A DNA stretch of 45,221 nucleotides from positions 1 through 45,221 of the forward strand of contig JAMORJ010000024.1 of NCBI GenBank assembly GCA_027063595.1, given 5' to 3'. The first letter of the stretch is position 1; each line of letters starts with the position of its first letter. The notes beneath the pieces were generated by a model that was not told the origin of the DNA, did not search any database, and saw nothing but the letters and a program-made list of their open reading frames with translations. Shown here piece by piece: positions 1 through 45,221 of the stretch. The translations under genes were made by a program, and so were the position numbers. Source of the stretch: Nautiliaceae bacterium. Lineage in GTDB: Bacteria; Campylobacterota; Campylobacteria; Campylobacterales; Nautiliaceae.

Positions 1-1
1 T

Positions 2-499
2 GTAGAGTTTGCTTATAAATTTGATGAAGGACCAATTGCCTTTAGATATCCAAGAGGAGCGTTTAAATTGGAAGATGGAATTTTTAAAGCAAAAGATTTT
101 GAATTTGCTAAAGCAGAGCTTTTAATTGATAGTGATGAAATTATGTTAATTGGATATGGAAATGGAGTAGGTAAAGCTTATAAAGTTTTAAAAGGGCTTG
201 AAGAAAAGGGAATAAAAGCTGGGTTATTGGATTTAAGATTCGTTAAACCTTTTGATAAAGAACTTTTAAAAAGACTTAAGGCAAAAAAATGGTATGTAAT
301 AAGTGATAATGCAAAAGAGGGTGGGATAGCTGAAATGTTAAGCGATTTTGTAAATGAAGAAGGTTTGAATGTGAAAATTAGAAGTTTTGAATATCCAGAT
401 AAATTTATTCCTCATGGGAGCGTTGAGGAAGTTGAAAAATTTTTAAAAGTAGATATAAATAGCATAATCGAAGCGATTGAGAATGAAAATAGGGTTTAA
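2..499 (+). CDS. dxs: 1-deoxy-D-xylulose-5-phosphate synthase, C-terminal part (5' end outside window)
   Basis: Frame is open from base 2 (VEFAYKFDEGPIAFRYPRGAFKLE...), matching the transketolase-like C-terminal domain of DXS; the ATG at 68 is internal. Confidence 0.88.
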   Translation, partial: VEFAYKFDEGPIAFRYPRGAFKLEDGIFKAKDFEFAKAELLIDSDEIMLIGYGNGVGKAYKVLKGLEEKGIKAGLLDLRFVKPFDKELLKRLKAKKWYVISDNAKEGGIAEMLSDFVNEEGLNVKIRSFEYPDKFIPHGSVEEVEKFLKVDINSIIEAIENENRV

Positions 500-1262
500 A
501 AGTGATATTCATCTTGATTTTTGGATAAAAGATTTAAGTGAGATTGATGAATTTATAAAAGATGTTTTAAACCCTCAAGTTTCAGATGTTTTAATTTTGG
601 CTGGAGATATAGGACATTATAACGAGCAAAATGTTGTTTTGATTGAAAAACTTTCGAAATATTCTAAAATTTTTTTAACTTATGGAAATCACGATTTGTA
701 TTTATTACCTGATGAAAAGCTAAAATATTCCAATTCTTTTAAAAGATTGGACGATTTTAAAAGTATGGTTTCTAAAATAGAGGGAGTTTATTTTTTTGAT
801 GGAGATTTAATAGAGATTGATGGAGTAAATTTTTTAGGAAGTGCTGGATGGTATGATTTTTCTTTGGGGTTGAAACATGGATATTCATTAAATTATATGA
901 GAGAAAATTGGGAAATTATAATGAATGATTCAAGGATGATTTTTCCAAAAATAGATCCGGTCAATTTTTCTTTTTCTCATAAAGAAAAATTAAGAGCAAA
1001 TATTCAAAAAGCCGATATCGTTTTTACTCACGTAGCACCAGTTTATATTAGTTGTCATAATGATTTAATTTTAGATAGTTTTTATAGCTTTTATGGATAT
1101 GATTTGTTAGAAGAAAATGTTAAATATTGGATTTTTGGTCATTGTCATAAACCGATGGATTTTTATGAAGATATAGTAAGATTTATTTCTTCTCCTCTTG
1201 GTTATCCTCATATAAGAACCGGTAAAAAAGGAATAAACTACTTAAATTTAAAAGGGTTATAA
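483..1262 (+). CDS. metallophosphoesterase (calcineurin-like)
   Basis: Motifs SDIHLDFW, LAGDIGHYNE, YGNHDLY and FGHCHKP. ATG at 483 is preferred over the TTG at 477. Confidence 0.85.
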   Translation: MKIGFKSDIHLDFWIKDLSEIDEFIKDVLNPQVSDVLILAGDIGHYNEQNVVLIEKLSKYSKIFLTYGNHDLYLLPDEKLKYSNSFKRLDDFKSMVSKIEGVYFFDGDLIEIDGVNFLGSAGWYDFSLGLKHGYSLNYMRENWEIIMNDSRMIFPKIDPVNFSFSHKEKLRANIQKADIVFTHVAPVYISCHNDLILDSFYSFYGYDLLEENVKYWIFGHCHKPMDFYEDIVRFISSPLGYPHIRTGKKGINYLNLKGL

Positions 1263-1384
1263 TTTTTGGAAATTAAAATTTGCTTAAACAAATTTTATGA
1301 AAAGGCGATTTTATTAAAATTGCTAAAATTTATGGAAAGATTCTCTAGCAAAGTGGTATAATTAAGATTAAAAAGGAGGGGGAT

Positions 1385-1681
1385 ATGATAAATTTTGAAG
1401 ATTTAATAAAAATAGGGATAGGTAGTGCTCTTTTGGCAAAAGAGAAATTGGAAGAATTTATTGAAGAAGCAAAAAAAAGGGGAGAACTTAGCGAAAGTGA
1501 AGCGACTAAGCTGATTGAAGAGTTAAAAAAAGAATCGGAAAAAAAATTAACTGAACTTAAAAATCTAATCAAAGAAGAAGTAAAAAAAGAGTTAGATGAG
1601 CTTGGTGTTGCTACTAAGAAAGATATTGAAGAGTTAAAAAAAGAAATTGCCGAAATTAAAAAATTTTTAAATGAAAAATAG
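1385..1681 (+). CDS. small coiled-coil phasin-like protein
   Basis: 98 aa Lys/Glu-rich amphipathic helix, AGGAGGG RBS; its 3' end overlaps the start of the downstream UbiB-family gene. Confidence 0.65.
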   Translation: MINFEDLIKIGIGSALLAKEKLEEFIEEAKKRGELSESEATKLIEELKKESEKKLTELKNLIKEEVKKELDELGVATKKDIEELKKEIAEIKKFLNEK

Positions 1682-3287
1682 TTTTTACGAATTAAAGCGT
1701 ACAAAAGAAATTATTTTTATTTTAGCTAAATATGGGTTTGGAGATATTATTGAATCTTTAGGAATACCCGTCCCTTTTAAAAGAGAAGTTAATCTCTCAA
1801 GAAGCGAAAGAATAAGAAAAGCGATTGAAGAATTAGGTCCTACTTTTATAAAATTGGCTCAAGTTTTATCTTTAAGGCCTGATTTGATTCCTCTTGAATT
1901 GGCAAAGGAATTCGAAAAACTTCAAGATAATGTAACTCCTCTTCCATTTAGCGAAATGGAAAAGGTGTTAAAAGAAGAGTTTGGGGATTATAAAAAGATC
2001 TTTGTTGAAGATTTTGAGCTTTTGGCAAGTGCATCAATAGGGCAGGTTTATAAAACGAAATTAAATTCAAAAGATGAAGTTGCCGTTAAAATTTTAAAAC
2101 CAGATATTGAAGAGAAAATTTTTGTGGATATTACGATAATTCAAAAATTTGCAAAATTGTTTAGAGATAGATTTTTAATTTATGGAATTGATTTGGTAAA
2201 AATTGTAGATGAGTTTGCAAAAAGTATAAAAAAAGAGCTTGATTATAATATTGAAGCTTTGAATCTTAAAAGATTTAGGGCTAATTTTAAAGATAACCCA
2301 AATATAAAAGTTCCAAAGCTTTATTCGAAATATTCGACAAAACGCGTATTAACTATGGAATTCATAAGAGGAATTAAAATTAGCGATATTAAAAAGCTGA
2401 AAGAAAAGGGTTATGATTTAAAGGAAATTACAAAAAAAGGTTTTGAATTAGTATTTGAGCAAATATTTATCCATCGTTTTTTTCATGCAGATCCTCATCC
2501 CGGCAATTTAATGATTAGTGATGGCAAAATCGTATTTTTGGATTTTGGAATAATGGGAAGATTAAGTGAGGAAGATAAAAAATACTTTGTTGAAATGATT
2601 TATTATGTTATAAGAAACGAGGAAGAAAAAGCAGCTCTTTATGTGTTAAAACTCTCAAAAGTGGAAGGTGAAGTTGATATTGGCGCTTTTAAGAAAGAGA
2701 TGGCTGATATTATTTCAACTTATTTTTATTCTTCCTTAAAACAAGTTGAACTTAGAAGTTTAATTGATGATATGTTAAAGGTAATGAGCAGATACAAAAT
2801 CTATTTTAAAGAAGATAATTATCTTTTAGCAAAAGCTCTTGTTACTATGGAAGGCGTTGGTAAAATGTTATACCCAGATTTTAACGCCGCAGAAGAGATA
2901 AGACCTTTTATTTTAAAATTGTATAAAAGCGAATTTTCTTTGTTTTCCATTTTAAAAAAATCTCAAGAATTTAATAAAAATTTGACGGAGTTCATGATTA
3001 ATTTTACGGCAAATATGAATGAAATAATCTCTAAAATAAAAAATGGAAATTTAAAAATAGAATTTGAGCATGTTGGTCTTGAGGATTTTGAAAATACTAT
3101 AGAAAATTCTTTTAATAGACTTTCAACTTCTATTGTAATAGCTTCTATTTTGATAGGTTCATCCATGCTTCTTAGCTCTAAAATCCCTCCTACGATAAAC
3201 GATATATCTTTACTTGGAATTGCTGGATATGTTTTTGCGTTTATTTTAGGAGTGATTTTGTTAATAACTATATTAAGGAAGAGGTAA
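1671..3287 (+). CDS. ABC1/AarF/UbiB-family atypical kinase
   Basis: LGPTFIKLAQVLSLRPDLIP, ASASIGQVYKTKL, FFHADPHPGNLMI and FLDFGIMGRL motifs; C-terminal transmembrane helices. Confidence 0.9.
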   Translation: MKNSFYELKRTKEIIFILAKYGFGDIIESLGIPVPFKREVNLSRSERIRKAIEELGPTFIKLAQVLSLRPDLIPLELAKEFEKLQDNVTPLPFSEMEKVLKEEFGDYKKIFVEDFELLASASIGQVYKTKLNSKDEVAVKILKPDIEEKIFVDITIIQKFAKLFRDRFLIYGIDLVKIVDEFAKSIKKELDYNIEALNLKRFRANFKDNPNIKVPKLYSKYSTKRVLTMEFIRGIKISDIKKLKEKGYDLKEITKKGFELVFEQIFIHRFFHADPHPGNLMISDGKIVFLDFGIMGRLSEEDKKYFVEMIYYVIRNEEEKAALYVLKLSKVEGEVDIGAFKKEMADIISTYFYSSLKQVELRSLIDDMLKVMSRYKIYFKEDNYLLAKALVTMEGVGKMLYPDFNAAEEIRPFILKLYKSEFSLFSILKKSQEFNKNLTEFMINFTANMNEIISKIKNGNLKIEFEHVGLEDFENTIENSFNRLSTSIVIASILIGSSMLLSSKIPPTINDISLLGIAGYVFAFILGVILLITILRKR

Positions 3288-5110
3288 TGGTGTTTAAAAA
3301 TTTAAAAAAGAGGGTTAGTTATTTTAAGGTTGTTAAAGAAGAGTTGTATTTGGTAGATGAGGTAAATAGGGTATTAAAATTTGATAAAGATTTGCTTTTG
3401 ATTGGAGGATTTAAGTTAAAGTTTAATAATAATAAACCGACTGAAAAATGCGTAAAAATGGATAAAAACGCAAAATTGTTGGCTGTTGCTTCTAATAATT
3501 TAATTGGGGTTTGGGATTTAAAAAGTAAGAAATTTTTAGGTTCTTTTCAAAGAAAAGACGATATATTATCTATTTCTTTGGATGAAGAATATTTAGTTAG
3601 TGGAGGGGTAAGTGGAGAAATTAAACTTTATAATTTGGAAATAAAAAAAGAGATTGGAACTATTATAAAACATAAGGATTTTGTTACAGATTTGGAAATT
3701 GAAAGCGAAATTAATGAAGTATATGGAGGATGTTACGATAAGGCGGTGGTATTTTGCGACTTGATTACTTATAGAAAAAAAGAGCGTTATTTACATATAA
3801 AGCCTGTTAGAAAAATAGAAAAAAAGGAAACCTTAATTACGGCTGATCAAATTTCAGACATTCTTAAATGGGACGTTGTTAAAACAGAATCTAAAGATAG
3901 AGTTGATTTTTATAAAGAATTTAGAGATTTTTGGATAGATGATAATTTTTTGGTAATTCTTATGAATTCAAAGGTTGCTATTTACGATTTGGAAAAAGAA
4001 GTTATTTTAAATGATAACTTTTTAGAAATTAACGAGGGAGATAAAATAGTCGTTTTTGGTAGGTTTATGTTAATTTCCGATATTAAGGGAGTATTGTATA
4101 AATTTGATTTGTTTGAAGATGAAGAAAAGCTTTTAGATTTAATTTTAAAAGAGGATTTTAAAAGAGCGTATGAGTTAGTTGATAAAAATCCTTTTTTAAA
4201 AAGAACGCTTGCGTTTGAAAAATTAGAAAAATTAGTAGAAGCTATGATAAAAAGAGCTAAAGCTTATTTTGAAACCGATAAAGAAAAAGCAATAGAAATT
4301 TTACAAAAGTTATTGGTCGTTCCTCATTTAAGGGGACAAATTGAAAATATAATTAGAGATTTTGAAAACATAGTTAAATTTAAATTTGCAATAAAAAGCG
4401 GAAATTATGCTCTTGCTTATCAATTGGCAAATCAGTTTCCATTGTTAAAAGAAACAAAATATTATGAATTGCTTGAGAAAAAATGGCAAATAACGTTTGA
4501 AAAGGCATTGAAACTTATAAAAGAAGGAAAAATAAGTGAGGCAAAAGAATTGCTTGAACCTTTTATGGCGGTTCCTACAAAGCTTCCTTTGATTGAATTT
4601 GCTTTAAAAAAAGCAAATATTCTCTTTTTAATGAAGGAAAAATTGGCAAAAAGAGATTTTAAAGGATTTTTTGATTTGGTAAAACTTCATCCGGAACTTA
4701 AAGATACGATTGAATATCAAAAAGTTTTGGAATATGGTAAAAGACTTTTAGAAAAAGCGGAGGAGCTATTTGAAAAAGAAGAGTTTGAAAAGGCAAAAAG
4801 GGCTTTGAATATCCTTTTGGATTTTCCAGATTATGCTCCTAAAGCTCAGAAACTTCTTAAAAAAATTGAAATAGCTCTAGAATTTCAAAGAGTATTGGCT
4901 AATAAAGATTATGAAAAAGCGTATGAATTAATAGAACTTTATCCGTTTTTAAAAAGATTGCCAAGTTATAAAGAATTTATGAAAAAAATTCATAATGCGT
5001 TTAAAGAAGCTGAAAAATTTATGAGCGAAAATAAGAAAGCAGATGCTATTAATACTTTAAAAGAGTTTCAAAATAGATTTACAATGGGAAGAATAGGTCA
5101 GATTATTTAA
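3287..5110 (+). CDS. WD40-like beta-propeller plus alpha-helical repeat protein (paralogue of 7751-9859)
   Basis: N-terminal WD-like blades (LIGVWDLKSKKFLGSF, YLVSGGVSGEIKLYNLE); C-terminal repeats of the type AYELVDKNPFLKRT / AYQLANQFPLLKET / AYELIELYPFLKRL. Confidence 0.7.
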   Translation: MVFKNLKKRVSYFKVVKEELYLVDEVNRVLKFDKDLLLIGGFKLKFNNNKPTEKCVKMDKNAKLLAVASNNLIGVWDLKSKKFLGSFQRKDDILSISLDEEYLVSGGVSGEIKLYNLEIKKEIGTIIKHKDFVTDLEIESEINEVYGGCYDKAVVFCDLITYRKKERYLHIKPVRKIEKKETLITADQISDILKWDVVKTESKDRVDFYKEFRDFWIDDNFLVILMNSKVAIYDLEKEVILNDNFLEINEGDKIVVFGRFMLISDIKGVLYKFDLFEDEEKLLDLILKEDFKRAYELVDKNPFLKRTLAFEKLEKLVEAMIKRAKAYFETDKEKAIEILQKLLVVPHLRGQIENIIRDFENIVKFKFAIKSGNYALAYQLANQFPLLKETKYYELLEKKWQITFEKALKLIKEGKISEAKELLEPFMAVPTKLPLIEFALKKANILFLMKEKLAKRDFKGFFDLVKLHPELKDTIEYQKVLEYGKRLLEKAEELFEKEEFEKAKRALNILLDFPDYAPKAQKLLKKIEIALEFQRVLANKDYEKAYELIELYPFLKRLPSYKEFMKKIHNAFKEAEKFMSENKKADAINTLKEFQNRFTMGRIGQII

Positions 5111-7700
5111 GTTCTCCCCATCTTTTTGCAAAAGATATACCTACTTTTAGTGGAACTTTTAATTTAAACGCTTTTTCCATTATTTCTTTATAGTAATTTG
5201 CTTCTTCTTTATTTTCTATTTCAAAAATTAATTCGTCGTGAATTTGAAGAATCATTTTTGAATTTGGAAAATTATTTTTTATATCAATCATTGCTTTTTT
5301 AATAATATCTGCCGCACTTCCTTGAAAAACAGTATTTACCGCTTCTCTTTCGTATGAAGCTAAAGTTTTTTGGTTTGCGCTTAAAAAGTTAAAAAATCTT
5401 CTTCTTTTTAAAAGAGTTTCTACGTATCCGTTTGCTTTTGCTTCTTCTTTAATTTTTTCTAAATAATTTTTTACCGTTGGGAAAGAATCAAAATATTTTT
5501 TTATAAACTCTTTTGCTTCTTTTAAAGAAACTCCTATTGTCTCGCTTAATTTTTTAGGTCCCATTCCATAAATTAATCCAAAGTTTATTGATTTTGCAAC
5601 GCTTCTGCTAACTCCTATAATATCGGCTGTTTTTTGATGAATGTCTTCATTGTTTAAAAATGCTTCAATTAATTTTTCATCTTCACTAAAATGAGCTAAA
5701 AGTCTTAATTCTATTTGAGAATAATCAAGACTTACGAATAATTTATCTGTAATAAATGCATTTCTTATGTTTATTTCAGTAGAGGTTGGAATGTTTTGAA
5801 GATTTGGGTTTTTGCTTGATAATCTTCCAGTAGCCGTTCCTGTTTGGAGGAAGTTTGTATAGATTTTGTGATTTTTGTCTTTTTTTGCGTATTCTTTTAA
5901 GGGAATTATATAAGTTGATAATAATTTTTCTAATTTTCTAAATTCTAAAATTTTTGGAATTATTGGATGAGCGTTTTTTAATGAATTTAATACTTTCTCA
6001 TCAGTTGAATAGCCCGTTTTTGTTTTTTTCTTTACAGGAAGTTTTAATACTTCAAAAAGAATATGACTTAATTGTTTTGTGCTCTTTATATTAAATTCTT
6101 TTCCTGCTAATTTATGAATTTCTTTTGTTAGTGTTTCTATTTTCTTTGAAACTTCTATTTGTAGCTCTTCTAAATATTTGATATCTACTTTTATACCTTC
6201 TTTTTCCATGTCTATTAAAAGATTTATAAAAGGCATTTCTATATTTTCAAAATCCCAAATTACTTCATTCCAAAGTTTGTTTTTTAAGACATGGTATAGT
6301 TTTAAAGTGATTAAAGCATCTTCTGCTGCGTATTTAGATGCTGTTTTTATGTCTATTTCTTGAAAATTTTGATTTTTTCCTACTATTTCTTTGTATTTTA
6401 TGTTTTCATGATCTAAATATCTTTTGGCTACGCTATCAAGCCCAACGGGAGAATCTGGATCTATTAGCCATGCTAAAATCATCGTGTCGGCAAAAGGAGT
6501 TGGAGTTTTTAATCCGTAATTTCGTAGCATTTTAAAATCAAATTTTAAATTATGTCCAATTACTTTTTTTTGAAGAATTTTTTCGATTGCCTTAAGAGCT
6601 TTTTTTTGGTCAATTTGTTTACTTACTCCAAGATAAAAATGATTAATTGGAACGTAATAAGCTTTGTTTTCTTCAAACGCAAAGCTAAAACCAACTATTT
6701 TTGGATTTTCAAGGGAATCGGTTTCGGTATCGAAAGCTACTATTTTATCGCCAATCTTGTCTATTATTTCAAATAATTCCTTTTCGTTTTCTAATATTAT
6801 GGTTTCAAATTCTATTTTTTTTGGTTCTTTTGTTTTTATAAACAATCCATCTTTTTTTACTCTTTCAATAACGGATTTTATATCTAAATCAATTAACTTA
6901 TCGGCAACTTTTAAAATAGGATTAATTTCTGGATATTTAAATTCTTCTAAATTTAAGTTATCAAATAAATCCGTTTTTAAAGTTACTAACTCTCGACTTA
7001 AAAATGCATCTTTTTTTCCTTCTATTAGTTTTTTTTTGATTGCTCCTTTTATTTCGTCTATATGTTCGTATAAATTTTCAAGAGTGTGGTATTGATTTAT
7101 AAGCTTTGCTGCAGTTTTTTCTCCAATTCCTTTAACTCCTGGAATATTATCGCTTCTATCTCCCACAAGAGCCTGAAAATCTCTAAAATTTTTAGGATGA
7201 ACGCCAAATTTTTCAATACATCCTTTTTCATCGATTTCTATTTTTTTTAGTGGATCAAAAATTACTATTTTCCCATCTTTTATTAGTTGATACATGTCTT
7301 TATCATGACTTACTATTTTAACTTTTATTCCTTTGTTTGCGGCTGTTGTGGCTAATGAAGCTATAATATCATCACTTTCATAACCAGGTATCTCAATAAT
7401 TTTAAATCCCATTTCTTTTATTAAATTAATTGCAATTGGAAGTTGAGTTTTAAGATCTTCTGGAGCTTCTGGACGGTTGGCTTTATAGTCTTTAAAAATT
7501 TCTTTTCTAAAGGTTTCTTTTTCTTTACTATCAAGAGTAAAAACTACATAATCGGTTGGAAAATCTTTTCCTAGAGAAGCTATAAAATTCATAAATCCGG
7601 TAATCATTCCGGTTGGAATGCCTTTTTTGCTTTTTAATTTTGGAAGCGCATAATAATTTCTAAATAAAAATCCAAAAGTATCGATTATAGTTAGAGTCAT
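5103..7700 (-). CDS. polA: DNA polymerase I (5'-3' exonuclease, 3'-5' exonuclease and polymerase domains)
   Basis: N-terminal FEN domain (GDRSDNIPGVKGIGEKTA), exo motifs FDTET / NLKFD / YAAED, polymerase motifs SLDYSQIELRLLAH, KSINFGLIYGMG, QIHDELIFE. Confidence 0.97.
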   Translation of the reverse strand: MTLTIIDTFGFLFRNYYALPKLKSKKGIPTGMITGFMNFIASLGKDFPTDYVVFTLDSKEKETFRKEIFKDYKANRPEAPEDLKTQLPIAINLIKEMGFKIIEIPGYESDDIIASLATTAANKGIKVKIVSHDKDMYQLIKDGKIVIFDPLKKIEIDEKGCIEKFGVHPKNFRDFQALVGDRSDNIPGVKGIGEKTAAKLINQYHTLENLYEHIDEIKGAIKKKLIEGKKDAFLSRELVTLKTDLFDNLNLEEFKYPEINPILKVADKLIDLDIKSVIERVKKDGLFIKTKEPKKIEFETIILENEKELFEIIDKIGDKIVAFDTETDSLENPKIVGFSFAFEENKAYYVPINHFYLGVSKQIDQKKALKAIEKILQKKVIGHNLKFDFKMLRNYGLKTPTPFADTMILAWLIDPDSPVGLDSVAKRYLDHENIKYKEIVGKNQNFQEIDIKTASKYAAEDALITLKLYHVLKNKLWNEVIWDFENIEMPFINLLIDMEKEGIKVDIKYLEELQIEVSKKIETLTKEIHKLAGKEFNIKSTKQLSHILFEVLKLPVKKKTKTGYSTDEKVLNSLKNAHPIIPKILEFRKLEKLLSTYIIPLKEYAKKDKNHKIYTNFLQTGTATGRLSSKNPNLQNIPTSTEINIRNAFITDKLFVSLDYSQIELRLLAHFSEDEKLIEAFLNNEDIHQKTADIIGVSRSVAKSINFGLIYGMGPKKLSETIGVSLKEAKEFIKKYFDSFPTVKNYLEKIKEEAKANGYVETLLKRRRFFNFLSANQKTLASYEREAVNTVFQGSAADIIKKAMIDIKNNFPNSKMILQIHDELIFEIENKEEANYYKEIMEKAFKLKVPLKVGISFAKRWGELK

Positions 7701-7750
7701 AAAAAACCTTTTTTTGGTATTATAATATCATAAATTTAAAAGGAGAAAGT

Positions 7751-9859
7751 TTGAAGGTAGAGAAAATATTAAACTTAAAGCATCCGATTTCATTAGTAAA
7801 ATATATCAATTCAAAAGTAGGGGTAATAGATAAAGCAAATACTTTTAGAATGTTTGATATTAACGATTTTTCTTTAATGGGAGGGTTTAAGATTAAGCTT
7901 CCTGAAAACAATCCTTTGGAAAATAGCGTTGATATTTCGATAAATGGAAATTATTTAGCTGTTGCAATAAAAGGTAAAAGAAAAACTACTATATGGGATG
8001 TAAATCAAAAAAAATTAATCCATACTCTTGGGTGGCATAAAGGAGAAGTATTAAGTGTTAGTTTTGATTTTGACGAAAATTATTTAATTACAGGTGGAAT
8101 GGATGGGAGAGCTTATCTTTGGTCAGTTGAACTTGGAAAAATGGTAAGTTCTTTACCTCCTCATCCTGATTATATTTTAAGTTCGGCTTTTAGCATAAAT
8201 TCTTTATGGGCGGCAACGGGAAGTTATGATAGAATGACTTCTATTACGAATATTACTTCAATAAATATAAATTACAGGAAAAAAGCTCACAGAGGTGCCG
8301 TAACTAAAATTAAATTTTTTAAAAAGTTTATGATTAGTGGCGATAAAACGGGAGAATTGATTGTATGGGATTATCCAAAAGGAAAAATATTAGGAAGAAT
8401 GCATAACGTTGCTGATATGGTGATTGATATGGCAACCGATGAAAATGAAGAATATTTATTTGTGATTACAAAAACCAAATACGTTTATTTATACGATTTA
8501 AAAACTTACGAATTAATTACCGATAAATTTATCACTCTTAGCGAGCTTCCAAGTTCTATTACTTATGTTCCTGAAAATACGATGCTTTGGATAGGAACGC
8601 TTGGAGGTAGCATTTATATTTTTGATATTTATTCCGATGAAAAAAAATTGATCGAAGCGGTTAAAAATAATAAATATGATGAAGCATATGAGCTTATTAA
8701 GAAAAATCCTTTTCTTGAAAGAACCGAAGCTTATAAACAGCTTGATGAAATTTGGAATAAGACTGTCTCTACTGCTTATAGATTAATGGAAAAGGGAGAA
8801 TACGATAAGGCTAAGCAAATTTTGGCTCCATTTTTGGCGGTTCCTCAAAAAAGAACGATTATTCAAAACATTTTAAAAGATTTTAGCGAGTTTGAAAAAT
8901 TCAAACAAGCTGTTTTAAAAAGAAAGTATCCTCTTGCTTATTCTTTAGCGGCGATGTATCCTTCTTTTAAAGATACGATTTATTATAAAAAAATGGAAGA
9001 AGATTGGAAAAGGGTATTTGCTAAGGCAAAAGAACTAATTAAAATAAGAGGAAAAGAAGATGAAATTAGAAAACTTTTTATGCCATTTAGAGGGGTTACT
9101 TCAAAAACTCCTTTAATTCAGGCGTTATTTAACGATAAACAATTATATGAATTATTGAGAAATTATTTATTATCAAGGAAGTTTGATAAATTTTTTGAGT
9201 TGGTTCAAAGAAATCCTTTTCTTTATGAAACTCCAGAGTATGAACAAGCTATGAAATTTGCAAAAAAACTTGATGAAGAAATACAGAAAAAACTGAAAGA
9301 AACAAAATTTAAAGAAGCTTTAAGTCTTGCCCAAATGCTTGAGATGTTTCCGGAATATAAAGAAAAAGCAAAGGAATACATTAAAGAAGCAAATATTTTA
9401 TCTAATTTTCTTAGTGCTCTTGCCAATAACGAATATGATGTTATTGAAAAAATGGCTTTTGAGTATCCGTTTTTAACCGAAAATGAAGATTATATCGAAT
9501 TTAAGAATAAAATTACTCAAAAATTTAAACTTGCTGAAAATGAAGCTATGAAAGGTAATATTAAAAAAGTTAGCGAAATTTTAGGCGATTTATATAAGAG
9601 TAATATTTTTAAATCAAAAATCGAAAATTTAATTAAATCCGCTTATTTGAATCAATTGCTTGGCATTTTGGTAAAAAAAGATAAAGAAAAACTTCAAAAA
9701 GGGGTTGATAATTATATAGCTTATTTTGGATTTGATAACGAAATTGAAGATATTATAAAGATGGCTAAAAAACTAGGTATGAATTTAGAAATTAAAAATA
9801 CCGAAAAAAGTAGATTTTTAGATTTTAATAATCTTCCTAATTTTATTTGGGAGGATTGA
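7751..9859 (+). CDS. WD40-like beta-propeller plus alpha-helical repeat protein (paralogue of 3287-5110)
   Basis: Blades TIWDVNQKKLIHTLGWHKGEVLSVSFDFDENYLITGGMDGRAYLWSVE; repeats AYELIKKNPFLERTEAY / AYSLAAMYPSFKDTIYY / FFELVQRNPFLYETPEY; shared LxGGFKxK segment. Confidence 0.7.
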   Translation: MKVEKILNLKHPISLVKYINSKVGVIDKANTFRMFDINDFSLMGGFKIKLPENNPLENSVDISINGNYLAVAIKGKRKTTIWDVNQKKLIHTLGWHKGEVLSVSFDFDENYLITGGMDGRAYLWSVELGKMVSSLPPHPDYILSSAFSINSLWAATGSYDRMTSITNITSININYRKKAHRGAVTKIKFFKKFMISGDKTGELIVWDYPKGKILGRMHNVADMVIDMATDENEEYLFVITKTKYVYLYDLKTYELITDKFITLSELPSSITYVPENTMLWIGTLGGSIYIFDIYSDEKKLIEAVKNNKYDEAYELIKKNPFLERTEAYKQLDEIWNKTVSTAYRLMEKGEYDKAKQILAPFLAVPQKRTIIQNILKDFSEFEKFKQAVLKRKYPLAYSLAAMYPSFKDTIYYKKMEEDWKRVFAKAKELIKIRGKEDEIRKLFMPFRGVTSKTPLIQALFNDKQLYELLRNYLLSRKFDKFFELVQRNPFLYETPEYEQAMKFAKKLDEEIQKKLKETKFKEALSLAQMLEMFPEYKEKAKEYIKEANILSNFLSALANNEYDVIEKMAFEYPFLTENEDYIEFKNKITQKFKLAENEAMKGNIKKVSEILGDLYKSNIFKSKIENLIKSAYLNQLLGILVKKDKEKLQKGVDNYIAYFGFDNEIEDIIKMAKKLGMNLEIKNTEKSRFLDFNNLPNFIWED

Positions 9860-10348
9860 TAAATCTTCTTTTTTGTTGATATTAACAGAAGCGTTTTTAA
9901 TAGAAATTTGTCGTTTGTTTATGCCATATATTTTTTTTGTTTTAAAATCGAAATTTTTTATCATAGTATAATCATAATATCCAATTAGCGGATTTTCCTT
10001 AGCGACTGCTTTTTTTTTAATGAGTTTAATTAAATCTTTTTGAGTTATAAGGGGAGTATCGATATTGATTACGAAAATTTTTTTGTATTTTTGAATAATT
10101 TCTTTTAGAGCAAAAATGGGGGCGTATTCTTTAGATTTTTCGATAAAGAAGGAATAATTTTTAAATTTTTTTTCTTTTGCTACGAAAAACACTTTTTTAA
10201 AAATTTTTTTGCATAAATTATATTGATGTTTATGAAAATATTTTGCTTTATCTTCCTTAAAACGGCTTGATTTACCGCCGGCTAATATAAAACAAGGAAT
10301 TTTAGTTTCTTTTAAATTCACCTGATTTTCCGCCGCTTTTGTATTCAA
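9818..10348 (-). CDS. mobA: molybdenum cofactor guanylyltransferase-like protein
   Basis: Start region [19 protein letters not shown] nucleotidyltransferase motif and NIDTPLI; adjacent to moaC. Confidence 0.78.
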
Positions 10349-10769
10349 GACAAATGTCGCTAATTACCATTTCCCTATCTATTGCTTTTGCCATATCGTA
10401 TATCGTTAAAAGTCCGATGCTAACTGCCGTTAAAGCTTCCATTTCTATTCCTGTTTTTGAAGTAGTTTTTGCTGTAACTATTAATTTAAAACCGTTTTCT
10501 ATTTCTTCAATTTCCACGTCAACTCCGTCAATTAATATGTTATGACACATTGGAATTAACTCGCTTGTTTTTTTGCTTCCCATAATTGCTGCAATTATTG
10601 CAGTTTGAAGAACGGCTCCTTTTTTTGTTTTTTCTTCTAAAATGGCTTTTTTTGTCTCTTTTTTCATAAAAATTTTGCCGCTTGCTATAGCTATTCTTTT
10701 TGTTATTTCTTTATCTCCTACATCTACCATTTTGGGATTGTGTTTTTCGTTTATGTGAGTTAGTTTCAT
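10302..10769 (-). CDS. moaC: cyclic pyranopterin monophosphate synthase MoaC
   Basis: [72 protein letters not shown]. Confidence 0.96.
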
Positions 10770-10912
10770 TTTAAAACCTTTCTTATGTTAAAATGAAGTA
10801 TTGACCATAAAATGCTTCCTATGATGAATCCAAGCAAAGGAGGAAGCTTTAAAATGTTTAAAATTAATATTGTAATTAAAAGCGATATAATTAAAGCAAG
10901 TATTTCTTTCAA
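10766..10912 (-). CDS. small single-pass membrane protein (48 aa), not in supplied ORF list
   Basis: TTG start overlaps the stop of 10909-11640 (TTGA) and its TGA overlaps the moaC ATG (ATGA). Translation (M)[47 protein letters not shown]. Confidence 0.6.
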
Positions 10913-11640
10913 ATTAAACTCCAAGCCATTCTAATTGCAATTATATAAAGGATTATACCAATAATTTTTTTAATTTGTTTTTGATTTAAATGAAAATGCA
11001 TTATGTAATTTCCTATAATTCCTCCAAAAATAGCGGCAATTGTTGCGCTAAGTAGTAATAGCCAATCTATTTTTACGATACTTAAATAAGTTAAGAATGC
11101 TGTAAAAGTAGAAAAAGGAATAACAAAACTCATAGTAACTGCAAGTTTTTTTGCATCAAACCCTAGCAATATTAAAATTGGCAAAAGTAAACTTCCTCCT
11201 CCAACTCCAAGAAGACCGCTAATAACTCCTACTATAGAGCCTAATAAAACCATAACCCATGGTTTATTATAATGAAATTTGGTTTCTTTTTTTCCAAAAA
11301 GTATCATACTTCCAGCAAAAAATAAAAATATAACAAAAAGCCATTTAACATAAATTTGTGGAATGAATTTGCTTAAGTATGCTCCAATAGGAGCGGTAAA
11401 TGCAAGAGATATTGCAAGAGGAAGGGCAAATTTAAAATCAAGAACTTTTCTTTTTATGTTTGCAATGGTTGCCGCTATGGTAGTAGAGGTATTTACAAAA
11501 AGTCCTATTGCTTTGGATGAGTTAAAATCAAGCCCCAAAAAGTGCAAAATTGGAATAAGAGCGACTGCGCTTCCAACGCCTCCAAGCGCAAATACGGTAG
11601 ATAAAATTAAAGTTATTATAAAAACTTCAAGATAAAACAT
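10909..11640 (-). CDS. TauE/SafE-family membrane transporter
   Basis: Multiple TM helices; two half-repeats GGVGSAVALIPILHFLGLD and GLLGVGGGSLLLPILILLGFDAKKLAVTMSF. Confidence 0.85.
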   Translation of the reverse strand: MFYLEVFIITLILSTVFALGGVGSAVALIPILHFLGLDFNSSKAIGLFVNTSTTIAATIANIKRKVLDFKFALPLAISLAFTAPIGAYLSKFIPQIYVKWLFVIFLFFAGSMILFGKKETKFHYNKPWVMVLLGSIVGVISGLLGVGGGSLLLPILILLGFDAKKLAVTMSFVIPFSTFTAFLTYLSIVKIDWLLLLSATIAAIFGGIIGNYIMHFHLNQKQIKKIIGIILYIIAIRMAWSLI

Positions 11641-12007
11641 CTAATATCGCTTTTGCTTTATTTCCGTTTAAATGTTCGCTAAATAGTTTAGATAAACCTC
11701 CTGTTAGATTTTTTGCATTAAATCCTTTATAATTTAGATAATTGGTTGCAAATACGCTTCTGTATGCGTTAGGACATGCGCAAACTATTATTTTGTCTTT
11801 TGGTAATTTTTCTAAATTATCCGGTAGTTTGTTTATAGGAATTTCTATGGCAAAAGGAAATTTAACTACTTCTTTTTCGAAATCTTCTCTAATGTCTAAA
11901 AGAATGGCTTTTTTCTCTTTGAAAAGTTTAATAAATTCTTCAGGTTCTATTTTTGTTTTTCCAAGTTCAGATATACTTAAATTTCTTACAAAATCATCGA
12001 AATTCAT
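11627..12007 (-). CDS. rhodanese-like domain protein
   Basis: AILLDIREDFE..., loop VCACPNAYRSVFATNYL (Cys-x4-Arg), single rhodanese domain. Confidence 0.82.
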   Translation of the reverse strand: MNFDDFVRNLSISELGKTKIEPEEFIKLFKEKKAILLDIREDFEKEVVKFPFAIEIPINKLPDNLEKLPKDKIIVCACPNAYRSVFATNYLNYKGFNAKNLTGGLSKLFSEHLNGNKAKAILDVLS

Positions 12008-12104
12008 TATTTCTCCTTTTTTTTTGAAATTATATCATTATTTATTAACATATGTTTAAAATATTTTTGAAATTTTGATAAAATGCTATAAAAAAAGGAT
12101 TAAG

Positions 12105-12677
12105 ATGAAAAAATTGTTATCAATTTGTTTAATGGGTGCTGTTTTGTTTGCAAGTAATACTGATGAGATTAATAAAAAATTGGATTTATTGCTTCAAAAA
12201 ATTACCGAGCTTGAAAAAAAAGTAGATCAAAAAGATGCTGAAATTGAAAAATTAAAAAATGAAATTAAAAAACAGCAAATTGAGATGAAAAAGCAAGAAG
12301 AAAAAACGAAAAGAGAATTTGCAATTAAAAGTTGTAAGAAAATTAAAGTAACTTCTTTACAATATACTTATCATAACGAGGTAATTCCGTATTACGATTT
12401 AGTGTTTACTTTAAAAAATACTTATCCAGAAACCATTACTTTTATTAGAGGTTCTTTATATGCCGAAGATAAAGACGGAGTTAAGATTTTACAAGCGTAT
12501 GTTAATAGAAAAGTAAATTTAAAACCAGGAGAGAGTGTAACAATTAAATTAAAGCATATTATAGATAGCGAGCTTGAAAAGTATTTAAAAGATGAAAAAC
12601 CAGAGAATTTGAAAGTTTATTTTGAACCAAGCAGAGTAGAGTTTGCTAACGGATATAGATTAGAGTGTACTTTTTAA
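12105..12677 (+). CDS. secreted/periplasmic protein with N-terminal coiled coil, unknown function
   Basis: Signal peptide MKKLLSICLMGAVLFAS after an AAGGA RBS; heptad-rich segment; C-terminal beta-rich region. ATG 12105 preferred over 12075. Confidence 0.65.
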   Translation: MKKLLSICLMGAVLFASNTDEINKKLDLLLQKITELEKKVDQKDAEIEKLKNEIKKQQIEMKKQEEKTKREFAIKSCKKIKVTSLQYTYHNEVIPYYDLVFTLKNTYPETITFIRGSLYAEDKDGVKILQAYVNRKVNLKPGESVTIKLKHIIDSELEKYLKDEKPENLKVYFEPSRVEFANGYRLECTF

Positions 12678-13477
12678 CACTCTATTTTTTCTTTACTTAA
12701 AATTTTAAGTTCGTTACAGCTAAATCCGGCTTTTAATCTTGCCGCTACGTTTATATCTTTTTTCTTCCAATCTTTGAAAAAATTATCTACTATTTGAAAA
12801 TAAGTTTTAATTGGATCTAAATTCTTTTTTCTACATTCCCATTTAAACCATTTATCTCCCTTGCTAACGTGAGGTATTTCTTCTTCTAAAATTATTTCTA
12901 AAGCTTTTATTACCTCTTTTGCGAAAGGATCTTTAATTTTTGAGAGTTTTTTTATAATTTTTTCATTTGCATCAAGTCCATTTGCTTCATACCATCTTGG
13001 AATTATTGCCATTCTACTTAATAAATCTTGCGTTTTTTGAGATGCTTCAAAAAGTGAATCATGAACCGGAAAATCTCCATATTTATAACCCGTTTTTTCT
13101 AAAAGAGAATTTATTGAATTAAAATGTCTAATTTCGTCATTTGCTACTTCGAGCCAGTCAAGATAATATTCTTTTGGCAAATTTCTAAATCTATAACATG
13201 CATCAAGAGCTAAATCTATTGCCGAATATTCAATATGAACTATTGCATGAAGTAAGATAGCTTTTTTTTCGGGGGTATTAAATCCCCTTCTTCTTGGAAC
13301 TTTTGCCGGAGGAACGATTTTACAAAAGGAAGCATAACTTGGTTTTGTAAAAATTTTTGGAGATTTATCGCTTTTAAAATTAAATTTGTCAATATTTTGA
13401 TATAAATCATTAAACATTTTAAATTTTTGTGGTATATTATCGCAAGTAATTATTTGTTCAAGTTTTTCGTAAAACAT
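12674..13477 (-). CDS. DUF455 ferritin-like family protein
   Basis: [48 protein letters not shown]: metal-ligand Glu/His pattern. Confidence 0.78.
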
Positions 13478-13518
13478 TATTGTCCTTTTTTTTTGAAATT
13501 ATACAAAATGGAGAAAAA

Positions 13519-14475
13519 ATGCTAGTAGATTCGTTTAACCGCGTAATTGATTATATAAGAGTTTCAGTAACAAGTAGATGCAATTTTAGATGTATTTATT
13601 GTATGCCAAATACTCCGTTTGAATGGGATCCAAAGGAAAATATTCTTAGTTATGAAGAGATGTTTGAGTTTTTGAAATTGGCAATAGATGAAGGAGTAAA
13701 AAAAATTAGGTTAACCGGGGGAGAGCCTCTTCTTAGGAAAGATTTGGATAAGTTTGTGAAAATGCTTTATGATTATAAACCTTCTCTTGATTTAGCATTA
13801 ACTACCAATGGGTATTATTTAAAAGAGTATGCAAAAAAATTAAAAGAAGCCGGACTTAAAAGAGTAAATATTTCTTTAGATTCTTTAAGACCGGAAATTG
13901 CGGCTAAAATAGCTCAAAAAGATGTTTTAGAAAAGGTACTAGAAGGAATTGATGAAGCTATAAAAGTTGGATTAAAAGTAAAACTTAATACTGTTGTTAT
14001 GAAAGGTATTAATGATGATGAAATTTTAGATTTGCTTGAATATGCCAAGAAAAAAGGCGTTATTATAAGATTTATTGAATTTATGGAAAACGAAAGAGCT
14101 TATCCTGGTATTAAAAGAGTTGAGTCAAGTGAGATTTTGAAAAAAATTTCAAAAAAGTATAAATTTACAGAACTTCCAAAAGACAATAGTGCAAGCAAAT
14201 ATTTTAAAATGGAAGATGGATATGTTTTTGGAATAATCGAGCCTCATAACGAAGATTTTTGCAAAAGTTGTAATAGAATTAGATTAACAGCCGAGGGGTA
14301 TTTAATTCCATGCCTTTTTTTTACCGAAAGTTATTCTATCAAAGAGGCTATAAGAAAAAAAGATATAAAAAAAGCGGCTGAGATTTTAAGGGATGTGGTA
14401 AAAAATAAACCAGAAAAAAACGATTGGCAAGAGGATAAAATAAGTGATAGGGCTTTTTGGGAGACTGGAGGATAA
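13519..14475 (+). CDS. moaA: GTP 3',8-cyclase MoaA (radical SAM)
   Basis: [27 protein letters not shown]-terminal [16 protein letters not shown] at 13519 fits the family N-terminus ([18 protein letters not shown]). Confidence 0.95.
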
Positions 14476-14477
14476 AT

Positions 14478-15272
14478 ATGACAGAACTTAAAGAAGCGGC
14501 AAATGCTATAAAACAAGCGAAGTATCTTTTAATAACCGCTGGAGCTGGTATGGGAGTTGATAGCGGACTTCCGGATTTTAGAGGGGATGAGGGATTTTGG
14601 AGAGCGTATCCTATTGCTAAAAAGCTTGGTCTTAATTTTCAAGCTCTTGCAAATCCAAAGTGGTTTGAAATTAATCCAAAATTAGCTTGGGCTTTTTATG
14701 GACATAGGCTTAAAATGTATAGAGAAACTATTCCTCATGAAGGATTTAAGGTATTGCTTAATTTGCCTCATGAAAAATTTGTATTTACTTCAAATGTAGA
14801 TGGTCAATTTCAAAAAGCTGGATTTGATGAAGGAAAGATAGTTGAAATTCATGGAAGTATTCATTTCCTTCAATGCACGCTTCCATGTAGTAGGGAAATT
14901 TGGGAAAATAATGAAGAAATTGAAATAGATATGGAAAAATTCGAAGCAAAAAATTTTCCAAAATGTAGAAATTGCGAGAGAATTGCAAGACCTAATATTT
15001 TGATGTTTGGAGATTTTTATTTTGTTGAAGATAGGGTAAACTTACAACTTATGAGATTTGAATATTGGTTAAGTCAAATAGATGAGGAATTGGTTATTAT
15101 CGAAATAGGAGCTGGAAAAGCCGTTCCAACCGTTAGAATGATGAGTGAAAAAATTAGAAAAAAATTTAAAGCTAAATTAATTAGGATAAATCCAAGAGAA
15201 CCTGATGGAGCTGATATTCAAATTCCTCTTGGAGCTAAAGAAGCTCTTTTAAAAATAAAAAACTTGTTATAA
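14478..15272 (+). CDS. Sir2-family NAD-dependent protein deacylase
   Basis: GAGMGVDSGLPDFRG, TSNVDGQFQKAGF, EIHGSIHFLQC with Zn-type CxxxxC...CxxC, GAGKAVPTVR. Confidence 0.9.
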   Translation: MTELKEAANAIKQAKYLLITAGAGMGVDSGLPDFRGDEGFWRAYPIAKKLGLNFQALANPKWFEINPKLAWAFYGHRLKMYRETIPHEGFKVLLNLPHEKFVFTSNVDGQFQKAGFDEGKIVEIHGSIHFLQCTLPCSREIWENNEEIEIDMEKFEAKNFPKCRNCERIARPNILMFGDFYFVEDRVNLQLMRFEYWLSQIDEELVIIEIGAGKAVPTVRMMSEKIRKKFKAKLIRINPREPDGADIQIPLGAKEALLKIKNLL

Positions 15273-15291
15273 TTTGAAAAAAGGATAAAAA

Positions 15292-15687
15292 GTGAAAAAA
15301 GTATTGTTTTTAGGTTTAAGTGTTGTAGCTTTGTTTTCTTTTAACATGGTTGATGGTAAAATGTATAAATGTAAAACGGAAGGTCTTTCTTTTAGTGATG
15401 GGAATACCACAAAAAATATTCCTTTAACTCCCAAAACAGAACCTCTTATTAAAAATTCTTTAAAAAATTTTTTTGAAATCAAAGTTAAAAAAATTAAAAA
15501 CATTGTTGATATAAAAGTTGGAAAAGATGAGGGTAATTTAACGTTTGTTGGAAAATGGAGAGGTTATGATAGATATCAGGATGTTATGAGTTCTATTATT
15601 TTCATGCCTGATAAGAATTCTTCTACGAATAATGCGGCTTTGATAATACCATCTCAAAGATTAATTATTTTTTATAAATGCCAGTAA
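15292..15687 (+). CDS. exported hypothetical protein
   Basis: Signal-like MKKVLFLGLSVVALFSF, 131 aa, GGATAA-type RBS; overlaps the next gene by 10 nt. Confidence 0.6.
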   Translation: MKKVLFLGLSVVALFSFNMVDGKMYKCKTEGLSFSDGNTTKNIPLTPKTEPLIKNSLKNFFEIKVKKIKNIVDIKVGKDEGNLTFVGKWRGYDRYQDVMSSIIFMPDKNSSTNNAALIIPSQRLIIFYKCQ

Positions 15688-16037
15688 TTTTTGTTTATGG
15701 AAGTTTAAAAAAAGGTAAAAAACTTCATTATTATCTTAAAAACTCCGTTTTTCTCGGAGTTGGTCAAACTTGTAAGAAATATCCTCTAATTCTTTCAAAA
15801 AGCGGTTGGTATCCTTATTTAATAGAAAAAGAAGGATTTGGTTTTCAAATAAAGGGAGAAGTTTATAAGGTTGATTTTAAAACCTTAAAAAAACTTGATA
15901 AGGTTGAAGAAGTTCCACATTATTATTATCGAAAAAAAATTCCTATATGTTTAAATAATAAAAAGGTATTAGCATATACGTATTTTGTAAGAAAGCCTCC
16001 AAAGTTTACTAAAAAAGATTTGTTAAAAGAATTTTAA
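15678..16037 (+). CDS. gamma-glutamylcyclotransferase (AIG2-like) family protein
   Basis: N-terminal FVYGSLKKGKKLHYYL, then GEVYKVDFKTLKKLDKVEEVPHYYYRK. Confidence 0.82.
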   Translation: MPVIFVYGSLKKGKKLHYYLKNSVFLGVGQTCKKYPLILSKSGWYPYLIEKEGFGFQIKGEVYKVDFKTLKKLDKVEEVPHYYYRKKIPICLNNKKVLAYTYFVRKPPKFTKKDLLKEF

Positions 16038-16089
16038 GTTTATGTTAGGTTTATTTTAAGGGAATATACTTTTTTAAAAAAGGTATCAA

Positions 16090-16737
16090 ATGAGAATTTT
16101 GCTTATAGAAGATGATAGGGATTTAAATGAGACTATTAAAGAATTTTTGGAATTAAGCGGTTTTGAAGTAATTAGTGTTTTTGATGGAGAAGAAGGATTG
16201 AGTAAGGCTTACGAAGAAAATTTCGATTTGTTAATAGTTGATGTGAAATTGCCAAAAATAAATGGATTTGAATTGGTAAAAGAGTTAAGAAAAACAAAAA
16301 ATACGCCGGTTATTTTTTTAACTTCTCTTAATTCTCAAAAAGATATAGAAGAGGGTTTTTTAAGCGGAGGAGATGATTATATTACAAAACCTTTTTCTTT
16401 AAATGAGTTAAAGCTTAGAATTGAAGCAATTCTTAGAAGGGTTTATGGAAATAGTGAAATTATAAAAATAGGGGATGTTGAGTTTGATTTGAAAAAAGAA
16501 ATTTTGAAAAAAAATGGAAAAATAGTTCATTTAAAACCAAAAGAGATAAAACTTTTAAAACTTTTTCTAAAAAATAAAGGCAAAATTTTAAGCAAAGAGG
16601 AGATTTTTGAAGAAATTTATGATTTGGAAGAGCCAAATGAATATTCTCTTAGGGTATTTGTTAATAATTTAAGAAAAGTTTTTGGAAAAGAAAAAATAGA
16701 AACAATAAAAAATGTAGGATATAGATTTGTGGGGTGA
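16090..16737 (+). CDS. OmpR/PhoB-family response regulator
   Basis: Receiver (IEDDRDLNE, LIVDVKLPKINGFELV, FLTSL, KPFSLNEL) plus winged-helix DNA-binding domain (RVFVNNLRKVFG...NVGYRFVG). Confidence 0.95.
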   Translation: MRILLIEDDRDLNETIKEFLELSGFEVISVFDGEEGLSKAYEENFDLLIVDVKLPKINGFELVKELRKTKNTPVIFLTSLNSQKDIEEGFLSGGDDYITKPFSLNELKLRIEAILRRVYGNSEIIKIGDVEFDLKKEILKKNGKIVHLKPKEIKLLKLFLKNKGKILSKEEIFEEIYDLEEPNEYSLRVFVNNLRKVFGKEKIETIKNVGYRFVG

Positions 16738-17764
16738 AAAAAAGAGTTTAGTTTTATTTTTAACTACTTATCTAATTTCTATGGTGTTTTTTATAGCCAT
16801 TTTTGATTATTTATATTTTAAGAATATTATGTTTGAAATTTTACAAAATCAAAAAGCTTTAATAAAACAACAATTATTAAACGAAAATTTAAGGTTTAGG
16901 TTTTGGAATAATGAATTTAAGGATTTAAATATAACAATTTATGATGGGAAAATTGTTTTAAAAAAATCTCCTCAAGTTGGAGTATGTGTTGATTATGAAT
17001 TAATTAGAGGATGGAGAAAATTTAAAATAATTGCTTGTAAAGTTTTTGAAGATAGGAAAAAGGAAATTATTTTTAAGCTACTTTTTTATAATGTGGTATT
17101 TTTAGTTTTTGTTTCTATTTTTGCTTATTTTTTGGCAAAGCTTTTTTTAAAACCTATGAGAGATGAAATAAAAAAGCTTGAAAATTTTCTAAGAGATATT
17201 ACTCACGAAATGCAAACTCCAATAGCTATAATAAATTCCAATATCGAGATGCTTGAAATTAAAGGAATTGAATATAAAGAATTTCAAAGAATAAAAAATG
17301 CAGCCAATAGATTATCTGCTATTTTTGAAATGCTTAAATTTTTAAATTTAAAAAGAAAAGAGGTTATAAGTTTGAATTTAAAAGAGGTCTTACTTGAGAG
17401 AATAAGATTTTTTGAGACTCAAATAGAACAAAGAAATTTAAAAATAAAAAAAGAATTAAAAGATGTTATTTTAAATATTGATAAAGAAGATTTAATAAGA
17501 ATCTTTGATAATCTTCTTTCAAATGCCATTAAATATTCGATGGGGGATATTTATATTTATTTAAATGAGAAAGGTTTTTGCGTTGAAAATAAAGGAGAGA
17601 TAAAAAATCCAAAAGAAGTAATTCAAAAATTTGTTAGGGAAAATAAAAGCGAAGGCGGTTTTGGGCTTGGGCTTTATATTGTAAACGAAATTTGTAAATT
17701 TTATGGTTTTAAATTTGAAATAACAAATAAAAATGGATTTGTTAAGGTTTGTGTTTATTTTTAG
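16727..17764 (+). CDS. sensor histidine kinase
   Basis: Two TM segments, H-box DITHEMQTPIAI, N-box DNLLSNAIKYS, G-box GGFGLGLYIVNEI; overlaps the response regulator; TTG start. Confidence 0.93.
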   Translation: MWGEKKSLVLFLTTYLISMVFFIAIFDYLYFKNIMFEILQNQKALIKQQLLNENLRFRFWNNEFKDLNITIYDGKIVLKKSPQVGVCVDYELIRGWRKFKIIACKVFEDRKKEIIFKLLFYNVVFLVFVSIFAYFLAKLFLKPMRDEIKKLENFLRDITHEMQTPIAIINSNIEMLEIKGIEYKEFQRIKNAANRLSAIFEMLKFLNLKRKEVISLNLKEVLLERIRFFETQIEQRNLKIKKELKDVILNIDKEDLIRIFDNLLSNAIKYSMGDIYIYLNEKGFCVENKGEIKNPKEVIQKFVRENKSEGGFGLGLYIVNEICKFYGFKFEITNKNGFVKVCVYF

Positions 17765-17814
17765 TTTATATTGATCTACTATACTTTTAATACAAAAAAT
17801 TAAAGGAGGAAAAA

Positions 17815-18240
17815 ATGAAAAAAGTAGTAATTAGCGTGCTTGTAGCTGCTGGTTTATTTGGTTTTAATTTTAGCAATGCTTCGAATTCAAATTCTACTAC
17901 AAATCAAAATCAATTGCAAGAATATAATTATGGATATGTAGTAGAAGGGAAAGTATTAAGAGCCTATAAAGCTCCAGGTTTTGGTCCAAGAAGATTTGAA
18001 TGGCTTTTTATGGATGTGGAGACAAAAAATGGAATTGTAAAAGTTGGAATTGCTCCAACATTTAGAGTTTCTAATCTTCCTATTAATGAGGGAGATAGAG
18101 TAAGAGTTAATGGTTATACTCCTCCTTATTGGCCAAATGGAGTAATTAAAGCATGGGATATTTATGATGTGAGTCAAAAAAAAGATTATCCAATTGTAGG
18201 TTGGGGACCTGGTAGGAGATGGGGAAGATATTATAGATAA
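17815..18240 (+). CDS. periplasmic OB-fold-like protein, unknown function
   Basis: Signal peptide MKKVVISVLVAAGLFGF; beta-rich core VVEGKVLRAYKAP...GDRVRVNGYTPP; strong AAAGGAGG RBS. Confidence 0.65.
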   Translation: MKKVVISVLVAAGLFGFNFSNASNSNSTTNQNQLQEYNYGYVVEGKVLRAYKAPGFGPRRFEWLFMDVETKNGIVKVGIAPTFRVSNLPINEGDRVRVNGYTPPYWPNGVIKAWDIYDVSQKKDYPIVGWGPGRRWGRYYR

Positions 18241-18250
18241 GGAGAAAAAA

Positions 18251-18388
18251 ATGGAGAGTAAAGATATTTACAAAATAATCCTTTTGGTTTTCCTTTTGTT
18301 TCTTTTATTTCCTTTTATAAAATTTTTGTTTTTTAAATTATTTGGATTTTATGGATTTGGATGCTGTAGGTGTGGTAGATGGTGGTAA
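18251..18388 (+). CDS. 45-aa membrane peptide with Cys/Trp tail, not in supplied ORF list
   Basis: RBS AAGGAG, ATG at 18251; MESKDIYKIILLVFLLFLLFPFIKFLFFKLFGFYGFGCCRCGRWW. Confidence 0.6.
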   Translation: MESKDIYKIILLVFLLFLLFPFIKFLFFKLFGFYGFGCCRCGRWW

Positions 18389-18395
18389 AGGAAGT

Positions 18396-18488
18396 ATGAT
18401 GAGAAGATTTTTAGTTATGTTAATGATGGTGGTAATTTTATTTATTGTAGGATGTGTTTGTAGAGGTTCTTGTTGGAGGTGTTGGTAG
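18396..18488 (+). CDS. 30-aa membrane peptide with Cys/Trp tail, not in supplied ORF list
   Basis: RBS AAGGAAG, ATG at 18396; MMRRFLVMLMMVVILFIVGCVCRGSCWRCW; its TAG overlaps the GTG of the next gene. Confidence 0.55.
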   Translation: MMRRFLVMLMMVVILFIVGCVCRGSCWRCW

Positions 18489-18808
18489 TGAAAAAATGGA
18501 TTGATTTAGTATTGTTTTATTTTACAATAATTTTAATTTTTAGCGGGATTGTACTTTATATTATGCCTCATGGTCGTATTGCTTATTGGAGCGGATGGAA
18601 ATTTTTATGGATAGATAAGGATGGGTGGGATAATATTCATGTAGTTTTTGGTATTTTTATGAGTATTTTTGTAATTTGGCATGTTGGAATTAATTGGAAG
18701 ATAATGAAAAAATATCTTTTAAAAAAAGAATCTTTTATAATTGCTTTGGTTTGTATAGTTTTTATATTTGGCAGTGTTAAAAATATTTTTCCGTTTAGTT
18801 TAGTTTAA
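18488..18808 (+). CDS. DUF4405-like membrane protein (cytochrome b561-like)
   Basis: GTG at 18488 (overlapping the previous stop, GGAGG upstream) gives MKKWIDLVLFYFTIILIFSGIVLYIMPHGR...; TM helices with conserved His (NIHVVFG, IWHVGINW). Confidence 0.72.
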   Translation: MKKWIDLVLFYFTIILIFSGIVLYIMPHGRIAYWSGWKFLWIDKDGWDNIHVVFGIFMSIFVIWHVGINWKIMKKYLLKKESFIIALVCIVFIFGSVKNIFPFSLV

Positions 18809-18816
18809 TTATTTCT

Positions 18817-19239
18817 TTGGAAGAAAAAATAAAATCCTCTTATAATTTTCAAGCTCCAATTATTCCTCATGCCGAACTTTTAACGTTAAAGGATTATTGT
18901 AAAAAGGTAAATATTCCTTTAAGTTTAGCAATGGCTAAATTGAAATCAAAAAATATTAAATTTAATGAAAATTGGACTTTAAAAGAAATAGCTAGAAAAA
19001 ATAATTTAGCTCCTTTAGATATTGGCAAAATAATCTTTTCTCCAGTAAATATGGGTGGTTATGGATATGGAAGGATGACTTTAAAGGAAATTTGTAAAAA
19101 ATTTAATTTGAGTGAAAAAAAATGTTTGGAAAAGTTGAAACGACAAAAAATTAATGCTAGTTTGAATGAAACATTAAAAGAAATTGCTTTAAAAAACGAT
19201 CTTTTTCCAGTGGATATTATGAATTTCATTAAAAAATAA
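18817..19239 (+). CDS. tandem-module protein (two ~50-residue helical repeats), partner of DUF4405 protein
   Basis: Repeats TLKDYCKKVNIPLSLAMAKLKSKNIKFNENWTLKEIARKNNLAPLDIGKII and TLKEICKKFNLSEKKCLEKLKRQKINASLNETLKEIALKNDLFPVDIMNFI; TTG start, weak RBS. Confidence 0.6.
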   Translation: MEEKIKSSYNFQAPIIPHAELLTLKDYCKKVNIPLSLAMAKLKSKNIKFNENWTLKEIARKNNLAPLDIGKIIFSPVNMGGYGYGRMTLKEICKKFNLSEKKCLEKLKRQKINASLNETLKEIALKNDLFPVDIMNFIKK

Positions 19240-19272
19240 TTATGTTATAATTAAATAAAAAAGGAGGGGAAA

Positions 19273-19491
19273 ATGGTTAGTGGAGTAAACTTGAATGCTC
19301 AATGTATTCCGATGGGAAATGTTCAATGTTCAAAAAATGAAACTATAAAGGCTAAACAATTACAAGAGCAATTTCAAAATCAACAATTACAACAGAAAAT
19401 ACAACAGCAAACTCAACTACAAAATCAAATTCAACAGCAGCAGCAAATACAACAGCAGTTTTTGCCAATAGGAATTAATATTTATGCTTAA
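19273..19491 (+). CDS. small glutamine-rich protein
   Basis: 72 aa with 24 Gln; AAAGGAGG RBS and a TATAAT-like element just upstream. Confidence 0.55.
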   Translation: MVSGVNLNAQCIPMGNVQCSKNETIKAKQLQEQFQNQQLQQKIQQQTQLQNQIQQQQQIQQQFLPIGINIYA

Positions 19492-19574
19492 TTTTTAATA
19501 AAAGCTCTTTTGCGAAAAATTTATGTTTGAAAAAATTAATCAGATCGAATTTATTATTAGCTAATAAATGCTAT

Positions 19575-20021
19575 TTATGCATTAAGAGATAAAAAATCTT
19601 CTAATATTTTTTTATGGTCAAATACTAATTTATCCCATGGGATTTCTTCAAGTTTAACGACAATTGCTTCTTTTGCGTCATCTCCGGCTTTTGGAAGAGC
19701 GTTTGCGTGACAAATAAATACAGCGCTTGCTGTGTGAAGTCTTGGATCTCTATTGGGGTCTGAATAAATGCCAAGAAGTTTTTTAATTTCTACATCTAAA
19801 TTTGTCTCTTCTTTCATTTCTCGAATTAATGCTTCTTCTACTTTTTCTTTATAATCTACAAATCCTCCCGGAAGTGCAAAACCAAAAGGAGGGTTTTTTC
19901 TTTTAATTAAAACTATTCCGCTAAAATGAGGATTAAATATTTTGATAATTCCATCAACTGTTAAGAAAGGAGTTGGTTTTACCCAATTGGGTATATTTAA
20001 TTTTTCAAATTCTTTAATCAT
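19575..20021 (-). CDS. NUDIX hydrolase
   Basis: Nudix box [24 protein letters not shown]. Confidence 0.92.
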
Positions 20022-21087
20022 TTAGTCCCGCTTCTTTTAAAGCTTCGGCTTGATAGTGTGCAATTAATGGTTCGATTATTTCATCAAATTTTCCTTCATT
20101 CATTATTTCTTCTAATTTATAAAGAGTTAGTCCGATTCTGTGGTCAGTTATCCTGTTTTGAGGGTAATTGTATGTTCTAATTCTTTCGCTTCTATCTCCG
20201 CTTCCAACTTGTGCTTTTCTTTCTTTTCCTATTTTTTCAAGTCTTTCTCTTTCGTATTTTTCATAGACTCTAGCTTTAAGTATTTGCATAGCTTTTTCTT
20301 TGTTTCTTTGCTGACTTCTTTCATCTTGCATTGAAACTACTATTCCAGTTGGAATGTGAGTGATTCTTACGGCACTTTCGGTTTTATTTACGTGTTGTCC
20401 TCCAGCTCCTCCGGCTCTCATTACTTCAATTTTTAAATCTTTTGGATCAATTTCTATATCCACATCGTCAACTTCGGGCATAACGGCAACGGTTACAGCT
20501 GAGGTGTGAATTCTTCCTTGAGATTCGGTAATAGGAATTCTTTGGACTCTATGAGTTCCACCTTCGTATTTTAAACGACTATAAGCGCCTTCTCCTTTTA
20601 CTAGCAAAATAATCTCTTTATATCCACCAAGGTCATTTTTGCTTTCGCTTACAATCTCTACTTTCCATCCTTTAGAGTCGGCATATCTTAAATATGCTTT
20701 TGTTAAATCTGCTACAAATAACGCTGCCTCATCTCCTCCGGTTCCGGCTCTTATTTCGAGGAAAATGTTTTTTTCATCGTTTGGATCTTTTGGGAGCAAA
20801 AGAAGTTTTATTTCTTCTTCCATTTTTGGAAGCTTTTCTTCGATTTCTTTAATTTCTTCTTTTGCCAAATCAGCCATTTCGGGATCATCAAGCATTATTT
20901 TTGCTTCTTCTAAATTATTTAAAAGATTTTCGTATTCTTTTGCTTTATTTACAATTGGCTCAAGCTGTCTTGCTTCTCTTGAAAGCTTTGTCATTCTTTT
21001 GATATCTTGAGTAATTTCTGGAGAGCTTAATTCTTTATTTATTTGATTGTATTTTTCAACAAAAGGTTTTAGTTTTTCGCGTAGCAT
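20014..21087 (-). CDS. prfA: peptide chain release factor 1
   Basis: [63 protein letters not shown]. Confidence 0.97.
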
Positions 21088-21123
21088 AGTAATTCCTTAG
21101 TAGGATATAAAGAGAGGAAAAAA

Positions 21124-21405
21124 TTAAGCTTCTTGTGCTTTTGGTTCGATTGATTTTACTAAATGATGAAGTTTTGAAATTTTTCTTCTTGCTGTATTTT
21201 TCTTTAATATTCCCTTGTTAATGTAACTTTGAAATTTTTTGTTTGCAACTTTCCAATACTCAAGCGCTTTTTCGTAATCACCAGCAGCTACCGCTTCTCT
21301 TATGTTTCTTGTGATTGTTTTAATTCTTGTTCTGTAGTATCTGTTTCTTTCTGTTCTTTTTTTTGTTTGTCTTATTCTTTTTTGAGCTGATTTTGTGTTT
21401 GCCAT
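21124..21405 (-). CDS. rpsT: 30S ribosomal protein S20
   Basis: [30 protein letters not shown]...[15 protein letters not shown]. Confidence 0.97.
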
Positions 21406-21486
21406 ATAGTTCCTTTTTTTTAGAGCGTATTTTATAAAAATTTGGTAAAATTTGCAAATCTTTATTTCATTTTTAAAAGGAAAAAA

Positions 21487-22809
21487 ATGAAATTATTTGG
21501 AACGGATGGAGTTAGAGGAAAAGCTGGGGAATTTTTAACTCCAAGTCTTGCGATGAATTTGGCTATGGCTTTTGCTGAAAGTTTAAAAAAAAATACGGGT
21601 AAAATTTTGGTAGGTAAAGATACCAGAAGAAGCGGATATATGATTGAAAATGCTATAGTTAGCGGTCTTACTGCCGTTGGGTATGACGTGATTCAAATTG
21701 GTCCTATGCCAACTCCGGCAGTTGCTTTTCTTACCGAAGATATGAGATGCGATGGCGGAATTATGATTAGCGCAAGTCATAATCCATATTATGATAACGG
21801 AATTAAATTTTTCGATAACGAAGGAAATAAACTCTCAAGTGAACTTGAAGAAAAAATAGAAGAAAGATATTTTGAGAATAATTTTGAATTGAAAACCGAA
21901 AAAGAAATAGGAAAAAGCAAAAGAATTGATGATGTAATTGGAAGATACATAGTTCATATTAAATCTTCTTTTCCAAAGCATTTAAATTTAAATGGCATTA
22001 GAATCGTAATAGATACGGCAAATGGTGCAGCTTATAAAGTAGCTCCAACCATTTTTAGCGAACTTGGAGCAGATGTAATTACAATAAACGATAAACCAAA
22101 CGGATTTAATATTAATCAAAACGCAGGAGCAATGCATCCAGAAATTTTAGCTTCTAAGGTAAAAGAGTATAGAGCCGATATTGGATTTGCTCTTGATGGA
22201 GATGCCGATAGATTGGTAGTGGTTGATGAAAAAGGCGAAGTAATTAATGGAGATAAATTAATAGGAGCTTTAGCTTTTTATCTTCATAAACAAAATAAAT
22301 TAAAAAATAGCGGAATTGTAGTAACCGTTATGAGTAACGGGGCTTTAGAAGAATTTTTGTCTAAATATGGGATAGAGGTTTATAGAAGTAAAGTAGGAGA
22401 TAAGTATGTGTTGGAAGTTATGAAAGAAAAAGATTTAAATTTTGGAGGAGAGCAATCGGGACATATTATTTTTAGCGATTACGCAAAAACCGGAGATGGA
22501 CTTGTAAGTGCTCTTCAGGCGGTAGCTTATATGATTGAAAGTGGTAAGAAAGCTAGTGAAGCTTTTGATTTGTTTGAACTTTATCCTCAAGTTCAGACGA
22601 ATATAAATGTTAGCGAAAAAGTCCCTTTAGAAAGTATTGAAGGAGTAGAAGATTTATTAAAAAGCGTTGAAAAAGAAGGTTATAGACATTTAGTAAGATA
22701 TTCGGGAACGGAAAATAAACTTAGATTGCTTATCGAAGGAAAGGAATTAAAAAAAGCAAAAGAGTTTTTAGAAGAATTAAAAGCATTTTTTGAAAAAAAA
22801 CTTGGATAG
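21487..22809 (+). CDS. glmM: phosphoglucosamine mutase
   Basis: [68 protein letters not shown] 21487 preferred over 21442. Confidence 0.96.
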
Positions 22810-22813
22810 AGTT

Positions 22814-23263
22814 ATGAAATGGATTTTTAAATTTGCTTTCTTTTTTTTATTCGTTTTAGTAATTGATCAATTTATAAAATTTGTTTTTTTGAATGGATTT
22901 GAGTGGCATAGTAAATGTATTTCTTTGGTTTTAGCGATAAATAAAGGTGTTGCTTTTTCTATGTTCTCCTTTTTAGGAGAGTATTTAAAATATATTCAAT
23001 TGGCTTTGATAGCGATTCTTTTTGCGTATTTTTTAAAAGATAGAGTAATTCAAACATATCCTATTGTTTCTGGTATTTTACTTGGAGCCGCTGTTTCTAA
23101 TTTGTTGGATAGATTTATTAGAGGCGGGGTTGTAGATTATGTATATTGGCATTGTTTTTTTGATTTTGCGATATTTAATTTTGCCGATGTAATGATAGAT
23201 TTGAGTATTGTTTTGTTTGCTTATTTTTATTTTTTTAAAAAAAATGTTAAAATTTCAATATAG
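22814..23263 (+). CDS. lspA: lipoprotein signal peptidase
   Basis: VIDQFIKFVFL, LGAAVSNLLDRFIRGGVVDYVYW, FNFADVMIDLSI; TM helices. ATG 22814 follows the glmM stop; alternative upstream starts are possible. Confidence 0.9.
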   Translation: MKWIFKFAFFFLFVLVIDQFIKFVFLNGFEWHSKCISLVLAINKGVAFSMFSFLGEYLKYIQLALIAILFAYFLKDRVIQTYPIVSGILLGAAVSNLLDRFIRGGVVDYVYWHCFFDFAIFNFADVMIDLSIVLFAYFYFFKKNVKISI

Positions 23264-23337
23264 GTCGCGTAGCTCAGTGGGAGAGCACTGCCCCGACACG
23301 GCAGGGGTCGCAGGTTCAAATCCTGCCGCGACCACCA
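23263..23337 (+). tRNA. tRNA-Val(GAC) with C33
   Basis: Cloverleaf GGTCGCG/CGCGACC acceptor, GCTC/GAGC D-stem, CTGCC-CCGACAC-GGCAG anticodon arm, GCAGG-TTCAAAT-CCTGC T-arm, encoded CCA. Confidence 0.85.
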
Positions 23338-23342
23338 TTAAA

Positions 23343-23371
23343 TTGACATTAATAAAAAAATAAGTTATTAT
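23343..23371 (+). promoter_or_regulatory. sigma70-like promoter upstream of thrS
   Basis: TTGACA - 17 nt - TATTAT, followed by a leader of about 100 nt before the thrS ATG. Confidence 0.5.
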
Positions 23372-23484
23372 TCACGTAAAAAAAGGAGATTGGCATAAGA
23401 AACTTGGATTTGAATTTTAAAACTTCATTTAATAGGGACTCACTTGATTAAACTTCATTTTTCAAAAAAATCAAAAGGAATTTT

Positions 23485-25323
23485 ATGTGCGATGTTATTG
23501 GTTATAAAATAGGTGAAGATATTTTTGATCTTCAAACAATAAAAGCAAAAAATATAGATATTTCTAACGCTACTCCTATTTATTTTGATAATTCTCTTGA
23601 AGCTCTTGAAATAATTCGTCATTCTGCAGCTCATTTAATGGCTCAGGCTATTAAAGAACTTTATCCTGACGCTAAATTTTATGTAGGCCCTACTATTGAA
23701 AATGGATTTTATTATGATTTAAAAACGAATGAGCAAATTACGGAGAAAGATTTAAAAAATATTGAAAAAAAAATGAAATCTCTTGTAAAGAAAAAATTTG
23801 ATATTACAAGATACGAAATAAGCAAATCGGAAGCGATTGAAAAATTTAAAGATGACGAATTAAAACAAGAAGTTTTAAAAATGATTGATTCGGATGTAGT
23901 GTCCATTTATAAGCAGGGAGATTTTGAAGATCTTTGTAGAGGACCTCATGTTCCAAATACAAAATATCTTCAAAATGTAAAACTTCAAAAAATATCTGGT
24001 GCTTATTTAGGAGGCGATTCTTCTAAAGAGATGTTAACGAGAATTTATGGAACCGCTTTTGCTACTAAAGAAGCTCTTCAAGAATATTTAAAAATGTTAG
24101 AAGAAGCTCAAAAAAGAGATCATAGAAAACTTGGAAACGAGCTTGAACTTTGGATGTTTGATGAAGAAATTGGGGCTGGTATGCCAATATGGCTTCCTAA
24201 AGGAGCGCTTCTTAGAGCTAATCTTGAGAAACTTCTTTTTTCCGCGCATATTAGAAGAAATTATGATCCAGTAAGAGGTCCTGAACTTTTAAGATCTCAC
24301 ATGTGGAAAATAAGTGGGCATTATTATAACTATAAAGAGAATATGTATTTTACAGAAATTGCTCATGACGATGAAAACAAACCTGCTGAAGAATATGGTA
24401 TAAAACCAATGAACTGTTTATCTCACGTTAAAATTTTTGCTCATAAAACAAGAAGTTATAAAGAATTACCTCTTAGATTTTTTGAGTTTGGAACGGTTCA
24501 TAGACATGAAAAAAGCGGAGTTCTTCATGGGCTTTTGAGAGTTAGAGAATTTACGCAAGATGATGCTCATATTTTTTGTAGACCTGATCAAATTGAAGAT
24601 GAGGTTATAAATGTTTTAGATTTTGTTGATTCTATTATGAAAAAATTTGGATTTGAGTATGAGATGGAAATTTCGACAAGACCAGAAAAATCTATTGGAA
24701 GCGATGAAATTTGGGAGAGAGCAACTTCTTCTCTTAAAGGAGCTCTTGAAAGACTTGGTAAAAACTATGGGATAGATGAAGGCGGGGGAGCTTTTTATGG
24801 GCCTAAAATAGATATAAAAATTACCGATGCTATTGGCAGAAAGTGGCAATGTGGAACGATTCAGGTAGATTTTAATTTACCTGAAAGATTTAATATAACG
24901 TATGTTGATGAAAACAATGAAAGAAAACGCCCGGTAATGATTCATAGGGCGATAATTGGAAGTTTTGAAAGATTTATAGCTATTCTTACTGAACATTACG
25001 CTGGAGAGTTTCCGACTTTTATTGCGCCAATTAAGGCTATTTTCGTTCCAATTGGAGAAAAACATATAAAATATGCTGAAGAAATTCAAAAAGAATTGCT
25101 TGAATATGATTTAAAAACGGAAATTTTTAAAAGTAGTGATTCTCTTAATAAAAGAATTAGAAACGCTGAGAAGCAAAAGGTTGGATATGTAGTAATTATT
25201 GGGGATGAAGAGGTTGAGAATAATACGGTTGCCATTAGAGATAGAAGAAAAAGAGAACAATACAAAATGAAAAAAGGAGAGTTCGTGGAAATGATAAAAA
25301 AATTATGTGAGGTTAAACTATGA
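23485..25323 (+). CDS. thrS: threonyl-tRNA synthetase
   Basis: RHSAAHLMAQAIKELYPDAKFYVGPTIENGFYYD, catalytic core MNCLSHVKIF, RVREFTQDDAHIFC, GAFYGPKIDIKI. Confidence 0.97.
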   Translation: MCDVIGYKIGEDIFDLQTIKAKNIDISNATPIYFDNSLEALEIIRHSAAHLMAQAIKELYPDAKFYVGPTIENGFYYDLKTNEQITEKDLKNIEKKMKSLVKKKFDITRYEISKSEAIEKFKDDELKQEVLKMIDSDVVSIYKQGDFEDLCRGPHVPNTKYLQNVKLQKISGAYLGGDSSKEMLTRIYGTAFATKEALQEYLKMLEEAQKRDHRKLGNELELWMFDEEIGAGMPIWLPKGALLRANLEKLLFSAHIRRNYDPVRGPELLRSHMWKISGHYYNYKENMYFTEIAHDDENKPAEEYGIKPMNCLSHVKIFAHKTRSYKELPLRFFEFGTVHRHEKSGVLHGLLRVREFTQDDAHIFCRPDQIEDEVINVLDFVDSIMKKFGFEYEMEISTRPEKSIGSDEIWERATSSLKGALERLGKNYGIDEGGGAFYGPKIDIKITDAIGRKWQCGTIQVDFNLPERFNITYVDENNERKRPVMIHRAIIGSFERFIAILTEHYAGEFPTFIAPIKAIFVPIGEKHIKYAEEIQKELLEYDLKTEIFKSSDSLNKRIRNAEKQKVGYVVIIGDEEVENNTVAIRDRRKREQYKMKKGEFVEMIKKLCEVKL

Positions 25324-25853
25324 AGAAGCAGGAAAAAACGTTATTAAATGAAGAGATTTTAGATTTTACAGATAAAGTAAGATTTGTAGATACACAAGGA
25401 GAGCCTCAAATTATAGATTCTCATAAGGCTCTTGAAATTGCTTATAATAAAGGTCTTGATTTGGTGCTTGTAGCACCAAATGCAAATCCTCCCGTAGCAA
25501 AAGCAATGGATTATGGCAAATACAAATACGAACAAGAGAGAAAGAAAAAAGAAGCAAGAAAGAAACAAGCCAAAATTGAAGTAAAAGAGATTAAATTTAC
25601 TTCAAAAATTCAGCAAAACGATATTGATTATAAAGTAAAACACGCAAGAGAGTTTTTAGAAAAAGGAAAACATGTTAAGCTTAGAGTGTTTTTAAGAGGA
25701 AGAGAATTGGCTACTCCTGAAAAAGGATTTGAAGTAATAAATAAAGTATGGGAGATGTTAAAAGATATAGCAGAAAAACAAAACGAGCCTAAACTTGAAG
25801 GAAATTATATAAATCTTCTTGTAACGCCTCCTAAGAAGAAAAAGAAGAAATAA
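25320..25853 (+). CDS. infC: translation initiation factor IF-3
   Basis: LDLVLVAPNANPPVAKAMDYGKYKYEQERKKKEARKKQ, KEIKFTSKIQQNDIDYKVKHA; ATGA overlap with thrS. Confidence 0.96.
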   Translation: MKKQEKTLLNEEILDFTDKVRFVDTQGEPQIIDSHKALEIAYNKGLDLVLVAPNANPPVAKAMDYGKYKYEQERKKKEARKKQAKIEVKEIKFTSKIQQNDIDYKVKHAREFLEKGKHVKLRVFLRGRELATPEKGFEVINKVWEMLKDIAEKQNEPKLEGNYINLLVTPPKKKKKK

Positions 25854-25865
25854 TACGGAAAATGT

Positions 25866-25892
25866 AAAATGCACTCTTATCGAGTGCATTTT
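25866..25892 (+). terminator. stem-loop terminator between convergent infC and yfdX-like gene
   Basis: Perfect 11-bp inverted repeat AAAATGCACTC-TTATC-GAGTGCATTTT. Confidence 0.7.
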
Positions 25893-25966
25893 GGCTAATG
25901 TTTTTTGCCTTAAAATAAAGTGTCAGATAATTTTTTTTTGTGATAAAGAAAAAAGAGGGGAAAAAT

Positions 25967-26833
25967 TTATTTGTTGATATGGTGGATAGCTTTTTCTTTG
26001 AATTCTTTAAGTTTTTGTAACAATTCTTCAAATAAGCTACCTGTTTTATGATTAGCTTTAATTTCTTTTTCAATGTGTTTAATTGCTTCTTCAAGTTCTT
26101 TATAAGTAGTTTTGCTTGTACTTGTATATCCAAGTAATCTTGCAAGTTTAAGTTGTTTTTTAGCTTCTTCTAAATATTTTAAAGCTTGTTTTTTATCTTT
26201 TTTTACAATTTTACTTGCTTCAGTTACTAGCGCTTGAGCTTTTATTAATGGAATAGGAATGATAGTATCTATTTCTACTAAAGTAGAAAGAGCCATTGCC
26301 AATACGTCTTTTGCCTCTTTAATTTTTCCTTCGTTTAAATATTTGATTGCAAGATTAAGTGCTGCTGGGTATGTTGCAAGTGGAAGATTTATTGTTTTAA
26401 TTACAATTTCATCTCTTAGAGCGTTTAATACTTGTCTTGCTTCAGGAAGTTTATTTTCCGCTACAAGTAATTTTGCGCTTGCTACCATTTTTGCAATATC
26501 TTCAATTTTCCCTTGAAATTCATACGCTTCTATTCTAATGTCTACTGGTAGAAGGTATGGTGGATTTGGAGAATTTAGAACTATTGCAAGCTCTCCTATT
26601 GCTTTTTTTAGTGCTTCTTTTGCTTTTTTAATTTTGTTACCATTTAAATAAATTAGCGCATCTTGAGTATATTGAATAGCTCTTATCGCTTCTTTAATAA
26701 GTTGTGTGCTTTGAGCTTTCTTTTCTGCGTTAATTACAGCATTATTACTTACTTTGTTTGTTTTTGCATCAGCTGCAAAGCTTGTGCTTACAAGAATACT
26801 TGCCAATGCTAAAGATGTTACTAATTTTTTCAT
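25967..26833 (-). CDS. YfdX-family periplasmic protein
   Basis: Signal peptide then AIRAIQYTQDALIYLNGNKIKKAKEALKKAIGEL, LPVDIRIEAYEF, INLPLATYPAALNLAIKYLNEGKIKEAKDVLAMALSTLVEIDTIIPIPLIKAQAL, typical of YfdX. Confidence 0.8.
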   Translation of the reverse strand: MKKLVTSLALASILVSTSFAADAKTNKVSNNAVINAEKKAQSTQLIKEAIRAIQYTQDALIYLNGNKIKKAKEALKKAIGELAIVLNSPNPPYLLPVDIRIEAYEFQGKIEDIAKMVASAKLLVAENKLPEARQVLNALRDEIVIKTINLPLATYPAALNLAIKYLNEGKIKEAKDVLAMALSTLVEIDTIIPIPLIKAQALVTEASKIVKKDKKQALKYLEEAKKQLKLARLLGYTSTSKTTYKELEEAIKHIEKEIKANHKTGSLFEELLQKLKEFKEKAIHHINK

Positions 26834-26865
26834 AATACCCTCCTTAAAAATTTTTAGGTAGTATA

Positions 26866-26894
26866 ATTATACAACTTTAGTAATGTTGTGTCAA
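26866..26894 (-). promoter_or_regulatory. consensus sigma70-type promoter of the yfdX-family gene
   Basis: Minus strand TTGACA - 17 nt (CAACATTACTAAAGTTG) - TATAAT. Confidence 0.75.
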
Positions 26895-26975
26895 GTTTTT
26901 TAAGTTGCATTCTTAAAATTTTAATAATCGTTTAAGGTTTTAAATGTGATATAATTATGCAAAAAAAGGTTTTTT

Positions 26976-28757
26976 ATGCAAGAGAAAATAAGGAATTTTG
27001 CGATTATTGCGCATATTGATCATGGAAAGAGTACTCTTGCCGATAGATTGATAGAATTTTGCGGTGGAATTGATGAAAGAGAAAAAGAAGATCAACTTCT
27101 TGATACGATGGATATTGAAAAAGAAAGAGGAATTACAATAAAAGCTCAAAGCGTTAGACTTGAATATAAAGGGCATATTTTAAATCTTATAGATACGCCA
27201 GGACATGTGGATTTTTCGCATGAAGTTAGTAAATCTTTAAAAAGTAGCGAAGGAGCTTTGCTTGTAGTTGATGCAACTCAAGGAGTAGAAGCTCAAACAT
27301 TAGCTAATGTTTATATGGCAATAGAAAATGATCTTGAGATAATACCAGTTATTAATAAAATTGATTTGCCATCTGCCGATCCTCAAAGAGTTGCTGAAGA
27401 AATTGAAATGACTATTGGAATTGACAAAAATGAAGCTATTTTTGTAAGTGCAAAAACAGGGGAGGGAATAGAAAAACTTCTTGATGCAATAATTGAGAGA
27501 ATTCCTGCTCCAAAAGGAGATCCAAATGCTCCTACTAAAGCTTTGATTTATGATAGTTGGTTTGATAATTATTTAGGAGCCGTGTGTTTGGTTAGAGTGT
27601 TTGATGGATCTATTAAAAAGAACGAAGAAGCCCTTATTATGGGTACTGGAAAAAAACATAAGGTATTAGACCTTTATTATCCTCATCCTTTGAGAAAATT
27701 AAAAACGGATGAGATTAAAACGGGAGAAATTGGCGTAGTTGTAATGGGGCTTAAAAATGTAAGCGATATTAGAGTAGGAGATACCATTACAATGGCTAAA
27801 AATCCAGCAAGTGAGCCTGTTGAAGAGATGAAAGAAGCAAAAAGTTTTGTTTTTGCTGGAATTTATCCAATTGATACGGATAAATACGATGATTTAAGAG
27901 AAGCTCTTGAAAAACTTAAACTTAATGATGATTCCATTACTTTTGAACCAGAAACTTCTCAGGCTCTTGGTTTTGGTTTTAGAGTTGGATTTCTTGGAAT
28001 GCTTCATATGGAAGTTATTAAAGAGAGATTGGAAAGAGAATTTGGAATAGAGCTTATAGCAACGGCTCCAAGCGTTACTTATAAAGTAAAATTAACCGAT
28101 GGAAGCGAAATTGAAATATCTAATCCAAGCGAATTGCCGCCAGTAAATAAAATAGAAAAAATTTATGAGCCTTATGTGAAAGCTACTATTATTACTCCAA
28201 GTGAATTTGTCGGAAATTTAATTCAGTTTTTAAACGAAAAAAGGGGCGTTCAACTTAAGATGGAGTATTTAAGTCCAGAGAGAGTATTGCTTGAATATGA
28301 ATTACCTTTAAATGAAATAGTTACCGATTTTTATGATAAATTAAAAACTCTTACCAAAGGTTATGCAAGTTTTGATTATGAAGAAGCTGGATATAAAGAG
28401 GGAGATTTAGTTAAAATGGATATAAGAGTTGCCGGAGAAGTAGTTGATGCTTTGAGTGTAATAGTTCCAAGAGATAAGGCAGAAAAAAGAGGAAGAGAAC
28501 TTATTAAAGTTATGAAAGAACTTATTCCAAGGCAACTTTTTGAAGTGGCTCTTCAAGCAAGTATTGGAAATAAAATTATTGCAAGAGAAACCATTAAAGC
28601 TTTAAGAAAAGATGTTACGGCTAAATGTTATGGGGGAGATATTAGTAGGAAAAGAAAGTTGCTTGAAAAGCAAAAAAAAGGTAAAAAAAGAATGAAAGCG
28701 ATTGGAAAAGTAAATATTCCTCAAGAAGCGTTTTTAAGTGTATTAAAGATTAACTGA
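26976..28757 (+). CDS. lepA: elongation factor 4 (LepA)
   Basis: [44 protein letters not shown]-terminal [23 protein letters not shown]. Confidence 0.97.
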
Positions 28758-29722
28758 TGAATATTTTATATATTGCAGCTACTATAATCACTATTATAGG
28801 TCTTAAATTTCTTTCCCCTTTTTTAATCTATTTAATTCTTTCTATATTTTTAACCATTTTAATTTATCCCCTTGTGGCGTTTTTTGAAAAAAGAGGAATG
28901 CCGATTTTTGTAGGATATATATTTTCGGCTTTATTGGTTGTATTTATTTTCGGGGCTATGTTTATGGTTATAAATTCTTCTTTAAAAGAATTTTTACAAA
29001 ACGCTTCTTTTTATCAGGATAAATTTTCAACAATTGTTAGGCAGATAAACGGATATTTGGAAAATTTTGATATGAAGATAGATTCTTCTATGTTAAACGC
29101 CGTTAATGTAGTGCCTTTAATAAAAACGTTTTTGGCAAAAGCCGGAAATTTAATAAAGGGTTTTTTGATTGTATTTATAGGGGTTTCGTTTATGATATTC
29201 GAATCTAAAAATTTCGGCAAAAAAATTTCTTTAATTGCCGAAAATAAAGATACATTAACGTTGTTTTTTAAAAATATCCAAAAATATTTTGTTATCAAAA
29301 CCTTTACTTCAGCTTTGACAGGTTTACTCGTGGCGCTTATGCTTTTGTATTTTAAAGTGCCTTATGCGTGGCTTTTGGGGATAATGGCTTTTATATTCAA
29401 TTTTATTCCCGTAGTCGGGTCTATTGTGGCTGCAATTCCAGGAATTTTAATTTCATTTGTTATTTATGATTTAAATGTTGCCGTTTATGTAACAATAGGG
29501 TATATAATTATAAATAATGTGGTTTCAAATATAATAGAACCAAAACTTATGGGAGATGGGCTTGATTTGTCTCCGGCAGTCGTGTTTTTTTCTCTTCTTT
29601 TATGGGGATGGGTTTTTGGCATTGTAGGGACATTTTTAGCTGTTCCTCTTACCATGACGCTCAAATTGGCTTTAATAAGTTATAAAAGAACAAAATGGAT
29701 TGGAATGTTGCTTTCTAAGTAA
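28757..29722 (+). CDS. AI-2E family transporter
   Basis: Multi-TM; VPYAWLLGIMAFIFNFIPVVGSIVAAIPG and NVVSNIIEPKLMGDGLDLSPAVVFFSLLLWGWVFGIVG. Confidence 0.88.
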   Translation: MNILYIAATIITIIGLKFLSPFLIYLILSIFLTILIYPLVAFFEKRGMPIFVGYIFSALLVVFIFGAMFMVINSSLKEFLQNASFYQDKFSTIVRQINGYLENFDMKIDSSMLNAVNVVPLIKTFLAKAGNLIKGFLIVFIGVSFMIFESKNFGKKISLIAENKDTLTLFFKNIQKYFVIKTFTSALTGLLVALMLLYFKVPYAWLLGIMAFIFNFIPVVGSIVAAIPGILISFVIYDLNVAVYVTIGYIIINNVVSNIIEPKLMGDGLDLSPAVVFFSLLLWGWVFGIVGTFLAVPLTMTLKLALISYKRTKWIGMLLSK

Positions 29723-29749
29723 AAAACTTTGCAAAAAAACGAAATGTGA

Positions 29750-29893
29750 GGTTTTAAAAAGGCTCTCACATTTTACTATACTGCTAAAGAGGAGGATCTT
29801 TCATATGTAAAAGTTTTAGGTATTTTATTTCCTCCTCTTGACGCTATACCTGATGTTATGCTGGTTATAGGGGTTATAGCGTTGGTACGATAG
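29750..29893 (+). pseudogene. degraded DUF1232 (YkvA-like) gene remnant
   Basis: Frame without a proper start: ALTFYYTAKEEDLSYVKVLGILFPPLDAIPDVMLVIGVIALVR*, resembling DUF1232 (SPLDAIPDxxPVIG core) with a shortened segment. Confidence 0.55.
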
Positions 29894-30603
29894 ATGGTTG
29901 TAAAGAGCATAAAATAAAAACAAAATATTCTTACAATGTTTGGATTGTGAATAATGCAAAAATCCTATATATTCTATAAAGCCATTAGAAGGGATACGAA
30001 AATATTTATACTGCTACTTCTACAAATAAAAGATACCAAAAATTGATTAACAAGAAAATGAAGTTGTGCTATGAATAAACGCTTTGAAACCTTTACTAAT
30101 TTTCTTGGCGCTGAAGACTAGAATATTTGAACTTATCGGATTTATAATGTGAAATAGAAAAACAGTGGCTAAAAAGCAAGAAGGGAAGGAAAATTCAAAT
30201 TTATTTAAAGAAAGTACTAAAGAAAAAACTAAAGGAAAACAAAAGGAATTAGTGGTTAGAAAGTTTACTTTAAGCTCTAAATTTAAAAGAGTAGATTTTG
30301 AATCTGGAAAAAGTTTAATTCAATAGATATAGGGTTTTAAAAAAGAGCAATCTAAAAATATAACGGCTTTGTGCTTTTTTGTTATGTAGTTTTTGCTAAA
30401 AAATGCGAACGAAAGAGCTTAAAAACGATAACTACTTCTCGTTGTTAAGCACGCGATGAAAATGTTAAGATTTATACTTCATACGCTTGTAAGGTAAATA
30501 TGAAAGCTATTGAATGTATTGTCTTTAATGCTTAAATTTGGGCGTCTTTTCGCACAAAACAGGGAAAAAAGTTATTGGAAAAGTGAATATTCATTACATT
30601 TTA

Positions 30604-30915
30604 TTAACCGCCACAAGCGGGAGCTCCTCCTCTCCAATATTTTTTTTCTAATTCAAGAAATTTGTTTCTTTCTTCTTCATTCATAATTCTTTCTTTATAT
30701 TCAAGCTCTAATCCAAAAGGTTTTATTGCATTTTCTACGCTTGATATTAACTGAGCTTTTATAGGAATGTTTGCAAATGGCCATACGAATGTAGCTAATA
30801 CTTTATTGCCTTCTATATCTACATCTTGAAGTATTCCAAGAGTAGTTAACGAAGCATCAATAGCTGGATGTTTTACATTTTCTATTGCTTGAATTACTTT
30901 AAATAAATCGTTCAT
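30604..30915 (-). CDS. MIP18/DUF59-family protein
   Basis: MNDLFKVIQAIENVKHPAIDASLTTLGILQDVDIEGNKVLATFVWPFANIPIKAQL; start at 30915 preferred over 30945. Confidence 0.72.
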   Translation of the reverse strand: MNDLFKVIQAIENVKHPAIDASLTTLGILQDVDIEGNKVLATFVWPFANIPIKAQLISSVENAIKPFGLELEYKERIMNEEERNKFLELEKKYWRGGAPACGG

Positions 30916-31033
30916 GCTATGCCTTTTTAACAAGGATTTTACCATAATTAATTATGAAGTTTTTGAGAATTTTTAGAAGTATTTTAATTTTTTCATTAAA
31001 AATTATAGCATTTAGTATTGAAGAAGTTTTTTA

Positions 31034-31112
<79 letters not shown>

Positions 31113-31113
31113 A

Positions 31114-31189
31114 TGGTGGTCGGTGCAGGGCTCGAACCTGCGACCCCCAGCTTGTAAGGCTGGTGCTCTCCCAACTGAGCTAACCGACC
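31114..31189 (-). tRNA. tRNA-Val(TAC)
   Basis: Minus strand GGTCGGT...CCAGC-CTTACAA-GCTGG...ACCGACCACCA. Confidence 0.95.
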
Positions 31190-31231
31190 AAGTTTATTAT
31201 AAGTGTCAATGATGTTTATTGATTTTTGAAG

Positions 31232-31307
31232 TGGCGTCCCCAACGGGATTCGAACCCGTGTCGCCGCCGTGAAAGGGCGGTATCCTAGACCACTAGACGA
31301 TGGGGAC
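31232..31307 (-). tRNA. tRNA-Glu(TTC)
   Basis: Minus strand GTCCCCATCGTCTAGTGG...CCGCC-CTTTCAC-GGCGG...GGGGACGCCA. Confidence 0.95.
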
Positions 31308-31311
31308 AAAG

Positions 31312-31387
31312 TGGTGACCCGTGCTGGATTCGAACCAGCGGCCCTCTGCTTAAAAGGCAGATGCTCTACCAGCTGAGCTAACGGGTC
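31312..31387 (-). tRNA. tRNA-Lys(TTT)
   Basis: Minus strand GACCCGTTAGCTCAGCTGG...TCTGC-CTTTTAA-GCAGA...ACGGGTCACCA. Confidence 0.95.
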
Positions 31388-31433
31388 ATTCACAACTTCC
31401 GTTGTGGTGATGAAATTATAATAAAAACGATTT

Positions 31434-31460
31434 AAAAAAGCAAGCTTTTTTTGCTTTTTT
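31434..31460. terminator. possible stem-loop terminator downstream of crcB
   Basis: Inverted repeat AAAAAAGC...GCTTTTTT in an A/T run between crcB and tRNA-Lys. Confidence 0.35.
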
Positions 31461-31467
31461 TTTACTT

Positions 31468-31854
31468 TTATCCATAAATTGATTGAATAATTTTAAATCC
31501 GCTACCTGCTAAAATAATACTGCCTATAACATTTAATAGTATATAGATAATACTTTCTGTTATTAACCCGTTTTTTAATAAAAAAAAGTTTTCTATTGCA
31601 AAAGTAGAGAAAGTAGTTAACGCTCCCATCATGCCTGTAGTTAGCATTGATTTTAAATAAGGATTTTGAAGAGCTTGATATTGAATAAGACCAATTAGTA
31701 TTCCTAAAATAAAACTTCCTATTAAATTTACGCTTAAAGTTCCAAACGGAATATTGTGTTTTATATTTGAATTTACGATTCCATTTATATAAGCTCTAAG
31801 AATTGCTCCAATAAATCCTCCAATTCCAATGGCAAGATATGTATCAAATTTCAT
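31468..31854 (-). CDS. crcB: fluoride ion transporter CrcB/Fluc
   Basis: GIGGFIGAILRAYI, PFGTLSVNLIGSFILGIL, TTGMMGALTTFSTFAIE. Confidence 0.93.
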   Translation of the reverse strand: MKFDTYLAIGIGGFIGAILRAYINGIVNSNIKHNIPFGTLSVNLIGSFILGILIGLIQYQALQNPYLKSMLTTGMMGALTTFSTFAIENFFLLKNGLITESIIYILLNVIGSIILAGSGFKIIQSIYG

Positions 31855-32539
31855 TTTTATACTCCTTGTCTAAAATTTTTTGCATGTTTTCTCTCATTTT
31901 TTCGTACCATCCTTCGTATGGGTAAAAGCTTTCGAGAAACACTACTTTTATTTGCTGTTTTTCGATTCTAAAAGGATTGGATTTAAATGCTTTTGGAAGA
32001 TTGATTATTACAAATGGTTGAACTTTTAGGTTTAATTTTTCAACTATACCTTTTGGCCCGTTTTTAAAAGGTAAAAGTTTAGTGTAGTCTTTTTTATTTC
32101 TTGTTCCTTCTGGAAAAATTGCGACTTTATAGCCGTTTTCTACGTTTTTTTTAACTTCTTTTAAGATTTTAATAATCGCTCTTTTATCGTTTCTATTTGC
32201 AAGTATCATTCCCGTTTTTGTAACGAGATATTTAAAAATTGGCATTTTGGCAACTTCATCTTTTGCTACCCATATTATTTTTTCGTTTTTGTATACTGTT
32301 TCAATTAAAGGAGTATCTAAAGTGTGAGTATGGTTTCCCATAATTATATTTGCCGTTGGATCTATTGAGCCTTCTATTATTATTTCTTTAGCAATGAGAT
32401 TAATTAAAACTTCGGAAGCTTTTTTTCTTAATTTTAATTCCCATTTTGGATTGATTGCAATTAATAACGATACTATTGCTAAATAACTAAATCCGTAAAT
32501 AAATTTTAAAGAACTTATTATGCTATTTAATATCATCAT
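31844..32539 (-). CDS. plsC: 1-acyl-sn-glycerol-3-phosphate acyltransferase
   Basis: GNHTHTLDTPL (HX4D-type), FPEGTRNKKDYTKLLPFKNG. Confidence 0.85.
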   Translation of the reverse strand: MMILNSIISSLKFIYGFSYLAIVSLLIAINPKWELKLRKKASEVLINLIAKEIIIEGSIDPTANIIMGNHTHTLDTPLIETVYKNEKIIWVAKDEVAKMPIFKYLVTKTGMILANRNDKRAIIKILKEVKKNVENGYKVAIFPEGTRNKKDYTKLLPFKNGPKGIVEKLNLKVQPFVIINLPKAFKSNPFRIEKQQIKVVFLESFYPYEGWYEKMRENMQKILDKEYKNEI

Positions 32540-33488
32540 TTTTCACCCATCCTATTTTATTTTGGTATTTTATTTTAATGTAATTTTTATTTTTTTGAAG
32601 GATTTTTACTTTTGTTGGAGTATTTACTATTTCGATTGTGGTAGATTGAGGGGTTGGCAAAATTTTAATTTGAGTATTTTTAGGCAAGATGATTTCTCCT
32701 TTTGGAATAAATTGATAAACAAGAGGTATGGATAAAATTATGGCTATAAAAAAAATCCATAACTTTTGATATATCAAAAAAATTAATAACACAAAAGCGA
32801 TAGTAGTTAAAATAAGAATGTTTAAAGGAGTAAAAAAATTTTTGTTTTCTGGATTTATGTTTGTTTGAGTGCTTATCGTTTGTTGTTTTGTTTTGATTTC
32901 AATAAAAACTTTTTTAAAAGTTGAATGATTTAAATCAAAATAATAAAAATTTAATTTTTTCAAAAATTTAGGAACGATTAGAAAAATCGATGCTTCGTTT
33001 TGATTGATTATTTTTAGTTTTTGAGGGTAAGTTAAATTAAAATCTTTAATATTACAATTTTTACATTTGAGAGTAAAAAATAAAAGATTGTTTTTAGTAT
33101 CGTAGTTTGAAGCTATTGGATTTACGATTTTAAGATTTGTCGCATAGACTTTACAAAAGTTATGCGGATATTCGTTTAGTTTTATTGGCTTTATTAATGC
33201 ATTTAAATCTATTTCTTTAAAATAGTTGGTAGATATTAAAAATACTTTATGAGGTTTGTCGTTAGCTTTAAATTTTATTTTTAAAGAATAAAGATAAGGA
33301 TTGATTTTTGTTAAATTTACTTCTGTATTTAAACCTACAGCGTTTAAGTTGATGGGATTTTGAAGAATTACTTTTGTTTTAAAATTAACTAATTGGTTGT
33401 AATAATAAGTTTTTTTTAAGTTATCGAATTTGATTATTTCGCTAAAAAGCAAAAGAGGCAAAAAAAATATAAATATAGATATTTTCAT
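32523..33488 (-). CDS. membrane protein with C-terminal SH3-like domain
   Basis: N-terminal signal, two TM helices near residues 225-265, C-terminal TPTKVKILQKNKNYIKIKYQNKIGWVKNDDIK. Confidence 0.6.
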   Translation of the reverse strand: MKISIFIFFLPLLLFSEIIKFDNLKKTYYYNQLVNFKTKVILQNPINLNAVGLNTEVNLTKINPYLYSLKIKFKANDKPHKVFLISTNYFKEIDLNALIKPIKLNEYPHNFCKVYATNLKIVNPIASNYDTKNNLLFFTLKCKNCNIKDFNLTYPQKLKIINQNEASIFLIVPKFLKKLNFYYFDLNHSTFKKVFIEIKTKQQTISTQTNINPENKNFFTPLNILILTTIAFVLLIFLIYQKLWIFFIAIILSIPLVYQFIPKGEIILPKNTQIKILPTPQSTTIEIVNTPTKVKILQKNKNYIKIKYQNKIGWVKNDDIK

Positions 33489-34585
33489 TTTAAAGCAATA
33501 TTATTTTCGCTTTTAAATTTTTGGATGTAAGAGAGAAATTCTTTTCTTTTTTTACCATATAGAATAATTTTAGCTGAATTTTTAATTTTTAGAGGATTAA
33601 TCCATCTTCCATATCTCATAACTCCAAAGTGAAGATGAGGACCGGTTGATAGACCCGAATTTCCTAAATATCCAATAACTTGACCTTGTTTTACCCATTT
33701 TCCAACATAAATTCCTTTTGGCCATCCGTGAAGATGAGCATATAAAGTAACATATCCGTTTTTGTGTTTTATTTTAATTGATTTGCCATATCCTTTAATC
33801 CATCCTTTAAAAATTATTTTTCCATCGGCTACCGAATGAATTGGGGTTCCTATTTTATTTACATAATCAATTCCATCGTGCATTCTCCATTTGTGTAGAA
33901 TCGGATGAAATCTCATTCCAAAATAAGAAGAAATTCTTTTGTATTTCAAAGGAGCTGGTAGAAACATTCCTTTTAAGCTTCTTGCGTTTTCATCGTAATA
34001 TCTTCCATCGTAAGGGTTTAAGAATGCGTTGTAAGTGTAATGTTTGTTTGAAATGGAAGCAAAAAGTACTTTTGCTTTTTTAATTTTTCCGTATGCGTAA
34101 TATTCTTCGTATAAGATTTTTATTTTTGTATTTTTAGGTAGGGCTCTAAAATTGATTTTATCTTCGAAAATGTATATTATTTGAGAAGTTAAACTTTTTA
34201 GATGTGTTTTTTTATAAATATCGTAACTTAGATAGTGATTTATGTCTATTTCGACGTATTTTTTTTGAGTTTCGTATATTATGGGTACTATTTTTGTTAT
34301 GTAAGAATTGTTTTGTTTAATAATTTGTAATTGAATTTTATCATTAAGAGGAATTAACGCTTGTTTAATTGAATTGTTATCTTTTAGTATAAAGATTGTT
34401 GAATGAATTGGAATTCTTCTAACCATTCTTTTTGTTTTTGGATCTAAATTATAATAAATGCTTAGGGGAAGCGAATTTTGTTTTAAGAAACTATAAAAGG
34501 TATCTTTATACCCCCATTCTTTTGTTTCTACTTTATAAGCAAAGGCAAAAGAAATAAATAATAAAAGAGTTAGAATTTTTTTCAT
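33485..34585 (-). CDS. M23-family metallopeptidase (peptidoglycan endo/carboxypeptidase, possibly Csd3/Pgp3-like)
   Basis: Signal peptide; LytM motifs MHDGIDYVNKIGTPI and STGPHLHFGV. Confidence 0.88.
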   Translation of the reverse strand: MKKILTLLLFISFAFAYKVETKEWGYKDTFYSFLKQNSLPLSIYYNLDPKTKRMVRRIPIHSTIFILKDNNSIKQALIPLNDKIQLQIIKQNNSYITKIVPIIYETQKKYVEIDINHYLSYDIYKKTHLKSLTSQIIYIFEDKINFRALPKNTKIKILYEEYYAYGKIKKAKVLFASISNKHYTYNAFLNPYDGRYYDENARSLKGMFLPAPLKYKRISSYFGMRFHPILHKWRMHDGIDYVNKIGTPIHSVADGKIIFKGWIKGYGKSIKIKHKNGYVTLYAHLHGWPKGIYVGKWVKQGQVIGYLGNSGLSTGPHLHFGVMRYGRWINPLKIKNSAKIILYGKKRKEFLSYIQKFKSENNIALK

Positions 34586-35253
34586 GAAATAAAACCTTCA
34601 AGCATTTTTATTCCATCACTTCCACCTAAAATATCGCTCATTGCTCTTTCTGGATGAGGCATTAGACCAAATACGTTTTTTTCTTTGTTGCAAATTCCTG
34701 CGATTGCATCAATGCTTCCGTTTGGGTTTAAGTAGTGTCCGTTTTCGTCGCAATATTGAAGTAAAATTTGTTCATTGTCATACATTTCTTTTAAGGTTTC
34801 TTCATCGATTTTGTAATTTCCTTCTGCGTGAGCTATAGGAATATTGATAATATCGCCTTCGTTGAATTTTTGCAAAAATTTATTGTTGTTATTTATTACT
34901 TTAAGATGATGAAATTTTGAAATAAAATGAAGATTTTCATTTCTCGTCATAGCTCCTGGAAGTAGGTGAGATTCAAGTAATATTTGAAACCCATTACAAA
35001 TTCCAAGCACAAAGCCGCCTTTTTTTGCGTATTCTTTAACGGCGTTCATTATAGGCGAAAATCTTGCAATAGCTCCGCTTCTTAAATAATCTCCGTAACT
35101 AAATCCGCCGGGAAGCACTATTAAATCGTATTTTTTGTGAAGATTTTTTTCATTATGCCAAATAAAGTCGGCTTTTGCTCCAATTCTTTCAAAAGCCCAT
35201 TTCGTGTCTCTATCGCAGTTGGTTCCCGGAAATACCACAACTCCTACTCTCAT
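34582..35253 (-). CDS. purQ: phosphoribosylformylglycinamidine synthase subunit PurQ
   Basis: VVVFPGTNCDRDT, VLPGGFSYGDYLRSGAIARFSP, VLGICNGFQILLE, GLMPHPERA. Confidence 0.97.
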   Translation of the reverse strand: MRVGVVVFPGTNCDRDTKWAFERIGAKADFIWHNEKNLHKKYDLIVLPGGFSYGDYLRSGAIARFSPIMNAVKEYAKKGGFVLGICNGFQILLESHLLPGAMTRNENLHFISKFHHLKVINNNNKFLQKFNEGDIINIPIAHAEGNYKIDEETLKEMYDNEQILLQYCDENGHYLNPNGSIDAIAGICNKEKNVFGLMPHPERAMSDILGGSDGIKMLEGFIS

Positions 35254-35492
35254 TCTTTTACCTCAATTTCGTAATTTTCTATAACTGGATTTGCTAAAAG
35301 TTCTTTTGCCATTTCTTCCGCTTTTTTTATGGCTTCTTCTTTGTCTTTTGCGTTAATGTTTAATAAAATCTGTTTTCCTACTCTAACGTCTTCTACTTCT
35401 TTAAATCCCAAAGTATGAAGCGCATGAAGCACTGCTTTTCCTTGAGGATCAAGTACTCCCGCTTTTAGATGAACATTAACTGCTATTTTCAT
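35250..35492 (-). CDS. purS: phosphoribosylformylglycinamidine synthase subunit PurS
   Basis: [38 protein letters not shown]; next to purQ and purC. Confidence 0.95.
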
Positions 35493-36196
35493 TTTGCTTC
35501 CTTTAATCTTTCTAATACTTCCGTATAAGCTTCTTTTATGTTACCAAGATTGAATCTAAATAAATCTTTATCCATTTTTTTGCCAGTTTTTTTATCCCAA
35601 AGTCTACAGCTATCAGGCGTAATTTCGTCTGCCAAAATTATGTTTCCGTCTTTATCTTTTCCAAATTCTATTTTAAAATCTACCAAAATAAGTCCTACTT
35701 TGTCGAAGAATTTTACTAAAAAGTCGTTAATTTTTCTACCATATTCTCTTAGTAAATCAAGTTCTTTTCTATCTTCTACCAAATTTAAAATCATAGCGTG
35801 ATCGTCGTTAATTAAAGGGTCGTTTAATTCGTCGTTTTTATAATAAAACTCCACTATTGTAAATGGAAGCTTTTCTCCTTCTTTAAGTCCAAGTCTTTTG
35901 GCTAAACTTCCAGCTGCTATGTTTCTTACTACCACTTCTATAGGAATAATATCGACTTTTTTTACAAGTTGTTTAGTATCGTCTATTTTTTTAATTAAGT
36001 GAGTTGGAATTCCTTCTTTTTCTAAAGCCTCAAAAATTAAAGTAGTAATTGCGCAATTTAGCGCTCCTTTTCCTTGCTCTTTGCTAGCTTTTTCTCCGTT
36101 AAAAGCCGTTAGGGAATCTTTAAATTCGCAAATTACTTCGTCTGGATTGTCTGTCTTATAAATTTTTTTTGCTTTTCCTTCATAGAGTAATTCCAT
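35489..36196 (-). CDS. purC: phosphoribosylaminoimidazole-succinocarboxamide synthase
   Basis: [48 protein letters not shown]. Confidence 0.97.
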
Positions 36197-36197
36197 A

Positions 36198-37454
36198 TTA
36201 TCTCCTTAATTGATTTTCTATAATTAAAGCTTTTAAAATGTTTGCTCCTGTTAAAAGTTGTAAATCTCCGTTAATTTTTTTAATGTTTTTTTCTTCTTTT
36301 TTTGGGGTTTTGTTTTCTATTTTTTCAAGTTCAGCTTTTAAATGAGCTTTTAGATTAGCTTCTTTTATTTGAGTATCATTTTCGTTTATTTCTTTAATTT
36401 TAGCAGGATGTACGATTATATCCGGAGTTACTCCTTTTGCTTGAATAGTTCTTCCGCTTGGAAGATAATATCTTGCAACTGTTAAACGAATTGCTTCCTC
36501 TTTATTTACAGGCAATATGGCTTGAACGCTTCCTTTTCCAAAAGTTTTTTCTCCTACTATTACCGCTCTTTTATGATCTTGTAAACCTCCACTTACTATT
36601 TCGCTTGCGCTTGCGCTTCCTCCATTTACTAACACTACGATAGGAAGGTGCTTATAAGTTCCAAAAGAATGAGCATAAAAAGTTTGATTTTCTTGAGGAA
36701 CTCTTCCTTTTTGAGATACGAGAACGCCTTTATCGATAAATAAGTCAAGAGTGCCTACTGCTTGATTTAAAAGACCACCTGGATTGTCTCTAAGATCTAT
36801 AATTATTCCTTTTTTACCTTCTTTTTTAAGGTTTTTTAAAATTTTTTTAAGATTTGATACTACGTTTTTATCAAAGCTGCTTATTCTTATATATTTAATG
36901 TTTGGATAACCTTCTAAATTTTTTGCTTTTACGGATTTTATTTTAATGATTGCTCTTGTTATGGTTACTTTAAATGGTTTTTGACCTTTTCTAACTATTG
37001 TTAATGTGATTTTGGTTCCTGGTTTTCCTCTCATTAAATTTACTGCTTCATCAAGAGTCATGTCGATTGTTGCTTTATCGTTAATTTTTAAAATTATGTC
37101 TCCAGCTTTTAATCCGGCTTTATAAGCTGGAGTGTCGTCTATTGGAGAGATTATGGTTAATACGCCGTTTCTCATTCCAACTACTATTCCAAGCCCTCCA
37201 AATTCTCCAGAAGTTTGTATTTTTAATTCTTTGTAGGCTTTTTTGTCAAGATAACTTGAATGGGCGTCAAGATTTGGAAGAAGTCCTTTTAGGGCTTTGT
37301 TTATAATGGTAGAAGTATTGATTTCGTCTACATAGTAAGCTTCAATCATATTAACAACTTTTACAAATTTTTTATATGCTTCAAGTCGTGTTTGTTGAGT
37401 TTCTTTGGCAAATAAAGTAAGCGAAAATAATAGGAGTAAGACAATTTTTTTCAT
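36198..37454 (-). CDS. S41-family C-terminal processing peptidase
   Basis: Signal peptide, PDZ domain ([12 protein letters not shown]...[16 protein letters not shown]), catalytic [34 protein letters not shown]. Confidence 0.93.
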
Positions 37455-37572
37455 AAATTCTCCCTTTTTTTGAAATTCTATTTTAATTTGTCTTAAAAAT
37501 CAAGAAATTAGGTATAATTGGAAGAATTTAATCCTTTTTTAATTTAAAATATAAAAAATGGGTTCAAAAACC

Positions 37573-37601
37573 TTGACATAATTACACTAAACTTGTTAAA
37601 A
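37573..37601 (+). promoter_or_regulatory. promoter of clpB
   Basis: TTGACA - 17 nt (TAATTACACTAAACTTG) - TTAAAA, about 34 nt upstream of the clpB ATG. Confidence 0.55.
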
Positions 37602-37634
37602 TTACATCAACTAAAACTTTTAAGGAGGAGAATT

Positions 37635-40238
37635 ATGGAAAAATTATTCGAAAAATTAACAAATCAAATGATGGAAGCGATTGAATCAGGACTTTCTCTT
37701 GCTCTTCACAATAAAAACCCTGAAGTTCATCCACTTCATGTATTATGGGGGCTTTTGACAAATACTAATTCTGTGCTTAATCAAGCTCTTAATAAAATGG
37801 GGGTTGATAAAGTTGCTATTGAGCTTGAGGTGAAGTCTGCGGTAGATAGACTTCCAAAAGTAGATCAAATTACAAAAGAATCAATTAGAATTGGAAGAGA
37901 GCTTATAGATTCTTTACATAAAGCAGAAGCTCTTGCTACAAAACTTGGAGATAAATATATTGCGGTAGATACTTGGCTTATAGCAAATCTTGATAGATTT
38001 AAAGATGTTCTTGGAAAATATGTAGATTTAATGGAGCTTAAAAAAACTCTTGAAGCAATAAGAGGAGATAAAAAAATCGAATCTAAAAGTGCAGATGAAA
38101 ATCTTGATGCTCTTAACAAATACGGAATTGATTTGACAGAAAAAGCAAGAAAAGGTGAGCTTGATCCTGTTATTGGAAGAGACGAAGAAATTAATAGAAT
38201 GACTCAAATTTTGATTAGAAAAACTAAAAACAATCCAATTTTACTTGGTGAGCCTGGTGTTGGTAAAACGGCTCTTGTTGAAGGACTTGCTCAAAGAATT
38301 GTAAAAAAAGAAGTACCAACAAGTTTACAAAACAAAAAAATCGTTGCGCTTGATATGACAGCTTTAATTGCTGGTGCAAAATATAGAGGAGAATTTGAAG
38401 ATAGGCTTAAAGCTGTTGTAGATGAAGTAAAACAAAATCCTAATATTATTTTATTTATTGATGAAATTCATACAATCGTTGGAGCTGGTGCAAGCGAAGG
38501 AAGTATGGATGCAGCAAACATATTAAAACCAGCGCTTGCAAGAGGCGAATTAAGAACTATAGGTGCTACGACTTTGAAAGAATATAGAAAATATTTTGAA
38601 AAAGACGCAGCGCTTCAAAGAAGATTTCAACCTGTAAAAGTTGAAGAACCGAGCGTAAATGAAGCAATAAGAATTTTAAGAGGACTTAAAGAAAGACTTG
38701 AAGCTCATCATAAGGTAAAAATTTTAGACGAAGCTTTAGTAGCGGCGGCTAAACTTACTGATAGATACATAACAGATAGATTCTTACCAGATAAAGCGAT
38801 TGACGCAATTGACGAGGCGGCGGCTGAAATTAGAATGCAAATTGAATCAGAGCCATTTGAACTTGCAAAAATTAAAAGAGAAATAGAACAACTTATGGTT
38901 GAAAAACAAGCAATTGAAATGGAAGGTGCTAAAACCGAAAAAGCTAAAAAAAGATTAGAAGAAATTGAAAAACAACTTGCTGATTTAGAAGAGAAAAAAA
39001 GACAGCTTGAAGCAAGATATGAAGAAGAAAAAAGAATCTTAAAAGAGATTGCTCAAATTAAAGAAGAAATTGAAAAACTTAAAAACGAAGCAGAAATTGC
39101 AAAAAGAGAAGGCGATTTTCATAAAGCGGCTGAAATTGAATACGGTAAGATTGTAGAACTTAGAAAAAAACTTGAAGAACTTGAGAAAAAATGGGAAGAA
39201 ATGAGTAAAGAAGGAACGCTTCTTAAAAACGCGGTTGATGAAGAAGCGGTTGCGAATGTTGTAAGTAAATGGACTGGAATACCTGTAAGTAAAATGCTAA
39301 AAAGCGAACTTGAGAAAATTTTGCATATTGAAGATGAACTTAGAAAATGGGTAGTAGGACAAGATGAAGCTATTAAAGCGGTAGCTCGTGCAATTAAGAG
39401 AAATAAAGCTGGACTTGGGGATCCAAACAGACCGATTGGAAGTTTTATGTTTCTTGGACCAACTGGAGTTGGTAAAACTGAAACAGCAAAAACATTGGCA
39501 AGATTCTTGTTTGATGATGAAAAAGCTTTAATTAGATTTGATATGTCAGAATATATGGATAAAATAAGCGTATCTAAACTTATTGGTGCTGCGCCTGGAT
39601 ATGTTGGATATGAAGAAGGCGGACAACTTACAGAAGCCGTTAGAAGAAAACCATACAGCGTAATTTTATTTGATGAGATTGAAAAAGCTCATCCAGATGT
39701 ATTTAACATTTTATTACAAGTACTTGATGATGGAAGACTTACGGATAATAAAGGTGTAACAGTAGATTTTAAAAACACAATTATTATCTTAACAAGTAAT
39801 ATCGCAAGCGATATTATTATGGAGATTAAAGATCCAGAAGCAAGAAAAGAAGCAGTCTGGGCGGAACTTAAAAGAAGAATGAAGCCTGAATTTTTAAATA
39901 GACTTGATGAAGTGGTAGTATTTAATCCACTTGGTAAAGAACAAGTTAAACAAATTGTTGATATCTTGCTTAGAAAAATTAAACAAAGACTTGAAGAGAG
40001 AGATATTGAACTTGAACTTACAGACAAAGCAAAAGACTTTATTGCTGAAGTTGGATTTGACCCAATCTTTGGTGCAAGACCTTTAAAAAGAGCATTGGCT
40101 GAGGTTGTAGAAGATAAATTAGCTGAACTTATCTTAGAAGGAAAAGTTAAAGAAGGCGATAAAGTAGAATTTGACGTAGATGAAAATCACGTTATCGTTA
40201 GAGTTAACGGAAAAGAGGTAGCAAAAGATCCTAAATAA
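37635..40238 (+). CDS. clpB: ATP-dependent chaperone ClpB
   Basis: Two AAA+ modules ([37 protein letters not shown]), middle coiled coil; AAGGAGGAG RBS before ATG 37635. Confidence 0.96.
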
Positions 40239-40380
40239 TTCCTCTTTTTTCTTCTTTTTTCTCCAAAATTCTTTTAATTTTTATTAAATTTTTGTTAAAA
40301 TTCTGTCATAAGTGTCTTTTTAATTAGAGATGGTTGATTGATGAACTATAATTCGTTATAATTTTTCAAAAAGGTTTTTT

Positions 40381-40749
40381 ATGTGGTTTTTTGGCTTACA
40401 CTTATTAAGTGTTGTTAGTTGGGTTTTGTTTTTGTTGCTTTTAATTAAAGCCGTTCAAAACGATACCAAAGATAAAGTAGTTTTTGCGTTTTTATCGTTG
40501 TTTTTTATGGTATTGGTGCTTTATTTTGGAGTAAAATTAATGTTTTTAAATCCAAGTGTTGCCAAAAACGGCAATTGGCTCCATGTAAAGCTTAGCTTTG
40601 ATATTTTAATGATGCTTTTAAATGTTTATCTTGTTTTTGCCGTTTTTAAGAAAAAATTGTTATCTTCTAAATTTTTGGAAATTATTTTTTGGGTGAGTTA
40701 TGTAATTTTTATGATTATGATTTATTTAACGATGTTTAGACCTTTTTAA
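40381..40749 (+). CDS. small four-TM membrane protein
   Basis: 122 aa hydrophobic; His in TM1 (FGLHLLSVVSW) and NWLHVKLSFDILMM. Confidence 0.6.
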   Translation: MWFFGLHLLSVVSWVLFLLLLIKAVQNDTKDKVVFAFLSLFFMVLVLYFGVKLMFLNPSVAKNGNWLHVKLSFDILMMLLNVYLVFAVFKKKLLSSKFLEIIFWVSYVIFMIMIYLTMFRPF

Positions 40750-40758
40750 GGAGAGAAA

Positions 40759-41346
40759 ATGGTAGATCAGAAAAGAATAGAAGAGAAATTAAAAGCTGGT
40801 AAAAGGCTTTCAAAGCTTGATGCTCCAAAAGAGATAAAAAATGTTGAAAAAGTAATGAGCGATAATGATTTTATCGTAAGTAAGACCGATCCAAAAGGAT
40901 ATATTACTTATTGTAACAGAATTTTCGTGGAAATGGCTGGATGGAGTAGAAGAGAGCTTATTGGAGCAAATCATAACATTATTCGTCATCCTCATATGCC
41001 AAAAATTGCGTTTAAACTTCTTTGGGATTTGATTCAAAATAAACAAGAGTTTTTCGGTTTTGTAAAAAATTTAAGAAAAGATGGAGGATTTTATTGGGTT
41101 TTTGCTTATATTACGCCTGATTTGGATTTAAATGGTAATATCGTTGGATATACTTCTTTTAGGAAAAAACCAAGCAGAAAAGGAATTGAAACGCTTGAGC
41201 CTATATATCTTGAACTTGTTGAGCTTGAAAAAACCGGAGGTATGGAGGCAAGTTACGAAAGGCTTAAAGAAATTCTCGGTGCTACGGATGAAAATTTAGT
41301 AAGAAAATATAACGAATTAGTTTTTAATCTTCAAAAAGAAGGGTGA
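40759..41346 (+). CDS. PAS-domain signalling protein (Aer/CetB-like)
   Basis: FIVSKTDPKGYITYCNRIFVEMAGWSRRELIGANHNIIRHPHMPKIAFKLLWDLI...GGFYWVFAYITP. Confidence 0.82.
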   Translation: MVDQKRIEEKLKAGKRLSKLDAPKEIKNVEKVMSDNDFIVSKTDPKGYITYCNRIFVEMAGWSRRELIGANHNIIRHPHMPKIAFKLLWDLIQNKQEFFGFVKNLRKDGGFYWVFAYITPDLDLNGNIVGYTSFRKKPSRKGIETLEPIYLELVELEKTGGMEASYERLKEILGATDENLVRKYNELVFNLQKEG

Positions 41347-41349
41347 GAG

Positions 41350-42825
41350 ATGAGTAAAGAAAAATTGGAGTTATTTGTAAAAATAGCGGCAAGTATAGTA
41401 GCTTTAGCGGGTATTGTTTTGAGTGTTATGAATGCTCAATATTTGTATGGGGCATTGTTTTTAATACTTTTAATAGTTCCTTGGTTGAAGTTTAAAAAAG
41501 AAGAGAAAAAAGATGCATTAGATAAAATTAACGATGTAGTTCACAAACTTTACAAAGGGGAAATTCATCACAGAGTTATTCTTGACGATGATAAAACAAA
41601 AGAAGAGCAGATTGGTTGGAATATAAACGAAGCTTTAGATCAAATTGAAGATTTGCTAAGAGAGGCTCAGAATACGATTGTTGCAGTAAGCAATGGAGAA
41701 GATTATAGATATATTTTGCCAAGCGGTCTTCATGGAGAGTTTAGAAATGTAGCTGAAGAATTTCAAAAGGCGGCGGAATCTATTAAAATAGCTAAAAAGG
41801 TTGAGTTAATTGCAAATCTTGGAAAGAGATTTGTAGAGATAGATGGAGGAGTTCCAGCTAATCTTCAAAGAGTAGGAAATGAAATTTTTAAAATAGACGA
41901 ATCTTTTAAAGAAATTGCTACTAAAGTTAAAAAAACTTCGGATAATGCAAATGAAACTTATCAAATCATGCAAGAGACAAGAGCCGATTTTGATGAATTG
42001 TCTCAAAAAGTAAGCGAAACTTCTCAAGAAATAGAGCATATGGCAAGTCATATTAGTTCTATTTCTGATATAATAGAACTTATTAGAGATATTGCAGATC
42101 AAACGAATTTACTTGCTTTAAATGCTGCGATTGAAGCGGCAAGAGCTGGGGAACATGGAAGAGGATTTGCTGTTGTTGCAGATAACATTAGAGAACTTGC
42201 TGAAAAAACTCAAAAAGCTACGAATGAAATTGCAATTACCATTCAAACTCTTCAACAACAATTTATGATGGTAAGTGAAAATACTGAGAAAGTAGTCGAT
42301 ATTTCAAATAAATCTTATCAAACAATCGAAAGCTTTGAGAGACTTTTAAATGATTTACAGAAAAATTTAAACGACGTTACAATGATTTCAAATATTAATA
42401 CGCTAAAATTAATTTTTATTACTTTTAAAATTGCGCATATTGTCTACAAATCAAATGTTTATTCTTCAGTTACGAGAGAACATGTGGAAGATGAGCTTTT
42501 AGAAAAAACAGCCGAAAATTGTTTGCTTGGCAAATGGATGGAAATTGAAGGTATTAAAGAAATATTGGTTAAACTTGGAATTTATAAGAAGATGAAAGAA
42601 TATCATAAAAAAGTTCACGAAATTGGACAAGAAGTACTTATTAGAGTAAAAGAAGAGGGAGTTACAAGAGATAATCAAAATTGGTATTATGAAAAATTAA
42701 AAGAGCTTGAGAAATATGCTAACTTATTGTTTGAGACTTTTAACGTATTTCTTGAAGAAGTTTCTAAATCACCAGAATTGTTACAAAGAGTATTAAGCGA
42801 AAGTAAACAATTAACGAATAATTAA
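41350..42825 (+). CDS. methyl-accepting chemotaxis protein with C-terminal CZB-like domain
   Basis: Signalling hairpin [39 protein letters not shown]-terminal [16 protein letters not shown]...NCLLGKWM; short N-terminal TM hairpin without a periplasmic domain. Confidence 0.9.
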
Positions 42826-42833
42826 GGAGAGAT

Positions 42834-44135
42834 ATGTTAAGATTTGCCCCTTCTCCTACGGGAGATATGCATGTTGGAAATTTAAGAGTTGCTATTTTTA
42901 ATTATATAGTTTCAAGGCAAAGAGGAGAAAAGTTTTTAATTAGAATTGAAGATACAGATAAAGAAAGAAACATTGAAGGAAAAGATAAAGAAATTTTAGA
43001 TATTTTAAATCTTTTTGGAATAAAATACGATCAAGTCGTTTATCAATCAAGTAATTTTCATATTCATCAGCAGATGGCAAAAAAATTATTAGAAGAAAAG
43101 AAAGCGTTTGTTTGTTTTTGCGATGAGGAAGAACTTAAATTTCAAAGAGAAAAAGCGAAAATAGAAAAAAGGCCTTATAGATATTCCGGAAAATGCGAAA
43201 ATTTAACTAAAAGTGAAATTGAAAAATTAATGGCTAAAAAAAAGCCGTATGTAGTTAGGCTTAGGAAACCAAGCGAAAATATTAGGTTTAAAGACGAAAT
43301 TAAAGGAGAGTTTGATTTTTCTCCTTTTGAGGTAGATTCTTTTGTAATTTTAAGAAGCGATTTTACTCCTACTTACAATTTTGCTTGTGCGATTGATGAT
43401 ATGCTTTATGATATAAGTTTGGTAATTAGAGGAGAAGATCATTTAAGCAATACTCCAAAACAAATTCATGTTAGAAACGCCTTAGGATATAATAAAGAAA
43501 TAAAATACGCTCATCTTCCTATTATTTTAAACGAAGAAGGTAAAAAACTCTCAAAAAGAGAAAATCATGCATCCGTTAAATGGCTTTTAGAAGAAGGTTT
43601 TTTGCCAGATGCCATAGCTAATTATTTAATTTTACTTGGAAATTCTTTTGAAAAAGAAGTTTTTACAATAGATGAAGCAATTGAGTTTTTTGATTTGAAT
43701 AAAATTTCAAAAGCTCCTGCTAAATTTGATTTGGAAAAACTTAAGTTTTTAAATAAAGAGCATTTAAAAAGAATTCAAAATATCTCAAGTCTTCTTGGAT
43801 ATAATAAAATGTATGAGGATTTGCTAAAAATTTTTAGAGATGAGAGTGTAACTTTAAAAGAGATAAAGGAAAAATTTGATAAAGTTTTTAAAAAAGCCGA
43901 GGATAACGAATTTAAAGAAGAGAGAGAAATTTTAAAAAAAGAAATTTTAGAAAAAGAACTTGAAGAAAATTATGATGAATTTAAAAAAAGAATTATGAAA
44001 AATACTGGTTTAAAAGGTAAAAAATTATTTATGCCTCTTAGAGAACTTTTTATCAATCAAAAGCATGGAGCCGAAATTAAAGATTTGTATAAAGCAATGA
44101 AGCCTTATTTAAAAGAAGTAATTAAGAAAAGATAA
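42834..44135 (+). CDS. gltX: glutamyl-tRNA synthetase
   Basis: RFAPSPTGDMHVGNLRVAIFNY, RIEDTDKERN, KKLSKRENHASV. Confidence 0.96.
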   Translation: MLRFAPSPTGDMHVGNLRVAIFNYIVSRQRGEKFLIRIEDTDKERNIEGKDKEILDILNLFGIKYDQVVYQSSNFHIHQQMAKKLLEEKKAFVCFCDEEELKFQREKAKIEKRPYRYSGKCENLTKSEIEKLMAKKKPYVVRLRKPSENIRFKDEIKGEFDFSPFEVDSFVILRSDFTPTYNFACAIDDMLYDISLVIRGEDHLSNTPKQIHVRNALGYNKEIKYAHLPIILNEEGKKLSKRENHASVKWLLEEGFLPDAIANYLILLGNSFEKEVFTIDEAIEFFDLNKISKAPAKFDLEKLKFLNKEHLKRIQNISSLLGYNKMYEDLLKIFRDESVTLKEIKEKFDKVFKKAEDNEFKEEREILKKEILEKELEENYDEFKKRIMKNTGLKGKKLFMPLRELFINQKHGAEIKDLYKAMKPYLKEVIKKR

Positions 44136-44144
44136 AGGATTTTA

Positions 44145-44423
44145 ATGAATGCGTTGATTGTTAGTATTTTACAATTTATTAATTTAATAATTGAACTTTA
44201 TGTATGGGTTGTGATTATAGCGGCTTTGATTACTTGGGTTCAGCCCAATCCTTATAATCCTATTGTAAGATTTTTATATTCAGTAACTGAACCTATTTAT
44301 GCTTTTATTAGAAGGTATATTCCTACTACTTTTGGAGGATTTGACATTGCTCCTATTATTTTAATCTTGGTTTTAAAGTTTATTCAAATTTTGATTAATA
44401 ATATTATTATTTCCTTATATTAA
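44145..44423 (+). CDS. YggT family membrane protein
   Basis: ITWVQPNPYNPIVRFLYSVTEPIYAFIRRYIPTTFGGFDIAPIILILVLKFIQ. Confidence 0.88.
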   Translation: MNALIVSILQFINLIIELYVWVVIIAALITWVQPNPYNPIVRFLYSVTEPIYAFIRRYIPTTFGGFDIAPIILILVLKFIQILINNIIISLY

Positions 44424-45221
44424 TGAAAAAGCTACTTCTTTTTTTGCCTCTTTTATTGTTTGCTGAGCTTAATTTATCTTCTCTTCTTGTAAAGCCAAAA
44501 AGTTATGTAAGGGATTTTTATTTAACTGAATTTATGAGAGAGACTAATAGTTCTTCTTTGGCGTTTAAGGCATATAACGCTCTTTATAAAAAGAAAATGA
44601 AACATCTTAAGATTTTATCTAAATTTAATTTTTTTAAAGATGCGTATGTGTGTATTAATCCGAGTATTAAAGATATTAGAAAAATAGATATTTCCTGTGT
44701 TTTGGATAATGGGCTTTGGCTTAGAAGCATTGCTAGATTAAGTAAGAAAGATTTAAAATATCTTTATGGTAATTTACCAGAGGGTAAAGAAAGAAAAGCG
44801 GTTTTTGCTTTTTTAAATAACGATTTTTCTAATGTATTTAAAGATAGGGATTTAGGTTATTATTTTGTAATTAATTATCCTTCAAAAAAAATAGATCAAA
44901 TAGTAAATAATTTTTCGATTTTTGAAGGAAAGTATTTTTATTTTTTTGTAAAAAATATTGTGTTAAATGATTTGCCTTTATTATCAATTTCTCTTTCTAA
45001 ACTCAATTATAAAAGATTTAACGATAAAATTAAGTGGTGGCTTTTTTTAAATGAAATGAAATTAAATCGTTCTAAAAAAGCTTTTGAAATTTTAAAAAGT
45101 ATCAGATATAAAACTTCAAAAGAGTATTTTTGGCTGTGGAAATTGAGCAAAAAAAGAAAATATTTGGATAAATTACTAAATAACAAAAGAATAAATTTTT
45201 ATACGCTATATGCGCATGAAG
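44423..45221 (+). CDS. putative soluble lytic murein transglycosylase, N-terminal part (3' end outside window)
   Basis: Open from ATG 44423 to the window end with a signal peptide MKKLLLFLPLLLFAEL and an alpha-helical superhelix-type region; gltX-yggT-slt order is known from Campylobacter. The catalytic domain is not in the window. Confidence 0.55.
   Translation, partial: MKKLLLFLPLLLFAELNLSSLLVKPKSYVRDFYLTEFMRETNSSSLAFKAYNALYKKKMKHLKILSKFNFFKDAYVCINPSIKDIRKIDISCVLDNGLWLRSIARLSKKDLKYLYGNLPEGKERKAVFAFLNNDFSNVFKDRDLGYYFVINYPSKKIDQIVNNFSIFEGKYFYFFVKNIVLNDLPLLSISLSKLNYKRFNDKIKWWLFLNEMKLNRSKKAFEILKSIRYKTSKEYFWLWKLSKKRKYLDKLLNNKRINFYTLYAHE

Follow-up and report, generated by a model that had tools for sequence, protein, structure and literature searches.

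The window analysed here, a 45,221-nt stretch of a Nautiliaceae genome (G000), contains a compact forward-strand locus that begins with a two-component system. An OmpR-type response regulator (RR; 16090-16737; Pfam Response_reg, 6.4e-27, and Trans_reg_C, 3.6e-17) is followed by a sensor histidine kinase (HK; 16727-17764; HisKA and HATPase_c), and the two reading frames share 11 nt. This is the arrangement that defines an OmpR-family pair, a receiver and winged-helix regulator overlapping a HisKA/HATPase kinase. The domain calls of the earlier note are real Pfam matches, and the overlap, the gap of about 50 nt before the next gene and the five tightly packed same-strand ORFs that it described downstream of the kinase, all within 1.5 kb, were found as reported. 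Neither protein can be assigned to a named NCBIfam equivalog, and scores against the CpxRA or ZraSR equivalog models lie far under their cut-offs. The kinase carries a short periplasmic sensor domain with two Cys (VGVCVDYE and IIACK), a pair that suggests metal or thiol redox as the signal. This sensor region is 55-57% identical to those of kinases from the genus g3 (to which G008, G017, G018 and G019 belong) but 28-39% identical to those of its own genus and of Nautilia-type genomes, unlike the flanking MoaA and SIR2 genes, whose nearest match is in the window's own genus. By these comparisons the locus is a mosaic. Since the kinase sensor domains diverge (28-57% identity), the signal may also differ by lineage.

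Two candidate RR binding sites, both absent from the earlier note, accompany these genes. The first, GTTTATGTTAGGTTTATTTTAAGGGAATATACT (16038-16070, forward strand), is a predicted box and -10 element in the promoter of the RR-HK genes, and matches exactly the direct-repeat pattern GTTTA-N6-GTTTA-N11-TANNNT. The second, GTTTATTTTTAGTTTATATTGATCTACTATACT (17753-17785, forward strand), matches the pattern as the predicted promoter of the downstream effector operon and overlaps the end of the HK gene. Upstream alignments give GTTTA-N6-GTTTA-N11-TATAAT ahead of RR and of OB or DUF2202-OB genes. Most relatives that retain the locus have the box, at constant spacing, ahead of both RR and OB. The RR-upstream box is also present in G001, G002, G005 and G013, and the effector-operon box keeps its position in the nine genomes compared. 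Across 21 family genomes there are 27 exact matches, as opposed to 9 for the reversed control; by our count 19 of the 27 precede RR, OB or DUF2202 genes, those for DUF2202 in g3 genomes among them. The window holds exactly two exact boxes, where 0.31 would be expected even with one mismatch allowed. Activators of the OmpR family typically use sites with a period of 11 bp that reach over the -35 position, and direct-repeat boxes ahead of a regulator's own and target genes, as predicted here, are what such a regulator would use. A similar box adjoins another two-component system in G001 (L180).

The first gene of the predicted effector operon (17815-18240, forward strand) encodes a putative secreted protein with orthologues in relatives. 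Its AlphaFold model, with a core pLDDT of about 90-97, shows a five-strand OB barrel behind a signal peptide recognised by inspection, and matches OB domains in the PDB (Foldseek E 2.5e-4 to the TiaS OB domain), which supports the OB-like fold proposed in the earlier note; these structure matches are generic. No copy was found on plasmids. In Pfam and NCBIfam searches no family scored above cut-off for the OB protein, for the two peptides that follow it or for the tandem-module ORF at the end of the operon, and PDB sequence searches with the OB protein and the module returned nothing significant.

Two tiny peptides come next, each preceded by a ribosome-binding site. Pep1 (18251-18388, forward strand; 45 aa) consists of a single hydrophobic stretch and a Cys-rich tail, GFGCCRCGRWW. 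It lies directly 3' of the OB gene in the same-genus genomes G002, G004 and G005; identity across the copies is 60-67%, and 22 positions, including three Cys, do not vary. Between the window and G004, 17 of 30 third codon positions differ, compared with 12 of 60 first and second positions. Pep2 (18396-18488, forward strand) has 30 aa, or 29 if read from 18399; its true start is the ATG at 18396 or 18399, after AAAGGAAG, and not the TTG at 18342. Its N terminus looks like a lipoprotein signal (...ILFIVG|C) and is followed by the tail CVCRGSCWRCW. The full pair is present in G002 and G004, and the G005 contig stops within pep2. The counterparts (...LFFSG|CCCKCCY in G004 and ...IIFTG|CCRCCH in G002) vary in length, and in every copy the hydrophobic stretch closes with Gly-Cys before a short Cys-rich tail. 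Judged by eye, the lipobox falls at the same place in all three (IVG|C, FSG|C and FTG|C), with Phe at -3 in two. Among matches listed elsewhere in the order, a set without G002 and G005, pep1 gives only weak chance hits besides the window genome and G004. As the same-genus genomes keep the peptides in position and third codon positions vary most, both ORFs can be taken as genuine.

The ribosome-binding site of the next gene, GGAGG, sits inside the last codons of pep2, and its GTG start overlaps the pep2 stop. This ORF (18488-18808, forward strand) encodes a b-type cytochrome-like DUF4405 membrane protein (Pfam E 3.8e-17; 63 bits against a curated cut-off of 26.7), and its putative heme-ligand core His residues, H55 and H69, are invariant in 25 of 25 sequences. 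The His-containing DUF4405-like protein of the earlier note is thus borne out, but the tandem-module ORF that follows (18817-19239, forward strand; no ribosome-binding site of its own seen) is not the protein in its own right that had been described. A module-ORF search of relatives gave open frames of about 255-285 aa with DUF4405 and the module in one protein. The two window ORFs align end to end on these one-piece relatives with zero overlap, which rules out a separate module protein; they are the N-terminal and C-terminal parts of one broken gene. The single open frame of about 255-280 aa that intact relatives possess is absent from the window and is lost between 18794 and 18817, where the halves lie in different frames on either side of a 5-bp tandem repeat, TTTAGTTTAGTTTAA (18794-18808). 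Since both halves are otherwise open, either the frame was broken recently or only the DUF4405 half is maintained; the break may also be an assembly error. A programmed frameshift is not favoured, as no slippery heptamer was seen by eye. In the AlphaFold model of an intact homologue from the same genus (pLDDT 91.4), three long membrane helices precede pairs of short helices, which the positive-inside rule places in the periplasm, and the modelled module has no significant match to any solved structure. Pfam helix-turn-helix and sigma-4 matches to the module (E > 5e-4, all under cut-off) and sigma-factor fold matches (TM-score at most 0.2, E no better than 0.06) are not meaningful. Weak module matches in further genomes (E about 1e-4) can likewise be set aside, as the five inspected were parts of an unrelated, conserved protein of 200-235 aa resembling a thiamine-phosphate-synthase type enzyme. 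Downstream of the break, at 19273-19491 on the forward strand, is a small Q-rich protein (MVSGVN...IYA) with a strong ribosome-binding site, missing from the earlier note. It shares its termini (MVSG[VI]N and [IV]YA) with proteins of 100-111 aa at the same locus in relatives (L189, L127, L128 and L134), of which it is probably a diverged relative.

In the window and G002 the system lies between MoaA, SIR2-type, small-protein and GGCT genes upstream and NUDIX, PrfA and S20 genes downstream; G001 has NUDIX and the same genes upstream, and part of these flanks recurs in most of the other family members where the contig reaches. The cargo of this position differs. G001 and the Nautilia-type G010 and G013 have the two-component system, a DUF2202-OB fusion, the DUF4405-module gene and DUF2202; G003 has the two-component system, two DUF2202 genes and DUF4405-module; and G002, G004 and G005 have the two-component system, OB, pep1 and pep2. 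In G002 the system, OB and peptides are retained without DUF2202 or DUF4405, and in G002 and G004 the operon ends with the peptide pair, beyond which lies a NUDIX gene in convergent orientation. The g3 genomes combine DUF2202, OB or both with TolC, an adaptor and an ABC exporter of the MacB type. The window combines OB, the peptides and the broken DUF4405-module gene, and no DUF2202 was found in its genome. Alternative cargoes thus occupy one chromosomal position in same-genus genomes, and the peptides and the cytochrome occur independently of one another in relatives.

A second version of the operon occurs outside the family. A profile of the OB domain (alignment A3) matched 7 of 397 genomes in the window's phylum, all of the same family. 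It also matched 18 of 136 genomes from the phylum to which a Desulfurobacterium genome belongs and, several of them weakly, 13 of 395 from that of a Desulfofervidaceae genome. In these phyla the genes usually run in the order NtrC-type RR, HK, DUF2202-OB (sometimes with two OB domains) and DUF4405-module, followed by PqqD-like, ATP-grasp, PLP decarboxylase and urea-transporter-fold/M23 genes. The Desulfurobacterium-like operon usually adjoins its NtrC-type two-component system and has a sigma-54 promoter; in 15 of 20 loci, four of which show no adjacent system, the upstream region contains a -24/-12 element with a score of 12 or more out of 13.8. The conserved boxes and, independently, these sigma-54 promoters make control of the effector operon by the adjacent two-component system, as the earlier note had proposed, well supported at the level of sequence. 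That two regulator types serve the same operon argues for inducible control by a two-component system as a feature of its biology.

The genes that come after DUF4405 in Desulfurobacterium-like loci form a separate PqqD/ATP-grasp/PLP-decarboxylase/urea-transporter-M23 operon in the window genome, preceded by that genome's third exact box (G000:C59:6648-6680, minus strand). A related box, RTTWAC-N5-RTTWAC, is found ahead of the PqqD operon in nearly all of 16 genomes checked and is weakest in G009. The regulatory link to the window's two-component system is suggestive; a firm assignment to its RR is not settled, and another regulator may use this box, because some genomes in which no such kinase was found still have it.

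A membrane redox component is supported by what is published on DUF4405 together with the invariant His pair. A studied member binds heme b, and the family is related to the ferrosome protein FezC (PMC11334425); archaeal and Campylobacterota examples have been noted as cytochrome-b-like (PMC5898192, PMC7755780). This much of the small membrane redox or metal complex put forward in the earlier note stands. The five-protein complex does not, and is replaced by a two-component regulon, because two of the five ORFs are one broken gene and the peptides and cytochrome are independent in relatives. The locus is real, regulated and uncharacterised, a regulon with swappable effectors and one broken gene.

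The reading we prefer, to which we give a probability of roughly 45%, is a two-component envelope metal- or redox-stress module whose effectors (ferritin-like protein, b-type cytochrome, Cys-rich peptides or a TolC-ABC pump) can be exchanged. The kinase would sense a periplasmic insult, and the phosphorylated RR would bind the direct repeats, which replace a -35 box, and turn on the RR-HK pair and the effector operon. Effectors of the ancestral type, a secreted ferritin-like (DUF2202)/OB protein and a quinol-linked heme-b DUF4405 membrane protein with periplasmic helical modules, might jointly buffer or redox-cycle periplasmic metal or oxidants. In the window lineage the DUF2202 part would have gone, leaving the OB protein alone, two tiny Cys-tailed membrane peptides, likely thiol metal-binding effectors, would have been added, and the cytochrome gene, its frame broken, is best explained as being lost. 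Gene order, boxes, conservation, the fusion with its break and the predicted OB fold can be read from the DNA; from them we infer the module's signal and chemistry, the type of stress, activation through phosphorylation and heme and metal binding here. Excess periplasmic metal or oxidant suggests itself as the shared theme, because a ferritin-like protein, a cytochrome, Cys tails and an efflux pump share one regulated position. The role of DUF2202 cannot be invoked directly for the window, as its genome has none.

The same genes could instead serve a general Cpx- or Zra-like response to protein-folding, cell-wall or toxic-compound stress, in which the OB protein and peptides are accessory factors, the pump expels a toxic compound and the signal is something other than metal. 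The kinase of the NtrC-type version scores with AtoS/ZraS models, g3 genomes carry the TolC-MFP-MacB-like pump, the linked operon contains an M23/urea-transporter-fold gene, and the RR half-sites, read in reverse, resemble what we take to be the CpxR half-site, GTAAA. However, a heme-b family protein, a ferritin-like protein and poly-Cys tails would be unusual effectors of folding stress, and all equivalog scores are far under cut-offs, so we regard this explanation as rather unlikely. Another candidate is a quinol-fed scavenger of periplasmic peroxide, oxygen or NO, in which the DUF4405 cytochrome passes electrons to DUF2202/OB; it would be decaying in the window, with the peptides as unrelated newcomers. 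Strict anaerobes or microaerophiles of vents need defence against peroxide, oxygen and NO, and the DUF2202-OB/DUF4405 pairing is conserved in nearly all Desulfurobacterium-like loci examined and in G001, G010, G011 and G013. We consider this improbable for the window, whose genome lacks DUF2202, the more so as G002 keeps the two-component system, OB and peptides with neither partner.

A role for the peptides as sensing leaders, whose translation would control the DUF4405 gene, has precedents in CruR and CutF (PMC9426467, PMC9973294), likewise small exported Cys-containing peptides upstream of a metal or redox gene, and fits both the Cys-rich nascent tails and the translational overlap of pep2 with DUF4405. 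Such peptides act in cis on a downstream gene and carry an arrest motif. The same-genus pairs are not followed by DUF4405, and in G002 and G004 there is no downstream gene to control; the window peptides also lack DUF2946 and any visible RAPP-like or proline-rich arrest motif. For these reasons a leader-peptide role is unlikely.

Within the preferred metal- or redox-stress module, several parts resemble known systems. Published DUF4405/FezC cases share the domain and its heme-ligand His but occur with ApbE/flavinylated proteins or in a six-helix form (PMC11334425), whereas here a three-helix form carries a C-terminal periplasmic tandem module and adjoins a two-component system and OB/DUF2202 genes, and the window copy is broken; no ferrosome or apbE/FMN-bind genes were recognised by eye among the neighbouring ORFs of the locus. 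A parallel from Campylobacterota is Sulfurospirillum multivorans SMUL_1540, a stand-alone 111-aa protein of similar size and three helices near two-component systems and on a single transcript, although no OB, peptide or module partner was reported for it (PMC7755780). DUF2202 is related to the solved ferritin-like MJ0754 (PDB 3q4n; E 1.9e-64), but in relatives of the locus it is secreted, fused to the same OB domain and operon-linked. CpxRA and ZraPSR likewise place small envelope factors under two-component control from direct-repeat or sigma-54 promoters; orthology is lacking, there is no CpxP or ZraP in the window, and the window box has a period of 11 where that of CpxR is 10.

A bolder version, which we hold to be doubtful, would make this a previously undescribed envelope system of Campylobacterota and Desulfurobacterium-type vent bacteria. 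Lipid-anchored mini-peptides (6-11 residues with four to five Cys, e.g., CCCKCCY) would be membrane metal traps replacing the ferritin-like/cytochrome pair, and the same RR would drive the PqqD/ATP-grasp/decarboxylase operon, which may make a small metal-handling molecule. In the literature that was searched, no paper dealing with DUF2202 or this set of genes turned up. The locus joins DUF2202, the OB protein, the DUF4405-module protein and the Cys-tailed mini-peptides, all of them uncharacterised families, in a single regulon that can be tested and has a defined candidate box, in non-pathogenic vent bacteria that can be cultivated. Few lipoproteins with a proposed function would be as small as these peptides, should they prove to be lipid-anchored thiol traps. 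The locus also shows one effector set giving way to another while the chromosomal position stays fixed, and is best read, from its sequence, as a rapidly changing form of a metal- or redox-stress module that unrelated vent bacteria conserve.

The sensor domain of the histidine kinase (window 16727-17160) carries two cysteines and is of the type found in the related genus with the pump-type locus, unlike that of the window's own genus, and an apparent exchange within the two-component locus can be read from this. Small proteins with an MVSG[VI]N-like start and a conserved C-terminal tripeptide, [IV]YA, recur at the two-component/OB locus of unrelated genomes; their ORFs lie at window 19273-19491, L189 4027-4359, L127 5970-6272, L128 5373-5708 and L134 7505-7834. 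Elsewhere, a DUF4405-module gene is followed by another regulator-kinase pair (L028 5562-8322; G031, a different family of the order), and ArsR-like and TehA-like genes separate the kinase from DUF2202-OB in the Nautilia-type genome G013 (L021 5629-6962).

The predicted regulator box has an exact copy in the window's own genome (G000:C59:6648-6680 and L179), upstream of a PqqD-like/ATP-grasp/PLP decarboxylase/urea-transporter-M23 operon. In Desulfurobacterium-like loci, DUF4405 is followed by these four genes. Urea does not support growth of N. profundicola (PMC2628731). A further copy (L180 2630-2662; G001:C1:292629) is flanked on one side by a different two-component system and on the other by an ABC exporter/lipoprotein-sorting-like gene set, suggesting that related regulators may share the box.
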